DNA of 64,000 bases from positions 1 through 64,000 of the forward strand of contig NZ_JABASU010000010.1 in assembly GCF_016107555.1 (NCBI RefSeq), in the 5' to 3' direction. Origin of the DNA: Psychrobacter celer. Its GTDB lineage: Bacteria > Pseudomonadota > Gammaproteobacteria > Pseudomonadales > Moraxellaceae. This document shows, piece after piece, positions 1 through 64,000 of this stretch; the first letter of the stretch is position 1, and the number at the start of each line of letters is the position of its first letter. The translations under genes and the position numbers were made by a program. The notes beneath the pieces are model-generated. The model made no database searches. It saw only the letters and a list, made by a program, of their open reading frames with translations, and was not told the origin of the DNA.

Positions 1-41
1 AGAGTAAGGCGTTGCTTATTTTTTTCAATGGTTCCTCAATT

Positions 42-302
42 CTATACAGCCCCTATATAACCTGTTTCTTCTTGAAACTCTCTGATAGCAGCCATTACAG
101 AAGTTTCATTAATCTCCCCATAACCTCTCGGCAGCTCTATAATATAGCTTTGATGAGCTTGTCGAAATACTCGAACAAATAAAAACAAATCATTTAGTTT
201 GGCAATAATAATAGCGCCGTTATTCGATCCCTGCTCTTTTATAAAATGGTATTGATTTTCTTGTAATACTTTAAACCAAGGATTTTCGTATACAGTTTTC
301 AC
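42..302 (-). CDS. Nudix hydrolase-like protein, C-terminally short
   Basis: The 86-residue product carries a complete Nudix box, from the G of PRGYGEINE through REFQEETGY, at about residues 59-81, so it can be assigned to the Nudix (nucleoside-diphosphate-X hydrolase) fold. Family members usually run 50-80 residues past the box; here a TAG comes four codons after it, and the same frame has another stop two codons later before reading on. It may therefore be a decayed copy, or a different frame may carry the rest beyond the window. The GTG start overlaps the TGA of the upstream gene (GTGA) and follows a GGAG-type ribosome site, so it is translationally coupled to the split gene upstream. It sits in a low-GC accessory segment. 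Substrate unknown. Confidence 0.6.
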   Translation of the reverse strand: MKTVYENPWFKVLQENQYHFIKEQGSNNGAIIIAKLNDLFLFVRVFRQAHQSYIIELPRGYGEINETSVMAAIREFQEETGYIGAV

Positions 303-1338
303 TTAATCTCCAAACCAATTTTCTTTTGCATAATGGGATACATGCCAAACCAATTTCTTCTAGTAAACTGTTCTTGACCTTTTTCTATCAGTTTATCTTC
401 TATATATCCTACCGCTTCATCTGTCAAAAACTTTGCAATTTCGGTAGTACCTAAGGTAGATACTATTTCATATAACTTCATAGCATATCCTATGTAGTCA
501 ATTTCTTTTTTTAAAGACTTTACGTGCATGCTCGCTTCTAAAAATGCTTTTGGCACTTTATCTATATATCGTATATTATCTTGTAAAAAACCCTCTCCCA
601 CGTTAGCGAATAGCGAGTTGTAGGCTGGATCTATAATTTCATTTTTAAACTGCTGAGAAGGGATATCGCTATTATTTATTTTAAAATACTTGTCTGTTAA
701 CTGATACCATTGTGACCTAGAGTTCAATATTTGGCATTTTTCTAAAAACTCTTGTTTAATAGATCTCTTGCATAAGTCATTGCTAGCCTTTGATACTCCG
801 TCAACGAAGGTCAATAAAACGGTACTTTTGCAAGAGGTCTAATGTGCTCAGAAGTAAAATACATATGATCCGAGCTTTGTAGTACAGGTATTATTTTATG
901 AGTTAACGAATGACTGGCTATCTCTGCCTTTTCAAATGTAGGCGTCAAGCTACGAGTCAATTTCTGAATTGTATCAATTTTTCTTAAGATATTATCGAGC
1001 TCATCCTTGGTAATATCAGATTTTTTGGGTTTACGCTCTAGGCTCGAGATAATATAACTATCAGGAAGTTGCTTAAAATATTCGACAAGACACATGCTAC
1101 CATCAAAATTCACTCCTCTAATTATCAGCTTTCCTTGCCCATCCTCTTTTAAATACTTAGTTATATTACCTCTATCCAAAACTTTCAATATATGGTTGCT
1201 ATCGATCAGCATGTTTGGAGTTACTATAATGCCATTAGCAAAGGTTAATCCTGTCAAAAATCGCTTCAAAAGCTCCTCAAACTTCAAATCACGAGTAGAG
1301 TCACAGTTGGATAGAAGCAAGTTTTCTTTGAGAAACAT
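299..1338 (-). pseudogene. Unknown gene split by an 80-bp inserted element
   Basis: Two reading frames, 1338-811 (175 residues) and 814-299 (171 residues, formal TTG start), meet at the inserted element at 761-840. The upstream frame reads SEHI and then enters the element (RPLAKVPFY, stop); the downstream frame leaves the element as RSIKQEFLEK. Removing the element and one copy of the ATT target duplication (83 bp) joins them in frame as SEHI-KQEFLEK, giving one protein of about 318 residues. I do not recognise the family; it looks soluble, with no signal peptide or membrane segment. It is followed by the Nudix ORF with a GTGA overlap, so it was the first gene of a two-gene operon. Base composition is low in GC compared with the neighbouring core genes. 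The downstream piece could still be translated from the TTG, but that start lies inside the element. Confidence 0.75.
761..840. mobile_element. 80-bp MITE-like element with 17-bp inverted ends
   Basis: The ends are AGATCTCTTGCATAAGT (761-777) and, on the opposite strand, AGACCTCTTGCAAAAGT (840-824): 15 of 17 positions match. The element is flanked by a direct AAT repeat (758-760 and 841-843; ATT on the coding strand) that fits a 3-bp target duplication. It contains no gene, so it would have been moved by a transposase acting on its ends. Excision in silico restores an open frame in the host gene, which is strong evidence that the boundaries are right. Confidence 0.8.
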
Positions 1339-1456
1339 ATAACCCTCTTTGGCTTTTTTAATGGAGTGAACAAACCATAAATGTACTTATGAACCTTTAA
1401 ACTACAATAGTCTTCTAAAATATTTTATAAAACTCTCTATGTAAAAAGTATTAAGA
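1339..1456. other. AT-rich spacer at the island edge
   Basis: An AT-rich spacer of 118 bp between the split unknown gene and the aminotransferase gene. It must contain the promoter of the leftward accessory operon, but no -35/-10 pair is clear enough to mark. It also marks a visible jump from low-GC accessory DNA to higher-GC core DNA. Confidence 0.4.
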
Positions 1457-2617
1457 TTAAACACCACTAAACGCCGCATAAACTCGATTTAACCCCTCAA
1501 GCAGCAGTGCCTCAGGACACGCCACATTAATACGCATTTTAAGGTGTCCCTCGCGGCCATATTTGATACCAGAATTTAGCTCAACTTTCGCCGCGCGCAG
1601 CTTGTCATACAGCACTTGATCGTCATCAAAGTACGCCGAGCAATCGAGCCAAATCAAATACGAGGCTTCTGGGTGCATGACCTTGATATCTGGCAGATGC
1701 CCTGCTAAAAACTCTAGCGTAATCTCAATATTTTTTTCAATATAAGCCAGTACCTGTTCAAGCCATTCTCCGCCCTCTTCATAAGCACTTTGCATCACCG
1801 TATAAGCAAATAAATTCAGCTCATATTCATCATTTAAATTTTGCTGCTGACTGATTTTTTTGCTCAGCGTCTCATCTTTAGCAAAAATCATTGAACCTTT
1901 GATACCCGCGATATTAAAGGTTTTAGTCATGGAGGTCAGGCTGACCACCTTGTGCGCGTAACCTGCCGCTTCTGCTAACTTTAAGAAAGGCGTAAACGTA
2001 TGATCAGTCAAGGTTAAATCTTGATGAATCTCATCGCTGACGATCGCTACTTCATACTTTTTACATAGCGCAAGTAGTGCTTTAAGCTCATCAATAGTCC
2101 AGACGCGCCCGCCCGGATTGTGCGGGTTGCATAATAGATATAGCTTAACCTTATGCTCGATAATTTTAGCTTCGATATCTTTTAGATCGAGTTGGTATTT
2201 ACCCTCGACTTCCTTTAACGCAGACATCACAAGCGTGCGCTTATTTTGCTGCACCTTAGTTATAAACGGCGTATAAATGGGATCATTGACCATTACCGCA
2301 TCGCCTACTTCGGTAAATATCTGCATCATTAGCGCTAGACTTGGCACTACGCCCGGCGAGAATAGAATATTTTGCTTATTCAACTGCAAATCATAACGAC
2401 TGCCGTGCCAGTTGATAATCGCCTTATACAAAGCATCAGTCGGTTTGGTATAACCCAAAATACCATGATCTACGACACGCTGTACGCTAGCCAAGATAGG
2501 CGGCGCTGCTCTAAAGTCCATATCGGCGACCCATAGCGGAATGGTATCGTCACTATAGTGCCACTTAAGTGATCCCGTACCGCGTCTATCGATGATTTCG
2601 TCGAAGTTATATTGCAC
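1457..2617 (-). CDS. patB: MalY/PatB-type PLP aminotransferase (cystathionine beta-lyase)
   Basis: A 386-residue fold-type I PLP enzyme of the MalY/PatB group, which cleaves the C-S bond of cystathionine or cysteine conjugates to release a thiol, pyruvate and ammonia. Visible marks are WVADMDF (29-35), typical of this group, NPHNPGG (164-170), SDEIHQDL (194-201, with the cofactor-binding Asp) and SMTKTFNIAG, where K232 is the expected Schiff-base lysine. The length is normal and there is no signal peptide, so it should be cytosolic. It lies 67 bp downstream of a crotonase gene in the same direction and may share its transcript, though no pathway link is evident. It could equally be annotated as a general aminotransferase; substrate is not shown by the sequence. 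Confidence 0.85.
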   Translation of the reverse strand: MQYNFDEIIDRRGTGSLKWHYSDDTIPLWVADMDFRAAPPILASVQRVVDHGILGYTKPTDALYKAIINWHGSRYDLQLNKQNILFSPGVVPSLALMMQIFTEVGDAVMVNDPIYTPFITKVQQNKRTLVMSALKEVEGKYQLDLKDIEAKIIEHKVKLYLLCNPHNPGGRVWTIDELKALLALCKKYEVAIVSDEIHQDLTLTDHTFTPFLKLAEAAGYAHKVVSLTSMTKTFNIAGIKGSMIFAKDETLSKKISQQQNLNDEYELNLFAYTVMQSAYEEGGEWLEQVLAYIEKNIEITLEFLAGHLPDIKVMHPEASYLIWLDCSAYFDDDQVLYDKLRAAKVELNSGIKYGREGHLKMRINVACPEALLLEGLNRVYAAFSGV

Positions 2618-2684
2618 TGGTATTGTCCTTGGTCATACGGTTAAAGAAAGCTTTACATCATGCGTTCGGTAGCGTTACGAGTCT

Positions 2685-3482
2685 CTACCCACCCTTAAAC
2701 TCAGGCTCGCGGCGCTCAACCATCGCCATTGCGCCCTCTTTTGCGTCTTCTGAATGAAATAAATGCGGCAGATAACTGTGGATATTGGCCAGAGCTGACT
2801 TTGCGCCATTACGGCTGGCATCTTGCGCGGAGGATAGTAGCCCTTTTACCCCAAGTGGCGCGGCGCTGCAAATCTCTTTGGCAATCGTTAGCGCGCGCTC
2901 GTACTCTTCACCATTGGGTACGACTTCACTGACTAGGTTTAGTCTGTCGGCGGTTTGCGCGTCAAAGTTTTTACCTGTCAGCAAGTACGGCATGGCTTTT
3001 TGCCAGCCTGCCGCCGCAACAAAGCGTACCGTCGCCCCGCCAAACGGCATGATACCGCGCTGCACCTCCATCTGCGCAAAGTTGCAATTGCTACTAGCGA
3101 TAACCACGTCACTGTTAAGCATCAGCTCAATCCCAGCGGTAAAGCACGTGCCTTGTATCGCCACCACGACAGGTTTGGTGCGCAGCTTACCGCCGATACC
3201 CCATGGATCGATTTCATCGTCACTAAATTCAAACGCGCCTTTGTCCCATTTGTCTTGCAGCTCCATCAGATCAAGACCAGCGGTAAAGTGCTCGCCATGT
3301 GCGAAGATGAGCGCACAACGTAGATTATCGTCGTTCTCATAATCTGTTAACGCCTCGGAGAGTTGTTTGATCATATGACTGTCAAAGGCATTGCGTTTGT
3401 CGGCGCGATTAAGCCCGATGAGACAAATGTAGCCGTCAGTTTCATAAGTGATGCGATTGCTTGTATCGTTTTGGGTGGTCAT
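2685..3482 (-). CDS. Enoyl-CoA hydratase/isomerase (crotonase) family protein
   Basis: A 265-residue crotonase-fold protein. The oxyanion-hole regions are visible as HGEHFTAGLDL (62-72) and VAIQGTCFTAGIEL (107-120), and a glutamate at about 139 (MEVQRG) occupies one catalytic position of hydratases. The second glutamate usual in true enoyl-CoA hydratases (GAGGTQRL region) is replaced in PFGGATVRF, so the reaction may be isomerisation or another acyl-CoA conversion. Cytosolic, of normal length, starting at ATG after a TATCC-spaced leader. It is transcribed leftward, away from the exporter gene, and probably leads a unit with the C-S lyase gene. The exact acyl-CoA substrate cannot be read from the sequence. 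Confidence 0.85.
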   Translation of the reverse strand: MTTQNDTSNRITYETDGYICLIGLNRADKRNAFDSHMIKQLSEALTDYENDDNLRCALIFAHGEHFTAGLDLMELQDKWDKGAFEFSDDEIDPWGIGGKLRTKPVVVAIQGTCFTAGIELMLNSDVVIASSNCNFAQMEVQRGIMPFGGATVRFVAAAGWQKAMPYLLTGKNFDAQTADRLNLVSEVVPNGEEYERALTIAKEICSAAPLGVKGLLSSAQDASRNGAKSALANIHSYLPHLFHSEDAKEGAMAMVERREPEFKGG

Positions 3483-3681
3483 GGTTATATCCTTTTTAGG
3501 TTTGTCGTTATCGTAGGGTGTGATCTCATTTTTAAAATAATGCTACTGACTTTTAATATAGACAGCCTTACCCTATAACACAAGACGAAAAGCACTAGCA
3601 TCGGTAGCAGTTGACCTTAAAATTAATAGCTGCCACTATTATTAATCTTACGATACTCCTTAGTAACCACTAGAGCATTTT

Positions 3682-4344
3682 ATGGAATTTTGGCACGGTT
3701 TTTTGCTTATCACTAGCGTGCACTTGCTAGCAGCGGCCTCCCCTGGCCCTGATTTCGTCTTAGTTTCACGTGAAACATTAACCAAAGGTCGACGTACCGG
3801 GTTGATTTGTAGCTTAGGGATTACCTTAGGTCTAGCCGTGCATATTATTTATTCGGTGCTAGGACTAGCGGCAGTGATTGCCCACTCACAGCCGTTATTG
3901 ACCGCTATTAAATGGTTGGGCGGCGCGTATCTTATTTATCTAGGTTGGCAAGGAATTGGCGCTAAACCCAAACAACCAGTAGAAACGACCACTTTTACTA
4001 ATAATGTTAATAGCAACAGTAATAGCAATGTTACAGATAAAACTGAATCTAGCTTTGCTACTCTGCGCCGAGGTTTTTTTTGCAACGTTTTTAATCCCAA
4101 AGCGCCAGTCTACTTTGTCGCTATATTTACTTTAGTATTATCACCCGATATTCCGCTTTGGCAACTCTCTATCTACGGTGTATGGATGATGGTATTACAG
4201 ATGGCTTGGTTTAGCACGGTGGTGATGCTATTGTCGATTCCTGTCATCCTCAAACGTTTTCAGCGTTTTGAGCATTGGATAGATCGCGTACTCGGTACAG
4301 CAATGGTTGTATTGGGCTTAAACCTGATCTTCCGTAGCCGATAA
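3682..4344 (+). CDS. LysE/RhtB family amino-acid exporter
   Basis: A 220-residue inner-membrane protein of the LysE/RhtB superfamily, which exports amino acids or homoserine lactones by proton exchange. The N-terminal family signature AASPGPDFVLVSRETLTKGR is present at about 18-37, and there are about six hydrophobic segments. A hydrophilic, Asn/Ser-rich linker (NNVNSNSNSN) lies in the central cytoplasmic loop. A perfect parS-like palindrome (3763-3776) is embedded in the signature and encodes VSRET. Transcribed divergently from the crotonase gene. Substrate unknown. Confidence 0.88.
   Translation: MEFWHGFLLITSVHLLAAASPGPDFVLVSRETLTKGRRTGLICSLGITLGLAVHIIYSVLGLAAVIAHSQPLLTAIKWLGGAYLIYLGWQGIGAKPKQPVETTTFTNNVNSNSNSNVTDKTESSFATLRRGFFCNVFNPKAPVYFVAIFTLVLSPDIPLWQLSIYGVWMMVLQMAWFSTVVMLLSIPVILKRFQRFEHWIDRVLGTAMVVLGLNLIFRSR
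3763..3776. promoter_or_regulatory. parS-like palindrome GTTTCACGTGAAAC, inside exporter gene
   Basis: A perfect 14-bp palindrome matching the ParB-binding parS core. It is about 10.5 kb left of the presumed oriC and is encoded within the exporter as VSRET. Confidence 0.75.
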
Positions 4345-4412
4345 ACCATTTAGCGTTGATGAAATCTGCTAAACTAGACGGTTATCTTCAGACTTTATAG
4401 CCTACTACTACT

Positions 4413-5447
4413 ATGACTAGCAGACCAAACCCTAATAAGCCCCATACAGCGCATAGAAACCGCTCGCCTGAGACCGCGAAAAAACTCGGTCAATTGCATC
4501 CGCGTAATCCGCATCAAGGTCGCTATGATTTTGAGCTATTGACCCGCGCGCTACCTGAACTTGCCGATTACACAATTACCAACCCGAAAGGCGAGCCAAC
4601 GATTAATTTCTCCGACGCCAAGGCCGTACGTGTGCTTAATCAAGCACTACTCGCGCACTATTATGGCGTCAAGTTTTGGGATATCCCTGAAGGTTATTTG
4701 TGCCCGCCGATTCCTGGACGCGCCGATTACATTCATTATATTGCCGACTTGTTGGCGCAGACTACTCATGTGAGCGAAGACAATACGCCGCCTACAGGCA
4801 AAGATATTCATGCACTTGATATCGGCACTGGTGCCAGTGCTATCTACCCTATTGTTGGCAGCCAAAGCTATGGCTGGCGCTTTACCGCGAGCGACATCGA
4901 TCCGGTCTCAGTGAATACGGCGACGGTAATTAGCCAAGCCAATCCTAAGCTCAAAGGCGCGATTAAGGTCAAACTGCAACCTGAACCTAAGCATATCTTT
5001 AAAAATATTATCGGTCGTCAAGACTATTTTGACGTCGTCATATGCAACCCGCCTTTTCATGCTTCATTAGACGAGGCCATGGCCGCCAATAGCCGCAAGC
5101 AGCACAACTTGCAGCGCCATCGCGGCAAAAACGAAAGCGCGCAAATCAGTCGTCACTCTACAAAGTCAGGCAATGCCGCGCAAAACCTTAACTTTGGTGG
5201 TCAACATAAAGAATTGTGGAGTGAGGGCGGCGAGATTGCTTTTTTGAGTAATATGATAAGAGAAAGCCAACAGTTTGCTGCGCATGTAGGCTGGTTTACC
5301 AGTTTGGTCTCAAAGTCTGAAAACGTGAAACCTTTGCAGCAGCTACTAAAAAATATTGATGTGGCGCAAATGCGTATTATTGAGATGAGCCAAGGTCAAA
5401 AGAACACGCGGGTCTTAGCTTGGCGTTTTGATACTAACGAAGCGTAA
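4413..5447 (+). CDS. rlmF: 23S rRNA (adenine-N6)-methyltransferase RlmF
   Basis: A 344-residue S-adenosylmethionine-dependent methyltransferase that fits RlmF (YbiN), which modifies A1618 of 23S rRNA. The SAM-binding segment [12 protein letters not shown] (135-146) and the adenine-N6 signature NPPFHAS (212-218) are clear. The N-terminal lead [13 protein letters not shown] (31-43) is typical of RlmF. A basic, Ser-rich stretch at about 225-255 ([14 protein letters not shown]) is a family-variable loop. Single gene, 68 bp after the exporter gene, ending before a terminator that overlaps a parS-like site. Confidence 0.9.
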
Positions 5448-5471
5448 TTATCGCTAAAAAATGATGATATC

Positions 5472-5485
5472 GTTTCACGTGAAAC
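5472..5485. promoter_or_regulatory. parS-like palindrome GTTTCACGTGAAAC
   Basis: Perfect 14-bp palindrome in the spacer just after rlmF and immediately before its terminator hairpin. Confidence 0.75.
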
Positions 5486-5488
5486 AAA

Positions 5489-5520
5489 AAACTGCTTTGG
5501 CTATCAAAGCGGTTTTTTTA
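5489..5520 (+). terminator. Rho-independent terminator after rlmF
   Basis: The stem pairs CTGCTTTG with CAAAGCGG (one mismatch) around a short loop and is followed by a run of seven T. It ends the rlmF transcript. Confidence 0.7.
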
Positions 5521-5565
5521 ATCCATTTAGATGACTATATAGATTGAATTGAGAGCATACCCTAG
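5521..5565. repeat. Short dispersed repeat, copy 1 (holds mntP stop)
   Basis: The segment reads ATTTAGATGACTAT, then GATTGAATTGAGAGCATACCC followed by TAG. It matches 35242-35285 along its length and 56551-56574 over its right half. The terminal CTAG supplies the TAG stop codon of the minus-strand mntP gene. Confidence 0.6.
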
Positions 5566-6170
5566 CCAACAAACATGACCTTTAAGCCAATGAGTACAAG
5601 TACAAAGCCGCCGAGCGCTTCTGCTTTATCTTCAAGATAGGTACCTGATTTTTTGCCCAAGTAGATGCCGATAGCGCTAAAAACAGCTGTGACAATCGCG
5701 ATGATTACACAAGCAAGCCACGCATTAAGCGCCAACAGGTTAAGTGTAAAACCAGCAGCCATCGCATCGATACTGGTGGCAATCGCCAGAGTAAACATGG
5801 TGCGATGACTGATGTTTTTCTTTCGGCTATCGTCTATAGCAGCCGCTTCATTATTTACTTGCAGCCCCTTATCTACGGTCTCTTCCTCATCTGCCAAAAA
5901 GACTTCATAGAGCATCTTGCTACCCAGTCCGATGAGAATAAATCCACCGATCCAAGGCGCAGCAGCAGCCAGCCAACCTAACAGTGCCGCGCCCAGCAAA
6001 TAGCCGATAAGTGGCATCACACCCTGCGCAATACCAAAATATAACGCTGCATAAATAGCCAAACGCAAGGTATAGCGTGGGTTTTGTTGTTGCGATTTAG
6101 CGCCCAGTCCAATCGCAACTGCGAATGCATCCATCGCTAGCGCAATAGCGAGTAACAGTACTTCAATCAT
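5562..6170 (-). CDS. mntP: Manganese efflux pump MntP
   Basis: A 202-residue polytopic inner-membrane protein of the MntP (YebN) family, which exports Mn2+. The two diagnostic repeats are visible: [11 protein letters not shown] near residue 13 and [10 protein letters not shown] near 132, each with the conserved membrane aspartate. Six hydrophobic helices are expected, with an acidic cytoplasmic loop at about 90-115. The upstream leader is short and has no structure resembling the yybP-ykoY Mn2+ riboswitch that controls mntP in enterobacteria. The gene is single and convergent with rlmF. Its stop codon is part of a dispersed repeat, so the C-terminus may have been reshaped by the repeat. Confidence 0.92.
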
Positions 6171-6220
6171 CTGATGTCCATCAATTATAATTGCCAGCTT
6201 ATGACAATTTACTTATAAAA

Positions 6221-6234
6221 GTTTCACGTGAAAC
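6221..6234. promoter_or_regulatory. parS-like palindrome GTTTCACGTGAAAC
   Basis: Perfect 14-bp palindrome between mntP and the gyrB terminator. Confidence 0.75.
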
Positions 6235-6244
6235 AAACTTATTA

Positions 6245-6284
6245 TTAAAAAAATACCGCCTTGGAAACCAAAGCGGTATTTTGT
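6245..6284 (-). terminator. Terminator after gyrB
   Basis: Inverted repeat ATACCGC-CTTGG / CCAAAG-CGGTAT with a T run on the minus-strand side (AAAAAA on the plus strand). It ends the leftward gyrB transcript. Confidence 0.65.
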
Positions 6285-6298
6285 ATAAACGCTAAAGA

Positions 6299-9481
<3,183 letters not shown>

Positions 9482-10711
9482 TTAGAGAGGCAAAACCTGC
9501 CCTTGTTTCACATGAAACATCATAGGGTTTGACCACAAATCATTGACCATAGGCGCGATATCAGCGGTCAGGCTGCTCATAAACACCTGACAAGGCAGTT
9601 TGGCTAACGTGGATAATAATATCTCTATCGCTCTCTCATCTAGCTCGGCGGTGATATCATCAAGTAGTACCACTGGTGTGGCAGTGAGCACTCTTTCGTT
9701 TTCATTGGTACTTGCTTGTGTCGTGCTAGCCGTCTGTAATAATAAAGGCAATTGTGATAAACGTAGCGCGGTGATGAGTAGCTTTTTTTCGCCGCGAGAC
9801 AAGACGTTTGCCGCCTGCTCTTTTAGTATCGGTAAGGTGTCAGTAATTACCTGCTTGCTGCCTGAGCCAGCAGGTAGCTTGTCAGGTAGCATGGTATCGT
9901 TGGTTGCTACGGTGTCATTAGAGCGCCAATGGACATGGATATCAGCGCGATGATTGCCGATACGGGTATAGCCCAACTGCAAGTCTTGCTCTAAGCGCTC
10001 ACCTAGTTGTACCTCTAGCGCCACATCAGTATCGTAACCTGCATGGTAGCTTAGACTCAGCTGCTCGGCGTAACTCGGCAACAGCTGAGCGATGCTGTCG
10101 GCAAAGTAAGGTTGCCACTTTGTAAACACGTGCTGACGATAATGGTGAATAAGCGCGGCATGATTGCCAAGCCCTTTATCCCAAGACCTCAACTCAGTAA
10201 GCTGTACGTGCGTTAAATGCTTACTTTTTTTTAATAAACTATTGCGCTGTTTTAGCAGGCGCTGATAGGCCAGCCACTGCGGGTGGAATCCTTGTTTCAT
10301 GTGAAACACTAGCCAGTCTAACAACTGGCGACGACTGGCGCTGCCCTGCTCTAGCATGTCCATACTAGAAGGATCAATCAATAGTGTCGGTAGTTGCTCA
10401 GTCAAGATGCTTTGATTATAGACGGTGCTTTGATTGAGCCGCAGCAGCGTTGTGGCATCGGCTTGCTTTTGGATCGCCAATGTATTGCCATCGCTCAAGC
10501 GCGCATGAACGGTAGCAGTGTGTTGATGATGCTGAATATAACGTTTAGGCTGATGATGGCGAAAGCTTTTGCCTCTGGACAACAAAAATATAGCTTCAAG
10601 CAACGAGGTTTTGCCGCTGCCATTGGCACCAATCATCACATTACAGGCGGCAGTGTGCAAATTGACCTGCGTAAGATTACGCAAATTTGAGATTTGTAGA
10701 CGTTCAATCAT
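9482..10711 (-). CDS. recF: DNA replication and repair protein RecF
   Basis: A 409-residue SMC-like ATPase that loads RecA at single-strand gaps with RecO and RecR. The Walker A motif GANGSGKTSLLEA (about 28-40), signature motif LSRGEKK and Walker B VVLLDDITAELD with its D-loop are visible. It is longer than usual (about 360), with a low-complexity insert at about 255-285 (NDTVATNDTMLPDKLPAGSG). Two parS-like sites lie in the coding sequence and encode FHMKQ and the C-terminal FHVKQ, both in poorly conserved stretches. It lies between dnaN and gyrB in the standard origin order, with 195 bp to dnaN. Confidence 0.95.
   Translation of the reverse strand: MIERLQISNLRNLTQVNLHTAACNVMIGANGSGKTSLLEAIFLLSRGKSFRHHQPKRYIQHHQHTATVHARLSDGNTLAIQKQADATTLLRLNQSTVYNQSILTEQLPTLLIDPSSMDMLEQGSASRRQLLDWLVFHMKQGFHPQWLAYQRLLKQRNSLLKKSKHLTHVQLTELRSWDKGLGNHAALIHHYRQHVFTKWQPYFADSIAQLLPSYAEQLSLSYHAGYDTDVALEVQLGERLEQDLQLGYTRIGNHRADIHVHWRSNDTVATNDTMLPDKLPAGSGSKQVITDTLPILKEQAANVLSRGEKKLLITALRLSQLPLLLQTASTTQASTNENERVLTATPVVLLDDITAELDERAIEILLSTLAKLPCQVFMSSLTADIAPMVNDLWSNPMMFHVKQGQVLPL
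9505..9518. promoter_or_regulatory. parS-like site GTTTCACATGAAAC, inside recF
   Basis: One mismatch to the perfect palindrome. It encodes FHVKQ at the RecF C-terminus. Confidence 0.6.
10294..10307. promoter_or_regulatory. parS-like site GTTTCATGTGAAAC, inside recF
   Basis: One mismatch to the perfect palindrome. It encodes FHMKQ in RecF. Confidence 0.6.
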
Positions 10712-10906
10712 GATAGCGACAGCCGCCTATTAAAAACGCTTAATTTAGCAGATAAACGTTTGGTAAAGAAGGGTTTGAGAATTAATTTGAGTCGAAAGTT
10801 TAGAGTTTACTAAGGCCTGTTTTTGATCTAAATTGGCAAAAAACAGCCTTAGTAACACCGTTAAAACCACATACACGTTGTTTTTAGTAGGAATAAACTG
10901 CGAACA

Positions 10907-12082
10907 CTAAATACGCATTGGCATAATCACATACTGATGAAACTCATCACCTAGCTGATTGACCAACACCGAGGCATTGGATTGACTCATATGCATTTGT
11001 ACATCGCCTTGGATGACGCCCAATACATCTTGTAGATACGCGGCATTAAACGACAGCTCCATCGGCTCGCCTTGATATTTCGCCTGAATCACCTCGACCG
11101 CTTCGTCTTGCTCAGCATTGTTGGCGCGTACTTCGACCATACCGTCGGTGGCAAAATTAAAGACCACACCGCGAGATTTTTCATTACTCAAAATCGCCAC
11201 ACGGCGCAGTACTTCTGTCATTTTTTCTTGATTAAACAGCGCCAACTTATCCGTATTGCTCGGCATGACTCGGCGGTAATCAGGAAACTTACCATCGATC
11301 AGGCGCGCAGTAAAAGTCACTACCAGATCATCACTGACCTGCCCTGCACTATCCACCTCACCAAATGGCAAGCTGACTTGCAAAAACTCACGGCCAAAGC
11401 TTAGGGTGACAGGATTGTCTTTATCACCCAGCATTTTACCCAGCTCAGAGGCCAAGCGCTCAAGCTCAATGACCGCTTTACGAGGCAAAATAGCTTGCAT
11501 ATTTAGGTCGCTGCTGACATCGATCACACTACGTGCCAATGCCAATCTGTGCCCATCGGTGGCCACCGTGGTCAGCTGCTGCTGAGAGACATCGAACAAC
11601 ATACCAGTCAAATAGTAACGCACATCTTGGATAGCCATCGCAAACTGAGTCTTGTGAATCAGATCCGTCAGACGGCTACGACTGATGATAAGCGGCGTGA
11701 TGTTCTCTGGATTGCCTAGGCTTGGATAGTCTTCACTTGGCAAGGTGCCCAAAGTGAAGCGGCTCTTGCCGCTGGTCAGCAAACAGCGCTCGTTTTCTTG
11801 CGTGGTCAAATTGATCTGAGCTTGAGCTGGCAGCGATTTACAAATATCTTTTAACTTAGTGGCAGGTAACGTGGTCGTCCCTGCAGCAACACAAGCACCG
11901 GCAGGCAATTTCAATGTCGATGTCAGCTCGACCTCTAGGTCAGACGCCGTCAAGATCAGCTGCGACTCAGATAGCTGCAACTTAATATTGCCTAAAATGA
12001 CCATGTTGTGGCGCTTATCAGCAGCTTTGGCGATCAAATTAATAGCTTTTAGTAACGACTCTCGATTAATCGATAATTGCAT
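10907..12082 (-). CDS. dnaN: DNA polymerase III beta subunit (sliding clamp)
   Basis: The 391-residue processivity clamp of the replicase. It forms a ring dimer around DNA and also docks Hda, MutS and other polymerases. The three-domain beta-clamp pattern is recognisable: N-terminal MQLSINRESLLKAI, a middle VATDGHRLALAR segment (about 187-198) and the usual C-terminal YVIMPMRI. Length is slightly above the 366-380 norm because of a loop at about 210-255. Standard order dnaA-dnaN-recF, but 452 bp separate it from dnaA and two dispersed repeats lie in that gap, so dnaN probably has its own promoter. Confidence 0.97.
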   Translation of the reverse strand: MQLSINRESLLKAINLIAKAADKRHNMVILGNIKLQLSESQLILTASDLEVELTSTLKLPAGACVAAGTTTLPATKLKDICKSLPAQAQINLTTQENERCLLTSGKSRFTLGTLPSEDYPSLGNPENITPLIISRSRLTDLIHKTQFAMAIQDVRYYLTGMLFDVSQQQLTTVATDGHRLALARSVIDVSSDLNMQAILPRKAVIELERLASELGKMLGDKDNPVTLSFGREFLQVSLPFGEVDSAGQVSDDLVVTFTARLIDGKFPDYRRVMPSNTDKLALFNQEKMTEVLRRVAILSNEKSRGVVFNFATDGMVEVRANNAEQDEAVEVIQAKYQGEPMELSFNAAYLQDVLGVIQGDVQMHMSQSNASVLVNQLGDEFHQYVIMPMRI

Positions 12083-12129
12083 GCTTAGTTACTCTTATTT
12101 AAAGGATTCTTTTTTTACAAAAAACAAAC

Positions 12130-12273
12130 TACAGTCAGTTCGAAATAAAATCGATACACTCATATGAACGTGCAACTGGTACAAACTTTCCTTGCTTGCT
12201 GTGTCTACGCTGACAGATGCTGGGCAAAATTATACCAGCTGCACTGTATCGCTTTTACAGTGAATCAACTATA
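12130..12273. repeat. About 145-bp dispersed repeat, copy A (full)
   Basis: The ends are imperfectly inverted: TAAAATCGATACA on the left and, reversed, TAAAAGCGATACA on the right. Internal inverted segments CAACTGGTA / CAGCTGGTA flank a core CTTGCTTGCTGTG...GCTGACAGATGC. It is nearly colinear with the copy at 33210-33354. No coding capacity. It lies upstream of dnaN. Confidence 0.7.
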
Positions 12274-12360
12274 CAAATAGTGGCTTAATCATACCCTGTC
12301 TACTGACGATAATCTATAAAGCATACGTCTGCCTAGACATTGATAGAATTAAACTATTTT

Positions 12361-12451
12361 AAAATAGGTGCTGTCCTACTGGTATTCATTTTTCTTGCGT
12401 TCTGTACCGAAGCAGACAGAGGCTGCAAAAAATAAAGACCAGTAGCCTATG
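12361..12451. repeat. Dispersed repeat, copy B (core part)
   Basis: It shares the core CTTGCGTTCTGTACCGAAGC, then GACAGAGGCTGCAAAAAA, with the other copies, flanked by inverted ACTGGTATTC / ACCAGTAGCC segments. The outer ends are missing. It lies between dnaA and dnaN. Confidence 0.55.
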
Positions 12452-12534
12452 ACATAAAACATGCCAGTGTTATGTCGGGTTGACTATAGTATAAACCATA
12501 TCATGGCGCTAAAACATAGTAAGACTGAGAGCTG

Positions 12535-13989
12535 CTAACCTGCTTGTAACATAAGGGCTAGCGTCTTGTAATCCTTATCAAACGCTGGGTCTGCTGCACG
12601 CAGCTCATTGACCTTATCACAAGCATGCATCACTGTCGTATGGTCACGGCCGCCAAACGACTGACCAATCTCTGGAAAACTATCACCCGTCAGCTCACGT
12701 GACAAAGCCATGGCTACCTGCCTCGGTCTTGCGATACTGCGGGTACGCTTGCGCCCCATGATGTCTTTTACCGTCACATCATAATATTCAGCGACGATTT
12801 TGCGGATGTTGTCCATATTGACTGCTTGTACACGCATGGCAACGATATCTTTTAGGGCATATTGCACCATCTCTAGTGTGATTTGCGCGCCAGTTAAGTT
12901 GGCATTGGCAAATACTTGGTTTAGGGCGCCCTCTAAACGCCTAACATTAGAGACGACGTTTTGCGCGATAAACAGCGCACATTCTTTAGGCAACGTCATC
13001 CCATAAGAAGCCGCTTTTTTCTGCAAAATCTGTACACGTGTATCAATCTCAGGTGGATCAACAGCCACCGTCAGCCCCCAAGAAAAGCGCGACCTAAAGC
13101 GCTCATCAAACTCTGTCATCTGTGAGGGGTGTCTATCAGATGCCAAAATCAGCTGTTTATCTCCACTTGTGAAGTCAGCAAATAACGTCAAAAACTCATT
13201 ACTACTTTTTGTCTTTCCAGCCAATACATGAATATCATCTACAATCAACAAATCTACTTTTTTTATTTTTTTCTTAAAATCTTCTATTTTATTATTTCTT
13301 AACGAATAAACTAATTGATTAATAAATTTTTCGGAAGTGAAGTAATAAAAACTTTGATTATTCTTTAAATAGCGATGTGCAACGGAATGCATTAAATGCG
13401 TCTTTCCCAACCCAGAAGGCCCGTATATAAATAAAGGATTGTGCCGGTTTTTTGACTGGCGCTTACCAAGCTCATAACAGGCTTTGTAGGCCAAATTGTT
13501 AGACTTACCAGTGACAAAGGTCTCAAAGGTGAAGTCAGGGTTGAGATAACTAAGCGATTTTGCATCAGCAGAGCCAATTAATTCTGCCTGACGCGTATTG
13601 GTATCGATGTCAGCCTTTGCCATATGATGATGCGCGGTCTGAAAATTTTGGTCAGTAAGGGTAGGGGAGGGGATATCCTCTACAAACAGAGAGCCTGACT
13701 GCGCTTGTGGGTTATCTTCTACCTGACGACCAGCATTGTCTACACGCACCACCACTTCTTCGATACTGCCTTGGCTGTGCTTAGATACCAGCTGCTGAAT
13801 ATCTTGTAAATGATTTTTTTTGATGTAAGTTACAAAATAATCATTGGGCGCAAGAATAATTAAACTACTAGCTTCTTGATGCGCTGACAGTGGCCGTAAC
13901 CACATGGTAAATACGTTGTCCTTGACGCTGTAACGCAAGTCATTTAGGCACTTATCCCAAATAGTGGCTGTATCTATCATGAAACCCAT
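12535..13989 (-). CDS. dnaA: Chromosomal replication initiator DnaA
   Basis: A 484-residue AAA+ initiator that binds DnaA boxes and melts oriC. Domain I runs from the N-terminus (IWDKCLNDLRYSV), domain II is a variable linker (about 85-145), and the AAA+ core has Walker A GPSGLGKTH (190-198) and Walker B LLIVDDIH. The C-terminal DNA-binding signature GGRDHTTVMHA is intact. Two in-frame ATGs (13989 and 13980) are possible; a GAGG ribosome site suits the second better by spacing. A stretch at 13250-13370, coding for FINQLVYSLRNNKIEDFKKK, is far richer in AT than the rest of the gene. It starts leftward next to the presumed origin. Confidence 0.97.
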   Translation of the reverse strand: MGFMIDTATIWDKCLNDLRYSVKDNVFTMWLRPLSAHQEASSLIILAPNDYFVTYIKKNHLQDIQQLVSKHSQGSIEEVVVRVDNAGRQVEDNPQAQSGSLFVEDIPSPTLTDQNFQTAHHHMAKADIDTNTRQAELIGSADAKSLSYLNPDFTFETFVTGKSNNLAYKACYELGKRQSKNRHNPLFIYGPSGLGKTHLMHSVAHRYLKNNQSFYYFTSEKFINQLVYSLRNNKIEDFKKKIKKVDLLIVDDIHVLAGKTKSSNEFLTLFADFTSGDKQLILASDRHPSQMTEFDERFRSRFSWGLTVAVDPPEIDTRVQILQKKAASYGMTLPKECALFIAQNVVSNVRRLEGALNQVFANANLTGAQITLEMVQYALKDIVAMRVQAVNMDNIRKIVAEYYDVTVKDIMGRKRTRSIARPRQVAMALSRELTGDSFPEIGQSFGGRDHTTVMHACDKVNELRAADPAFDKDYKTLALMLQAG

Positions 13990-14598
13990 TACCTCGTTAA
14001 TATCAAATCCCTAGCAAACTGACACCAGAGGCAAGCCTTTCGCTACTACCAGCATCGACATTTTTGCTCGCTTTTGATAATCAAATAAAAAGACAGCCAC
14101 ATGCTGTCTCTTGTCCGCCAAACAAGGTGATAATCTACCACAAATCGCCTGTGGATAACATCCTCTATTTTGGGGATAAGACTGTGGATACTTTTGGGGA
14201 TAAGTAAAAACATTCAGTTATCCATAATTCATACACAAGTTATCCACAACCTTACCCATAGTACAAGCTACTGATATAAAATAGAAATAACAAGTTAATA
14301 ACAGAAAAAACCGTCCCCAATAACAACAATATCTATATATATTAATAATTAATTATTATGGAGTCGGCAGAAAACTGTGGATAACTAAACGATTTTGAGA
14401 TCCTTGAATATCTGTTTGGATGACAGTTACTACTAGATAAATTATGTTTAAATATCTAAATTATTTGAGACGAACAGAGGTCTTTACCGGATTCAACGAT
14501 AATGTCATAAAGCAAATTAGTTTATTGACCAAAATAATAGGGAATGGTATAATCCTCCGCTATTACGAATTTAGTCCCATTATTTTGATAGGTGAGTT
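13990..14598. other. oriC: Presumed chromosomal origin oriC (dnaA-rpmH interval)
   Basis: DnaA-box sequences TGTGGATAA / TTATCCACA (exact or one mismatch) occur at 14150-14158, 14183-14191, 14218-14226, 14240-14248 and 14376-14384, with further GGGGATAAG half matches at about 14171 and 14197. Between the fourth and fifth boxes (about 14275-14360) the DNA is almost entirely A/T with a TATATATTAATAATTAATTA-like run, a good candidate unwinding element. Genes diverge from this interval on both sides. The position matches the conserved dnaA-rpmH origin of many gammaproteobacteria; the exact minimal origin is inferred. Confidence 0.8.
14525..14553 (+). promoter_or_regulatory. Sigma-70 promoter of rpmH
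   Basis: TTGACC (14525-14530) and a perfect TATAAT (14548-14553) are separated by 17 bp and lie 45 bp before the rpmH start. This is the clearest housekeeping promoter in the window. Confidence 0.8.
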
Positions 14599-14733
14599 AT
14601 GAAACGTACATTCCAACCAAGCGTGATCAAGCGTAAACGTACTCACGGTTTCCGTGCACGTATGGCAACTAAAAAAGGCCGTCAGGTCTTAGCCCGTCGC
14701 CGCGCTAAAGGACGTCATCGCCTTACTGTATAA
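14599..14733 (+). CDS. rpmH: 50S ribosomal protein L34
   Basis: A 44-residue, very basic ribosomal protein. The sequence runs [20 protein letters not shown] and ends in the usual GRHRLTV. It starts at ATG with GGTGAG as ribosome site. It has the strong promoter described above and is followed by a terminator, so part of its transcription is separated from rnpA, as expected from the need for far more L34 than RnpA. First rightward gene of the origin block. Confidence 0.98.
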
Positions 14734-14837
14734 TCAGTAGATAGCGATAAGCATGGCCATATGTGCTTGTTGTGTTTCTATTAATTATAGATTGCGATAG
14801 TCAGTCTTCACAACTAACACATCGTCATATATTAAAA

Positions 14838-14863
14838 GCGCCGATATCGGCGCTTTTTTTGTC
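14838..14863 (+). terminator. Terminator after rpmH
   Basis: Perfect stem AAGCGCCGAT / ATCGGCGCTT followed by seven T. It lies between rpmH and rnpA. Confidence 0.85.
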
Positions 14864-14932
14864 TCTATACTTTGCTTTGATATTTACGCTATTATTCTTG
14901 CTACCATCTTAAGCTCTAAAACTAGGTTGATT

Positions 14933-15304
14933 ATGTCCCATACTGCTTTAGTGACCCCCAATGCTCGCTTTACCAAAGCGCAGCGCCTGCTCACGCCTAC
15001 AGCGTTCAAAGAGGTGTTTGATGCGCCAGAGCGTAAACTTCATCAAAGCCATTTGATGGCGTTTGTACGTACTAACACGCATGAAGGTGCACGCGTAGGT
15101 ATGGCGATCACCAAGCGGAAAGTGCCCACGGCCGTGATGCGCAATCTAATCAAGCGCCAAATACGTGAGCAGTTTCGTATCAAGTCTTTTAATCTAGAAA
15201 ATAAAGATATTGTTTTTATAATAAAAAAGCCTTTAAAAGGTGTAGATAATACAGATTTAAAAAATCAAATAAATAATATTTTTAAAAAAATAGAAAAAAA
15301 ATAA
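14933..15304 (+). CDS. rnpA: Ribonuclease P protein component
   Basis: A protein of about 123 residues that, with the RNA subunit, trims the 5' ends of tRNA precursors. The family signature around [13 protein letters not shown] (basic RNR motif) is present at about 70-82. I take the ATG at 14933 after AGGTTG; an in-frame TTG at 14927 would add two residues. The last third (from about 15185) switches to extremely AT-rich codons coding for a Lys/Asn/Ile-rich tail ([10 protein letters not shown]), and the same composition continues into yidD. The stop is one base before the yidD start, so the two genes are coupled. Confidence 0.95.
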
Positions 15305-15305
15305 A

Positions 15306-15659
15306 ATGGAATTTTTAATAAAAAAAGTAAATAGTATTCTTTATAATTTTATTGTTTTTTATCAAAAGATAATAAGCCCTATCATACCGGCGCGTTGTCG
15401 TTATTATCCAACGTGCTCTAACTATGGCAAGCAGGCATTGGCATGGCATGGGGGGTGGTCGGGTAGCTGGCTGCTACTAAAGCGCCTAAGTCGCTGTCAT
15501 CCTTTAGGCGGACATGGCGTTGATTTTGTGCCGTTACCGTTGTCTAGTTATCATTATCAATACTTATCCCCTGCTCGGCATACTGCTCAAGGTTTGTATG
15601 TATTTAAAGACACTACAAGCTATGTTTCACGTTTAAATCATTTAATGAGCGTGCTCTGA
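15306..15659 (+). CDS. yidD: Membrane protein insertion efficiency factor YidD
   Basis: A 117-residue small protein that helps YidC insert membrane proteins. The family core [20 protein letters not shown] (about 17-36) is followed by SNYGKQAL and the [12 protein letters not shown] segment. An N-terminal amphipathic helix anchors it to the inner membrane. The C-terminal 35 residues after VPLP are not conserved and are longer than usual. The first 60 bases are very AT-rich, continuing the composition of the end of rnpA. Confidence 0.95.
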
Positions 15660-15874
15660 GCAAACCTGCGCTTGGACTGGCTGAGGATAACGCTTTAGTT
15701 ACCCACAAGTTATCCACACTCTTGTATCATTTAGAGCGGTTTTTTAGTAAAATGATGAACATTTTATGTGATTGACTACTGATATTGCCGCTTCAAACAC
15801 GGGTGAATACTGTGCGGTGGTCATGATACATGCCTGATTTTTCATTCCCTAATTTTTCAATCTAGGAAAGATTT

Positions 15875-17557
15875 ATGCAAAAGATATTTCGGGTGATGAT
15901 CATCATTGCGATGCTAATCACCGCTTATCTGCTGATTTTGGCATGGCGAGATGATTATGCCGATGCGCCAGCTGTAGATACGGTGCCAGAAACTATCACC
16001 TCAGTGGGTGCTGACATCCCGTCTACCACTGGTGCAGCAGGTGACATTCCAGTACAGACGATGCCTGTAGATGCGAGCGGCGTCACTGACGCGCCAGTGA
16101 CAGACGCAGGTCTAATCACAGTCACCACAGATCGCTATGATATAAAAATCAATCCAGAAGGCGGCGATATCGTCTATGCTGCGCTCAAACAGTATGATGC
16201 AACACTCGATAGTGATAAGCCTTTTGTGTTATTAGAGAATAATAACAATCGGGTATATGTGGCGCAGTCGGGTCTGATTGGCCAAGATGGTATCGACACC
16301 GCAGAAGGTCGCGCGGTTTATAGCCACACTGCCAATAACTATGTGATGGAAGCAGGCCAGCAGACGCTATCGGTACCGCTCACTTACAAAAAAGATGGCG
16401 TAACGATCACTAAGACCTTTACTTTTACCCATGATAAATATCCGATCGATATCAGTTATCAAATCCAAAACGCTTCTAACAATGCGTGGCAAGGGCAAAT
16501 GTTTGCGCAGCTCAAGCGTGATGACAGCAAAGATCCTGGTATGTCTGATAAAGGCGCGCTCAGCATGGCGACTTATCTAGGCGGTGCTTGGGGTACGCCT
16601 GACGACCCTTATAATAAGCTAAAGTTTGATAAGTTCAACGACGGTGAGCTGACTACTACCAGTGACAAAGGCTGGGTGGGTATCGTGCAGCATTACTTTG
16701 TTTCTGCTTGGACGCCTGACAATTTCACGGGTAAGTTCTTTAGCCGCGCGACAGGTAACGACTACTTTATCGGCTTTAATAGCCAGCCTGTCAATGTCGC
16801 GCCAAACAAGCAAGTGACGCTCAATGCAACCTTGTACGCAGGACCAAAGGTGCAGTCTGAGCTTAAAGAAGTCGCCGTAGGGCTCAATCAGACCGTTGAC
16901 TATGGGTTATTGTGGCCAATATCTAAGATTTTATTTGCGATTCTTGATGGCATTCATAAAGTCATTGGCAACTGGGGTTGGTCAATTATTGTTCTGACGA
17001 TTTTGGTGAAGATCGCTCTTATGTGGTTTTCGAATAAAAGTTACTATTCGATGGCGAAGATGCGTGCTATCGCCCCAAGACTGCAGGCACTAAAAGAAGA
17101 GTACGGCGACGATCGCATGAAAATGTCGCAAGAGATGATGGCAATATATAAAGAAGAAAAAGTCAATCCGATGGCGGGTTGTTTGCCTATCTTGCTGCAA
17201 ATGCCGATTTTCTTAGCCTTGTACTGGGTATTGGTTGAGAGTGTGGAGCTGCGTCACGCGCCTTGGATTTTGTGGATCCAAGATCTCTCGGCGATGGATC
17301 CTTGGTTTATCTTACCATTGTTGATGGGTGCATCGATGTTTGTACAGCAGCAGCTAAACCCGCAGCCAGCTGATCCGATGCAAGCAAAGGTAATGAAGTT
17401 TTTACCAATTATCTTTACCGCCTTTATGCTGTTCTTCCCAGCAGGTTTGGTGCTTTATTGGACGGTGAACAACTTGTTTAGTATGACGCAGCAATATATC
17501 GTCAACAAAAAAGTTGAAGAAGAACAAAAACGTCGTACCGCTAAAGTACTTGATTAA
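15875..17557 (+). CDS. yidC: Membrane protein insertase YidC
   Basis: The 560-residue inner-membrane insertase. An N-terminal membrane segment (about 4-23) precedes a large periplasmic beta-sandwich domain (about 60-340), then the conserved insertase core of five helices begins near WSIIVLTILVKIALM. The motif NPMAGCLPILLQMPIFLALY is intact, as is FPAGLVLYWTVNNLFS. The periplasmic linker (about 30-80) is acidic and Ala/Val/Pro-rich. It ends in a basic tail. Standard order after yidD with a 215-bp gap that has one TTATCCACA DnaA-box-like sequence near 15709. Confidence 0.97.
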   Translation: MQKIFRVMIIIAMLITAYLLILAWRDDYADAPAVDTVPETITSVGADIPSTTGAAGDIPVQTMPVDASGVTDAPVTDAGLITVTTDRYDIKINPEGGDIVYAALKQYDATLDSDKPFVLLENNNNRVYVAQSGLIGQDGIDTAEGRAVYSHTANNYVMEAGQQTLSVPLTYKKDGVTITKTFTFTHDKYPIDISYQIQNASNNAWQGQMFAQLKRDDSKDPGMSDKGALSMATYLGGAWGTPDDPYNKLKFDKFNDGELTTTSDKGWVGIVQHYFVSAWTPDNFTGKFFSRATGNDYFIGFNSQPVNVAPNKQVTLNATLYAGPKVQSELKEVAVGLNQTVDYGLLWPISKILFAILDGIHKVIGNWGWSIIVLTILVKIALMWFSNKSYYSMAKMRAIAPRLQALKEEYGDDRMKMSQEMMAIYKEEKVNPMAGCLPILLQMPIFLALYWVLVESVELRHAPWILWIQDLSAMDPWFILPLLMGASMFVQQQLNPQPADPMQAKVMKFLPIIFTAFMLFFPAGLVLYWTVNNLFSMTQQYIVNKKVEEEQKRRTAKVLD

Positions 17558-17582
17558 ATCACTTCACGTTTTTAGTTTTCAT

Positions 17583-17613
17583 TAAAAACCATCGCAGCGG
17601 CGGTGGTTTTTTT
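17583..17613 (+). terminator. Terminator after yidC
   Basis: Stem AAAACCATCGC / GCGGTGGTTTT with a short loop and seven T. Confidence 0.75.
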
Positions 17614-17726
17614 ATTTGTTAGTATTTTACAATCACTTTGTCATACAACGGTAAACGCAAGATTTGCTATATTAAGTTTGGCTTTGTCAGTCGCTCTTTA
17701 GCCGTCTATAATGGGACTTTTAACAA

Positions 17727-19190
17727 ATGAGAATGATTGTGGATTCTTTTGAGCTGGCGCAAGCCGTACCTGCTACATCTAATACGCCTCATCCATCAGG
17801 ATTGGCTACGATTGCCGCCATTGCGACGCCGCTTGGGCGCGGCGGTGTCGGCGTGATACGGCTATCAGGTGCGCGTGCCTATGATATTGCGTGTCAGCTG
17901 ACGGGCAAGACAGCATTTACACCGCGCATGGCCAGTTTTTGCCGATTTTATCAAGCGGATGGTACCATCGTTGATGAAGGCTTGGTGCTGTACTTCAAAG
18001 GCCCGCACTCGTTTACAGGTGAAGATGTGATCGAGCTGCAAGGGCATGGTGGCATGATTTTGCAAAACCAGCTGCTCGCCTGCGTATTTGAGTTGGGTGC
18101 CAAGCAAGCGGGTGCAGGGGAGTTCTCTTATCGTGCTTTTGATAATGATAAATTGGATCTGGTGCAAGCAGAAGCAATCGCTGATGCCATTGATGCAACC
18201 AGTGCCGCTGCTGCCAATAGTGCCATCCGCTCGCTCAGCGGCGAGTTTTCGCAAAAGATCAATCAGCTATTAGAGCAACTTATTCATTTGCGTTTGCACG
18301 TCGAGGCTGCCATCGACTTCCCTGATGAAGAGGACGTTGATTTTTTATCGGATGGCGTGATTCAAGACAAGCTTGAGCAAACGCAAGATAAAATCCGGCA
18401 AGTGCTGGAAACGGCAAAACAAGGCCAGCTGTTACGCGATGGGATTCATGTGGTGTTGGCAGGGCGGCCTAATGCGGGCAAATCAAGCTTGCTTAATCGT
18501 CTGGCAGGGCAAGAGCGCGCCATCGTGACCAATGTGGCAGGCACCACGCGAGATACGCTACAAGAGACCGTCGTCCTCAACGGCCTGACCTTGCATCTCA
18601 CCGACACTGCAGGTCTGCGCGATACCGACGATACTGTCGAACGCATCGGAATTGAGCGCGCGCGTACCGCAATCACACAAGCCGATATGCTACTGATGGT
18701 CTACGATGTCAGCCGCGACCTTGCAGAAGACAGCACACCGCTACAGCTGGCAGAGCAGCTATTTGGCAAGCTCCCAGAAGCCAAAAAACTACTGATTATC
18801 GCCAATAAAAGCGACTTACTCACTGATGCCCACGATAAAGCGCAAATGGCGAGCTCACAAAACGAAATTACTCAGCATGGTTATGAGCAAGTCAATGTTT
18901 CATGTGAAACAGGCGCTGGTATCGAGACATTGATCGAGACATTGTGTGCTAAGGTTGGTTTTCATCCACCAGAGAATAGCCTCATCGCCCGTACGCGTCA
19001 TATAGATGCGCTTAGACGGACAGCTGGGCACTTAACAGAAGCGCATGAGCAGCTGACGATCTTTCAAGCCGGGGAGCTGGTGGCTGAGAGCCTGCGTCAA
19101 GCACAACTAAGCCTCGGTGAGATCACCGGAGAGTTTAGTGCTGATGACTTACTAGGTAAGATATTTGGTAGTTTTTGTATTGGCAAATAA
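17727..19190 (+). CDS. mnmE: tRNA uridine-5-carboxymethylaminomethyl GTPase MnmE
   Basis: A 487-residue GTPase that with MnmG modifies the wobble uridine of several tRNAs. It has the N-terminal folate-binding domain (TIAAIATPLGRGGVGVIRLSG), a helical middle part, an inserted G domain with GRPNAGKSSLLNRL (P-loop, about 247-260), DTAGLRDT and NKSD, and the C-terminal FCIGK whose Cys is required for modification. A parS-like site at 18897-18910 lies in the G domain and encodes VSCET. mnmG and the parAB genes, often adjacent in other gammaproteobacteria, do not follow here. Confidence 0.97.
   Translation: MRMIVDSFELAQAVPATSNTPHPSGLATIAAIATPLGRGGVGVIRLSGARAYDIACQLTGKTAFTPRMASFCRFYQADGTIVDEGLVLYFKGPHSFTGEDVIELQGHGGMILQNQLLACVFELGAKQAGAGEFSYRAFDNDKLDLVQAEAIADAIDATSAAAANSAIRSLSGEFSQKINQLLEQLIHLRLHVEAAIDFPDEEDVDFLSDGVIQDKLEQTQDKIRQVLETAKQGQLLRDGIHVVLAGRPNAGKSSLLNRLAGQERAIVTNVAGTTRDTLQETVVLNGLTLHLTDTAGLRDTDDTVERIGIERARTAITQADMLLMVYDVSRDLAEDSTPLQLAEQLFGKLPEAKKLLIIANKSDLLTDAHDKAQMASSQNEITQHGYEQVNVSCETGAGIETLIETLCAKVGFHPPENSLIARTRHIDALRRTAGHLTEAHEQLTIFQAGELVAESLRQAQLSLGEITGEFSADDLLGKIFGSFCIGK
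18897..18910. promoter_or_regulatory. parS-like site GTTTCATGTGAAAC, inside mnmE
   Basis: One mismatch to the perfect palindrome; encodes VSCET within the MnmE G domain. Confidence 0.6.
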
Positions 19191-19303
19191 TGCTACTGAT
19201 TGGCTATTTAAGTTCGCGTATCAACTTTTAAAAGTACGTCAGCTATCAAACTCAGCCTCATAAATGACGCTATGTATTCTTAATATCAAAATAAGGAAAC
19301 GCT

Positions 19304-19762
19304 ATGCACTGCCCTTACTGTAACGCGTCAGATACCAAAGTGATTGACTCGCGTCTGGCGGCAGAGGGTGCGCAGGTGCGTCGCCGCCGCTCGTGCAATA
19401 GCTGCCAAGAGCGCTTTACCACCTTTGAGATGGTGGAGGTTGTGATGCCGCGTATCATCAAATCTAGCGGCAAGATTGAGCCATATGACAACGAAAAGCT
19501 GCGCCGCTCTATTTTATTGCCGCTACAAAAGCGCCCCATCACCATTGATGATCAAGAGGCAATGATTAGCCGAATCGAAAAGCGCGTCAGGCAAATGGGG
19601 GAGCGCGAGATTAGTAGTAAGGTGCTGGGCGAGATCATCATGAGTGAGCTAAAGACACTGGACGATGTCGCTTATGTACGCTTTGCCAGTGTTTATCGCG
19701 ATTTTCAGGATATCGATGCGTTTCATCAAGAGATTGCCAATATTCGCCCCAATGAAAAATAG
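19304..19762 (+). CDS. nrdR: Transcriptional repressor NrdR
   Basis: A 152-residue repressor of ribonucleotide reductase genes, acting through NrdR boxes in response to ATP/dATP. It shows the N-terminal zinc ribbon CPYC...[12 protein letters not shown] (two CxxC pairs) and the ATP-cone domain beginning [17 protein letters not shown]. Normal length. It is the first of the nrdR-ribD-ribE group, an arrangement common in proteobacteria. Confidence 0.97.
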
Positions 19763-19815
19763 TCTCTGTCAGTGCCATGGTTGAATGTTCAACACACCCT
19801 ACATATTCTTTATAA

Positions 19816-20886
19816 ATGAAGCCAATTATTATGTCGAATTCTAACCATGCGCAAGCTACACAAGACCGCTATTTTATGATGCTGGCGATTGAGCAAGCCA
19901 AGCAAGGACTATATACCACAAGACCCAATCCGGCGGTAGGCTGCGTGATTGTTCAGGCAGGAATGGTGGTCGGGCAAGGGTTTCATCCTAAGGCAGGCCA
20001 GCCTCATGCAGAGGTGTTTGCCCTCAAAGATGCTGGTGCGCAAGCGGTTGGTGCCACCGCCTATGTGACTTTAGAGCCTTGTAGCCATACAGGACGTACG
20101 CCGCCTTGTGCTTTAGGTCTGATAAAAGCAGGCGTACAGCGGGTGGTGATAGCTGGTCTCGACCCTAATCCGCAAGTAGCGGGGCGCGGCGTACAGCTGT
20201 TAGAGCAAGCCGGCATTGCAGTCACTGTTGGCGTATTGACAGAGCAAGCAGAAGCATTAAACCATGGGTTTTTAAAGGCGATGCGCACCCAGATGCCCTA
20301 CGTTCGGCTTAAGATTGCCACCAGTCTCGATGGCCGTACTGCGATGGCGACAGGCGAGTCAAAATGGATTACCTCGGTAGCGGCTCGTGAGGACGTACAA
20401 AAGCTTCGCGCCCTAAGTGGGGCTATTATCACTGGCAGTGAGACCATCGTTACTGATGATCCACAGCTCAACGTGCGCTCTACTCAGTTAGGCGTGCCGG
20501 CTGAGCAAGTTCCGGCTCCTAAGGTGGTCGTACTCGATAGACGTCAGCGCTTAGCGCACAACGCGCAATCAGAATACCAACTATGCCGCCGCGCAGATAC
20601 GCTGTATTGGCGTAAGGACGATTTAGCCGAGCTATTAAGGCATCTGGTCAGTGAGCATCAATGCTATGATGTATTGGTAGAGGCGGGTGCTAGCGTCGCA
20701 GGTAGTTTTTTATACCAACAACTGGTAGACGAGCTGATTGTCTATCAAGCGCCTTGTCTGTTGGGTGCAGCGGCGCGGCCGATGGTGAATTTTCATCCGC
20801 TGTCTTTATCTGAACAATTACGTTTTAAAATGAGCGGCCATGAGCAACTCGGCCCTGATCTTAAGCTGACGTTGTATCCTTTATAG
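19816..20886 (+). CDS. ribD: Bifunctional riboflavin biosynthesis protein RibD
   Basis: A 356-residue enzyme with two domains: an N-terminal zinc deaminase that converts the diaminopyrimidine intermediate and a C-terminal reductase that reduces its ribosyl side chain. Zinc ligands are visible as HAE (64-66) and PCSHTGRTPPC (Cys 89 and Cys 98). The reductase domain starts near YVRLKIATSLDGRTA. The ATG at 19816 is used here, but the ATG at 19831 (MSNSN) is equally possible. Lies 53 bp after nrdR and is probably cotranscribed. Confidence 0.95.
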   Translation: MKPIIMSNSNHAQATQDRYFMMLAIEQAKQGLYTTRPNPAVGCVIVQAGMVVGQGFHPKAGQPHAEVFALKDAGAQAVGATAYVTLEPCSHTGRTPPCALGLIKAGVQRVVIAGLDPNPQVAGRGVQLLEQAGIAVTVGVLTEQAEALNHGFLKAMRTQMPYVRLKIATSLDGRTAMATGESKWITSVAAREDVQKLRALSGAIITGSETIVTDDPQLNVRSTQLGVPAEQVPAPKVVVLDRRQRLAHNAQSEYQLCRRADTLYWRKDDLAELLRHLVSEHQCYDVLVEAGASVAGSFLYQQLVDELIVYQAPCLLGAAARPMVNFHPLSLSEQLRFKMSGHEQLGPDLKLTLYPL

Positions 20887-21003
20887 ACCATAAGTTATAA
20901 ACACCTTATCCACAAGCTTTGAATACTAAGGTCAAGATACCTGCCCTATAGATAAAGGGTGAAATAGGTATCTAGATAGTGGCGTTGCCTGAAGGGTGCA
21001 CCT

Positions 21004-21017
21004 GTTTCACATGGAAC
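21004..21017. promoter_or_regulatory. Degenerate parS-like site GTTTCACATGGAAC
   Basis: Two differences from the perfect palindrome; 14 bp from the next site. Confidence 0.4.
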
Positions 21018-21030
21018 TGTGTATAACTCT

Positions 21031-21044
21031 GTTTCATGTGAAAC
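21031..21044. promoter_or_regulatory. parS-like site GTTTCATGTGAAAC
   Basis: One mismatch to the perfect palindrome, in the ribD-ribE spacer. Confidence 0.6.
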
Positions 21045-21393
21045 TAAAAAGGCCTTAATTTACTGTTTATTTTATAAATAATTAATAAAAATCATATACT
21101 TACGTTGATGTTATGCTTTTGATAGTGTAATAGTAAAAATGCAAAGGTTTGTGGATAACTCTGTATAAAATAAGGATTTATCGCAGACGGGCTTGATTTA
21201 TTGTTAGTTATCCACAACTTATCCCCTTATACGCTTAAAAGACAGTGCTTTTAGGAAATATTTAGATAAAAGCAATGCTCGTTCATTGTTTATTGATAAG
21301 TAGTCATCATTTATCATCTATTGGATACCATTGTAATAATCGTCACTATTGTTAAACGCTTATAACAGCAAAAAATTAGGATACGAGGTCTCT

Positions 21394-22068
21394 ATGTTTA
21401 CTGGAATTATAGAAAGTGTTGGAAAAGTCACGTCCATGCAGCCTACCGGCGGTGACATACGCTTGACGATAGAGTCAAACGAGCTAGACTTTAGTGATGT
21501 CAAATTGGGCGACTCTATTGCCTCAAATGGTATCTGCCTCACTGTGGTAGAGATTGGCGATAAATCTTACTCTGTCGATGTTTCACGTGAAACGATTGCT
21601 CGTACTGCATTAGAAACCCTAAAGCCTGGGGATATCGTCAATTTGGAAAAAGCGATGCTACCCACCACGCGCTTTGGTGGTCATATCGTCGCAGGTCATG
21701 TCGATGGGGTCGGCCGCGTTAGTAAACTGCAACAAGACGCGCGCTCTATCTATATCGAGATTGAGATCCCAAAAGAGCTGGCGCATTATACCGCGACCAA
21801 AGGCTCTATCACCGTCGATGGCATCAGTCTAACCACCAACCTAGTACGTGACAATGTGGTTTGTCTCAATGTCATCCCGCATACGGCGCAAGTGACCAAT
21901 ATCGCCAAACACTGGCTGGTCGGCAGTAAGGTAAATATCGAGGTAGATATCGTCGCCCGCTATTTGGAACGTCTGTTAAATAAGTCGCAAGCTGGTGACA
22001 TAAACCCACCAAGTCCGCAAAGCCAAATCACTGAGGCATTCTTAGCCGATAATGGTTTTATGAAGTAG
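21394..22068 (+). CDS. ribE: Riboflavin synthase, alpha subunit
   Basis: A 224-residue enzyme that dismutates two 6,7-dimethyl-8-ribityllumazine molecules to give riboflavin. The protein begins MFTGIIESVG, the invariant start of the family, so the ATG at 21394 (after ACGAGG) is right and the upstream in-frame TTG at 21349 is not. The two lumazine-binding repeats are visible (GIIE...SIASNGICLTV and GHIVAGHVDGVG...GSITVDGISLT). A perfect parS-like site lies at 21580-21593 and encodes VSRET. It ends near a strong shared terminator. Confidence 0.96.
   Translation: MFTGIIESVGKVTSMQPTGGDIRLTIESNELDFSDVKLGDSIASNGICLTVVEIGDKSYSVDVSRETIARTALETLKPGDIVNLEKAMLPTTRFGGHIVAGHVDGVGRVSKLQQDARSIYIEIEIPKELAHYTATKGSITVDGISLTTNLVRDNVVCLNVIPHTAQVTNIAKHWLVGSKVNIEVDIVARYLERLLNKSQAGDINPPSPQSQITEAFLADNGFMK
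21580..21593. promoter_or_regulatory. parS-like palindrome GTTTCACGTGAAAC, inside ribE
   Basis: Perfect 14-bp palindrome encoding VSRET in riboflavin synthase. Confidence 0.75.
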
Positions 22069-22094
22069 TGATAAGCTAAAGCGTAGGTATCGTC

Positions 22095-22215
22095 GATTCT
22101 AAATAAAAGAGTCAGGTATTGATTAACCAGCAAGGCTGATAAACGTTTTCTGGCGTGCTGTGCCGTTGCTGACAGAGGCTACAAAAAATTTTATCAGCCT
22201 TGCTTTTACTATACG
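22095..22215. repeat. Dispersed repeat, copy C
   Basis: Core GGCGTGCTGTGCCGTTGCTG followed by ACAGAGGCTACAAAAAA matches the core of copies A, B, D and E. The flanks form an inverted pair (AAGGCTGATAAA / TTTATCAGCCTT), and the left end TAAATAAAAGAGTCAG is related to the left end of the full copies. Confidence 0.6.
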
Positions 22216-22238
22216 ATGCGCACAAAGGCCAGTCAGGT

Positions 22239-22275
22239 AGCGGGTTAATATTTTGATATTAACCCGCTATTTTTT
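22239..22275. terminator. Bidirectional terminator between ribE and the kinase gene
   Basis: Perfect 13-bp stem AGCGGGTTAATAT / ATATTAACCCGCT with a TTTG loop and a T run on the plus-strand side. It can serve both converging genes, although the T run favours ribE. Confidence 0.75.
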
Positions 22276-22314
22276 TTGGATATAGATACAGATATAGATA
22301 TAGTAAGCGGGATT

Positions 22315-25191
22315 TTAGTGTTTTATCAGATGTTTTAGCACAGCCTCGAGCCTTTTCTTATTGATAGGTTTGGATAAAAACTCGTCCATACCCACTTGTA
22401 TACAAGCGTCGCGATCCTCGTCTGAGCTGTTCGCGGTTAGGGCGACGATTGCAATATCATCCCCTTGCGCGCGAATCGCTTGCGTGGCTTGTAGCCCGTC
22501 CATAACTGGCATACGGCAATCCATCAAAATAAGCGAGATATCCTCCCGCTGCGCCTTTAGCTGCTCAAGCGCTTGTTGGCCGTCTTCTGCTACGATACTG
22601 CGATAACCCAGTTTACTTAAGATTTTACAGGCAATTTTTTGATTGGTTGGGCTGTCTTCTACCACCAGTATCAGCGGCTCTACGTCATCCTTGTGTAGGG
22701 GCGCGGCCACCGTCATGTCGTTTTTGGGCGTTTGGGTGGTCAAGGTTTGCCGAACAGGTAGCGTCAGTCGTGTCAGCTCAGAGAGCAGGAAGGCGCTCTC
22801 TAAGGGTTTTAATAAAAAACCATCGCATTGATCCAGCAGGACAGAGGGAATACGGCGCTCAGGCTTCATGCTACACAAAATCTTAGGCAGTGATTTTTTA
22901 GACAATAAGTCATGTAGTGCTTGACATCTATCGTTGCTGGCCAGTATCAGGCGCTCTTTGGTTGCCTGTGTCTTTGATGCATAGCTCTTTGGTGCGGTCT
23001 TCGATTCGTTGATAGAGGTCTCGGCGGACAGTTTGTCGCTTTGCTCTGCCACTGGGTCAGAGAGGTTTATGGCGGTGTGGTCAGTATAGTATTCATAATC
23101 CAATAACAAGATGGGCGCTAGGCTCTGGGCGTCTTTGCCAAGCCGCTCGGCCAAGTGCTCGATGGTGGCACTATCAACATCGGTATAGATCGTCGCTGGA
23201 ATTGATAAACAGTGGCACAAGCGGCGCAAGTAATCGGCCAGCAAGGTCTGGTTGACCACGGCGATAAGATGAATATGCTGTAAGTGCTGGTGTGGGTGAT
23301 AAATCGGCTGATAACTTGGCTGCCGACAAGGCAGATAGAGGTTAAAGGTGCTGCCTTTATTGACCGCGCTTTTTAGCTCAATAAAACCGCCAAGCAAACG
23401 GGCAAAACTATTGACGTTATTTAAGCCCAAACCCGCTTCGATACCATGGTAATAAGTGAGGTTGTTGTGTTGCTGAAAGGACGGGCTTTGTTTATTAAAA
23501 TAACTCAATAACTGATGCTGTTTGGCGATATCGATACCTGTGCCTGAGTCTTTGATACTAAAACGTACCCAGTAGTGCGTCTGCTGCGCTTTTACCTGTT
23601 CATTGATCGGTAGTAGGCTGCCTTTATTGATTTGAGATACTTGCTCAGGACTGATAGCATCGATTGCCAAGGCGACGTAGCCTGAGGGAGTAAACTTGAT
23701 TGCATTGTGAAGTAGATTTAAGAGTATCTGGCGCAGGCGTGTATGATCTGTATCGATCACACGAGGACACTCTGGATCAAAGAAATAAATAAACTCTAGC
23801 CCCTGCTGGCGCGCATGATCTACGGCCGCGTCACCCACTTCTTGTCCAAGCTTATAAATATCGACAGGCGCTATGCTCAGGCGGGTTTTTCGAACCTCTA
23901 TATCGCCAATATCTAGCATGTCGTTGAGCGTGGTGAGCATATAGTGACTGGTTTTTATCAGTGTCTCAAGCGTGTGGTTTTGCTTGTCGGTCAAGGTGCT
24001 AGGGTCGATAGGCTCGAGTGTGTCTATCAAAGACTCCAGCGGTAGGCGCAGTTTACGCCCCATGATGGAGCGCAGCTCGCTAAACTCATCGATTTTTTGT
24101 TGTAATTGTTGGTTTTTTAGCCGTAGCTGCTCTGTTTGGCTGGCCAGTTCATTGATATTATTGAGCAAAACGGTAAAGCCATGCACCTGTCCGTGCTCAC
24201 CAAACCATGGCGTCACATGCAGCTGATAGGTTTGTTGGTCTTTTATTCCTAGCACCGTTAGCGTACGCGTGACGCGCAGATTAACCAGCCTTTGTAGCAG
24301 TTGTTGGGTGGGGTCGTCTTTGCCAGCGACAAAGTCTGTCAGCTGCTCGCTGCCACTGCTGTGCGCAGGTCTGATAAAGACTTGTTCAAAACGCTGGTTA
24401 AAAAAACTGATTTGACCGTGGCGCATGATCATTGCCATCGGTAATGGTGCTTGCTCAATCAGGCGCTCAAGACGGTGCTTGAGGGTTTTGATGCGGCGAT
24501 AGTCGTTGTGTAGCTGATAATTGATACGGCCGAGCGCATGACCTAAGCGTAAAAACTCCGCAGTCGATTGGCTTTCTAAAAATGGCGGCGGGGTATAGGC
24601 TTCTTTTGCATTATCACTCAAATTATCCGTATAACGTAATAGTTGCTCCCAGTTGGTGCGTCGCTTGAGCATGTATAGCAGTGCAGTGATAAACAACGCA
24701 ATGGCTGCCATCAGTGGCAACCAGTATTTATAAGAGGTCCAGTCGATATCAAGCGGCTTATGACGCAATATCATATATATCCGTTGGCCACTATCTAGCT
24801 CAATGGTGCCCGCCAGATTGCGCGCATTGAGCGTATAAGCGCCATTATTCTGAGCAGAGGCTCTGACAGTCGGGAACGTCACTGTCGAAAACGCAGGCTC
24901 GTTCGGACGGGTATCACGATGAATGTATGTCTGTCCGGAGGGCAGCATAAAGATAAGCTGATAGCTGATGCCGTTAAGTGCCGGATGCGCCAAAACCCCC
25001 TTTAGCTCATCGTTTCGTAGCACAGCATGCTCAGTGAGCTCGTGTTGTAAGGTAAAAAAAGTATCGACGCTGTGCTGCTGTTGATACTGCCTCATACCAT
25101 CAAACAACATAACATAATACAGTACTAGCATCACCAGCAACGTTAGGACATAAAATAACAATAAGCGCTGTAAGGACTGAAACTGTTGCAT
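22315..25191 (-). CDS. Hybrid sensor kinase-like protein lacking the H-box His
   Basis: A 958-residue inner-membrane protein built like GacS/BarA. Membrane segments at about 10-30 and 156-176 enclose a periplasmic sensor domain; a PAS-like region (about 240-345) and coiled coil follow. The dimerisation domain aligns with the canonical MSHExRTPL box as MGRKLRLPL (377-385), so Arg379 replaces the phospho-accepting His. The ATPase domain keeps its N box (LLNLLHNAIKFT), DSGTGID and GLGLNNV. A first receiver-like domain (about 650-830) is degenerate, while the last receiver (839-958) has VEDSPTN, Asp891 in LMDCRMP and the Lys of SKPI. No Hpt domain. It may act as an ATP-binding regulator, or as a target of another kinase. 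Divergent from fmt. Confidence 0.8.
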   Translation of the reverse strand: MQQFQSLQRLLLFYVLTLLVMLVLYYVMLFDGMRQYQQQHSVDTFFTLQHELTEHAVLRNDELKGVLAHPALNGISYQLIFMLPSGQTYIHRDTRPNEPAFSTVTFPTVRASAQNNGAYTLNARNLAGTIELDSGQRIYMILRHKPLDIDWTSYKYWLPLMAAIALFITALLYMLKRRTNWEQLLRYTDNLSDNAKEAYTPPPFLESQSTAEFLRLGHALGRINYQLHNDYRRIKTLKHRLERLIEQAPLPMAMIMRHGQISFFNQRFEQVFIRPAHSSGSEQLTDFVAGKDDPTQQLLQRLVNLRVTRTLTVLGIKDQQTYQLHVTPWFGEHGQVHGFTVLLNNINELASQTEQLRLKNQQLQQKIDEFSELRSIMGRKLRLPLESLIDTLEPIDPSTLTDKQNHTLETLIKTSHYMLTTLNDMLDIGDIEVRKTRLSIAPVDIYKLGQEVGDAAVDHARQQGLEFIYFFDPECPRVIDTDHTRLRQILLNLLHNAIKFTPSGYVALAIDAISPEQVSQINKGSLLPINEQVKAQQTHYWVRFSIKDSGTGIDIAKQHQLLSYFNKQSPSFQQHNNLTYYHGIEAGLGLNNVNSFARLLGGFIELKSAVNKGSTFNLYLPCRQPSYQPIYHPHQHLQHIHLIAVVNQTLLADYLRRLCHCLSIPATIYTDVDSATIEHLAERLGKDAQSLAPILLLDYEYYTDHTAINLSDPVAEQSDKLSAETSINESKTAPKSYASKTQATKERLILASNDRCQALHDLLSKKSLPKILCSMKPERRIPSVLLDQCDGFLLKPLESAFLLSELTRLTLPVRQTLTTQTPKNDMTVAAPLHKDDVEPLILVVEDSPTNQKIACKILSKLGYRSIVAEDGQQALEQLKAQREDISLILMDCRMPVMDGLQATQAIRAQGDDIAIVALTANSSDEDRDACIQVGMDEFLSKPINKKRLEAVLKHLIKH

Positions 25192-25437
25192 GAAAGCGAG
25201 GTCCTATATCGTCACTTAGCAGGATAAATGTGGCATGAAAACTACCATGATAAAGCAGTCAATGTCTTTAATATAACCAATGACGGTTATCTATAGCAAA
25301 ACAACCGCTGTTTTATTGTCTATAGCGCCTATTATAAAGCGAAAAGACCTCGTAAGTAACGCTGAGTAGGCGAGGTTACAATCATGGCACAATACGCCAA
25401 ACTCACCTATAATGAAGCACCGAACCCTATATAATGC
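25192..25437. other. Divergent promoter region, kinase / fmt
   Basis: 246 bp between divergent genes; AT-rich in the middle. No operator or clear promoter is recognisable. Confidence 0.35.
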
Positions 25438-26529
25438 ATGATTATGACGACAATTGCTCCTGCTTCTAAGCTATCCCCTTCATCTAGCCTTGCCGACACA
25501 ACTTCTAGCACGCCATTACGTGTGGTGTTTGCTGGGACGCCTGAGTTTGCGGCGGTCAGCCTCGAGTCGCTCATTGCCCAGCAACAAGCACTCAACATAG
25601 AGATTGTGGCGGTTTATACCCAGCCTGATCGCAAAGCGGGCCGCGGGCAAAAACTAGCCGCCTCAGCGGTCAAGCAAGTGGCGCTCGCCCATGATATCGT
25701 GGTAGAGCAGCCACCGACCTTTAAAAAATCGAGCACCGAAGGTATGGCAGCCCGCCAGACGCTGCGTAGCTATCAGCCCGATGTGATGATTGTCGCCGCT
25801 TATGGGCTGATACTACCTGCGGGCGTACTGACGATACCCACTTATGGCTGTCTTAATATTCATGCTTCGCTACTGCCGCGCTGGCGTGGTGCAGCGCCCA
25901 TCCATCGTGCGCTCTTGGCAGGCGATAGTGAGACTGGTATTACCATTATGCAGATGGATCAGGGACTAGACACCGGTGATATGCTCTACAAAGTCAGTGC
26001 GCCTATCACTGCTGATGACACGGCAGCCAGCCTACACGACAAAATGGCAACATTGGGTGCGGACGCCATCGGTACTGTGTTAAAGGATTTGGCGCATTAC
26101 CAAGCCCAAGCCGCCGCGCAAGATGACAGTCAAGCCAATTACGCCGAAAAACTTGTCAAAACCGAAGGCGAGATTGACTGGGCACAATCGGCGACGATGA
26201 TTGAGCGTCAAATTCGTGGTCTGACACCGTGGCCAGGCGCTTATACTTTTTTCAATGGTCAGCGTGTGAAGATTTTGGCCAGCCTACCTGTCAACCCCTC
26301 GCAGCAAACCGAACTGCCCGCTGGTACCATCATCAGTGTTGGACGCAAAGCGATATTGGTCGCTTGTGGCAAAGAGGATAGCTTGGCGGCCAGTCATACT
26401 GAGCAGGCGAGTGGGACATTGGCCATTACTCATCTGCAGTTTGCAGGTGGCAAGCCGATGACAGCAGAGCAAGTCTGCCATGGCAACCAATTAAATGATG
26501 GCGACCAGTTCACCAAAGAATCAAACTAA
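25438..26529 (+). CDS. fmt: Methionyl-tRNA formyltransferase
   Basis: A 363-residue enzyme that formylates initiator Met-tRNA from 10-formyltetrahydrofolate. Visible motifs are RVVFAGTPEFAA near residue 29, the formyltransferase signature region LNIHASLLPRWRGAAPIHRA (about 139-158) and TGITIMQMDQGLDTGD. It is about 50 residues longer than usual, with an extra Ser/Thr-rich N-terminus (about 1-26) that raises the possibility of a later start, although no better ATG is seen before RVVF. It is followed by rsmB, the usual partner; def is not in the window. Confidence 0.95.
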   Translation: MIMTTIAPASKLSPSSSLADTTSSTPLRVVFAGTPEFAAVSLESLIAQQQALNIEIVAVYTQPDRKAGRGQKLAASAVKQVALAHDIVVEQPPTFKKSSTEGMAARQTLRSYQPDVMIVAAYGLILPAGVLTIPTYGCLNIHASLLPRWRGAAPIHRALLAGDSETGITIMQMDQGLDTGDMLYKVSAPITADDTAASLHDKMATLGADAIGTVLKDLAHYQAQAAAQDDSQANYAEKLVKTEGEIDWAQSATMIERQIRGLTPWPGAYTFFNGQRVKILASLPVNPSQQTELPAGTIISVGRKAILVACGKEDSLAASHTEQASGTLAITHLQFAGGKPMTAEQVCHGNQLNDGDQFTKESN

Positions 26530-26613
26530 TTAATTAAGCTTAATGTACTTTAGTTATAAGTTATCTAACCTTTATCAGACGCTATCGCGCATACGTCAAG
26601 GAACAGCAACTCA

Positions 26614-28188
26614 ATGAGACATCCCAGCCCCGCGTCTAAAAACCATAAACCCTCAAGCAACCTGATTATGAATGGCAGTGTCCGCGTACGAGTCATACGT
26701 ACCTTGTTGGCCATTCAAAATGGGCAGTCGTTGGCAAGCGTTCTTGACCCTTTGCTCAACAGCTTGCACGATGGTGATAAAGGGTTTGCCCATGCGCTAC
26801 TTTTGACGACCTTACGCCAGTGGCATGCACTGGCGCGGCTGCTGGATAGTTTGGCGGACAACCCTATCGATGAAGTCGAGGTTCGTACCACCATTCAGGT
26901 CGGTCTGGTGCAGCTACTGTATCTAGAAGTCGCTGACCACGCCGCGATACACGAAACGGTGGAGGCGGCAAAAGAGGTCGGCTTTGCTCATGCGACTGGT
27001 CTTATCAATGCCATCCTGCGCAAGGTTGCCAAAAACCCCAATAAGTTTCGCAAAAAATGCAATAAAAACCACAGCCTGCCGAACTGGCTTGCTTATCAGC
27101 TCAAGCAAGACTGGAGCGATCAGTATGATGCGCTGACACAAGGGCTGCGGCAGTCAGCCTCGATGTTTTTACGAGTAAACGCGGCGGCCACCTCAGTTAC
27201 AGAGTATCAAGAAGCGCTAAGCGGGGCAGAGATTGAGACAGAGCTGACCGAGATGACCACAGGTTTTTGTCTACCCAGTGCCTCTAACGCTGCGCCCGTT
27301 ACCCTAGCCACTACAGGTCTGCGGCTACGCCAAAGCACTGCTGTCAGCGCCTTGCCTGACTTCGCTGACGGCATCGTGAGTGTACAGGACATGCACGCGC
27401 AGCTTGCGGCACCGATTATCCATCGTGCTTTGATGAGTAAGGTGAGCGCTGATAAATCTCAGGCGGGCTTGGATAATCATGAGCTGCATATCTTAGATGC
27501 TTGCGCGGCACCTGGGGGCAAGCTGGCGCATTGGCTAGAATTATTGAGCTCTGAAGATGCGTCAGTCTTGTTTCACGTGAAACAAGACGATACAGCGGTG
27601 ACATCAGTGCCTACGGGTATTAAGCTCACCGCTATCGATAACGAAGCATCGCGCATCGAGCGTATTTATGACAACCTAAAGCGCCTTAACTTTACCCAGA
27701 CAGACTTGGCACAAAGTAGCAGTGGTATCGCCCTAGATATCGTCTGCGCCGATGCAACCCGCTGGCGCAGCACTGGTGCGTCTAAAAAGCAAGATTCTGC
27801 TAAAAACAGCGGCGTATTTGATGCTATATTACTGGATTCGCCTTGTACGGCGACCGGCGTGATTCGTCGTCATCCAGATATCAGCCTCTTGCGTACCGAA
27901 GAGGACGTCGAGCAGACTGCGTTATTGCAAGCAGAAATATTGCAAAACCTATGGCCACAGCTCAAAGTCGGCGGTTACTTGTTATATGTGACTTGCTCTA
28001 TTTTAAAGCAAGAAAACGTCCTGCAAATGCAAGACTTTGTCAGTCGTCATGACGATGCGGCGGCGGTTGCGTTTACTGAGGCGTGTAGTTGGGGTATCGA
28101 ACAAGCGATCGGGCGTCAATGCTTGCCGATAGATCGCGATGGTGGCGATGGTTTTTATTATGCGCTGCTACAGAAGACAATGGCATAA
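26614..28188 (+). CDS. rsmB: 16S rRNA (cytosine-967 C5)-methyltransferase RsmB
   Basis: A 524-residue methyltransferase that modifies C967 of 16S rRNA. It has the N-terminal NusB-like RNA-binding domain (about 20-160) and the Rossmann methyltransferase domain with DACAAPGGKLAH (SAM binding), LLDSPCTATGVIRRHPD (with the PC catalytic motif) and VTCSILKQEN (second catalytic Cys). It is about 90 residues longer than E. coli RsmB because of inserts at about 250-300 and 310-330; a perfect parS-like site falls in the latter and encodes FHVKQ. It lies 84 bp downstream of fmt. Confidence 0.95.
   Translation: MRHPSPASKNHKPSSNLIMNGSVRVRVIRTLLAIQNGQSLASVLDPLLNSLHDGDKGFAHALLLTTLRQWHALARLLDSLADNPIDEVEVRTTIQVGLVQLLYLEVADHAAIHETVEAAKEVGFAHATGLINAILRKVAKNPNKFRKKCNKNHSLPNWLAYQLKQDWSDQYDALTQGLRQSASMFLRVNAAATSVTEYQEALSGAEIETELTEMTTGFCLPSASNAAPVTLATTGLRLRQSTAVSALPDFADGIVSVQDMHAQLAAPIIHRALMSKVSADKSQAGLDNHELHILDACAAPGGKLAHWLELLSSEDASVLFHVKQDDTAVTSVPTGIKLTAIDNEASRIERIYDNLKRLNFTQTDLAQSSSGIALDIVCADATRWRSTGASKKQDSAKNSGVFDAILLDSPCTATGVIRRHPDISLLRTEEDVEQTALLQAEILQNLWPQLKVGGYLLYVTCSILKQENVLQMQDFVSRHDDAAAVAFTEACSWGIEQAIGRQCLPIDRDGGDGFYYALLQKTMA
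27570..27583. promoter_or_regulatory. parS-like palindrome GTTTCACGTGAAAC, inside rsmB
   Basis: Perfect 14-bp palindrome in a family-variable loop of RsmB, encoding FHVKQ. Confidence 0.75.
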
Positions 28189-28246
28189 AACTGCTGAATA
28201 AACCGTTTTAAATATTGAAAAAAATCATTGTAGACAGGACAATCTC

Positions 28247-29668
28247 ATGAAATATATCAGTACCCGTGGTCAGACAGCACCGATGGATTTTAGTGATGTG
28301 CTTTTGATGGGGCTTGCGCCAGATGGCGGTTTGATGCTGCCTGAGCAGTATCCGAGCATTGATAGCGCTACCCTTGATGAGTGGCGTACGCTGAGCTATC
28401 CGCAGCTTGCCATGGCGATTATGCAGCGCTTTGCCACGGATATCCCGGCGGCTGATTTGCAAGATATCATCGAGCGTACTTATACCGCTGACGTATTTGG
28501 TTCTGATGAGATTGTCCCTGTCCGCAAACTTGAAGACGACCTGTATATTTTGGGATTGTCCAATGGTCCGACGCTGGCATTTAAAGATGTGGCTATGCAG
28601 TTTTTGGGCAATGCCTTTGAATACGTGCTGAAAAAGAAAGGCGCGCGGATTACCATCATTGGTGCCACCAGTGGTGATACGGGCAGTGCGGCGGAGTATG
28701 CGCTACGCGGCAAAGAAAATATCGAAGTCTTTATGCTGTCACCGCATGGCAAGATGAGTGAGTTTCAGCGTGCGCAGATGTATAGTTTGACTGATGACAA
28801 TATCCATAATATCGCCATCGACGGTATGTTTGATGACTGTCAAGATATCGTCAAAGCGCTGCAACAGGACGCGGCATTCAAAGCCGCTTATAATCTCGGT
28901 ACGGTGAACTCGATCAACTGGGGCCGTATCCTTGCGCAAATCGTTTATTACTTTAAGGCCTATTTTGCCGTCACCACAAGCAATGACGAAAAAGTCAGCT
29001 TTAGCGTACCATCGGGAAATTTTGGCAATATTTGTGCCGGTCACATTGCTCGTGAGATGGGGCTGCCAGTCGATCGCCTTATCGTCGCCACCAACGAAAA
29101 CGATGTGCTCAATGATTTCTTTAATCAAGGTGCCTATCAGCCGCGCCCAGCTGAGCAGACTTACGTGACCTCTAGCCCATCGATGGATATCTCAAAAGCC
29201 TCTAACTTTGAGCGTTTTGTCTATTTACTGCTCGACAAAGACAGCGCGCGCGTCCATGCGTTGTTTGAAGGCGTAAAATCCGGCCAAGGGTTTGATTTGT
29301 CTGATTTGATGGAAGCAGTTAACACACGTTATGGTTTTGCTGCTGGCAAATCCACCCATAGCGACCGCTTACAAACCATCAAGGCGCTTTATGAGCAGCA
29401 TGGTGAGTTGGTTGATCCGCACACTGCCGATGGTATTAAAGTCGCTAAAGAATTACAACGCGCAGGCGAAGTTATCGTATGTGCCGAGACTGCTTTGCCT
29501 GTAAAGTTTGCCGATACCATTGTTGAGGCTGTTGGGCAAATTCAGATTGCTCGTCCAGCGCATACCGAGGGGCTAGAGGACTTGCCGCAGCATGTCGTGG
29601 TATTAGACAATGACGCTGAGCTGGTCGCTGAACAAATTCGTCAACATGTAACGGCAAACCCAGCGTAA
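28247..29668 (+). CDS. thrC: Threonine synthase
   Basis: A 473-residue PLP enzyme that converts O-phosphohomoserine to threonine. It belongs to the longer proteobacterial/yeast form: N-terminal MKYISTRGQTAPMDFSDVLL, PLP-lysine in GPTLAFKDVAMQF (about 109-121), GATSGDTGSAAEYAL (phosphate contacts) and the SGNFGNICAG loop. ATG start preceded by an ACAGGACA leader. It stands alone, without hom or thrB beside it. Confidence 0.96.
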   Translation: MKYISTRGQTAPMDFSDVLLMGLAPDGGLMLPEQYPSIDSATLDEWRTLSYPQLAMAIMQRFATDIPAADLQDIIERTYTADVFGSDEIVPVRKLEDDLYILGLSNGPTLAFKDVAMQFLGNAFEYVLKKKGARITIIGATSGDTGSAAEYALRGKENIEVFMLSPHGKMSEFQRAQMYSLTDDNIHNIAIDGMFDDCQDIVKALQQDAAFKAAYNLGTVNSINWGRILAQIVYYFKAYFAVTTSNDEKVSFSVPSGNFGNICAGHIAREMGLPVDRLIVATNENDVLNDFFNQGAYQPRPAEQTYVTSSPSMDISKASNFERFVYLLLDKDSARVHALFEGVKSGQGFDLSDLMEAVNTRYGFAAGKSTHSDRLQTIKALYEQHGELVDPHTADGIKVAKELQRAGEVIVCAETALPVKFADTIVEAVGQIQIARPAHTEGLEDLPQHVVVLDNDAELVAEQIRQHVTANPA

Positions 29669-29997
29669 TTAATAAAGGTATTTAACGCTCATTGTAAAAA
29701 GCAAATCTAGGAAATCATCCACATAAAGGTTACGGCATTGTAATAAAGTGTTTATGATTGTGTTATGGTAGATATAATTGTAATATGAGAAACAGCGTCG
29801 GCAAGTCATCATCGTGCTAGACGCTTTTTTAGCCATAAACATCAGTCAATTACAAAAAACAGCTGCCCAATAGGCGTCATAATAATTGCATTGCTGTGTC
29901 TGTAAACTGCGCTGAGTCTCTACGAATATATAATCGAAGGGCTTGACAGGTATAGACGTAAGTAGGGTTTGTTAAGGCGGCGACAGCGGTACATATT
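29669..29997. other. 329-bp spacer, thrC to LysM gene
   Basis: No open frame. It contains a TATAAT hexamer at 29773-29778 followed at 29794-29827 by an AGCGTC...GACGCT inverted repeat with a long loop and six T, which might end thrC or a short independent transcript. The rest is AT-rich and featureless. Confidence 0.4.
29794..29827 (+). terminator. Possible terminator after thrC
   Basis: AGCGTC / GACGCT stem with an unusually long loop (about 21 nt) and a TTTTTT tail. Weak stem, so low certainty. Confidence 0.4.
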
Positions 29998-31107
29998 GTG
30001 GATATAACAATGAAGATGAGCTTAAAAAAGATAGCAAAAGCACTGTTGATCACGACATTTAGCAGTGCCATGCTAATGAGTACTGCCTACGCCAATAATC
30101 CACCACCTACCATCAAAGCCGATGCCCCCAATCGCTACATCGTTAAAAAAGGCGATACCTTATGGGATATCTCTGGGCGCTACTTAGACAGCCCATGGCG
30201 CTGGAAAGAGATTTGGGCAACCAATAAACAAATCAAAAACCCGCATCTGATCTACCCAAACGACATCCTTATCTTGTGCGTGATTCAGGGTAAAACCTTG
30301 GTCGGTGTCGATACGGGCGAAGGCTGTGCAGGAATCGAAAAGCAACTGACGGGTGATGTCACCGCCAGTGCGGTCACTGTGACCTCAACGGCCAACAGTA
30401 TCCCTCCTATTCCTTGGTCAGCAATTCAGCATTGGCTCGATAAGACCATCATTGTCGATCCACAAGATTTTAATACCACGCCATACATCTTGGCTTCTAA
30501 AAACCGCAACTTAATCACCGCCAGTGGTGATAAGGTCTATGCCAAAGGCGTACCACTGATCGTGGGGCAACGCTATGGCATTTACCGTGAAGGTGAGAGA
30601 TACGTCGAGCCAAAAACCCAAAAAGTCATCGGTCTTGAAGTTACCCAAGTGGCCACAGGCCTAGTGACATCGACAGAAAGCAACGGCGTCACTAGTCTGC
30701 AACTGACAGACAGCTATGGCAAAGAAGTACGCGAAGGTGATCGGGTATTTGTAGAATTAGACAATGCGATCCCGCCTGTGTTTTATCCAACCCCAGCCAG
30801 CGTCAGTCGTGGCGGTATGATCGTACGAGTGATGGATTCGATCAGCTCCGCAGCAAAAGGCAGCGTGGTCGCCATCAACCTTGGTAGTACGCATGGTGCC
30901 AAACCTGGTGATGTGTTGACTGTGTACCAAAAAGGACCATTGGTGCGTGATATCAGAGACAATGATACGCCAGTGCGTTTGCCAAACGAGCCAAGTGGGA
31001 TGCTGATGGTTTTTAATACGTTTGAACATATCAGCTACGCCTATGTACTGGATTCTGAGCTGCCACTAAATGTCGGTGATCAGTTATTACCGCCGCCATA
31101 TTTATAA
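29998..31107 (+). CDS. LysM-domain envelope protein
   Basis: A 369-residue protein with a signal peptide (about 1-32, cut after STAYA) and a LysM peptidoglycan-binding domain at about 48-95 (YIVKKGDTLWDISGRYLDSP...NPHLIYPNDIL). The rest is a soluble beta-rich region without a recognised catalytic motif. This architecture and position directly upstream of dprA-tsaC match the conserved LysM gene of many gammaproteobacteria, of uncertain role in the envelope. The GTG at 29998 is shown; the ATG at 30010 or 30016 is also plausible. Confidence 0.85.
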   Translation: MDITMKMSLKKIAKALLITTFSSAMLMSTAYANNPPPTIKADAPNRYIVKKGDTLWDISGRYLDSPWRWKEIWATNKQIKNPHLIYPNDILILCVIQGKTLVGVDTGEGCAGIEKQLTGDVTASAVTVTSTANSIPPIPWSAIQHWLDKTIIVDPQDFNTTPYILASKNRNLITASGDKVYAKGVPLIVGQRYGIYREGERYVEPKTQKVIGLEVTQVATGLVTSTESNGVTSLQLTDSYGKEVREGDRVFVELDNAIPPVFYPTPASVSRGGMIVRVMDSISSAAKGSVVAINLGSTHGAKPGDVLTVYQKGPLVRDIRDNDTPVRLPNEPSGMLMVFNTFEHISYAYVLDSELPLNVGDQLLPPPYL

Positions 31108-31159
31108 ACACGCCAAATACAGTACAAGGTTTTGAGATGAGCACCCGATCTTAGCGGAG

Positions 31160-32404
31160 GTGAGCCAAACGATGATGACAGTAGTCACCCCTTCTTTATC
31201 AGACGAGCAGCGCGCCATAGTGGCGCTATGGTATGAGGTGAATGCGTCATTGTCTGCTTATCACAAGCTGACGACGAGCTTTGGTAGTGCACAGCTGGCG
31301 TGGACGGCGACAGTAGAGGCTTGGCGGCAACTGGGTATTCATTATACCCATCTCAAACGCCATGAGTAGCCAGCGCAAACACGCGCTAATATCGACAAAA
31401 TCCAGCAAGCACGCGTAGAAGGGCGCTATGGATTACTGTTTGCCGATCAAGCGGACTATCCTGCCCAGCTGCTACAGATCTATGATCCGCCGCCAGTGTT
31501 GTTTTATCGCGGCAATCTCTCTCGTCTGCACCAAGCCCAAATCGCCATCGTCGGTAGTCGCAAGCCCACCGCCCACGCACAAAAAATCACCTTTGATATG
31601 GCGCAGTACTTAGCGCAGGCAGGCTACATTGTCACCAGCGGGCTGGCCATGGGGGTGGATAAACGCGCACATCTAGGCGCATTAGCACAGACAGATTTAG
31701 CCCATCAAGGCCGGACGATCGGGGTAATGGGCACAGGAATTGATGTCAATTATCCCAATCATCACGACCAGCTATTTAGTCAAATCATCGAGCAGGACGG
31801 CTGTATCATCAGTGAGCTGCTACCGCATACACCGCCGCACAAGCATACCTTTCCACGCCGTAATCGCTTGGTCGCAGGACTCAGTCTAGCGACCATCGTC
31901 ACCGAAGCCACCATTCAAAGTGGCTCGCTGATTACCGCGCGCTTGACCTCAGAGCAAGGCAAGCAAGTCTTTGCGGTGCCAAGCCATATTGACAATAGCA
32001 ATGCTGAAGGCTGCCACCATTTGATACGCGAAGGGGCGACGTTGATTTATCATCCTCAGCAGGTTATTGAAGATGTCAGCAGTCAGCTTAGCCACCAGAA
32101 AGGTTTTGGTAGTCGCGTGCCGCCGAACAAACGCACACCTTCTGATAATGATAACGCCATACCATCAGCACAGGTTGCCAATACTGCAGAGAGCCCACTG
32201 CCATCTGCGATAGCTCATCACCCGGACCCTGTGGCTCCCAAACACTTGCAGCCAGTATATGAGCAGCTTGATTGGCATGGGCAAGATTTGGATGCGCTGT
32301 TGCTGGCCACCACGCTTGAAGCACCCGTTTTGATCGGGCAGCTGATGGAGCTTGAGCTATTGGGTCTCATCAGCGTACAAGGCGGGCGTTACTTGCGTGT
32401 CTAA
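31160..32404 (+). pseudogene. dprA: dprA interrupted by one in-frame TAG
   Basis: DprA protects incoming single-stranded DNA and loads RecA during natural transformation. The reading frame starts at GTG 31160 (LSDEQRAIVALWYEVNASLS, SAM-like domain), hits TAG at 31367-31369 after LKRHE, then continues in the same frame as PAQTRANIDKIQQARVEGRY through the Rossmann core (IAIVGSRKPT, VTSGLAMGVDKRAH, FPRRNRLVAGLS) to a C-terminal winged-helix domain ending RYLRV. No frameshift is needed: a single base change would restore a protein of about 414 residues. The C-terminal 302 residues could be made from an internal TTG start (31496), but that would begin inside the core. Between the LysM gene and tsaC, the usual context. 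Confidence 0.85.
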
Positions 32405-32493
32405 AAAATGCTATTTTTGCGAGTGGCTGTCTTAGATTGGCTTTTTGCTGTGGTATGATAAGTTTCTACCTTTTTATTTTTTGTACCTCCATC

Positions 32494-33123
32494 ATGAAAC
32501 CATCCTCCTCCGTTTTGGCCGACTCTGTCAGCCAAGCTGCTACTTGGCTAAAAAATGGCCAGCTACTTGCTTATCCAACCGAAAGTGTCTGGGGTATCGG
32601 CTGTGACCCTTATAATCAAGCCGCCGTACAGCGTATCTTGACCATCAAACAGCGACCAATCGCCAAAGGTATGATTGTCATTACCGATAGTGCCGAGCGT
32701 TTAGCGCCGTTGCTTGCGCCTTTAACACAGGCTCAGCGTCAGCCTATTTTGGCAAGCTGGCAGACGGACAGCGACAACACCCAGCCGCAGTATCAACAAG
32801 CGCATACATGGCTATTGCCTATCCCGGAAACACTAAGCACCAGTATCCCTCATTGGATAACCGGCCAGCATCAAACCGTGGCGGTACGGGTCATCTCTCA
32901 TCCACTTATCCAGCAGATGTGTCAGCAGCTGGTCAGTGAGCAAAACCCTTTTGGCCTGCTGGTCTCCACCAGCTGTAACCCTTCAGGCCAGCCGCCTGCC
33001 ATGACTTTCTCTGAAGCTTATGCGTATTTTTCTGAGCAAATTGGCTACTTACAGGCTGATACCTTGGGATATACACTGCCGAGCCAAATCCGTGACGCGC
33101 GCACAGGTCTGATTATTCGTTAG
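32494..33123 (+). CDS. tsaC: Threonylcarbamoyl-AMP synthase TsaC
   Basis: A 209-residue YrdC-domain enzyme that makes threonylcarbamoyl-AMP for the t6A modification of ANN-decoding tRNAs. The YrdC pattern is clear: LLAYPTESVWGIGCDPYN, ILTIKQRPIAKGMIVI and TSCNPSGQPPA. I start it at ATG 32494 (MKPSSSVLADS), which matches TsaC proteins; an in-frame ATG at 32437 would add a hydrophobic 19-residue stretch that is not expected for a cytosolic enzyme. It follows dprA by 89 bp. Confidence 0.93.
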   Translation: MKPSSSVLADSVSQAATWLKNGQLLAYPTESVWGIGCDPYNQAAVQRILTIKQRPIAKGMIVITDSAERLAPLLAPLTQAQRQPILASWQTDSDNTQPQYQQAHTWLLPIPETLSTSIPHWITGQHQTVAVRVISHPLIQQMCQQLVSEQNPFGLLVSTSCNPSGQPPAMTFSEAYAYFSEQIGYLQADTLGYTLPSQIRDARTGLIIR

Positions 33124-33209
33124 CGCCCACTCATGCTTTACAGAAAATAAGACACACGGCATAAGTAGGTTGGACTGGGTTTTGTATTAATCTGACTATA
33201 TATCGTCTT

Positions 33210-33354
33210 ATAGTCAACTCTAAATAAAATAGATACATTATATATCAACGTGGAACTGGTATAAATTTTCCTTGCGTGCTGTGCCTGCGCTGCTCGATGC
33301 TGCGTAAAATTTATCTCAGTCCCACTGTATCGTTTTTATACTGAACTCACTGTA
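33210..33354. repeat. About 145-bp dispersed repeat, copy D (full)
   Basis: Colinear with copy A. Left end TAAATAAAATAGATACAT, right end (reversed) TATAAAAACGATACAGTG, inner inverted GGAACTGGTATAAATTTT / AAATTTATCTCAGTCCC segments and core TTGCGTGCTGTGCCTGCGCT. It lies between tsaC and the regulator gene. Confidence 0.7.
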
Positions 33355-33370
33355 TTATCATATTGTCTTG

Positions 33371-33394
33371 TGATTTCACTATTGACAGAAATAA
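33371..33394. promoter_or_regulatory. Degenerate operator upstream of the regulator gene
   Basis: TGATTTCACT-attg-ACAGAAATAA. The right arm is identical to that of the palindrome at 34127-34156, the 4-bp spacer is kept, and the left arm matches at 7 of 10 positions. It lies 28 bp before the regulator start, a typical place for autoregulation. Confidence 0.55.
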
Positions 33395-33421
33395 AAGAAT
33401 AGCGCAGTATAGAGATAGACA

Positions 33422-33979
33422 ATGGTTATTAATCTAAAAAATAGCGTGTATCTATCAATTATGAAACTAAATCCTGTGACTGAAAAATTCGTTTTGCATT
33501 GGGGAGAGATGGGCTCGCAGTGGGGCATCAATCGCACCATGTCGCAGATTCATGCGTTATTGTTTATTATTGGAAAGCCTTTAAATGCTGAGCAGATTAC
33601 TGAAACGCTTGGCGTTGCACGCTCAAATGTTTCAAACAGTCTCAAAGAGCTACAACATTGGGGGCTGGTACAAAAGGTCTCAATACTGGGCGACCGCCGC
33701 GATCACTTTACCACCAATACCGACGTTTGGGAGTTGGCACGTATCATCGTGATTGAGCGTCAAAAGCGTGAGCTTGAGCCGACAGTACAGTTTTTGCAGG
33801 CACTCATAGACAGCCCAGAGTTTGAGCACGAAAACAGCGACGTAAAAGCTCGGCTCCGTGAGACACAAGCATTCGTCGAAACAGTGACCACGTGGTCTTC
33901 TGAGATGCTACGATTGCCCAGCAGCGTACTCAAAAAGATATTGAAATTGGGTAGTAGTATAAAAAAAGTCTTACGTTAA
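33422..33979 (+). CDS. GbsR/MarR-family transcriptional regulator
   Basis: A 185-residue winged-helix protein. The helix-turn-helix is seen in LNAEQITETLGVARSNVSNSLKELQHWGLVQKV (about 59-91), followed by a wing (GDRRDHFTT) and a helical C-terminal dimerisation part (about 105-150). The opening WGEMGSQWGINRTMSQIHALL is typical of GbsR-type regulators. The ATG at 33422 is used; the ATG at 33461 (MKLNPVTEKF) may be the true start. It precedes a desaturase gene in the same direction, and a palindrome occurs upstream of each, so it probably controls membrane-lipid desaturation and itself. This link is inference. Confidence 0.85.
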   Translation: MVINLKNSVYLSIMKLNPVTEKFVLHWGEMGSQWGINRTMSQIHALLFIIGKPLNAEQITETLGVARSNVSNSLKELQHWGLVQKVSILGDRRDHFTTNTDVWELARIIVIERQKRELEPTVQFLQALIDSPEFEHENSDVKARLRETQAFVETVTTWSSEMLRLPSSVLKKILKLGSSIKKVLR

Positions 33980-34030
33980 TGGGCTGTGTTAAACAAGCGA
34001 TGGTGCGTGGTTTAACGATAGTTAAGCTAC

Positions 34031-34105
34031 TGTAAACAGGTACAGCACGACTGGTATTCAATTTTTTTGCGGGCGGTGCTTAAGCCGACAGGGGACACGG
34101 CCTAC
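34031..34105. repeat. Dispersed repeat, copy E (partial)
   Basis: It retains CGACTGGTATTCAATTTTTT, a diverged core GCGGGCGGTGCTTAAGCCGA and ACAGGGGACACGGCC, but neither outer end. It lies between the regulator and the operator of the desaturase gene. Confidence 0.45.
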
Positions 34106-34126
34106 ATAGACTCATAAAAATTTAAG

Positions 34127-34156
34127 TTGTTATTTCTGTTTTGACAGAAATAACAA
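34127..34156. promoter_or_regulatory. 30-bp palindromic operator upstream of desaturase
   Basis: Perfect 13-bp inverted repeat TTGTTATTTCTGT-tttg-ACAGAAATAACAA, 56 bp before the desaturase start. A degenerate copy stands upstream of the neighbouring GbsR-like regulator, its likely binder. Confidence 0.75.
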
Positions 34157-34211
34157 TAACAAGATAACTTATAGAGGTTTTAGACAGAGGTCTTAGACCA
34201 ATCACAAATGG

Positions 34212-35162
34212 ATGTGGCACATGAAACCAAATAACACACAAAGTCAGACAGAGCAAAAGGTCAAGGATGTGGTGAGGTCGATAGTCTGGCAAGACCTGCG
34301 CCAGCTGACTGGTAGACAGATCGCTTATAACATTATTTTGCCTTATCCATTTTTATTGTTGTCGTGGTGGTTTGCTAGCCAGTCTTGGTATGTACTGGCG
34401 TGCAGTGCGTCTTATCTGTTTTTTGCCGCCGCTTTTCGTCAAGCGCATGATGGTTATCACCATAGTTTAGGTGCAGGTCGGCGTCTGACCACTGCTATTT
34501 TGTTGCTGCTTAGTGTGCTATTGATGACCAGCTTACATAGTATCCGAGCCACTCACATGGCGCATCATCGAGACCCATTAGGCGATCACGATGTTGAAGG
34601 TCGTTTGGCAAAGGCATCATGGCAGCAAGCACTGCTCGGCGGTATCACGTATCGGTTGGCTATCTACCGTCAAGGGCTGCGCTTGAGCAGTCGCCGTCAT
34701 AGGATGCTGGCTTGGCTAGAGTTTGGATTGATAGCATTGGTGATCATGGGCGTCCTGATGATGAGCGTGTTTGCTGCGTCTACGGTGCTTGGGCAGGTGG
34801 TGCTATATCATCTTGTGGTGATGATGTTGGCCAACGCCAGTGTCGGTATCATCGCTGTGTGGGGCGTGCATCATGACTGTGACGAGACGATAGCTCGCAC
34901 TGAGCGCAACCCTCTGGTAAATCTGCTGACATTTAATTTGCTTTATCATGTAGAGCATCATTTATTTCCTGCGATACCATCCAACCATTTGCCAACGCTT
35001 GCCAAGCGTTTGGACGCAGCCGCACCTCACCTGACCAATGCGCCTGTACTACCCAGCCGCGCTACCGTTATAAAGCACATGAAGCATCGCTGGAGTGTCA
35101 CAAAAGACACGTACAAAAACAGTAATGACAGCGAGTGCCCTATCCGTAAGCGTTTTGCTTAG
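34212..35162 (+). CDS. Membrane fatty-acid desaturase family protein
   Basis: A 316-residue inner-membrane di-iron protein. The three histidine clusters are present: HDGYHH (79-84), HMAHH (115-119) and HVEHH (246-250, followed by LFP), with hydrophobic helices between them. It should introduce double bonds or hydroxyl groups into acyl chains or carotenoid-like substrates, a function relevant to cold adaptation in this genus. The ATG at 34212 or 34221 (MKPNNT) may start it. A strong palindrome precedes it, so it is probably regulated by the GbsR-like protein encoded just upstream. Confidence 0.88.
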   Translation: MWHMKPNNTQSQTEQKVKDVVRSIVWQDLRQLTGRQIAYNIILPYPFLLLSWWFASQSWYVLACSASYLFFAAAFRQAHDGYHHSLGAGRRLTTAILLLLSVLLMTSLHSIRATHMAHHRDPLGDHDVEGRLAKASWQQALLGGITYRLAIYRQGLRLSSRRHRMLAWLEFGLIALVIMGVLMMSVFAASTVLGQVVLYHLVVMMLANASVGIIAVWGVHHDCDETIARTERNPLVNLLTFNLLYHVEHHLFPAIPSNHLPTLAKRLDAAAPHLTNAPVLPSRATVIKHMKHRWSVTKDTYKNSNDSECPIRKRFA

Positions 35163-35241
35163 AGACGAGTAGATCTCTAAATGGATGAAAGAAGGCCAGT
35201 TATTTTATAGGTGCTGGTCAAGAGAGTGTGTCTTCATTTTT

Positions 35242-35285
35242 AATCTATTTAGATGACTATTGATTGAATTGAAGAGATGTCCTAG
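35242..35285. repeat. Short dispersed repeat, copy 2
   Basis: Matches 5521-5565 (ATTTAGATGACTAT then GATTGAATTGA...CCTAG). Here no annotated gene ends in it. The DNA directly to its right, 35286-35422, reads as an open frame and may be gene debris. Confidence 0.6.
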
Positions 35286-35422
35286 ACCAAAAGACGTTAC
35301 CAAAAACCTGTGAAAGTCGTTTTGATATCACGGTGAAAGAAGACGATGATGGTGAGACAGCGTTTATCTTAAGCAAAGAGTTGACGATACAGATAGTTGG
35401 CGATATGAATAAGGAGTCAGAC

Positions 35423-36382
35423 ATGCATATCTTAATCAGTGGTGGTTCAGGGTTTTTGGGTCGAGCATTTAGCGACGAAATCATGGCACGGTATCGTGAG
35501 CGAAAAAAGGCACTACAAGTCACTTGGCTGACGCGTGATAGTAACCAGGCGCACCCTGACGATATCGCTATGATGACTTATGATGAGCTTACAAAGACTG
35601 ATAAAAGCTTTGATGTGATAATAAACCTAGCGGGGGCAGGTATTGCCGACTCGCGCTGGAGCGATAGTCGCAAAGAGCAGCTGATGGCGAGCCGTATCCG
35701 GCCTACTGAGGCATTGTTGGTATTTATCGCTCGCAGCCGCAGCAAGCCCAAATTATTGATTAGTGGTTCAGCGATAGGGTGGTACGGCACACAAGGCGAT
35801 AAACCATTGACAGAAAGTAGTGGTTTTGAGACAGATTTTGCTCATAAATTATGTGATGATTGGGAGCAGTTAGCGCTTAAAGCCACTGAACATGGTGTGC
35901 CTGTGGCAATCGTGCGCACTGGTGTGGTGATTCATCCTGATGGCGGGATGCTTGCCAAGCTTCTGACCCCATTTAAAATGGGCGTTGGTGGACAATTGGG
36001 CAATGGCAAGCAAATCATGAGCTGGATCAGTCGGGCAGACTGGGTCGGCGCTGTGATATTTATCATTGAGCAGCACCTTGCTGATTATGACAACAGTCAA
36101 ACCACAAATGATAATTCACTAAAAACCATAAATGATACGCCAGCCATGGTCTACAACTTAACTGCGCCCAATCCTGTGACCAATCATACTTTTACCAAAA
36201 CCGTAGGTACCTGGCTACATCGTCCAACACTCTTTACTTTACCAGAATTTTTACTAAAGCTGATATTTGGTGAGATGTCGACACTACTAATTGATGGTCA
36301 AAAAGTATTGCCACAGGCGTTATTAGCGGCGGGTTATGAGTTTCGATATCCTACGCTCATGCAAGCCTTAGAGGCGAAATAG
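35423..36382 (+). CDS. TIGR01777-family NAD(P)-binding epimerase-like protein
   Basis: A 319-residue extended short-chain dehydrogenase of the YfcH/TIGR01777 family, of unknown substrate. The N-terminus MHILISGGSGFLGRAF is the dinucleotide-binding loop, and the family marks INLAGAGIADSRWS, SGSAIGWYGTQGD and RTGVVIHPDGGMLAKLLTPFK are present. An AAGGAG ribosome site at 35411-35416 fixes the start at ATG 35423; the frame is open upstream to about 35286 but the extra 30 residues are not part of the family. Stands alone. Confidence 0.88.
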   Translation: MHILISGGSGFLGRAFSDEIMARYRERKKALQVTWLTRDSNQAHPDDIAMMTYDELTKTDKSFDVIINLAGAGIADSRWSDSRKEQLMASRIRPTEALLVFIARSRSKPKLLISGSAIGWYGTQGDKPLTESSGFETDFAHKLCDDWEQLALKATEHGVPVAIVRTGVVIHPDGGMLAKLLTPFKMGVGGQLGNGKQIMSWISRADWVGAVIFIIEQHLADYDNSQTTNDNSLKTINDTPAMVYNLTAPNPVTNHTFTKTVGTWLHRPTLFTLPEFLLKLIFGEMSTLLIDGQKVLPQALLAAGYEFRYPTLMQALEAK

Positions 36383-36411
36383 CGCTAAATAAAAGAATGG
36401 TCTACGGAGTT

Positions 36412-36425
36412 GTTTCATGTGAAAC
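36412..36425. promoter_or_regulatory. parS-like site GTTTCATGTGAAAC
   Basis: One mismatch to the perfect palindrome, in the spacer between the epimerase-like gene and the membrane protein gene. Confidence 0.6.
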
Positions 36426-36477
36426 AAATACAACCCGTTTACCATCCGCCTTGATATGATAAAACTGGTGCCTAATT

Positions 36478-36960
36478 ATGGCTGTTAAAAAAAGCAAAGA
36501 CTCAAGTATCACACTAACAAAACAGTACGCTCGCAAGCCTTATCCGTGGTTAAGGATTGTTGTCAGCTTCGCACTACTTGGTGGGTGGATCGGGGCCAAT
36601 GCGATGAATTTTATATTGTTTTTGCTGGACGGCGCTTTGCCAAGAAATATGCAAGGGTTTGATTTTCAGTACTTCATAACAAACATGTTCGAAGGTCTTG
36701 GTTTTAAGATGATAGCAGGTCTATTTCCTGCTTTGATAACTGCAGGTGTCATTATATATTTTAAACTGCATCTTAAAACAATCAAAAGCTGGCTTGCGTT
36801 AGGAGTATTGGGATTTATGGCGACTGTTCCATTTAGCCTCAGCGTAATGCTGATAGCGGATTCGGTAGATCTTGAGCTCTTTTATTTGGCGACATTGGTG
36901 GGTATGTCAGGGTTATATAGCGCCATCATAATAGGCGGTTTAACGATTCCCAAATCGTAG
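36478..36960 (+). CDS. Small integral membrane protein, unknown
   Basis: A 160-residue protein with a basic N-terminus (KKSKDSSITLTKQYARKPY) and four probable membrane helices (about 27-50, 75-95, 105-126 and 134-154). I do not recognise a family and see no catalytic motif. The start is ATG 36478; a parS-like site lies 53 bp before it. Codon use looks like that of the neighbours, so it is not obviously transferred DNA. Confidence 0.65.
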   Translation: MAVKKSKDSSITLTKQYARKPYPWLRIVVSFALLGGWIGANAMNFILFLLDGALPRNMQGFDFQYFITNMFEGLGFKMIAGLFPALITAGVIIYFKLHLKTIKSWLALGVLGFMATVPFSLSVMLIADSVDLELFYLATLVGMSGLYSAIIIGGLTIPKS

Positions 36961-37014
36961 TGCTAAACGAATGGATATATTTGACTTTGCTGTGAGAGGT
37001 TTTAATTTAGCGGT

Positions 37015-37028
37015 GTTTCACGTGAAAC
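37015..37028. promoter_or_regulatory. parS-like palindrome GTTTCACGTGAAAC
   Basis: Perfect 14-bp palindrome, the rightmost one found in the window. Confidence 0.75.
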
Positions 37029-37158
37029 CATATAACTGATTTATACCAACCCCGGGTTTAAATGAATAGCCACGCTACTTTGAGCGACCCGAGCGCCATG
37101 CATCTGGTTTATTTGGATTCGACTATATGAGGTTTTATATAAAAAGCGTGAAGCATTG

Positions 37159-37635
37159 ATGAAAGAGCGTCTAAAGGCCAGCTATGATAAGCAAATCGCA
37201 CAGGCGGTAAGGGCTGCTGGTATCACCGTGCTTGATAACCAAAGCGTGCTATTAGATGATTCGGTGTGGCTCATCGGCCGCTCAGATGATGTGGATCAGA
37301 GCAGACTATCAGCGCAGGCGCTACTGACTCAGGTAGATACCAATCAGCCTATTGTCTATTTAGAGCATCGCCCGTCTATGATGGACGAAATCAGTTCTTT
37401 ACCGATAGATTTGCATGTAGCAGGGCCCACGCATGGCAGCCAGATATTTCCATTGACGTTATTGATGCGCGGGCTCGCACCCCTACATTATGGCGCTAAG
37501 GTGGTAGGGGAGACGCAGCTTTTGGTGACATCGGGATATGGCTTTGGGCCGGTACCGTTTCGACTGGGGACGCGTTCTGAGATTTGGATGATTACCCTGA
37601 CGCCCAGTGGTGCCGTTGCTGAGCCGTCGTCATAG
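37159..37635 (+). pseudogene. C-terminal fragment of a metallophosphoesterase
   Basis: The 158 residues align only with the C-terminal half of YkuE-like calcineurin-type phosphoesterases: GITVLDNQSV, YLEHRPSMMDE, the region GPTHGSQIFP and the closing YGFGPVPFRLGTRSEIWMITL. The N-terminal half, with the first metal ligands and membrane anchor, is absent. The second metal motif, normally GHTHGGQ, reads GPTHGSQ, so one metal-binding His is lost. Related-looking frame continues a little upstream (about 37100) without a start. Best read as a decaying remnant rather than a working enzyme. Confidence 0.7.
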
Positions 37636-37659
37636 TCAGCGCGCCAAAGCAGTCAGTCA

Positions 37660-39060
37660 TTAGGCCGCTAACTGCCCCTGCTCACGAATGACCTCACGGA
37701 CAAAACTGGCAAAACCGTGGATGATTTTGCGGGTTTCTAATCCTAGCCTCTGATGAATGCTCATAAAGTGAATAAAACCATGCGGCGCACCAAGTACCGT
37801 ATAGTTTCTCACCGATATGCCATGTGTCTTTAGTTGCTCTGCATACGCAAAAGCTTCATCACGTAAGACATCCAGCTCTGAGGTGACGATATAAGTGGGG
37901 CAGACGTGGCTGTTGTCCCCCAGCATAGGCGAGTTGAGAATGTGTTGTCGCGGTAAGGGGCTGTTTTTTAGACATGCCGCGTCAAACACCGCCACATCAT
38001 CATGATCTAACAACAAGCCTTCGCCGTATAGCTCCCAGCTTGGATAGTCTGTCTCGATATCGGTAACAGGGTAAAGCGGCATTTGCGCAAGTGGCTGAGG
38101 CAGACGCTCTAACAGCGCAAACATATCTTGCCCCGCTTCGCCTAGGTCTGCCCAAGCTTGTTTAGCAGGGGCGGTGAGCTGCTGAGCAATAAGGGTCGAT
38201 AAGCCGCCACCTGCGCTGTCGCCTGCCAAGACGATACGTGATGGCAGCGCGCCAAACATATGACAATGCTCGGCCAGCCAAGCATAAGCGCTGATACAGT
38301 CTTTTAGCGCGGCTGGGGCGGGGTGCTCAGGTGCCAATCGATAGTCGACACTGACGACAGGCCAGCCAGTCTGCTGGCTCAGGGCATGACAAAACTCGTG
38401 ATGCGTATCGATACCGCCGATACAAAACCCACCACCATGAAAAAACAACAACACGGTCTCATCAGGATTGTGCACGCTGCCTTTTTTGATTGTCTTTCTA
38501 TAAGTGCTAGCGTCTGGCTGATAGCAGCGAATGGTCATATCGCCATCATCAGCATTTGCAATCACCTTATCAGTCCAACGAACGCTGACCTCACCTTTTT
38601 TGCGAAAGCGCTTTATATTATTCATCAGCGTATCGCCCGTCTGTTGCCATACCTTTGGAGACTGCATGGCCACGGCATCGGCAGCGAACCTCTCACGCAG
38701 CTTAGGCATCGGCGTCAGCTCAAGCGGGGTTTTTAGCTTACTATTTATCGCCAAAATCAGCCGTAGATGGGCATCGGCATGCAAGTATTGCTTAGAAGTC
38801 GGGCCGCCAAGGTAGCTGACCAAACTTTCTAACAGCGGCAATGGCAAATAACCCAGCCCTTTTATCGCATAATGCAAGGTATGCGCTTGATGATGAACGA
38901 CTTGCTGATAACCCACACACGTGCTTTTTAACGCAAAGCATTGACGCTTAGCGCTATCTTTTGGTACAGCTTCTATCTCAGGCGCTAGCTCGTTTGAGCG
39001 CTTTAGATTGATCAACGCTCTATTTAATAAGGTGTTGAGCGATATGGTTGAGTGAGACAT
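37660..39060 (-). CDS. Alpha/beta hydrolase (HSL-type esterase/lipase)
   Basis: A 466-residue protein of the hormone-sensitive-lipase group. It shows the oxyanion motif FHGGGFCIGG (about 210-219) and the nucleophile elbow GDSAGGG with the catalytic Ser; Asp and His of the triad are likely in SELDVLRDEA and the APHGFIHF segment near the C-terminus. The 180-residue N-terminal region is longer than in typical HSL esterases and may act as a lid. No signal peptide. Convergent with the phosphoesterase fragment. It hydrolyses short-chain esters by family analogy; substrate unknown. Confidence 0.88.
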   Translation of the reverse strand: MSHSTISLNTLLNRALINLKRSNELAPEIEAVPKDSAKRQCFALKSTCVGYQQVVHHQAHTLHYAIKGLGYLPLPLLESLVSYLGGPTSKQYLHADAHLRLILAINSKLKTPLELTPMPKLRERFAADAVAMQSPKVWQQTGDTLMNNIKRFRKKGEVSVRWTDKVIANADDGDMTIRCYQPDASTYRKTIKKGSVHNPDETVLLFFHGGGFCIGGIDTHHEFCHALSQQTGWPVVSVDYRLAPEHPAPAALKDCISAYAWLAEHCHMFGALPSRIVLAGDSAGGGLSTLIAQQLTAPAKQAWADLGEAGQDMFALLERLPQPLAQMPLYPVTDIETDYPSWELYGEGLLLDHDDVAVFDAACLKNSPLPRQHILNSPMLGDNSHVCPTYIVTSELDVLRDEAFAYAEQLKTHGISVRNYTVLGAPHGFIHFMSIHQRLGLETRKIIHGFASFVREVIREQGQLAA

Positions 39061-39605
39061 AACACCTCGGATACATGATGGTTAGTGTTTGAAATAACAG
39101 ATGTTTTTGACCATAGTAAAGTAAAAGAAAACAAAATTGAGTATATTTTGGTAATGGAGTGAATGAAAACCGTAAAAATTTTGGAATAAACCAAAGGTTT
39201 GGTAGTGGGTGTGAGCTATAAAGGTAAATCAATACCAGTAGGAGGGTGCCTCTTGCAAAATAGATTGGCTAGATTTGCCTGTTTGTTCCAACGTTTTGTT
39301 TCAATGTTTGGCCTCGCTGTTTATGCCGTTGTCAGCACCATATCTCTAGTCCCACGCTCGTTGGTACAGCAATTGTTGTAAATGGGAAAAAATCCTCAGC
39401 GCAAGGCTTGAAATTTGTCCTCATCACCTTTATCAATCAGCTATCAAAGCATATTCGCAAAAAATCAGTGATATCTGTTGATTATCTAATAAAAGCGCAG
39501 ATATCTAATAAAAGCGTAGACTAATAAAAGCACAGCATGACTTGCTGCCAGCAGGTTTGTTGTGCCATACATCAATCGTCATTATTAAAATTCTAAGGAG
39601 CTATC
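39061..39605. other. 545-bp spacer upstream of grpE
   Basis: No convincing gene; the short open frame at 39199-39381 has no recognisable product. A sequence GCCTCTTGCAAAAT at 39249-39262 resembles the ends of the 80-bp element at 761-840 and may be the scar of a related insertion. A tandem repeat lies at 39486-39535. CTTGAAA at 39407-39413 could be part of a heat-shock promoter, but the matching -10 is poor. Confidence 0.4.
39486..39535. repeat. Three tandem CTAATAAAAGC repeats before grpE
   Basis: CTAATAAAAGC followed by GCAG, GTAG and ACAG occurs at 39486, 39505 and 39521, that is, spaced 19 and 16 bp. It lies 70-120 bp before grpE, where regulatory DNA is expected. Confidence 0.6.
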
Positions 39606-40205
39606 ATGAGCGAGCAAAACAATAACCACAAATCCCCTGAGCACAATGTGGCGCACGACAATGTCGAGCATAACGGCAGTATTTTAGAAGAAACCATGCA
39701 AGAGTTTGATCCAGAAAACAATTTATCTGAAAAAGTCACCATCGACAACGAAATCGATATCGACACTTTCAAAGCACGTATTGCTGAGCTCGAAGGCGAG
39801 GTCAAGCAGGCCCGTGAGACTACCGCCCGTGCCAATGCCGAAGCTTACAATGCGCAAAAACGCATGGAGCAAGAAGCCGATAAAAGCAAAAAATTTGCCC
39901 TACAAAAATTTGCCAAAGAGCTATTGGAAGTTGTTGATAATCTAGAGCGTGCGATTGAAAACGCCGACGCCAGCGATCCGGTTACCGAAGGCGTGCAACT
40001 GACGCACAAAGCTCTGCTGTCTGTCCTCAACAAAAACGGTATCGAAGTGATTGACCCACAAGGTGAAAAGTTCAATGCCGATGTTCACGAAGCGGTGGGT
40101 ATCGATGCCGATGCCGACGCTGATGTGGTCGGTACAGTGCTACAAAAAGGCTATAGCCTAAATGGTCGCCTACTACGTCCAGCGATGGTACGCGTGGGTC
40201 AGTAG
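39606..40205 (+). CDS. grpE: Nucleotide exchange factor GrpE
   Basis: A 199-residue cochaperone that releases ADP from DnaK. The N-terminus is disordered and acidic, followed by a long coiled coil (about 55-115, IAELEGEVKQARETTARANA) and the beta-wing domain with the family end GYSLNGRLLRPAMVRVG. An AAGGAG site six bases before ATG fixes the start. It is followed 197 bp later by dnaK. Confidence 0.96.
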   Translation: MSEQNNNHKSPEHNVAHDNVEHNGSILEETMQEFDPENNLSEKVTIDNEIDIDTFKARIAELEGEVKQARETTARANAEAYNAQKRMEQEADKSKKFALQKFAKELLEVVDNLERAIENADASDPVTEGVQLTHKALLSVLNKNGIEVIDPQGEKFNADVHEAVGIDADADADVVGTVLQKGYSLNGRLLRPAMVRVGQ

Positions 40206-40298
40206 GATTTTTTACTTGATTTTAAGCGTCTAAACCTTACTTATATAAAGGGTTTTGACAAAAAATCACACAAAAGACAATTTTTGCTTGATGATTGC

Positions 40299-40328
40299 CT
40301 TGAAAAAACCGACAGGCAAACCGATATA
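40299..40328 (+). promoter_or_regulatory. Probable heat-shock (sigma-32) promoter of dnaK
   Basis: CTTGAAA at 40299-40305 and CCGATATA at 40321-40328 are 15 bp apart and resemble the sigma-32 elements CTTGAAA and CCCCATNT. They lie 75 bp before dnaK. Confidence 0.5.
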
Positions 40329-40402
40329 TAGCAATAAGTGACCGACTATGGTCTGAAGACATAAGTAGTTATATTTAAAATATACATTAGGAGCATTTGA
40401 TT

Positions 40403-42340
40403 ATGGGAAAAGTAATTGGTATTGACTTGGGTACAACCAACTCATGTGTGGCAGTGATGGAAGGTGACAAAGTCAAAGTCATCGAAAACGCTGAAGGTAC
40501 CCGTACCACACCTTCTATCGTCGCTTATAAAGACGACGAAATCCTCGTTGGTCAATCGGCTAAGCGTCAAGCGGTCACCAACCCAAAAAACACTTTGTTT
40601 GCGATCAAGCGTCTGATCGGTCGCCGTTTTGATGACAAAGTGGTACAAAAAGATATCGGCATGGTGCCATACAAAATCGCCAAAGCGGATAACGGTGATG
40701 CTTGGGTAGAAGTAAACGGTAAAAAACTAGCACCACCACAGGTTTCTGCTGAAATCTTGAAAAAAATGAAAAAAACAGCAGAAGACTATTTGGGCGAAAA
40801 AGTAACAGAAGCGGTCGTAACCGTACCTGCTTACTTCAACGACTCACAGCGTCAAGCCACCAAAGATGCCGGTAAAATCGCCGGTCTTGATGTAAAACGT
40901 ATCATCAACGAACCAACTGCCGCCGCTCTTGCTTATGGTATGGACAAAAAGCAAGGCGATAGCACCGTTGCTGTATATGACTTGGGCGGTGGTACATTTG
41001 ATATCTCAATCATTGAGATTGCAGATGTAGACGGTGAGCAGCAGTTTGAAGTACTAGCGACCAATGGTGACACATTCCTTGGCGGTGAAGACTTTGACTC
41101 AGCATTGATTGATTACTTGGTCGATGAATTCAAAAAAGAGCAAGACGTCAACCTAAAAGGTGACTCACTTGCGATGCAGCGTCTAAAAGAAGCAGCAGAA
41201 AAAGCAAAAATCGAGCTATCAAGCGCTCAAAGCACTGAAGTGAACTTACCATACATCACCGCTGACAGCAGTGGTCCTAAGCACTTGGTCATCACTATCA
41301 GCCGCTCTAAGCTTGAGAGCTTAACCGAAGATCTGGTACAGCGTACCATGGGTCCTTGTAAGATTGCTCTTGAAGATGCTGGCCTAAAAGTCGGCGACAT
41401 CAACGACGTGATCTTGGTCGGTGGTCAGACTCGTATGCCACTTGTACAACAAAAAGTACAAGAGTTCTTCGGTCAAGAGCCACGTAAAGACGTAAACCCT
41501 GACGAAGCAGTAGCAGCGGGTGCCGCGATTCAAGGTGCGGTATTGTCTGGTGACAAAACTGACGTTTTATTGCTTGATGTGACACCATTGACGCTTGGTA
41601 TTGAGACGATGGGCGGCGTAATGACCCCAATCATCGAGAAAAACACCATGATTCCTACCAAGAAATCACAAGTGTTCTCAACAGCAGAAGACAACCAGCC
41701 TGCGGTAACCATTCAGGTTTATCAAGGCGAGCGTAAAATCGCTAACCAAAACAAACTGCTTGGCCGCTTTGACTTAACAGATATTCCACCAGCGCCGCGT
41801 GGTCTGCCACAAATCGAAGTGACTTTCGATATCAACGCTGATGGTATCATGAACATCTCAGCAACTGACAAAGGTACTGGTAAAGCGCAAAGCATCCAGA
41901 TCAAAGCAGACTCTGGCTTGTCGGATGAAGAAGTTGAGCAAATGGTACGAGACGCTGAAGCCAACGCAGCTGAAGATGAGAAGTTTGCAAATCTGGCACA
42001 AGTTCGTAACGAAGCGGATGGTCGTATCCATGCGGTACAAAAAGCGCTAAAAGAAGCGGGTGATAAAGTCACTGAAGAAGAAAAATCATCAGTAGAAGCG
42101 GCAATCTCTGAGTTAGAGACAGCGACTAAAGAAGATGATCATGACGATATCAAAGCCAAACTTGAAGCGCTAGACAATGCTTTCTTGCCTATCAGCCAAA
42201 AAATCTATGCTGATAGCGGTGCAGGCGCAGAAGGTATGGATCCAAGCCAGTTCCAGCAAGGCGCGGATGCAGCAAGCAACAACCAAGCCGACGATGATGT
42301 TGTCGATGCTGAGTTTACAGAAGTAGACGACAAAAAATAA
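40403..42340 (+). CDS. dnaK: Molecular chaperone DnaK (Hsp70)
   Basis: A 645-residue ATP-dependent chaperone. [20 protein letters not shown] opens the protein, so I use ATG 40403 (after TAGGAGC) rather than the in-frame TTG at 40397. The actin-like ATPase signatures ([24 protein letters not shown]) and substrate-binding domain ([13 protein letters not shown]) are intact, and the C-terminal tail ends in an acidic segment (EFTEVDDKK). Its codons are strongly selected, as in highly expressed genes. dnaJ does not follow. Confidence 0.98.
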
Positions 42341-42374
42341 AACGGCTGATAAGCTGACCGTTGATTAATGTAAC

Positions 42375-42411
42375 AAAAAAACGCACCTTTCGAGGTGCGT
42401 TTTTTTATGGC
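42375..42411 (+). terminator. Terminator after dnaK
   Basis: Stem AAAAACGCACCT / AGGTGCGTTTTT with a TTCG loop and T run. It is symmetrical enough to stop the converging bioC transcript too. Confidence 0.85.
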
Positions 42412-42423
42412 AGTTACCCATTT

Positions 42424-42463
42424 GATCAACGATCGATATTTGGTTCAACGATCGATATTTGAC
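42424..42463. repeat. 20-bp tandem duplication at the bioC stop
   Basis: CAACGATCGATATTTG occurs twice, at about 42426 and 42446, in adjacent 20-bp units. The right unit encodes the last residues of bioC (SNIDR, stop). Confidence 0.65.
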
Positions 42464-43269
42464 CCAATAAGCTGGGCGCTAATAATCAGTGCCTCATAAG
42501 TGAGTATGACACCAGCGTCTCCCGCCTCATCTGTCGCCGAAAACTGCTGCCAGTAGCGCCGCTCAAATTGCTGTAAGCTCGATTTGTTCCAAATGAAAGG
42601 CAAGCGCGGGCTGGCTTTGTTTTGCGTTTGATTGGTCGATACACCAGTGAGTTTCATATGTTTGAGTACCGCATAAGGACTAGAAAACGTCACATCAAAG
42701 CGCCGTGTCGATAGCACAATATTGTCAAACCCAGCGTGATGCAATGCCAAGCGCCATTGTTGCATGTCAGGATAGTGAAGCCCTTGACCAGTCAGGGCTT
42801 TGATTTGCAAAAAATTATTAGGCGTAAAGGTGCTAAAGGCCAGCTGGCCACCTGCTTGGAGGCGAGAGGCAGAGTGGGCAACAAAGCTAAGAGGATTATC
42901 AAACCATTGCACAGCATTGGCACTGACAATCAAACTATGTTCTCCTTTGAAGTCGATAGTTTCAGCGTCGCCGATGGCGATCTGAGCATTTGGCAAAATG
43001 CCTTGTAGGGTAGCTGTTTTCTCGGCGCATAGCTCATTGATCAGCCAGTGCTGGCTTTGAATGTGCTCGGCCAATAGGCGGGTCATCTGACCTGTACCTG
43101 CACCAATCTCTAAGACGCTATCTTGCGTTTTTTTTGGGATGGTCGCCAGCAAGTCGTGACAGATCTTTTGCTGGATAGTGGCGTGCTCATCATAATGACT
43201 GGCATTGGCAAAATGGCGCGCGATGGTTTGCTTTCTGTGATCTAGCTTGAGTGCGGCTGAGTGTGTCAT
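42445..43269 (-). CDS. bioC: Malonyl-[ACP] O-methyltransferase BioC
   Basis: A 274-residue SAM-dependent methyltransferase that masks malonyl-ACP so it can be elongated to pimeloyl-ACP for biotin synthesis. The SAM motif VLEIGAGTGQMTRLL is at about 51-65, and the BioC-type opening QTIARHFANASHYDEHATIQ (about 14-33) is clear. It follows bioF in the same direction (117 bp gap); bioA, bioB and bioD are not here. Assignment as BioC rather than another small-molecule methyltransferase rests on the opening motif and on the bioF neighbour. Confidence 0.88.
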   Translation of the reverse strand: MTHSAALKLDHRKQTIARHFANASHYDEHATIQQKICHDLLATIPKKTQDSVLEIGAGTGQMTRLLAEHIQSQHWLINELCAEKTATLQGILPNAQIAIGDAETIDFKGEHSLIVSANAVQWFDNPLSFVAHSASRLQAGGQLAFSTFTPNNFLQIKALTGQGLHYPDMQQWRLALHHAGFDNIVLSTRRFDVTFSSPYAVLKHMKLTGVSTNQTQNKASPRLPFIWNKSSLQQFERRYWQQFSATDEAGDAGVILTYEALIISAQLIGSNIDR

Positions 43270-43386
43270 CTATGCTATTACATCCTGTCGGCGAGCCATT
43301 TTTCCTAAACCATATCATCGTCTTTGACTGATCGTAAGGCATCTGTACGTCATCGCTAGTAGCGATTCAACCTATATTTAAGACAA

Positions 43387-44631
43387 CTACAGCTGCTGAA
43401 TTAACCGCTCACAGTCATCATAGGTCAGTTTGGCATTCATTACTAGACGAATGCGCGCGCTGTTAGCAGGCACCGTAGGCGGCCTAATAGGCAGTGCATA
43501 AAACCCAGCGGCCTGTAGCTGCTGGGCTTTGGTCAGTGTGCGCGCATTATCGCCCAGTATATAAGGGACGATAGGCGAGGTATAGGCGCTGCTGACTGCA
43601 CTGGTAGAGTATTTGAGGGCAATGGCCTCGCTTAGCTCGGTAGACAGTAGCGCCAAATGCGTCCGTGCCGACGTCAAGCTTGGCATTTTGGCCAACACAA
43701 AACGTGTCCAAGCATGGTTGATGGGCGGCAATGCGGTACTAAAGATAAGTGAGCGCATGTGATTGACCAGCCAGCGCTTGATGATTTCATCACACATGAT
43801 ATAAGCGCCAACGGAGGCAAATGCCTTGCCAAAGGTACCAACCAAATAATCAATCTGCCCGAGTGTCTGCGTTTCCTCTGCCAGCCCAAGCCCTGTCTCC
43901 CCTAAGACCCCGATAGCATGAGCTTCGTCGACATACAGCTCAATGCGCGTATCTTGAGCTTTTATTTGTACCAGCTGTTGTAAGTCTGCGCGATCACCAT
44001 CCATACTAAACACGCTTTCGGTCACGATAATGATGCGCCTGATATCGTCATCAGCTCGCTCGATAAGCCGAGCCAGATGCGCGTAGTCATTATGACGATA
44101 ACGGCGATAGCCAACGGTTTTGTTTTGGCTAAGGCGCAGCCCATCGATGATACTGGCGTGCACCAGCTTATCTGCTAATACCAGCGTTTTGATGGGTAAG
44201 GCGGTCAGCGCGGGCAAAATACCGATATTGGCATGGTAGCCGCTGTTAAATACCAACACAGATTTTGGCCTACTCAGATTGCTAGGGCTGCTAGGACTAT
44301 TAGAGGCATCTTCTGCCGTTTGATACCACGCTTGCATCTCAAGCTCTAAGGCTTGTAACTGCGTGTCGTCTCCTGTGAGTAGCCTTGAGGAGGTGGCACT
44401 CATCTTAGGATAATGCGTGTCAGATAATTTATCCATCTGCTCAAAAAATGCCCTTTGTAGCCTACTGTCGCTGCTCAAGCCCAGATAGTCATTACTGGCG
44501 ATATTTAGTAAGCGTTTGCCTTGATAAATAACATAGCGCCCATCATGTGCCAGCGTAGGTATCTGCCGATACTGCTCATTTTTCTTTAACGTCTGTAGTG
44601 CTTGCTCCAGCTCGTCCTTGAGGGTCATCAT
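43387..44631 (-). CDS. bioF: 8-amino-7-oxononanoate synthase BioF
   Basis: A 414-residue PLP alpha-oxoamine synthase that condenses pimeloyl-ACP with alanine in biotin synthesis. Seen are NIASNDYLGLSSD (about 42-54), the DEAHAIGVLG cofactor site and GTFGKAFASVGAY with the Schiff-base lysine. It is slightly longer than usual due to a Ser/Pro-rich insert (ASNSPSSPSNLSRP, about 108-121). It precedes bioC, forming a two-gene biotin unit. Confidence 0.94.
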   Translation of the reverse strand: MMTLKDELEQALQTLKKNEQYRQIPTLAHDGRYVIYQGKRLLNIASNDYLGLSSDSRLQRAFFEQMDKLSDTHYPKMSATSSRLLTGDDTQLQALELEMQAWYQTAEDASNSPSSPSNLSRPKSVLVFNSGYHANIGILPALTALPIKTLVLADKLVHASIIDGLRLSQNKTVGYRRYRHNDYAHLARLIERADDDIRRIIIVTESVFSMDGDRADLQQLVQIKAQDTRIELYVDEAHAIGVLGETGLGLAEETQTLGQIDYLVGTFGKAFASVGAYIMCDEIIKRWLVNHMRSLIFSTALPPINHAWTRFVLAKMPSLTSARTHLALLSTELSEAIALKYSTSAVSSAYTSPIVPYILGDNARTLTKAQQLQAAGFYALPIRPPTVPANSARIRLVMNAKLTYDDCERLIQQL

Positions 44632-45044
44632 CTATTTTTCCTGTTATTTTGATAAAACAAAGCGATTTTTTGGCCTTTTTCGGTCTCTTTGTCCCTTGCG
44701 ACTAGGGCCTGTCTTTTATTCGATCGGTAATCGTCTAACTGGGTGAAACACGAGGATACGCTCGATAAAACCTAGTGCTCAGATAAACGTGCTGCCATCG
44801 CTTTCGATGAAATAAGTAGGAATTATTGCACAAAAACGGAGGTTGTAACAAAAGATTTCATATCTTTGCCTTTGTAACCCACACGCTGATAAATACTTGC
44901 AAATCTTAACTCTCATACCATCAAACACTGACAGAGAGCTTGAAATAGTTTGTTACTATCTATTCATCGTTAGCAAACAAGGCGATAAGGCCAAAAGCCT
45001 ATATAAATAGATAACTTGTTTGTCATAGTTTTAAGGAGCTTATC
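44632..45044. other. 413-bp spacer, bioF to outer-membrane gene
   Basis: Divergent promoter region. It includes an inverted, diverged copy of the short dispersed repeat at 44702-44721 (CTAGGGCCTGTCTTTTATTC). The right half is AT-rich with a long leader before the beta-barrel gene, which starts after a good AAGGAG site. No open frame or RNA structure is recognised. Confidence 0.4.
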
Positions 45045-45590
45045 ATGAATACTCTACAAAAAACCCTACTTGCACTAGCTACTGGTTCATTGTTGACAGT
45101 CAGTGCTCAATCTGCGACGACTTATAGTAACGGCTACACAGGCCAACCTTATGTGGGTGTAAAAGTCGGTCAGTTTGACTTAGATATCGACGATGCTGAT
45201 GACCCAACAGCTTATGGTGTTTATGGTGGTTATAACTTTGACCAAAACTTCGGTATCGAAGCAGAATATGTCGGCTCAGACGATGCTGACTACATAAATG
45301 GTGACCTAGATGCCAAAACGTATGGTGCTTATGGTACGGCTCGCTACCAGTTTCCAAACACGGGCTTATACGCCAAAGGCAAACTAGGGGTAGCCAAAAC
45401 TGAAGTAGAAGGCGATTACACTGTGGGACCAGTTAAAGTTTCAAATTCTAGTAGTGATACTGGTATCGCTGGTGGTGTTGGCTTGGGCTATTCGGTGAAT
45501 CCTGACTTTGGCGTAGAAGCTGAATACGCCATGATGGATAGCGATGTTGATGCCAAACTATTAACAGTGGGCGCTCATTTAAAATTCTAA
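45045..45590 (+). CDS. Outer-membrane beta-barrel protein, paralogue 1
   Basis: A 181-residue protein with a signal peptide (MNTLQKTLLALATGSLLTVS, cut near AQSA) and a small eight-stranded barrel pattern of alternating Tyr/Gly strands (YTGQPYVGVKVGQFDLD, YGVYGGYNFDQNFGIEAEYV) ending in a C-terminal aromatic-type strand LLTVGAHLKF, as expected for BAM-assembled OmpA/OmpX-like porins. The start follows AAGGAG. It is a close tandem copy of the next gene; function unknown, possibly adhesion or envelope stability. Confidence 0.85.
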   Translation: MNTLQKTLLALATGSLLTVSAQSATTYSNGYTGQPYVGVKVGQFDLDIDDADDPTAYGVYGGYNFDQNFGIEAEYVGSDDADYINGDLDAKTYGAYGTARYQFPNTGLYAKGKLGVAKTEVEGDYTVGPVKVSNSSSDTGIAGGVGLGYSVNPDFGVEAEYAMMDSDVDAKLLTVGAHLKF

Positions 45591-45734
45591 ATCGATGATG
45601 AAATGACTTAAAGTCTACCGGATTAGAACTTTATAAGAGAAATGCAATCATTGAGAAACGACAGTTTTCTATCTCGTTTCTCAAACCAATACTCTATATA
45701 AGATTGACGAACTACACTATCTTAGGGGAATATT

Positions 45735-46289
45735 ATGAAAACTTTACAAAAGACACTATTGGCTTTAGCGGCAGGTTCATTACTCACCGTAGGCGCACAA
45801 GCTGCTGTTACTTATGGTAATGGTTACACCGGTCAAGCCTACGTCGGTGCCAAAGTCGGTCAATTTGATCTAGACGTCAATGATGCTGATGATCCAACGG
45901 CTTATGGTATCTATGGGGGTTATAATTTTGACCCTAACTTTGGTATCGAAGCTGAGTATGTCGGCTCAGATGATGCAGATTATCGCGGTGGCGATATTGA
46001 TGCTAAGTCTTATGGCGCTTATGGTACTTACCGCTATCAGTTCCCAAATACAGGGTTATACGCCAAAGGTAAACTAGGTGTGGCAAAAACTGAGATAGAA
46101 GGGGACTATACGCGCAATATTGGCAATACTGAAATCAGAACCGAGACGTATTCGGACAGTGATACGAGCCTAGCAGGCGGTGTTGGTCTTGGTTATTCAG
46201 TGAATCCAAACTTTAGCGTTGAAGCTGAATACGACAAGTTGGGAAGTGATGCTGATCTAATGACTGTTGGTGCTCAGGTGAAGTTCTAA
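45735..46289 (+). CDS. Outer-membrane beta-barrel protein, paralogue 2
   Basis: A 184-residue protein very similar to its upstream neighbour over the signal peptide and the first 120 residues (YTGQAYVGAKVGQFDLDVND, YGGYNFDPNFGIEAEYVGSD). It diverges in one loop (about 132-150, RNIGNTEIRTETYSDS replaces VGPVKVSNSSS), which is where surface-exposed loops vary. The C-terminus LMTVGAQVKF fits barrel assembly. The 144-bp gap has a separate AGGGGA ribosome site. A tandem duplication followed by loop divergence is the simplest explanation. Confidence 0.85.
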   Translation: MKTLQKTLLALAAGSLLTVGAQAAVTYGNGYTGQAYVGAKVGQFDLDVNDADDPTAYGIYGGYNFDPNFGIEAEYVGSDDADYRGGDIDAKSYGAYGTYRYQFPNTGLYAKGKLGVAKTEIEGDYTRNIGNTEIRTETYSDSDTSLAGGVGLGYSVNPNFSVEAEYDKLGSDADLMTVGAQVKF

Positions 46290-46327
46290 GGCATTGATTG
46301 ACCACACCTTATATTTATATATCAGAC

Positions 46328-46360
46328 AAAAAACGATCGCTTTGGCGGTCGTTTTTTTAT
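46328..46360 (+). terminator. Terminator after the beta-barrel pair
   Basis: Stem AAACGATCGC / GCGGTCGTTT (one G-T pair) with a CTTTG-type loop and seven T. Confidence 0.75.
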
Positions 46361-46497
46361 GTGGCAAAGGTTATTCGGCGCTTTTTGATTTCATCTAAGA
46401 TATGGGCGTTGTGTTATGAGTGGTGTATATTGATGATTTTTAAGAGGTTATAAACGCTCAAAGTATGCTACATTGAAAGCTAGGATAGCAAGCTAGG

Positions 46498-47019
46498 ATG
46501 ATTCAAACAGGGTGGGTGGCAATGATGGAGATGTTTTTGATGATTGAGCCTTGGCATTGGTTGGTACTGGGCTTTTTGTTGCTGATTGTTGAGATGTTTG
46601 TACCGACATTCGCCAGCCTGTGGTTTGGTGCCGCTGCCATTATTGTTGCAGCATTGGCTTGGCTCTTGCCGATTTCTCTTTTTGTGCAAGTTGTTATTTG
46701 GTTGGTGCTGTCGGCGGTGTTTTTAGTGGCATGGTTTAAGTTTATCAAGCCTTTATCAGTGGACCGTACCAAAGCTGGATTGGGCGGTGGTGTCATCGTG
46801 GGTGAGACAGGGATGATTGTGCTATCACCGCAGCCCGAGCGCGCAGGTATCGTGCGCTTTAGTGTCCCTATCGTTGGCGCGGCAGAGTGGATGTGCCGCA
46901 CCACAGGAGAGGAGATTGCAGTTGGTGAGCGGGTGGTGGTGACAGATATCGTGGGCAATGAGCTGATCGTCAGAAGTATGCAGTCGCCTACGCTGAGCCA
47001 AAAAAATAGGCAATTTTGA
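46498..47019 (+). CDS. NfeD-family membrane protein
   Basis: A 173-residue protein with two or three membrane helices (about 18-78, LVLGFLLLIVEMFVPTFASLWFGAAAIIVAALAWLL) and a C-terminal OB-fold (about 95-160, LGGGVIVGETGMIV...VVVTDIVGNELIV). This is the short NfeD form that partners SPFH proteins in membrane microdomains. The start may be ATG 46498 or one of the later ATGs (46522/46525). It lies 39 bp before an SPFH gene, its usual partner. Confidence 0.9.
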   Translation: MIQTGWVAMMEMFLMIEPWHWLVLGFLLLIVEMFVPTFASLWFGAAAIIVAALAWLLPISLFVQVVIWLVLSAVFLVAWFKFIKPLSVDRTKAGLGGGVIVGETGMIVLSPQPERAGIVRFSVPIVGAAEWMCRTTGEEIAVGERVVVTDIVGNELIVRSMQSPTLSQKNRQF

Positions 47020-47058
47020 CTGCCAGTCAAATACAATTATCAATTATAGGGATGAGTT

Positions 47059-47919
47059 ATGGAAAGCTTTAGCATTGTGATGGTGGTGTTGATTGCACTG
47101 GTAGTCTTTACCGTGTTTAAAGGGGTGCGCATCGTACCGCAAGGTTATAAGTGGGTGGTGCAGCGACTGGGTAAATATAGCCAGACGCTAGAGCCTGGTC
47201 TCAACCTTATTATCCCTTATGTCGATGACGTCGCGTATAAAGTCACCACCAAAGACATCGTACTTGATATTCCATCGCAAGAAGTTATCACCCGTGATAA
47301 CGTGGTCATCATCGCCAACGCGGTGGCTTATATCAATATCGTCCGCCCGGACAAAGCGGTCTATGGTATTGAAGACTATGAGTATGGTATTCGTAACCTT
47401 GTGCAGACGTCGCTGCGCTCGATCATCGGTGAGATGGATTTGGATAACGCACTATCTAGTCGTGAGGAGATTAAAACCAAGCTCAAGCATGCCATTTCAG
47501 AAGACATCGCTGATTGGGGTATCACACTCAAAACAGTCGAGATCCAAGACATCAACCCCTCAGATACGATGCAAGCATCGATGGAAGAGCAGGCGGCGGC
47601 TGAGCGTTTGCGCCGTGCGACAGTGACGCGTGCCGATGGACAAAAACAGGCCGCTATCTTAGAAGCAGATGGTCGCCTAGAAGCCTCCCGTCGTGACGCT
47701 GAAGCACAAGTGGTGCTGGCCAAAGGCTCTGAGGAGTCCATTCGCTTGATTACCGCTGCGATGGGTGATGAAGAGATGCCGATTGTTTATCTGCTAGGCG
47801 AGCAATACATCAAGTCGATACGTCAACTTGCAGAGTCTGATAACTCAAAAATGGTGGTACTGCCTGCAGATATCTTGAGCACGGTCAAAGGTATGGTTGG
47901 CGATAAGTTTAAGGTGTAA
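47059..47919 (+). CDS. SPFH/band-7 protein (stomatin/QmcA type)
   Basis: A 286-residue membrane-anchored protein: an N-terminal helix (about 4-20), an SPFH domain (VRIVPQGYKWVVQRLGKY to about 180) and an Ala/Glu-rich coiled coil (about 180-235, MEEQAAAERLRRATVTRADG). Such proteins form oligomeric scaffolds in the inner membrane and influence FtsH-type proteolysis. Paired with nfeD upstream (probable operon). Confidence 0.92.
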   Translation: MESFSIVMVVLIALVVFTVFKGVRIVPQGYKWVVQRLGKYSQTLEPGLNLIIPYVDDVAYKVTTKDIVLDIPSQEVITRDNVVIIANAVAYINIVRPDKAVYGIEDYEYGIRNLVQTSLRSIIGEMDLDNALSSREEIKTKLKHAISEDIADWGITLKTVEIQDINPSDTMQASMEEQAAAERLRRATVTRADGQKQAAILEADGRLEASRRDAEAQVVLAKGSEESIRLITAAMGDEEMPIVYLLGEQYIKSIRQLAESDNSKMVVLPADILSTVKGMVGDKFKV

Positions 47920-47952
47920 CAACGCTACGGTTGAGCGCTCATATTGACATAA

Positions 47953-47980
47953 CAAAAGACCTCAAAAACGAGGTCTTTTT
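47953..47980. terminator. Bidirectional terminator, SPFH / hemN
   Basis: Stem AAAGACCTC / GAGGTCTTT with a six-base loop and a T run on the plus-strand side. Confidence 0.8.
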
Positions 47981-48007
47981 TGTGCATAAAGTATTTTTTA
48001 AAGTACA

Positions 48008-49546
48008 TTAAATCACTTTAGAAAAGCGGTTTTTGTGCTTTTTGTCCAAATATTCATCAAACACCATGGCGACGTTGCGACCGAGTAGACGACCTTTTGG
48101 CAGCACACGAATACCAGCGGCATCCATATCGATAAGTCTGTCCTCTTGCATCGCGCCTAACTGCGCAATCTCATCAATAAAATAGGTGATGGCATCGATA
48201 CCAAATTTTTGATTGATGTCTTTAAAGTCGATGTAGTCGTGACACAGCAGATTCATGATCACATACTCGCGCAAGCGATCTTTGATAGAGGTTTTGATCA
48301 CTTTGACCGCAGGCATGATGGCCAGATTGTGCTGCGCGGCATCGATGGTGGCTTGATAAGCTTGCAGGTCGGTATCGTTTTGCAAGATATAGCGGCTATT
48401 GGCATTGGCGATTTGACTGATCGATGAGACCCCAAAGCCGAGCAAATCACAGTCGCCCATGATGGTATAGCCCTGAAAATTGCGATGCAACTTACCCTCG
48501 CGCTGTGCCACAGCCAGCTCGTCATCGGGCTTGGCAAAGTGGTCGATGCCAATGTATTGATAGCCTGCCTCGGTGAGCGTGTTAATGGTGTTGCCCAGCA
48601 TGGTCAGTTTGGCCGCAGGGCTAGGTAAATCCGCTTCTTTGATTTGGCGCTGGGCTTTAAAGCGCTCCGGCAGATGCGCGTAGTTAAACACCGACAGCCG
48701 GTCGGGTGCCATCTCGATGATGCGACGTACGGTTTGCTCCAATGTCTCAGGCGTTTGATGCGGCAGACCGTAGATCAGATCGATATTGATAGAATGAAAG
48801 CCCAATTCGCGTGCTTCAGTAAGTACGTTTTCGATTAATTCCGCTGAATGCACGCGGTTGACGGCGATTTGGACGCTCTCCTCTAAGTCTTGTACCCCTA
48901 AACTGATGCGGTTAAAGCCCAGATCGCGTAGGACCTTGAGGGTGTTGCCGCTCAGCTCACGCGGATCAATCTCGATAGAGTAGTCGCCTTCATCATCACT
49001 CAAAAACTCAAACTGCGTTTGTAAAAACTCCCACAGCTGTACCATCTCTTCATCACGCAAAAAAGTTGGCGTACCGCCGCCTAGGTGTAGCTGCTTGACG
49101 ACTGGGTTCTTGCCACCTTCAGTGGTCAATAAGCGCCGCTTGAGTTTAATTTCAGCGATGAGATACTCTAAGTAGTCGCCTGAGTCGCTATTTTTCTTAG
49201 TAATGATTTTATTGCAAGCGCAGTAATAGCAAAGGTGGCGACAGAACGGAATATGAAAATATAAAGACAGCGGCGCCCGCGCTTCGCGATTTTTTAGAAT
49301 TTTGGTCTCTAAATCTACTGGTATCGGGGTAAACTCCAGCGCTGTTGGATAAGAGGTATAACGTGGCCCTGAACGATTGTATTTTTGGATCATCGCTTCA
49401 TCAAACGCTGGCAGCTGCTTGCTGGTGATACTGCCGCGCGTACTGGCATATGGGTTGTCAGGCTGCATGACAGGGCGCGTGGTCGTCGGCTGCTCGTCAG
49501 CGCGGTTGTAGGGCTGCTGAGTATCTGGTTGTGAGTATTCTGTCAT
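48008..49546 (-). CDS. hemN: Oxygen-independent coproporphyrinogen III oxidase HemN
   Basis: A 512-residue radical-SAM enzyme that decarboxylates coproporphyrinogen III during anaerobic haem synthesis. The cluster motif IPFCRHLCYYCACNK has Cys102, Cys106 and Cys109, and Cys111 follows as in true HemN. RYTSYPTALEF (about 62-72), LHLGGGTPTFL and the HFAKPDDEL segment further separate it from HemW. The N-terminal 45 residues form an unusual Gln/Thr-rich extension. No FNR-type box is evident in the 276-bp upstream spacer. Confidence 0.95.
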   Translation of the reverse strand: MTEYSQPDTQQPYNRADEQPTTTRPVMQPDNPYASTRGSITSKQLPAFDEAMIQKYNRSGPRYTSYPTALEFTPIPVDLETKILKNREARAPLSLYFHIPFCRHLCYYCACNKIITKKNSDSGDYLEYLIAEIKLKRRLLTTEGGKNPVVKQLHLGGGTPTFLRDEEMVQLWEFLQTQFEFLSDDEGDYSIEIDPRELSGNTLKVLRDLGFNRISLGVQDLEESVQIAVNRVHSAELIENVLTEARELGFHSINIDLIYGLPHQTPETLEQTVRRIIEMAPDRLSVFNYAHLPERFKAQRQIKEADLPSPAAKLTMLGNTINTLTEAGYQYIGIDHFAKPDDELAVAQREGKLHRNFQGYTIMGDCDLLGFGVSSISQIANANSRYILQNDTDLQAYQATIDAAQHNLAIMPAVKVIKTSIKDRLREYVIMNLLCHDYIDFKDINQKFGIDAITYFIDEIAQLGAMQEDRLIDMDAAGIRVLPKGRLLGRNVAMVFDEYLDKKHKNRFSKVI

Positions 49547-49767
49547 ACGGCATTCCTCGGGTTGACCATACAGGCTGCGGTTTTGGGTGCCGCTTTTGGT
49601 TGTATAGAGATGACTGACTTGCTACCGCTAGTATAACAAATCCCTACCAGTAGTGGGGAGACGACTTATAGTAGTTGGGTAAGGACTGGGATGTGGGGAA
49701 GTGATAGCGGGGGTGTAAAGGCTTAGAATTGCTACGCTCTTGAAACGGCGCTTGCTCAGCAGAAAAA

Positions 49768-49800
49768 AAGACCTCAGCGGTGTGGTCTGAGGTCTTTTGA
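49768..49800 (-). terminator. Terminator after the penicillin-acylase gene
   Basis: Stem AAGACCTCAG / CTGAGGTCTT around CGGTGTGGT; the A run on the plus strand gives the T tail for the leftward transcript. Confidence 0.75.
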
Positions 49801-49822
49801 TAAGGTTAAATAGCAGTTGGTT

Positions 49823-52342
49823 TTACTCGGTTAATTGCAGCGTATCGCCCACCGCGTGAGTTGCAATCTCACCGGCACTAAACGGCAGGCGAATCCAGTC
49901 TTTTGCAGAGTAACGCCGCGTCTGGTCACGGTTATAAGGGCGTGTGCTATCCGCGGATTGCGAATACGCCAGTAAGGCGTTGACCACAGGGCCTTTGTCA
50001 TCAAACGTCACCGCTTGCATATATGTCGGGCCGTTATTGATAAAGGCATACTCGCTGGCATCAGCGTTTGGTGCTGGGCCGCGCGCTACGTTAAAGACGC
50101 CTTCACGTCCTTGGCCGCCATGCATCGGAATACGCTCGTTGTTTTTGCTGGCATCAAGGGTGTATTGTAGCTCGCCCAATGTGGCATCGAGCGCCACGCC
50201 ATTGTTTTGAAAGTAGGCAATCGCATCTGCCAAGGCGGCACGGGTGCCCGCTGTGATTTTAAGATCGCGCGGTGTGTTGATAGGGTCAGACTCATCAAAC
50301 GGCACATCAAAAGCATCATCAGTGGTTTCGGTAAAGTCGACATTGCGCCAAAACTCTCTAAAGACATGAGCGCCCCTACTGTCTAAGTTATTACGGCGGT
50401 CCCAATTGCTCAGCACTGTGCAGGCTTGGGTCGCGTCGATACTGCCACCGCTCGATAACGTCAGCATCGGGTTGGCGGCGCAGTCAGCGAGGACATCATC
50501 AAGCACTAGCTCCGCGACATAACTGCGGTTGCCATAGACCACTTGTTGGAGGTTTTCTAGAGTAAAGGTGTCGCCGCCTAACCCATCTGAGTTGTCCAAA
50601 CGATCAAATATCTGCTGAAAACCCATACGCGTGCGCATCAATAACGGTACGCCATCTGGTGGATTGGCCGAGATAAAGGGGGTTAAGCGCCGACGCAGTA
50701 GTGGTGAAAAATCGGTCAATGGCTGATTTGGATTGCTAAACCAATAGCTGTCATTGGAGTTGGCCACATAATCATCACGTATCAAAAAAGGTAGGTTTGA
50801 TGCGCCAAAAATCCCAGCTTGCGGCGAATCTGCATCATTGCCCCATTCACAAGCGGCCTTGCTACCATTGAGCGCGGGTAAATCAAAACTGACAATGCCT
50901 TGTAAAAACGGCTGTCCTGCGATGCAGCTCTTTAGCTTGTCTGCAGTCACATGAGGGACGGTTGAGATATCAGCGTACAAGGCTTTGCCCTGTCTATCTG
51001 CAGCGATGGTATTGACAAAACCAAGCCCGACGGTGTCTTGCATACGCTCTTTTAAATCTTCGACGCTATCGGCTTTATTCATACTAAGCCATTGGTTAAG
51101 TGAGCGCGGGTTTTCTGAGGCAGCATCACGAATGGTAAAGGCCAGATTGTTACTGCCCCATGCTGGCAGGAGACCGTTGACGGTGTTGACCGCGAGCATC
51201 GGACCATAATGCGACAGATAGATGGGCTGAGTCAGGCTGCCGTTGTCAGGCAGCTGGATCGTCACATCGACTTTTTTGATGTCGCGCTCCTCGACAGCGC
51301 CTTCAGTGTTTTCATAGGTATATTTCATCGGATCGCCATCGACTAGGTTAAGCTGATAGAGCGTAAAGCGTTTGGCGGTAGAGACGGTATGGCTCCAAGC
51401 GACGTCTTTATTAAACCCAATATTGGGAAATGGCTGACCTTGCTGAGCGGCGCCCATGACGTCTAGCTCGCCTGGCAAGGTGAGATGAAATTGATAAAAA
51501 CGCTGTACGCCATCCCAAGGCTCGTGCGGGTTGCCATAGAGAATACCGCGCTGGGTGCCGGTGACCCCACTGCCCAAGGCGTAAGCATTACTGCCGCCAT
51601 CCATCACATTGATGGTGGTCATATCAAAATCAAAGCCCGCCGCCAGCTCTGATGCTGAGGCCGATGAAGAAGAGTATAGCGATGTCTCTGATGCCGCACC
51701 TGAGCTGGTAGGCAGCCTACGGCTCGTCATAGCTGTATCTACTGCAGGCGGGGCTGCTGCGACGATGGGCGCAACAAAATTGGCAAGCCCGCCGCGCAAG
51801 TTAGCCTTACCATAAAGCGCAAGCAAGTCATCGGTATCGATTTCTTGTACCCATGGCGCGCCTGCACACTCAGGGTCGATGTTGCCCACCCCTGTATCGC
51901 GCAAGTAGCGACTATAGCCTGCCGCATAGCCTGCTACGGCATCAAGTACTTCTGGCTGTTGGGCGGCCAAAAACTGCTGGCGTTTGGCAGGCGAGTTGTA
52001 CCAGGTATAAAACACATCGCTGGTGACATCACCGTCCTCGCCCAGATAGAGCATACTCTGACCACGAGCGACCACGATTTCGCGGGCCAGCGAGCAGATA
52101 TTGTCCTCGGCAAAGGCATAACCAACGCCGTATCCTAGGCTTTTATAGTCTTTTGCGGTGATATGCGGGATGCCAAACTCGGTGCGCTGGATGTCCACCT
52201 CGTAGGTGGTCGTGGGCTGGGCGGTATCAGCGTTATTAAAACTGTTGTCACTATCCGAACAACCGAATAGAGCTAAGGAGACGGCCACTGTCAGTAGCGT
52301 AAGGGTCGGCACACGCCGATGCTTAAGCACATTGATGCTCAT
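49823..52342 (-). CDS. Penicillin-acylase-family lipoprotein (Ntn hydrolase)
   Basis: An 839-residue Ntn hydrolase of the penicillin/acyl-homoserine-lactone acylase family. A lipoprotein signal ends in LFGC with Cys28 as the lipidated residue. The precursor should be cleaved before the catalytic Ser251 in DGG-SNAYALG, giving a small alpha chain and a large beta chain. The usual early motif RTEFGIPHI (53-61) is present. A low-complexity Ser/Ala linker (about 205-235) lies just before the cleavage point. The protein probably sits in the periplasm or outer membrane and removes acyl groups from amides; whether it acts on quorum signals, antibiotics or lipopeptides cannot be told. Confidence 0.88.
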   Translation of the reverse strand: MSINVLKHRRVPTLTLLTVAVSLALFGCSDSDNSFNNADTAQPTTTYEVDIQRTEFGIPHITAKDYKSLGYGVGYAFAEDNICSLAREIVVARGQSMLYLGEDGDVTSDVFYTWYNSPAKRQQFLAAQQPEVLDAVAGYAAGYSRYLRDTGVGNIDPECAGAPWVQEIDTDDLLALYGKANLRGGLANFVAPIVAAAPPAVDTAMTSRRLPTSSGAASETSLYSSSSASASELAAGFDFDMTTINVMDGGSNAYALGSGVTGTQRGILYGNPHEPWDGVQRFYQFHLTLPGELDVMGAAQQGQPFPNIGFNKDVAWSHTVSTAKRFTLYQLNLVDGDPMKYTYENTEGAVEERDIKKVDVTIQLPDNGSLTQPIYLSHYGPMLAVNTVNGLLPAWGSNNLAFTIRDAASENPRSLNQWLSMNKADSVEDLKERMQDTVGLGFVNTIAADRQGKALYADISTVPHVTADKLKSCIAGQPFLQGIVSFDLPALNGSKAACEWGNDADSPQAGIFGASNLPFLIRDDYVANSNDSYWFSNPNQPLTDFSPLLRRRLTPFISANPPDGVPLLMRTRMGFQQIFDRLDNSDGLGGDTFTLENLQQVVYGNRSYVAELVLDDVLADCAANPMLTLSSGGSIDATQACTVLSNWDRRNNLDSRGAHVFREFWRNVDFTETTDDAFDVPFDESDPINTPRDLKITAGTRAALADAIAYFQNNGVALDATLGELQYTLDASKNNERIPMHGGQGREGVFNVARGPAPNADASEYAFINNGPTYMQAVTFDDKGPVVNALLAYSQSADSTRPYNRDQTRRYSAKDWIRLPFSAGEIATHAVGDTLQLTE

Positions 52343-52632
52343 AACTTATCCATCCTTGGTTGGTTAAAAAAGCGTGGTACATAAAGCTCGACTCAATCAG
52401 CTTTATGAGGCAATAACATCCTTTTATTGCGCATGCGTTTAAGACTAGGGTTGAGATTAAGACGCATCTATTCATCATATAACAATATAGAAGTGTGATG
52501 CTAGTGCTGCCTTATTTAACGCATCGGTATTAAATGATATTAAAATTGAAAACAAAGCGAGTGAGACACGACATTTGCGCACTGATAATTAATGTTTTAT
52601 TATCGATTGATTCCCTATATTAGGAAGTACTG

Positions 52633-54231
52633 ATGTCGTTTGCTCAAGTCTATACCCGCTCAGTCGTCGGGCTGCATGCCCCCAAGGTCATCATTGAGGT
52701 GCATTTATCGCAAGGCTTGCCTGCACTCACCATTGTGGGTTTGCCAGAGGCGGCCGTCCGTGAGAGTAAGGATCGCGTACGCTCCGCCATCTTAAACTCA
52801 GGTTTTCAATTTCCCAATCGTCGTCTGACCATCAACTTAGCGCCAGCGGACCTGCCAAAAGATGGCGCGCGGCTGGATTTGCCGATTGCGATTGGTATCT
52901 TAGCGGCGAGTGGTCAGATCGAGCCTGAGAGCTTGTCCGCGTTTGAGTTTATCGGTGAGCTGGCGCTAAATGGCGAGCTGCGCCAAGTCAGCGGCAGTCT
53001 GGCAGTAGCACGGGCGATAAAATCAGAAGGGGTAACGGCGCGGTTAGGGCAGATGACAACGACAGCTGACCCAAAAGGCTGCGCGCAAAAAGAAGATCAG
53101 AAAGAAGCTAGCGCGCAAAAACTGCCGCAGTTGATCGTGCCCATGGACAATGGTGCTGAGGCCAGCCGCGTCGAGGGTGTAGATGTATTGGCCGCTGAGA
53201 GCTTGCAGGCTGTGTGTGAGCACTTACAGTCACTGACTGAACCAAACGCGACCTCTCAGCGTTTACCCATTGTCACGCCCAGCACCGTGCAGCGGCATGT
53301 CGGCTATCAGGTAGATTTGGCTGATGTCAAAGGCCAGCATCATGCCAGACGGGCATTAGAGATTGCGGCAGCAGGCGGTCATTCGTTACTGTTTACAGGG
53401 CCGCCTGGCTCTGGCAAGACGCTGATGGCATCGAGATTGCCGACCATCTTGCCAGATTTGAGTGATGAGGAGGCGCTGGAGGTAGCCAGCACTTACTCGG
53501 TGGCAGACAGTGATTATGATTATGGTACACGGCCCTTTCGTCAAGTGCATCACACCATATCGGCAGTGGCACTGGTGGGCGGTGGCTCACGTCCGAAACC
53601 TGGTGAAATAACACTTGCTGATAAGGGGGTTTTATTTCTCGATGAGCTACCAGAGTTTGATCGTACTGTGCTTGAGGTCTTGCGTCAGCCGTTGGAGGCC
53701 AAGCAAATCACCATCAGCCGTGCCAACTCACAAATGACCTTTCCGGCCAGCTTTCAGCTAGTAGCGGCGATGAACCCTTGCCCATGTGGCTATGACGGTG
53801 ATGGCTCGGGACGCTGCCGCTGTCGACCTGAGCAGATCAAGCGCTATCAAGACAAACTCTCAGGGCCGCTACTTGATCGTATTGATTTGCACATCACTGT
53901 ACCTGCACTACCCATCGCAGACTTACAGAACGCGCAGACAGGCGAAACCTCCGCCCAAGTCCGCGAGCGTGTTGCCGCCGCGCATCAACGCCAAATAACG
54001 CGGCAACACAAGGTCAATAATGCACTGAGCCCAAGCGAGATCGATAAGTATGTGCCACTGGGTGAGGGCGAGCAGCAACTGTTGCAGTTGGCGCAGCAGC
54101 GACTTAATTTATCGGCGCGTGGCTATCATAGAGTCTTGCGCGTTGCTCGTACCATTGCCGATCTTGCCGCTAGTCATGATGTCACCAGCGCTCATTTGTC
54201 AGAGGCGCTCAGCTATCGGGGCAAAGCATAA
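52633..54231 (+). CDS. comM: ComM/YifB-type AAA+ helicase
   Basis: A 532-residue Mg-chelatase-like AAA+ protein; ComM promotes branch migration during natural transformation. It has the N-terminal Lon-S16-like domain (AQVYTRSVVGLHAPKVIIEV), Walker A LLFTGPPGSGKTLMASRLP, GVLFLDELPEF (Walker B), a Cys-rich AMNPCPCGYDG...GRCRCRP segment and a C-terminal helical domain ending in LSYRGKA. It is about 25 residues longer than usual because of a Lys/Gln-rich insert (about 145-170). It is intact, unlike dprA. Confidence 0.93.
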   Translation: MSFAQVYTRSVVGLHAPKVIIEVHLSQGLPALTIVGLPEAAVRESKDRVRSAILNSGFQFPNRRLTINLAPADLPKDGARLDLPIAIGILAASGQIEPESLSAFEFIGELALNGELRQVSGSLAVARAIKSEGVTARLGQMTTTADPKGCAQKEDQKEASAQKLPQLIVPMDNGAEASRVEGVDVLAAESLQAVCEHLQSLTEPNATSQRLPIVTPSTVQRHVGYQVDLADVKGQHHARRALEIAAAGGHSLLFTGPPGSGKTLMASRLPTILPDLSDEEALEVASTYSVADSDYDYGTRPFRQVHHTISAVALVGGGSRPKPGEITLADKGVLFLDELPEFDRTVLEVLRQPLEAKQITISRANSQMTFPASFQLVAAMNPCPCGYDGDGSGRCRCRPEQIKRYQDKLSGPLLDRIDLHITVPALPIADLQNAQTGETSAQVRERVAAAHQRQITRQHKVNNALSPSEIDKYVPLGEGEQQLLQLAQQRLNLSARGYHRVLRVARTIADLAASHDVTSAHLSEALSYRGKA

Positions 54232-54302
54232 GAGCAAATCAGGCTCGCCTAAGTTAAAGGTCTATAGGCTGTATTATCAATGTATAGACTGTATTTTATT
54301 GC

Positions 54303-54986
54303 TTATGCATCGTTTTGCAGGATCCATTGCACTAAGGCGGCAAAGTCATCAAACGCATGGGTGGGATTTAGCTTACGAATATCTTGTCCATAGTTGTAGC
54401 CATAAGACAGCCCCAGCGTGTCCATACCGGCGTTTTGGCCGGCCAAGATATCATTTCTAGAATCGCCTATCATGATGGCTTGTGCTGGCGTGACGCCCAG
54501 CGTTTGGCAGACATGTAGCAGCGGCGCGGCATCTGGTTTTTTTTGCGGTAAGCTATCGCCGCCGAGCACAGCACTAAACAGCTCTTGCCAGCCGAAGGAC
54601 TGTAAGATTTTTGGGACAAAACCAATGGGTTTGTTGGTGACCAAAGCCAGGGTGTAGCCCGCTGCTTTTAGTTGTTTGAGACCATTATCGACGTCTGGAT
54701 AGGCGACCGTTTTGCTACCGCTGATATCTTTATAAGCCGTAAAAAACACCGCTTCGGCGTGATCCAGAGTGTCTGTATTTAGCTCGTCTTCTAGCACCTC
54801 TATTTTGCCGACCAAGGCACGTGCCACCAGCATGCGTGAGCCGTTGCCGACCCAATTACGTATAGTATCAATAGGGTAGGTGTCTTTGCCAAGTGTGCTT
54901 AGCATGGCGTTTACGGCATCGGCCAAGTCTGGTACGCTATCGATGAGCGTACCATCAAAATCAAAAATCAACAGTTGCTTATCCAT
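54303..54986 (-). CDS. gph: Phosphoglycolate phosphatase
   Basis: A 227-residue HAD hydrolase that dephosphorylates 2-phosphoglycolate arising from DNA repair. HAD motifs are complete: DFDGTLIDS (9-17, nucleophile Asp), VTNKP (motif II), the motif III Lys in PQKKPDAAPL and GDSRNDILAGQNAG (motif IV). Family lacks special start evidence here; ATG 54986 follows GAGGAATAA. Convergent with comM. Another HAD substrate cannot be excluded. Confidence 0.9.
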   Translation of the reverse strand: MDKQLLIFDFDGTLIDSVPDLADAVNAMLSTLGKDTYPIDTIRNWVGNGSRMLVARALVGKIEVLEDELNTDTLDHAEAVFFTAYKDISGSKTVAYPDVDNGLKQLKAAGYTLALVTNKPIGFVPKILQSFGWQELFSAVLGGDSLPQKKPDAAPLLHVCQTLGVTPAQAIMIGDSRNDILAGQNAGMDTLGLSYGYNYGQDIRKLNPTHAFDDFAALVQWILQNDA

Positions 54987-55216
54987 TATTCCTCTCGGTT
55001 TTGTGTTGCTATAGCGGATTTAAGATAGCTTCGATGCCCAAACAATACCAAGCAATATAAGGCAAGGCAGGCAAGCGACAGTGTGCAATGAGTGGGGGGC
55101 GCTGCAAGCGAGCCAAGCGCCGTATCTATTTTATACAAGGATAGCTATCTTGATCGTCTGTGCTACCATAGCACAGCTAAGCTTTTGCACCCACTTTTAT
55201 GCAGGCTTAAATATCG

Positions 55217-55717
55217 CTAGTCGACATCTTTATAGCGCTCGCGGTGCGCTTTTTTCATTTGTAGATAGGTGTCATTTTTACGGCACGCGTCCCATTTTTG
55301 CTTAAAAATACGAGCGGACTCTGCTTTGATAGGGTCCTCTTGCTGACGCGGTAACTCTTCGCGGCCATGCGCGCCGCTTTGGCCTTTTTTATCGTCAGGT
55401 ACCGCCCCTTTGTATTTTTTGCCGCCCTTGTGATTGGCATAGCGCCGCGCGCGTGTGTAGCCCATTTGGATAAACTTGCGCGCCATGTCAGCACCAACAA
55501 AATCATCCTTTGCCAAGTAATCCAAAAACATCTGATAAATCGTCTCGCTGCTTTGCTTGGCAACCTCAGGAGTGGCAAAGCGCCAGTATGGCAAAATCTC
55601 AGACTTATAAGGCTCGACCAACAGCACTCCTTGCTCGCCGCGCCCGACTCGGTATAGCTCAGGCTGCGCGCGCAGGTCTAGGTTTTTATAATCTAAGTCA
55701 TAATCAAACTCTCGCAT
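55217..55717 (-). CDS. DUF4385 family protein
   Basis: A 166-residue protein whose sequence (FDYDLDYKNLDLRAQPELYR, GEQGVLLVEPYKSEILPYW, FVGADMARKFIQMGYTRARR) fits the DUF4385 family of small, basic cytosolic proteins of unknown function. The C-terminal 40 residues are highly charged. No neighbour suggests a role. Starts at ATG 55717. Confidence 0.85.
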   Translation of the reverse strand: MREFDYDLDYKNLDLRAQPELYRVGRGEQGVLLVEPYKSEILPYWRFATPEVAKQSSETIYQMFLDYLAKDDFVGADMARKFIQMGYTRARRYANHKGGKKYKGAVPDDKKGQSGAHGREELPRQQEDPIKAESARIFKQKWDACRKNDTYLQMKKAHRERYKDVD

Positions 55718-55907
55718 CGTGTGCCCTTATCCTTTGTATGATGTTTACGGCTACTATCGAGTATACTGAGCGCAGCTGTCTAAAAAACAGCGCAAAAGTG
55801 TTATACAACCGTGACAGTGAGCGATTACTATATGAATCACCGCTGCTGGCTTTATCGCTAAGGCCAGCATTAGATAGCGTTTGATGATTACTGAGTAGGT
55901 CAAAACC

Positions 55908-56264
55908 ATGACAATAAAACGTATAAAACCATTTGGCATCACCCCGATTTTATTTTCAAAATATAGGTTGGGTGTCGCGGCGCTACTCATCAGTGTACTC
56001 AGTACCACGGCGGCATATGGCGCGTGGTTTGAGCGTTTTATCCCGCAGGGTGAGACCTATACCGTACGAGAGATAGACCGTGACTTGGCCTTTGTGATTG
56101 ATGGTTTTATCTATGATGCGCGCACGTCGTGCTTTTTGGCGGTGGGGGATCGGGTGGTGTTTTTTGAGGGGCGTCATGGTATTGATTACCGTGCAACGAT
56201 CTATGACTTGGATTCACGCGAGCGCTGTGAGCTGTTATTGCGCGGTAGGCTATACCAGCGTTAA
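55908..56264 (+). CDS. Small exported protein, unknown
   Basis: A 118-residue protein with a basic N-terminus and hydrophobic segment (about 19-40, GVAALLISVLSTTAAYG) that reads as a signal peptide or anchor. The mature part contains two Cys (in TSCFLAVGD and ERCELLL) that could form a disulfide, and an SH3-like strand pattern. Family not recognised. Single gene on the plus strand before a terminator shared with tRNA-Phe. Confidence 0.65.
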   Translation: MTIKRIKPFGITPILFSKYRLGVAALLISVLSTTAAYGAWFERFIPQGETYTVREIDRDLAFVIDGFIYDARTSCFLAVGDRVVFFEGRHGIDYRATIYDLDSRERCELLLRGRLYQR

Positions 56265-56297
56265 GTGAGTATTAATCCATAAAAATCAGCCATAAAA

Positions 56298-56329
56298 AAA
56301 CCCCAAACATTTCTCAATGTTTGGGGTTT
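56298..56329. terminator. Bidirectional terminator, small gene / tRNA-Phe
   Basis: Perfect stem CCCCAAACATT / AATGTTTGGGG with a TCTC loop, A run on the left, T run on the right. Confidence 0.85.
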
Positions 56330-56347
56330 TAGAATCTAGTAAACGAA

Positions 56348-56423
56348 TGGTGGCTCGAGGCAGGATCGAACTGCCGACACACGGATTTTCAATCCGTTGC
56401 TCTACCGACTGAGCTATCGAGCC
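56348..56423 (-). tRNA. tRNA-Phe (GAA)
   Basis: A complete 76-nt cloverleaf on the minus strand. Acceptor GGCTCGA pairs with TCGAGCC, the D arm is AGCTCAGTCGGTAGAGC-like, the anticodon arm ACGGATTGAAAATCCGT has GAA, and the T arm is CGGCAGTTCGATCCTGCC-like. The CCA end is encoded. No integrase or attachment-site duplication is seen next to it. Confidence 0.97.
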
Positions 56424-56550
56424 GTCTTCGTTGAGGCGCTATTAAACTAAATATCGCCGCTGCTGTCAAGGGGTTTTTGCATTTTATGTGATAAAAGTCT
56501 CTATATCCGTCAATATAAGCGAAATAATCGGGTTTTGTCTTACTTTGAGT

Positions 56551-56574
56551 GATTGAATTGAGGACACGCCCTAG
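56551..56574. repeat. Short dispersed repeat, copy 3 (holds GNAT-like gene stop)
   Basis: GAATTGAGGACACGCCCTAG here corresponds to the right half of copies 1 and 2. Its CTAG gives the TAG stop codon of the minus-strand gene that begins at 56571. Confidence 0.6.
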
Positions 56575-56993
56575 TCTTTGACGCGCAGCAGCTCATACTC
56601 GCTCATGATACGATGAATAGCATCATCGGCAGGGACGAACTCTCGCACGCCTTTTTTGACCTCGGCATCATAGACCAGCTTGATAAACTTGGCATCAATC
56701 GCGCGTTTGCGGTTTTCTAGATGTACGGTGAGGTACTGTAGGCGTTTGGCATTGGTTTGTCCGTCATCGAAGCAAGCCACCGCAGCGATGGGCTTATCAT
56801 TAAACATGCCGACGTATAGATATTGCCCACGGCTAAACCCTTGCTCAACGAGCCGAAGCACCTCTGCACCACTAGGCTGGGTTTCATCGCTGTCATATAG
56901 TGCCGCCAAGCGCTCGGCCAGCTCATTGTCGCGTGCAGGTTTTTTGATCAGCGGGGCGTCTAAGCGGTTGATGGCAATGGCTTCTAAAGGCAT
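56571..56993 (-). CDS. GNAT/PanZ-like acetyltransferase-fold protein
   Basis: A 140-residue protein with the strand pattern of a small GNAT domain (YLYVGMFNDKPIAAVACFDDG, then RLQYLTVHLENRKRAIDAKFI). It resembles PanZ/PanM, the acetyl-CoA-binding factor that triggers cleavage of aspartate decarboxylase PanD, but the P-loop for CoA is weak, so this is tentative. I start it at ATG 56993 (MPLEAIAI); an in-frame TTG 18 bases upstream is less likely. The stop lies in a dispersed repeat. Confidence 0.55.
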   Translation of the reverse strand: MPLEAIAINRLDAPLIKKPARDNELAERLAALYDSDETQPSGAEVLRLVEQGFSRGQYLYVGMFNDKPIAAVACFDDGQTNAKRLQYLTVHLENRKRAIDAKFIKLVYDAEVKKGVREFVPADDAIHRIMSEYELLRVKD

Positions 56994-57011
56994 GGCAGTT
57001 GTTCCTATCAA

Positions 57012-57393
57012 AAATGGAATGTTATAAATAGACAGTGATAAGGTCAGGTCGGTATAAACAAGATAGCACGCGGCATTACAGCGTCACAGCATTGATGATT
57101 GATAAAACTCAATGCACTATTTTAGCAGAATACGCAGATTTTGTGCGTGGTTTGGCGCTTGGCCGTGGCGGTCGTGGTTAGGGTTTGCTATGATGCAGGT
57201 AGGCCGCGTATTGTCTCTGACAGACAGACTGCATTTAGCCCGTGCGCGCCAGCCGTATTTTAGTCTTTTTTAATCTTTTATCATTGACAGACTTTGTTGA
57301 CACCGCTCGCAACGTACGAGTGTTTATTGGACGTTTATCGTCCTATTTTATTGAGCACATTTTATTGACCGCTTTTATTGATAGAGAGTAGCC
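57012..57393. other. 382-bp divergent spacer before hisB
   Basis: No gene seen. Two TTGACA-type hexamers near 57285 and 57300 may be -35 elements for hisB, but no good -10 lies at the right spacing. Confidence 0.35.
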
Positions 57394-58053
57394 ATGACAG
57401 CCAATTCGACCACCCATACCCCTGAACAGTCCTTGCCTCAAACCCCAAACCTACATGGCCGTCCAGCGCGCACCGCCACCGTCGAGCGCAATACCGCTGA
57501 GACCCAAGTCAAATGTACAGTCAATCTCGATGGCACCGGTCAAGGCGTCGTCGATACAGGGGTGCCGTTTTTGGATCATATGATCGATCAGATCAAGCGT
57601 CATGGTCTCTTTGATTTAGATATAAAATGCACAGGCGATACCTATATCGATGACCATCACAGTGTCGAGGACACCGGTATTACTTTGGGCCAAGCGTTTA
57701 ACAAAGCTTTGGGCGACAAAAAAGGCATCCGCCGTTATGGGCATTTTTATGCGCCGCTCGATGAGTCATTGACTCGCGCGGTCGTCGATCTCTCAGGGCG
57801 TCCAGGTCTGCATATGGATATTCCATTTACCCGCTCACATGTCGGCAAGTTCGATGTCGATCTGTTTAGCGAATTCTTTTACGGCTTTGTCAACCACTCA
57901 TGGATGACCGTGCATTTGGACAATCTTAAAGGCAAAAACAGCCATCACCAAATCGAGTCGACCTTTAAAGCCTTTGCTCGCGCCCTGCGTATGGCCTGTG
58001 AATATGATGAGCGAGCGCTAAATACCTTACCGTCGACCAAAGAAGCGTTTTAA
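57394..58053 (+). CDS. hisB: Imidazoleglycerol-phosphate dehydratase HisB
   Basis: A 219-residue single-function dehydratase (step 6/7 of histidine synthesis). The two His motifs are [11 protein letters not shown] (about 88-98) and NSHHQIEST (about 192-200), which bind Mn2+. The fold starts at [12 protein letters not shown] (about 22), so the first 20 residues are a Thr/Pro-rich extension. Unlike enterobacterial HisB it has no phosphatase domain. It leads a short his cluster with hisH. Confidence 0.96.
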
Positions 58054-58198
58054 GGATAGGTACGGTGCTGCTACGGTCACAGCCGCGCTTATTGCACGGC
58101 TTGTACAGTTGGCGCTTTTGTTCGTAGCAGAATTTTATCTATACCTCATTCGCTGTTATCAAATATAATAAAAACGATTCAAAAACGAGAACCAATCA

Positions 58199-58834
58199 AT
58201 GACCAAAATCGCCTTATTAGATTATGGCATGGGTAATTTGCACTCAGCTGGCAAAGCATTGTCAGCGGTAGGGGCAGACGTCTCTATCACCAATGACCCA
58301 AAAGTTGTCGCTGCTGCTGACAAAATCGTCTTCCCCGGTGTCGGTGCCATGCGCGATTGTATGGCTGGTATGGCCGCTGCGGGTATCGATGATGTCGTAC
58401 GCGACGCGATATTTAACAAACCCGTGATGGCCATCTGTGTCGGTATGCAAGCGCTGTTTGAGCAATCGGCAGAAAATGGCGGCACAAATTGCCTAGGCAT
58501 CCTAAACGGTAGCGTAGAAGCCTTTGATCCGGCGTGGAAAGACAAGCAAGGCGCGACGATTAAAGTACCGCACATGGGCTGGAATACCATTAGCGGTATG
58601 GACTTTCACCATCCATTGTGGCGCGGTATCGATGACCATGCGTATTTTTATTTTGTGCACAGTTTTTACTGCGTTCCTGCCGATAGCACACAAGTGGCCG
58701 CTGTTTGCGACTATGGCCAGCCGTTTTGTGCCAGCGTGATCCAAGACAACTTGTTTGCCACCCAGTTTCACCCCGAAAAAAGCCATACCGCTGGCTTGCA
58801 ACTGTTAAAGAACTTCGTTGAGTGGGATATATAG
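58199..58834 (+). CDS. hisH: Imidazole glycerol phosphate synthase subunit HisH
   Basis: The 211-residue glutaminase subunit that feeds ammonia to HisF. Seen are [16 protein letters not shown] (5-20), the nucleophile Cys in [12 protein letters not shown] (about 76-87) and the His/Glu pair in [14 protein letters not shown] near the C-terminus. 145 bp after hisB. hisA and hisF, normally next, do not follow. Confidence 0.96.
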
Positions 58835-58961
58835 CCAGACAACGCTGTCTTTTTCATCAGTAGTCACGCTGAACAGATATCAGCTTGAAAGGTGAGTCGA
58901 CGGCGCTGTTCACTTCTTATAGGCCGCAGCTATTGCTTGCTGTTATATACGGAAAACACCA

Positions 58962-59351
58962 GTGGATTTTACTGCCTTTAAAATCAATATCATCGATGTC
59001 ACAGGCCTAGCCAAAGATGCGCTGCACATCTATGTCGGTGTCGGGGTCTATCTGCTGTGCCTGCTGATACTGCGCCCTCTTATCAAAAATCAAAATCTCA
59101 GAGCTTTTATGGCACTGCTGGTGGTGATGAGCGTGGCGCTGCTCGGGGAGTATCTGGATAATCGCCATATCATCCTTCCAAAAGGGGTGTTTGCGCTGGG
59201 AGTCTTGGATATCAAAGCCAGCCTACACGACCTGATAAACACCTGCCTGCTGCCCTTGGTGCTGTATGCGGCCAATAAATGGCTAAAAATATTTCAGCCC
59301 ACCCCCCATGCCAAAGTCTTGCTTAAGCGCCATAAAAAAATGGACGGCTAG
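58962..59351 (+). CDS. Small membrane protein, unknown
   Basis: A 129-residue protein with three probable helices (about 24-40, 48-62 and 86-105). Its conserved-looking parts are KDALHIYVGVGVYLL and SLHDLINTCLLPLVL, an arrangement found in uncharacterised, VanZ-like small membrane proteins. The start is GTG 58962. Family membership and role uncertain. Confidence 0.6.
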   Translation: MDFTAFKINIIDVTGLAKDALHIYVGVGVYLLCLLILRPLIKNQNLRAFMALLVVMSVALLGEYLDNRHIILPKGVFALGVLDIKASLHDLINTCLLPLVLYAANKWLKIFQPTPHAKVLLKRHKKMDG

Positions 59352-59371
59352 CTTTTGCTGTCGCCCGCCAC

Positions 59372-59482
59372 TATAGTTAATCCGATATAAAAACGATACA
59401 GCGAGAAGATACGTGGTTTTTCTTAGCCTTGAGCGGCGCAGGCACAGCACGCAAGAAAAATTTGTACCAGTTACAGGTTCAT
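59372..59482. repeat. Dispersed repeat, copy F (inverted, truncated)
   Basis: Opposite orientation. The end ATATAAAAACGATACAGCGA matches the right end of copies A and D, and GCGCAGGCACAGCACGCAAG plus TTTGTACCAGTT match the reversed core and inner arm. The other end is missing. Confidence 0.6.
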
Positions 59483-59627
59483 AAGCGGCCTTATCTTTAC
59501 AAAGCTTACGAAACATAAAAAGTCTCGTCTATTTCACGTTTCCTTATTTTGCTACTTTATAGGTGTCATCTTTCTTGATGAGCCAATACAAGTCATAAAA
59601 CTATAAGCAATAAAAAAGGAAGCCACT

Positions 59628-60572
59628 ATGAATATCCAAGATCTATTAGATAAAGCCAAAGACACTTTAGACAACGCCAAAAATACTCTAGGCTTAGAGC
59701 CGCAAGAAACTGAAGCAGGCATTTATATTCCCTCAACATCATCGCTAAAGATAGCCGCGCCGAGCAAGACCAACTACGATCATACCGAGTACGATAATCC
59801 CTATACGGGCGATAAGAAAATCATGATGATCTGTACCGAAGAGCAGTATATGACCATGGAGAACGGTAATAAATTTGATACCGGTAATCATCCGGTGGAG
59901 ATGATGGTGCCGTTATTACATTTTAAGCAAGCAGGCTTCGACGTGGATGTATTTACGCCAACAGGCGAGTCGGTCAAAGTCGAGCAGTGGGCGATGCCAG
60001 AGGACGATGACGACGTTAAACAAATTTATAGTGAGTACGAGTCCAAGTTTAACAATCCCAATAGTATCGCAGGGTTCGTCGCCAATGATATGGCAGAAAG
60101 CAATGACTATGCAGCGATTTTTATCCCTGGTGGTCATGGCGCGATGCTCGGCCTGCCGGAGGATAAAAACCTTGGTGCAGTGCTACGCTGGGCGTATAAA
60201 AACGATTTGTTTACCTTAGCAATTTGTCATGGACCAGCTGCTCTACTAGCGGCTAATCTGGATAGCCCTGACCGCTCTGATAAAAAGGCAAATCAAGACG
60301 ATGATGGCAGTCGCGATTTTATCTATAAGGGCTATAAAATGGTGGTATTCCCCACTGCGATGGATAAGCAAATGCCAAAAATTGGTTATTTGCCGGGTGA
60401 TTTAACGTGGTACTTTGCTGATAAGTTAGAGGATTTAGGCGTTACTATTGATAATAAACTGGCCTCAGGGCAAACGCATCAAGATAGAAAGCTTATCTCA
60501 GGCGATGGGCCACTAGCAGCGAATGACTTTGGTAAAATGAGTGCTAAAGCTTTACTAAAAGAGTTTGGTTAG
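59628..60572 (+). CDS. hchA: DJ-1/PfpI-family protein HchA (glyoxalase III-like)
   Basis: A 314-residue protein of the HchA branch of the DJ-1 superfamily, reported to act as a glyoxalase III and chaperone on methylglyoxal-damaged proteins. The nucleophile elbow LAICHGPAALLAA has Cys200-His201; a Glu in NHPVE (about 91) may complete the site. The N-terminal 45 residues (DLLDKAKDTLDNAKNTL) form an extra amphipathic helix. Preceded by AAGGAAGCC as ribosome site; followed by a strong terminator. Confidence 0.88.
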   Translation: MNIQDLLDKAKDTLDNAKNTLGLEPQETEAGIYIPSTSSLKIAAPSKTNYDHTEYDNPYTGDKKIMMICTEEQYMTMENGNKFDTGNHPVEMMVPLLHFKQAGFDVDVFTPTGESVKVEQWAMPEDDDDVKQIYSEYESKFNNPNSIAGFVANDMAESNDYAAIFIPGGHGAMLGLPEDKNLGAVLRWAYKNDLFTLAICHGPAALLAANLDSPDRSDKKANQDDDGSRDFIYKGYKMVVFPTAMDKQMPKIGYLPGDLTWYFADKLEDLGVTIDNKLASGQTHQDRKLISGDGPLAANDFGKMSAKALLKEFG

Positions 60573-60597
60573 ATCGTTTTCATAAAGTCATTATATA

Positions 60598-60630
60598 AAA
60601 AAACGGACTATTAATGAGTCCGTTTTTTAT
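60598..60630 (+). terminator. Terminator after hchA
   Basis: Stem AAAACGGACT / AGTCCGTTTT around ATTAATG with a T tail. Confidence 0.8.
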
Positions 60631-60735
60631 GTCTAAAAAGAAAGCCTTTGTAGGATGTGCCCCGCGCACCGATAGCGGGGTAATAGCCTACAACTGGTGC
60701 GATGACGTACAACTTATGCCTAAGCGTAAATGATT

Positions 60736-62058
60736 CTACTTAGCCCCATCATATAACCCACGCACCACTTCACCAATCACCGCAATGCCTTTGGCCAACG
60801 TGTCCTCATCTGCCGCGATACTCATGCGGATACACTCGTGTGCGTGCTGGTAATCGCTGACATCCACACCCGGGAAGAAGTATTCACTCGGCACGATAAG
60901 CGTCCCTTTTTCTTTGAGAATATCGTACAGCTCAAGCGTGGTAATCGGCAAGTCCTTAAACCACAACCAAAAGAATATCGCCCCCTCAGGCTTATGAATC
61001 ATCAATGGATAATCACCCAGCTCTTGTTTAAGCAGCGCAATGGCCTTTTTTGCTTGCTGCTGATAAAAAGGCTTAATCTCGTTATCCGACAAGTCTTTAA
61101 TAGCGTTATTTTCAACCAAAGGCGTGGCAATAGATGCGCCAAAGCGCGTCGGCGAGAGATTAACCACGGCATTCATCGCGCTGACGGCTGCAATCACCTC
61201 AGGTGCGGCAACGATAATACCGGTACGCACTCCGGGTAAGCCAATCTTCGACAGACTAAAGCACAGGATCGTATTGTCATCCCAATTAAGGGTAACGTCT
61301 GAATAAATAATATTAGGGAAGGGCATACCATAAGCGTTATCGATAATCAGCGGTACATCGTAACGCTTAGCAATCTCCGCCAAATGCGCCATTTCCTCAT
61401 CGGTTAAGACATTACCCGTTGGATTGGTCGGACGCGAACAACAAATCGCGCCAATACGCCCTTCCTTCAATGCGGGCAAGTTTTCTAACGCCTCAAAATC
61501 TACTCGGTATTTAAAAAACCCTTCTTCGCCATCATGCGTCACTTCATCGATATGCGGCAACACCGCCATAAAATGCTGACCTTCGACATGCACATCACTA
61601 TAGCCGATATACTCAGGGGTTAATGGTAGTAAAATAGACTTATCGACAGATTCGTTCTGCTCATCTGTGAACGCACCACCAAACAAGTTAAACAAATAGA
61701 AAAAAGCATTCTGCGAGCCATTGGTCAGTGCGATATTCTCTGCCGTCAAATTCCAATCATAATGACGATTAAAGAACCCGACCAAGGCATCGATAAAGGC
61801 AGCATCGCCCTGCGGATTGGAGTAATTCGCCATACTACTCGTCGCCGTGCTGTTAATGTCCTCACGAAAGCTACCATCGTTACCCAGCGCTTGATAGGTC
61901 TGCAAAAACAGCTCATTGACCGCTTCAATCCGTGCCGGATTACCACCGCCTAGCATATTGACTGGCTGATCGCTTTTTAGCGCATCGCCCAGATCATCCA
62001 TCAATTGTGAGATGCCAGTGGGCTGGGTAAATTTTTGACCGAACTTTGAGAATTTCAT
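60736..62058 (-). CDS. avtA: Valine-pyruvate aminotransferase AvtA
   Basis: A 440-residue fold-type I PLP aminotransferase that exchanges the amino group between alanine/2-aminobutyrate and 2-oxoisovalerate. The AvtA-type start SKFGQKFTQPTGISQLMDDL (4-23) and GGGNPA are visible; PTNPTGNVLT, NAYGMPFP and SLSKIGLPGVRTG (with the PLP lysine) are intact. Usual length. Ends convergently with hchA. Immediately upstream lies the accessory segment with the reverse transcriptase. Confidence 0.95.
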   Translation of the reverse strand: MKFSKFGQKFTQPTGISQLMDDLGDALKSDQPVNMLGGGNPARIEAVNELFLQTYQALGNDGSFREDINSTATSSMANYSNPQGDAAFIDALVGFFNRHYDWNLTAENIALTNGSQNAFFYLFNLFGGAFTDEQNESVDKSILLPLTPEYIGYSDVHVEGQHFMAVLPHIDEVTHDGEEGFFKYRVDFEALENLPALKEGRIGAICCSRPTNPTGNVLTDEEMAHLAEIAKRYDVPLIIDNAYGMPFPNIIYSDVTLNWDDNTILCFSLSKIGLPGVRTGIIVAAPEVIAAVSAMNAVVNLSPTRFGASIATPLVENNAIKDLSDNEIKPFYQQQAKKAIALLKQELGDYPLMIHKPEGAIFFWLWFKDLPITTLELYDILKEKGTLIVPSEYFFPGVDVSDYQHAHECIRMSIAADEDTLAKGIAVIGEVVRGLYDGAK

Positions 62059-62201
62059 AAGGCTACCATGCTGTTTGGGAGGGTGTTATAAGTTGGTGTT
62101 TAACCAATAAAGTGGGGCTAGTATAGCAAAAGGTTTCTATAAAATAAGCAATATGCGCGGCTGATATTGACTTATATGTCTATACAGGTTGTGAAGTAAA
62201 A

Positions 62202-62233
62202 AACGCCCTCTAGGTGAGTAGAGGGCGTTCTGT
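62202..62233. terminator. Hairpin after the reverse transcriptase gene
   Basis: Stem AACGCCCTCT / AGAGGGCGTT with an eight-base loop. The A run on the plus strand gives a T tail for leftward transcription, so it would end the RT transcript before avtA. Confidence 0.7.
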
Positions 62234-62306
62234 CTGAAGGATTTGTTAGCTAACCCTACCGATGATTTAAAGAGCAAAGGTAGAATTTACAATAAGTAGG
62301 TCAGAT

Positions 62307-63629
62307 TTATTTGATTCCAAAAAAGAACATTCTTTTATTTGCTGAGCCGATATCTTCAAAATCTATATTGAGATTATCGGTAATCAGTTTTTTTCTAACA
62401 TTTTTAGATGCTGCTATTAAATCTCGCTCAAACTTTGCGCCATTGATAGCCAAATCTTTATTATAGAAGTTCGTATATCCTGAAATAAGTATTCTAAGAT
62501 ATAAACTAAAGTCGACATAGTTACCGCATTCACGTTTAACCTTGGTCATCGATTGGAAACTATTTATTCGTCCTATCGCTTTATCAAAAACTGGTCTAGG
62601 AATTCGTCGTTGATAAGATTGTAGTCTAGCGTTATAAACTATATCAAAGCCTAGGTATGTAAATTTTCCTCTAGCACCATATATTTTGGTTTTCGGTTTT
62701 CCGACTCCCTTTTCAATATCTAAACCAATATTTTTAAGATTTTTTTGAACGTGTTCCTTAATTTTCTTAGCCTTGCTATAAGAGTTATCAAAAATTAGGA
62801 AGTCATCTGCATAACGTATATACGGTATATTGTTCTTAACCATTAAATTATCAAATTCGTACAAATACATTGAAGAACACAATGATGCTATTGGCATGCC
62901 TTGGCGAACACCCTTGCCCTTAAGTTCTTCTAGATATTTTTCTATCAGTTTTTTGTACTTTAGATCGCCATAATCTAGCTTAGCATCGCAATAAATAAAA
63001 CTTTTGAAGATAGCAGTTAGCTCTCTATCTTCATCTGGTCCGATAAACTCTTTTTCAAATTTCTTTACAGCGATTTCTCTATTTATATTATCGAAAAATT
63101 TAACGATATCTGCTTTAATAACGTATTTATACTTGCTCCGATATTCTATAACGTCATCTAAGGCTTTACGAATGCCATGTATAGTTTTCTTAGTTGGCTG
63201 ACCGTCTTTATTTGTCGTATCTATTTCTTTCTTATGAATATCTTTATTCAAGGCGTGGTCATACTCACAGAATCTATCATAGATTTCGCCATAATATTTT
63301 TTAAGATAATCTAAAAATAGTTTTTGAAGGACTCTATCTTGCACTGAGGGGACACACACTAAACGAGTGTTGTCTAACGACATTACGTTAAGACAGTTTG
63401 TTTTAGGCAAAATGATAGGGGTCAAATGATCACAGTTGTACTTAAAATTTGATATTTTTTTACAAATACTATTTAAAGCTTTGTCATTAAAGCTATTTAG
63501 ATATTCATTAACTGTGATGTATTTAGTATGGTAAGAGTTGTCTGCTTTCGACTTGTTTTTAGCGAGTTGATTGAGGGTTGTTTTGAAATTATCTTTCACA
63601 TAGGATGAGAATTTAACCTTATCTGTCAT
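62307..63629 (-). CDS. Reverse transcriptase (RNA-directed DNA polymerase)
   Basis: A 440-residue reverse transcriptase with all core motifs: PSVQDRVLQKLF (94-105, RT1), KADIVKFFDNI with catalytic Asp174 (RT3), GVRQGMPIASL (240-250, RT4), RYADDFLIF with Asp275 and Asp276 (RT5) and FTYLGFDIVYN (323-333, RT6/7). The 110 C-terminal residues are helical and basic, like a thumb domain. There is no maturase X, HNH or integrase domain, and no intron-like RNA around it. RT4 is QGMP rather than the SQ form of diversity-generating retroelements. A standalone RT in low-GC accessory DNA suggests a defence-type (DRT/unknown-group) or retron-type enzyme; which group I cannot say. An unidentified ORF and an inverted-repeat pair precede it. 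Confidence 0.9.
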   Translation of the reverse strand: MTDKVKFSSYVKDNFKTTLNQLAKNKSKADNSYHTKYITVNEYLNSFNDKALNSICKKISNFKYNCDHLTPIILPKTNCLNVMSLDNTRLVCVPSVQDRVLQKLFLDYLKKYYGEIYDRFCEYDHALNKDIHKKEIDTTNKDGQPTKKTIHGIRKALDDVIEYRSKYKYVIKADIVKFFDNINREIAVKKFEKEFIGPDEDRELTAIFKSFIYCDAKLDYGDLKYKKLIEKYLEELKGKGVRQGMPIASLCSSMYLYEFDNLMVKNNIPYIRYADDFLIFDNSYSKAKKIKEHVQKNLKNIGLDIEKGVGKPKTKIYGARGKFTYLGFDIVYNARLQSYQRRIPRPVFDKAIGRINSFQSMTKVKRECGNYVDFSLYLRILISGYTNFYNKDLAINGAKFERDLIAASKNVRKKLITDNLNIDFEDIGSANKRMFFFGIK

Positions 63630-63653
63630 GACTATCTCCCTTGCTTCTATTCA

Positions 63654-63721
63654 ACAAACCTTTTGCAAAAATTCATATATCAAATTTTACTAATAAAATA
63701 AAGAATTTATGCAAAAGGTCT
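63654..63721. repeat. Inverted-repeat pair before the RT gene (MITE-like)
   Basis: AAACCTTTTGCAAAAATTC (63656-63674) and, reversed, AGACCTTTTGCATAAATTC (63721-63703) match at 17 of 19 positions and enclose 28 bp of A/T. ATTCA stands on both sides (63649-63653 and 63722-63726), a possible target duplication if the element begins at 63654. The ends resemble those of the 80-bp element at 761-840. The hairpin could instead work as an RNA structure in the RT leader. Confidence 0.55.
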
Positions 63722-64000
63722 ATTCACTAGATAATCATGACGAAGGTCGAGTGCTCCACGCAAAGTATGAGCAAGCTTTCTTAAGCGTTGAACAATGTCG
63801 CCACTTAAATATAGCGCACGTTTGACACGGTACGTCATATAGCTGTCATATGGAATGATAAGCTCATCTATAACAACCTTACAATCAGTTAAATTGTTAA
63901 CGTCATTTAGAGCCATACCCACCAGTTTTGCGATTTTCTTACGGATTATTTCACTTTTATATATTAACACAAAAGCGTGTGCAATTGTTATCAATACTGC
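63707..64000 (-). CDS. Unknown protein, partial (5' end beyond window)
   Basis: The frame is open to the window edge, so only the last 97 residues are visible; a TTG at 63994 could start a 95-residue form. The visible part is mixed hydrophobic and basic and mostly helical (IIRKKIAKLVGMALNDVNNL, YRVKRALYLSGDIVQRLRKL). I do not recognise it; it is not a clear Avd-type four-helix protein or transposase. The last five codons (NRPFA, stop) are written by the inverted repeat that begins at 63721, so its natural C-terminus has probably been replaced. It is 77 bp upstream of the RT gene, same strand, so the two may have formed an operon. Confidence 0.5.
   Translation of the reverse strand, partial: AVLITIAHAFVLIYKSEIIRKKIAKLVGMALNDVNNLTDCKVVIDELIIPYDSYMTYRVKRALYLSGDIVQRLRKLAHTLRGALDLRHDYLVNRPFA

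Follow-up and report, generated by a model that had tools for sequence, protein, structure and literature searches.

A group-II-like reverse transcriptase of Psychrobacter and Acinetobacter preceded by a repeat-flanked, stop-free membrane-protein unit: a candidate for concatemeric cDNA synthesis

The DNA analysed here, called the window, comprises the first 64,000 nucleotides of a 90-kb contig (G000:C1) of Psychrobacter celer, and close to its end carries a reverse transcriptase (RT) gene whose reading frame is intact from end to end (Table 1). The complete, standalone enzyme with QGMP and YADD motifs described in the first-pass annotation is borne out by a Pfam scan, in which RVT_1 is matched at 7e-24 and no second family is found at E values up to 1, and no Cas1, GIIM, integrase or RNase H domain appears in that scan. 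The ORF noted upstream on the same strand is a genuine open frame, but it had been cut by the window end; once the frame was completed from stop to stop with DNA beyond position 64,000 (locus L003), it proved to be the end of a larger unit in which two 165-nt direct repeats, R1 and R2, lie in one reading frame on either side of a middle segment coding for hydrophobic helices. The repeats are 92.7% identical, have a spacing of 441 nt, and half of the pair lies outside the window. The likely start codon of the transmembrane (TM) protein is found after R1, at contig position 64135. The direct repeats are the key feature of the locus, and the partner of the RT is a repeat-flanked stop-free unit, R1-mid-R2. 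The pair is not a product of chance: a control over 24 loci (347,814 bases), with thresholds of 100 nt minimum length, 90% minimum identity and a spacing below 800 nt, returned 17 direct-repeat pairs upstream of RTs and, besides these, just an unrelated array of tandem repeats in the Acetobacter locus L055.

Table 1. Features at the RT locus; positions are those of the window unless given as contig positions
Feature	Position	Strand	Basis
RT, 440 aa, QGMP and YADD motifs, member of a Moraxellaceae clade	62307..63629	-	ORF and family/profile searches
Two-tier RNA hairpin between R2 and RT, holding the stop codon of the upstream frame	63629..63737	-	fold and covariation
Stop-free frame R1-mid-R2, in-window end (contig 63707-64387)	63707..64000	-	frame reading
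R2, the 165-nt repeat copy nearer to the RT, coding the C-terminal part of the membrane protein	63749..63913	-	repeat search
Middle segment, 3' part (TM-coding), cut at the window end and continuing to contig 64189	63914..64000	-	ORF reading
R1	contig 64190-64354, just beyond the window end	-	repeat search
Promoter-like site	contig 64362-64390, just beyond the window end	-	consensus match

The protein encoded by the unit resembles no described family in the searches made. The 97-aa piece inside the window has no match in Pfam, PADLOC or NCBIfam, the longer L003 ORF has none in PHROGs, and five longer partner ORFs gave nothing above the Pfam cut-off (best E 0.004) and no SLATT match at E values up to 10, in a search whose HMMER filters drop most matches above 0.1. 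TM-like windows were counted by hydropathy in ten units, giving two in six of them, one in two (the window unit among these) and three in the remaining two, and a two-TM topology is therefore only the commonest prediction. AlphaFold2 models were useless both for the R1-TM-R2 ORF (two sequences, pLDDT 37.1) and for the RT (four sequences, pLDDT 31.6).

In order to place the RT we compared it with family models and with solved sequences. The best NCBIfam model is the group II maturase TIGR04416, whose score of 108 bits falls far short of its cut-off (300); at the RT locus Rfam returned no match of any kind, and no intron RNA was found at the gathering threshold, so the assignment as a group II maturase was rejected, as the first-pass annotation had anticipated. 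The Drt3a, retron St85 and Drt2 models score the enzyme at 44-48 bits; these models place it neither in the Drt2 family (NF041746, 44 bits against a curated cut-off of 390) nor, among retron types, in the St85 family (47 against 235). In the PADLOC library the generic RT model PDLC01136 comes first and UG17 second, at 85-139 bits, for all seven RTs of the clade that were scanned; since this library carries no curated cut-off, rejecting UG17/DRT10 membership, for which the SLATT partner is also absent, is a matter of judgement. A profile of the RT found its closest solved sequences in a Cas6-RT-Cas1 protein (4.6e-39), a group II RT (1.1e-31) and the G2L4 RT (1.5e-31), and far weaker matches in 9ioa, recorded as an RNA-dependent DNA polymerase, which we take to be DRT9, and then in Drt2. 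Taking PADLOC, NCBIfam and the solved-sequence matches together, the RT is group-II-like and unclassified by present family models and profile matches.

The locus is an insertion of about 2.3 kb between two genes, named by eye as an ABC-type permease and an aminotransferase, which here stand 2,415 bp apart. Of 20 loci returned by a comparison of the flanks, 18 (our own included) were examined; the second flanking gene lay outside the fetched stretch in 13 of them, and in the five with both genes the gap was 126-135 bp (four loci) or 1,265 bp with other content (one locus), in agreement with the earlier view of this region as accessory DNA. Two other RT loci, L030 and L031, occupy the same site. 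The 1,265-bp gap belongs to another Psychrobacter (L101, genome G255), and because it carries other DNA at this position the site may be a small hotspot. A 26-nt inverted match of 81% around GCAAAAGG, at window positions 62126-62151 and 63641-63666, brackets the RT gene and could mark an element border or be due to chance.

The layout recurs in a restricted set of relatives. A search with the window RT at E 1e-20 over 348 genomes at the Moraxellaceae level found 19 genomes, eight of Psychrobacter and 11 of a second genus, and a profile of nine RTs at 1e-35 found 20. The three named matches to the window RT in genome contigs are all Psychrobacter, and plasmid records add RT loci in Acinetobacter seifertii, pittii, baumannii and soli, both A. 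baumannii "plasmid" records being chromosome-sized. Wider samples gave few matches: two of 390 genomes in the order-level sample at 1e-22, both Psychrobacter; in the class-level sample (369 genomes) our own genome and one weak match, G1029, without a repeat pair; and our own genome alone among 398 of the phylum-level sample at 1e-40. Acetobacter RTs (36% identical to that of L042) have no repeat pair within 1.6 kb upstream. A scan of viral contigs gave eight loci, the nearest being L045, whose RT is 50% identical to the L041 RT and which offers just 168 nt ahead of the RT ORF. Phage records contained no match to the window RT at 1e-10 and none to the L042 unit, and plasmid records none to the Psychrobacter R1-R2 stretch; three Acinetobacter plasmid records match the L042 unit, and in none of them does the PLSDB gene table, itself incomplete, place a gene at the matching stretch.

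Upstream DNA could be read at 25 RT loci of Psychrobacter and Acinetobacter, and R1-mid-R2 stands ahead of the RT in 21 of them, many of these loci being closely related so that the counts are not independent (the near-identical pairs L053/L054 and L041/L081 are counted as separate loci). Two labels were found to denote the same place in the same genome (L018 = L081, L020 = L042); L075, whose contig starts within the RT, L045, with insufficient DNA ahead of the RT, and G238:C15, the other half of the L035 RT, were dropped before counting, and plasmid matches H11 and H16 were left out as presumed near duplicates of H10 and H15. The remaining four loci (L030, L037, L040 and L080) hold a single R whose left flank is that of R1 and whose right flank is that of R2, as if one unit had been deleted by recombination; the RT is interrupted in L080 and intact in the other three. 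The upstream gene is kept with the RT: it is the same eight of 105 Psychrobacter genomes that have the RT and that match the upstream ORF, although one of these (G251, L030) retains R alone. Over the paired loci R measures 122-171 nt and is 93-100% identical inside a locus, from which it follows that the two repeats of one locus evolve together. Five groups of units can be told apart: Psychrobacter; L038; L039, to which the single copies L037 and L040 belong; the L041 group; and the L042 group. Unit proteins match in every within-group pair of the three multi-member groups (21/21, 6/6 and 15/15), there is no protein match between the five groups at E 0.05, and comparison of whole-unit DNA between them gave two 21-nt matches at 0.003. 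L059 (A. baumannii X4-300 record, 3597-5360) has an intact repeat pair, but the central portion of its RT gene, about aa 50-317, runs in the opposite orientation to both ends, owing either to an inversion or to an assembly error.

The analysis of the reading frame revealed a rule that nearly all units obey. Counting one lap from the start of R1 to the start of R2 (in L032, where the repeats differ by one base, the end spacing of 441 was used in place of the start spacing of 442), the unit length is divisible by three in 20 of the 21 loci, with nine different lengths (381, 384, 387, 396, 399, 411, 420, 423 and 441 nt), and each of these 20 units has exactly one stop-free sense frame per lap and no antisense one. 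When eight units were shuffled 2000 times each with dinucleotide content preserved, an endless sense frame arose 0, 0, 0, 1, 1, 1, 31 and 8 times. The exception is L022, whose link, the stretch from R1 to the likely start codon, differs in length by one nucleotide and so breaks the frame; its RT frame is open nonetheless (412 aa). Since conservation of frame is expected of any real gene from its start codon onwards, the independent weight of the rule lies in the part from R1 to the start. This part, R1 plus link, is open in the frame of the TM gene in 18 of 18 loci tested, the link being free of stops in any frame in three of them. An in-frame ATG in or before R1 is absent from 10 of 19 loci, where GTG or TTG codons do occur, which makes chromosomal translation a poor reason for an in-frame R1.

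Differences between loci in the R and TM segments are spread evenly over codon positions, with a third-position share of 0.36-0.39, against 0.53 in a Psychrobacter RT control of similar divergence; a second control with three far more divergent RTs gave 0.39, like R, and the contrast consequently rests on the Psychrobacter group. Selection on R and TM looks, from these substitution patterns, to be mostly against stops and less for a particular protein. R1 and R2 are identical in L041, L042 and L058. In five of the six L042-group loci aligned (L021, L023, L025, L053 and L054) the two copies are near-identical apart from a two- or three-base difference fixed at one site, with one further difference near the 3' end in L025, L053 and L054. 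Islands of three neighbouring bases, at other sites, separate R1 from R2 in L038 and L039; the island is the sole difference in L039, and L038 has three more changed bases. Such a fixed difference could mark which copy the cDNA keeps.

We also explored the RNA that the locus would give. The leader inverted repeat, proposed earlier as a possible RNA structure, measures 29 nt at 83% complementarity (63646-63674 with 63703-63731), and the z score for folding of the 150 nt following R2, within which it lies, is -7. It belongs to a two-tier hairpin with an inner stem of 63706-63722 paired to 63655-63671 and an outer stem of 63729-63737 paired to 63629-63637 that reaches the RT start. The hairpin is conserved in seven Psychrobacter loci with 99.4% of cells paired; eight cells show changes on both sides against 2.7 in shuffled alignments (reached in 0 of 500), and four pairs show a double change, a number attained by 22 of 500 shuffles. 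It is a Psychrobacter feature: in the eight Acinetobacter loci folded the z score of the stretch after R2 is never below -1.7. The consensus fold of the Psychrobacter R itself, taken from alignment A5 (13 of the 14 copies of seven paired loci, L031 R2 being left out), has 15 cells in which both sides have changed, where shuffled alignments have 4.1 (sd 1.5) and 0 of 500 attain 15, and these cells represent few events because the alignment takes both copies of most loci. Further pair types in R show no excess over shuffles (381/500), this being the one measure of the five used for R and the hairpin that failed to exceed them. Folds of single R sequences indicate moderate structure in several loci (z down to -3.5) and a weak one in the L042 group (-0.7 to +1.0) and L032 (-0.5, -1.1). 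A covariance model of the Psychrobacter R, run over 13 loci, has confident matches in Psychrobacter alone, the best other being at E 0.22.

An extended -10-like box, TGnTATTAT (TAAGAT in L034), lies about seven bases ahead of R1 in Psychrobacter, and a transcript start is predicted at R1 -1 to +3 in five of seven loci (not in L029 and L032), among the six best sites per locus. Elsewhere the predicted start lies farther from R1: for the L042 group it is at -20 or -17, for the L041 group at -27 to -31, for L038 at -42 and for L039 at -61. These calls come from a crude consensus scan, in which the site near R1 is top-scoring in only five of 16 loci, and a consensus promoter tool applied to L003 found six sites where 4.1 were expected. 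The weight of the putative promoter would thus lie in its conservation across different genomic surroundings and not in its score. Upstream of R1 in L042, at a distance of about 330 bases, there is a C4 antisense RNA (Rfam RF01695, L042:8074-8161), and a guanidine-I riboswitch is located farther away (L042:2696-2791).

On this basis we propose, at slightly less than an even chance and by reasoning from sequence, that the RT jumps repeatedly from R1 to R2 and makes a concatemeric cDNA for an endless membrane protein. A single promoter just upstream of R1 would give an RNA with its 5' end at or near R1, followed by the membrane-protein segment with most commonly two predicted TM helices, R2, the hairpin and the RT message. 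Reverse transcription would proceed across R2, then the TM segment, then R1. Close to the 5' end of the RNA the growing cDNA, being complementary to R, would anneal once more to R2 and copying would restart, in a strand transfer at R as in retroviruses but repeated, leading to (R-TM)n. Because nearly all units are divisible by three with one stop-free frame, the sense strand of such a concatemer would code an endless protein of membrane hairpins alternating with R domains, and under the two-TM prediction its R domains would all face the same side of the membrane. Its likely role would be that of a phage-triggered, and possibly toxic, membrane effector.

The proposal is favoured by the position of R1-mid-R2 ahead of the RT, the frame rule, the in-frame R1 lacking an ATG in about half of the loci, the low third-position bias, the predicted start near R1, the structured Psychrobacter R, the co-occurrence and the defence neighbours described below. 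Against it, and in contrast to DRT2, the genome already contains every joint of the concatemer, and the chromosome could itself supply a single TM-R2 protein; the advantage of a concatemer would then have to be copy number or a polymeric protein, and not a new promoter. The frame break in L022 beside an open RT, the four single-R loci (three with an intact RT), the consensus-only nature of the promoters, the weak R folds in the L042 group and L032, the third-position share of the divergent-RT control and the varying TM counts also weigh against it.

The same RNA could serve otherwise. R may be the noncoding RNA or template of the RT, with an R cDNA antisense to, or binding, the product of the R2-ended TM gene, so that RT, cDNA and TM toxin form a toxin/antitoxin set like that of retrons or DRT10, and R1 and R2 are alike because the cDNA must match both. 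The structured and covarying Psychrobacter R, an R identity that is strong within a locus and weak between groups, and the likely TM start codon after R1 all agree with such a scheme, and DRT10 is described as having a 137-nt ncRNA upstream of its SLATT gene and RT (PMC12632851); however, it gives no reason for an in-frame R1 or for 20 of 21 stop-free units divisible by three, and we regard it as unlikely. One continuous frame over R1-mid-R2 is what would be expected of a SLATT-like membrane effector with the same domain at both ends, translated from the chromosome and kept alike at its ends by recombination while the RT uses another RNA, and membrane effectors beside RTs are known, as in UG17 with SLATT_5 (PMC8934634). 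We nevertheless consider this duplicated-domain protein rather improbable, for it is opposed by the 10 of 19 loci without an in-frame ATG in or before R1, by the five ORFs without a Pfam family above cut-off, by the little constraint at the protein level and by the R1/R2 homology beginning at the predicted transcript start in five of seven Psychrobacter loci.

Recombination might also be the function of the repeats, acting as a DNA-level switch in which R1 x R2 exchange deletes or amplifies the TM unit (zero, one or more copies) beside a merely linked RT. Four loci do resemble one-unit deletions, as seen for L080 against L041, but none of the 25 has two or more units (short-read assemblies could hide tandem copies) and the tight link with the RT in the same eight genomes would be left unexplained; this we hold to be distinctly improbable. 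Finally, R2 at the 3' end of a coding frame with a near copy beside the RT recalls the variable and template repeats of diversity-generating retroelements, R1 being the template repeat and retrohoming the process. Such an element was rejected in line with the first-pass annotation, as the differences are not adenine-specific: 29 of 92 R1/R2 differences over 13 pairs (L022, L025, L054 and L059 left out of the count) start from A in R1, three loci have identical copies, and DGR models are not among the best matches of the RT. We give this reading hardly any credence.

The logic of the repeated-transfer proposal resembles that of DRT2. DRT2 (neo) systems, which work by rolling-circle reverse transcription, are reported to jump between short matching motifs and to write in this way a tandem gene that lacks stops and has a unit length divisible by three (PMC12039810, PMC11100668), a frame rule reported for 42 homologues (PMC12039810). 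The two systems share an RNA template beside the RT, matching motifs that flank the template and a unit divisible by three with one stop-free frame over the junctions, the latter being found here in 20 of 21 units. They differ in that the DRT2 motifs are described as a 3-nt ACA and the unit as about 120 nt, whereas the repeats and TM-coding units here are 122-171 and 381-441 nt long; moreover, the endless frame here lies on the strand of the RT transcript, the junction makes no new promoter, and the RT stands outside the Drt2 family. DRT10, composed of a UG17 RT, an ncRNA and SLATT, is reported to use a telomerase-like A-B-A' template (PMC12632851), and is similar in its RT, its membrane-type partner upstream and the idea of a repeat-flanked template. 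By analogy R1-TM-R2 resembles an A-B-A' template of very large size, with whole repeats as A and A', a gene as B and an A that starts near the predicted transcript start, in contrast to DRT10 with respect to SLATT, which has no match here, and UG17, whose model ranks second. Group II, G2L4 and CRISPR-associated RTs supply the closest solved sequences, yet neither Cas1 nor GIIM nor intron RNA at the gathering threshold accompanies this enzyme. The comparison with retroviruses concerns the repeats themselves. The retroviral terminal repeat R supports first-strand transfer, and R resembles it as a direct repeat of which one copy begins close to the predicted transcript start and the other lies farther downstream; the window RT differs in lacking integrase and RNase H domains in the Pfam scan, and the jumping is here a putative one.

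It is possible, although we lean somewhat against it, that these loci form an undescribed class of RT system in which an RNA with long terminal repeats would be copied repeatedly by strand transfer into a tandem gene encoding a polymeric membrane protein of open-ended length, in a separate group-II-like lineage, so that endless-gene synthesis would have evolved more than once. Stop-free gene writing by reverse transcription would then have been reached by at least two RT lineages and would not be a peculiarity of DRT2, it would be done here with retrovirus-like repeats and a membrane protein, and the loci would show how partners of this kind escape annotation, as the L042-unit matches in PLSDB do. 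No RT with such a repeat-flanked unit was found among the titles and abstract openings of the open-licence literature, a coverage outside which subscription papers and most preprints lie, and a prior published description is possible.

A role in anti-phage defence is suggested by analogy and by the neighbours of some copies. The L041 RT adjoins a type IIG restriction enzyme; the Acinetobacter plasmids L053 and L054 carry a gene directly after the RT (L053:5315-6046 and L054:5315-6034), the L053 copy matching AbiEi at 2e-28; and the neighbours of L058 are annotated as DarT, with a weak match of 2e-6, and a restriction subunit S. As for the tandem array returned by the repeat control, it is exact, lies on an Acetobacter plasmid (L055:6044-6359) with shifts of 100, 150, 200 and 250 bp and a unit of probably 50 bp, and sits inside a gene annotated as a DNA damage-inducible protein, the place of which is taken in the similar L056 by two type ISP restriction/modification genes.
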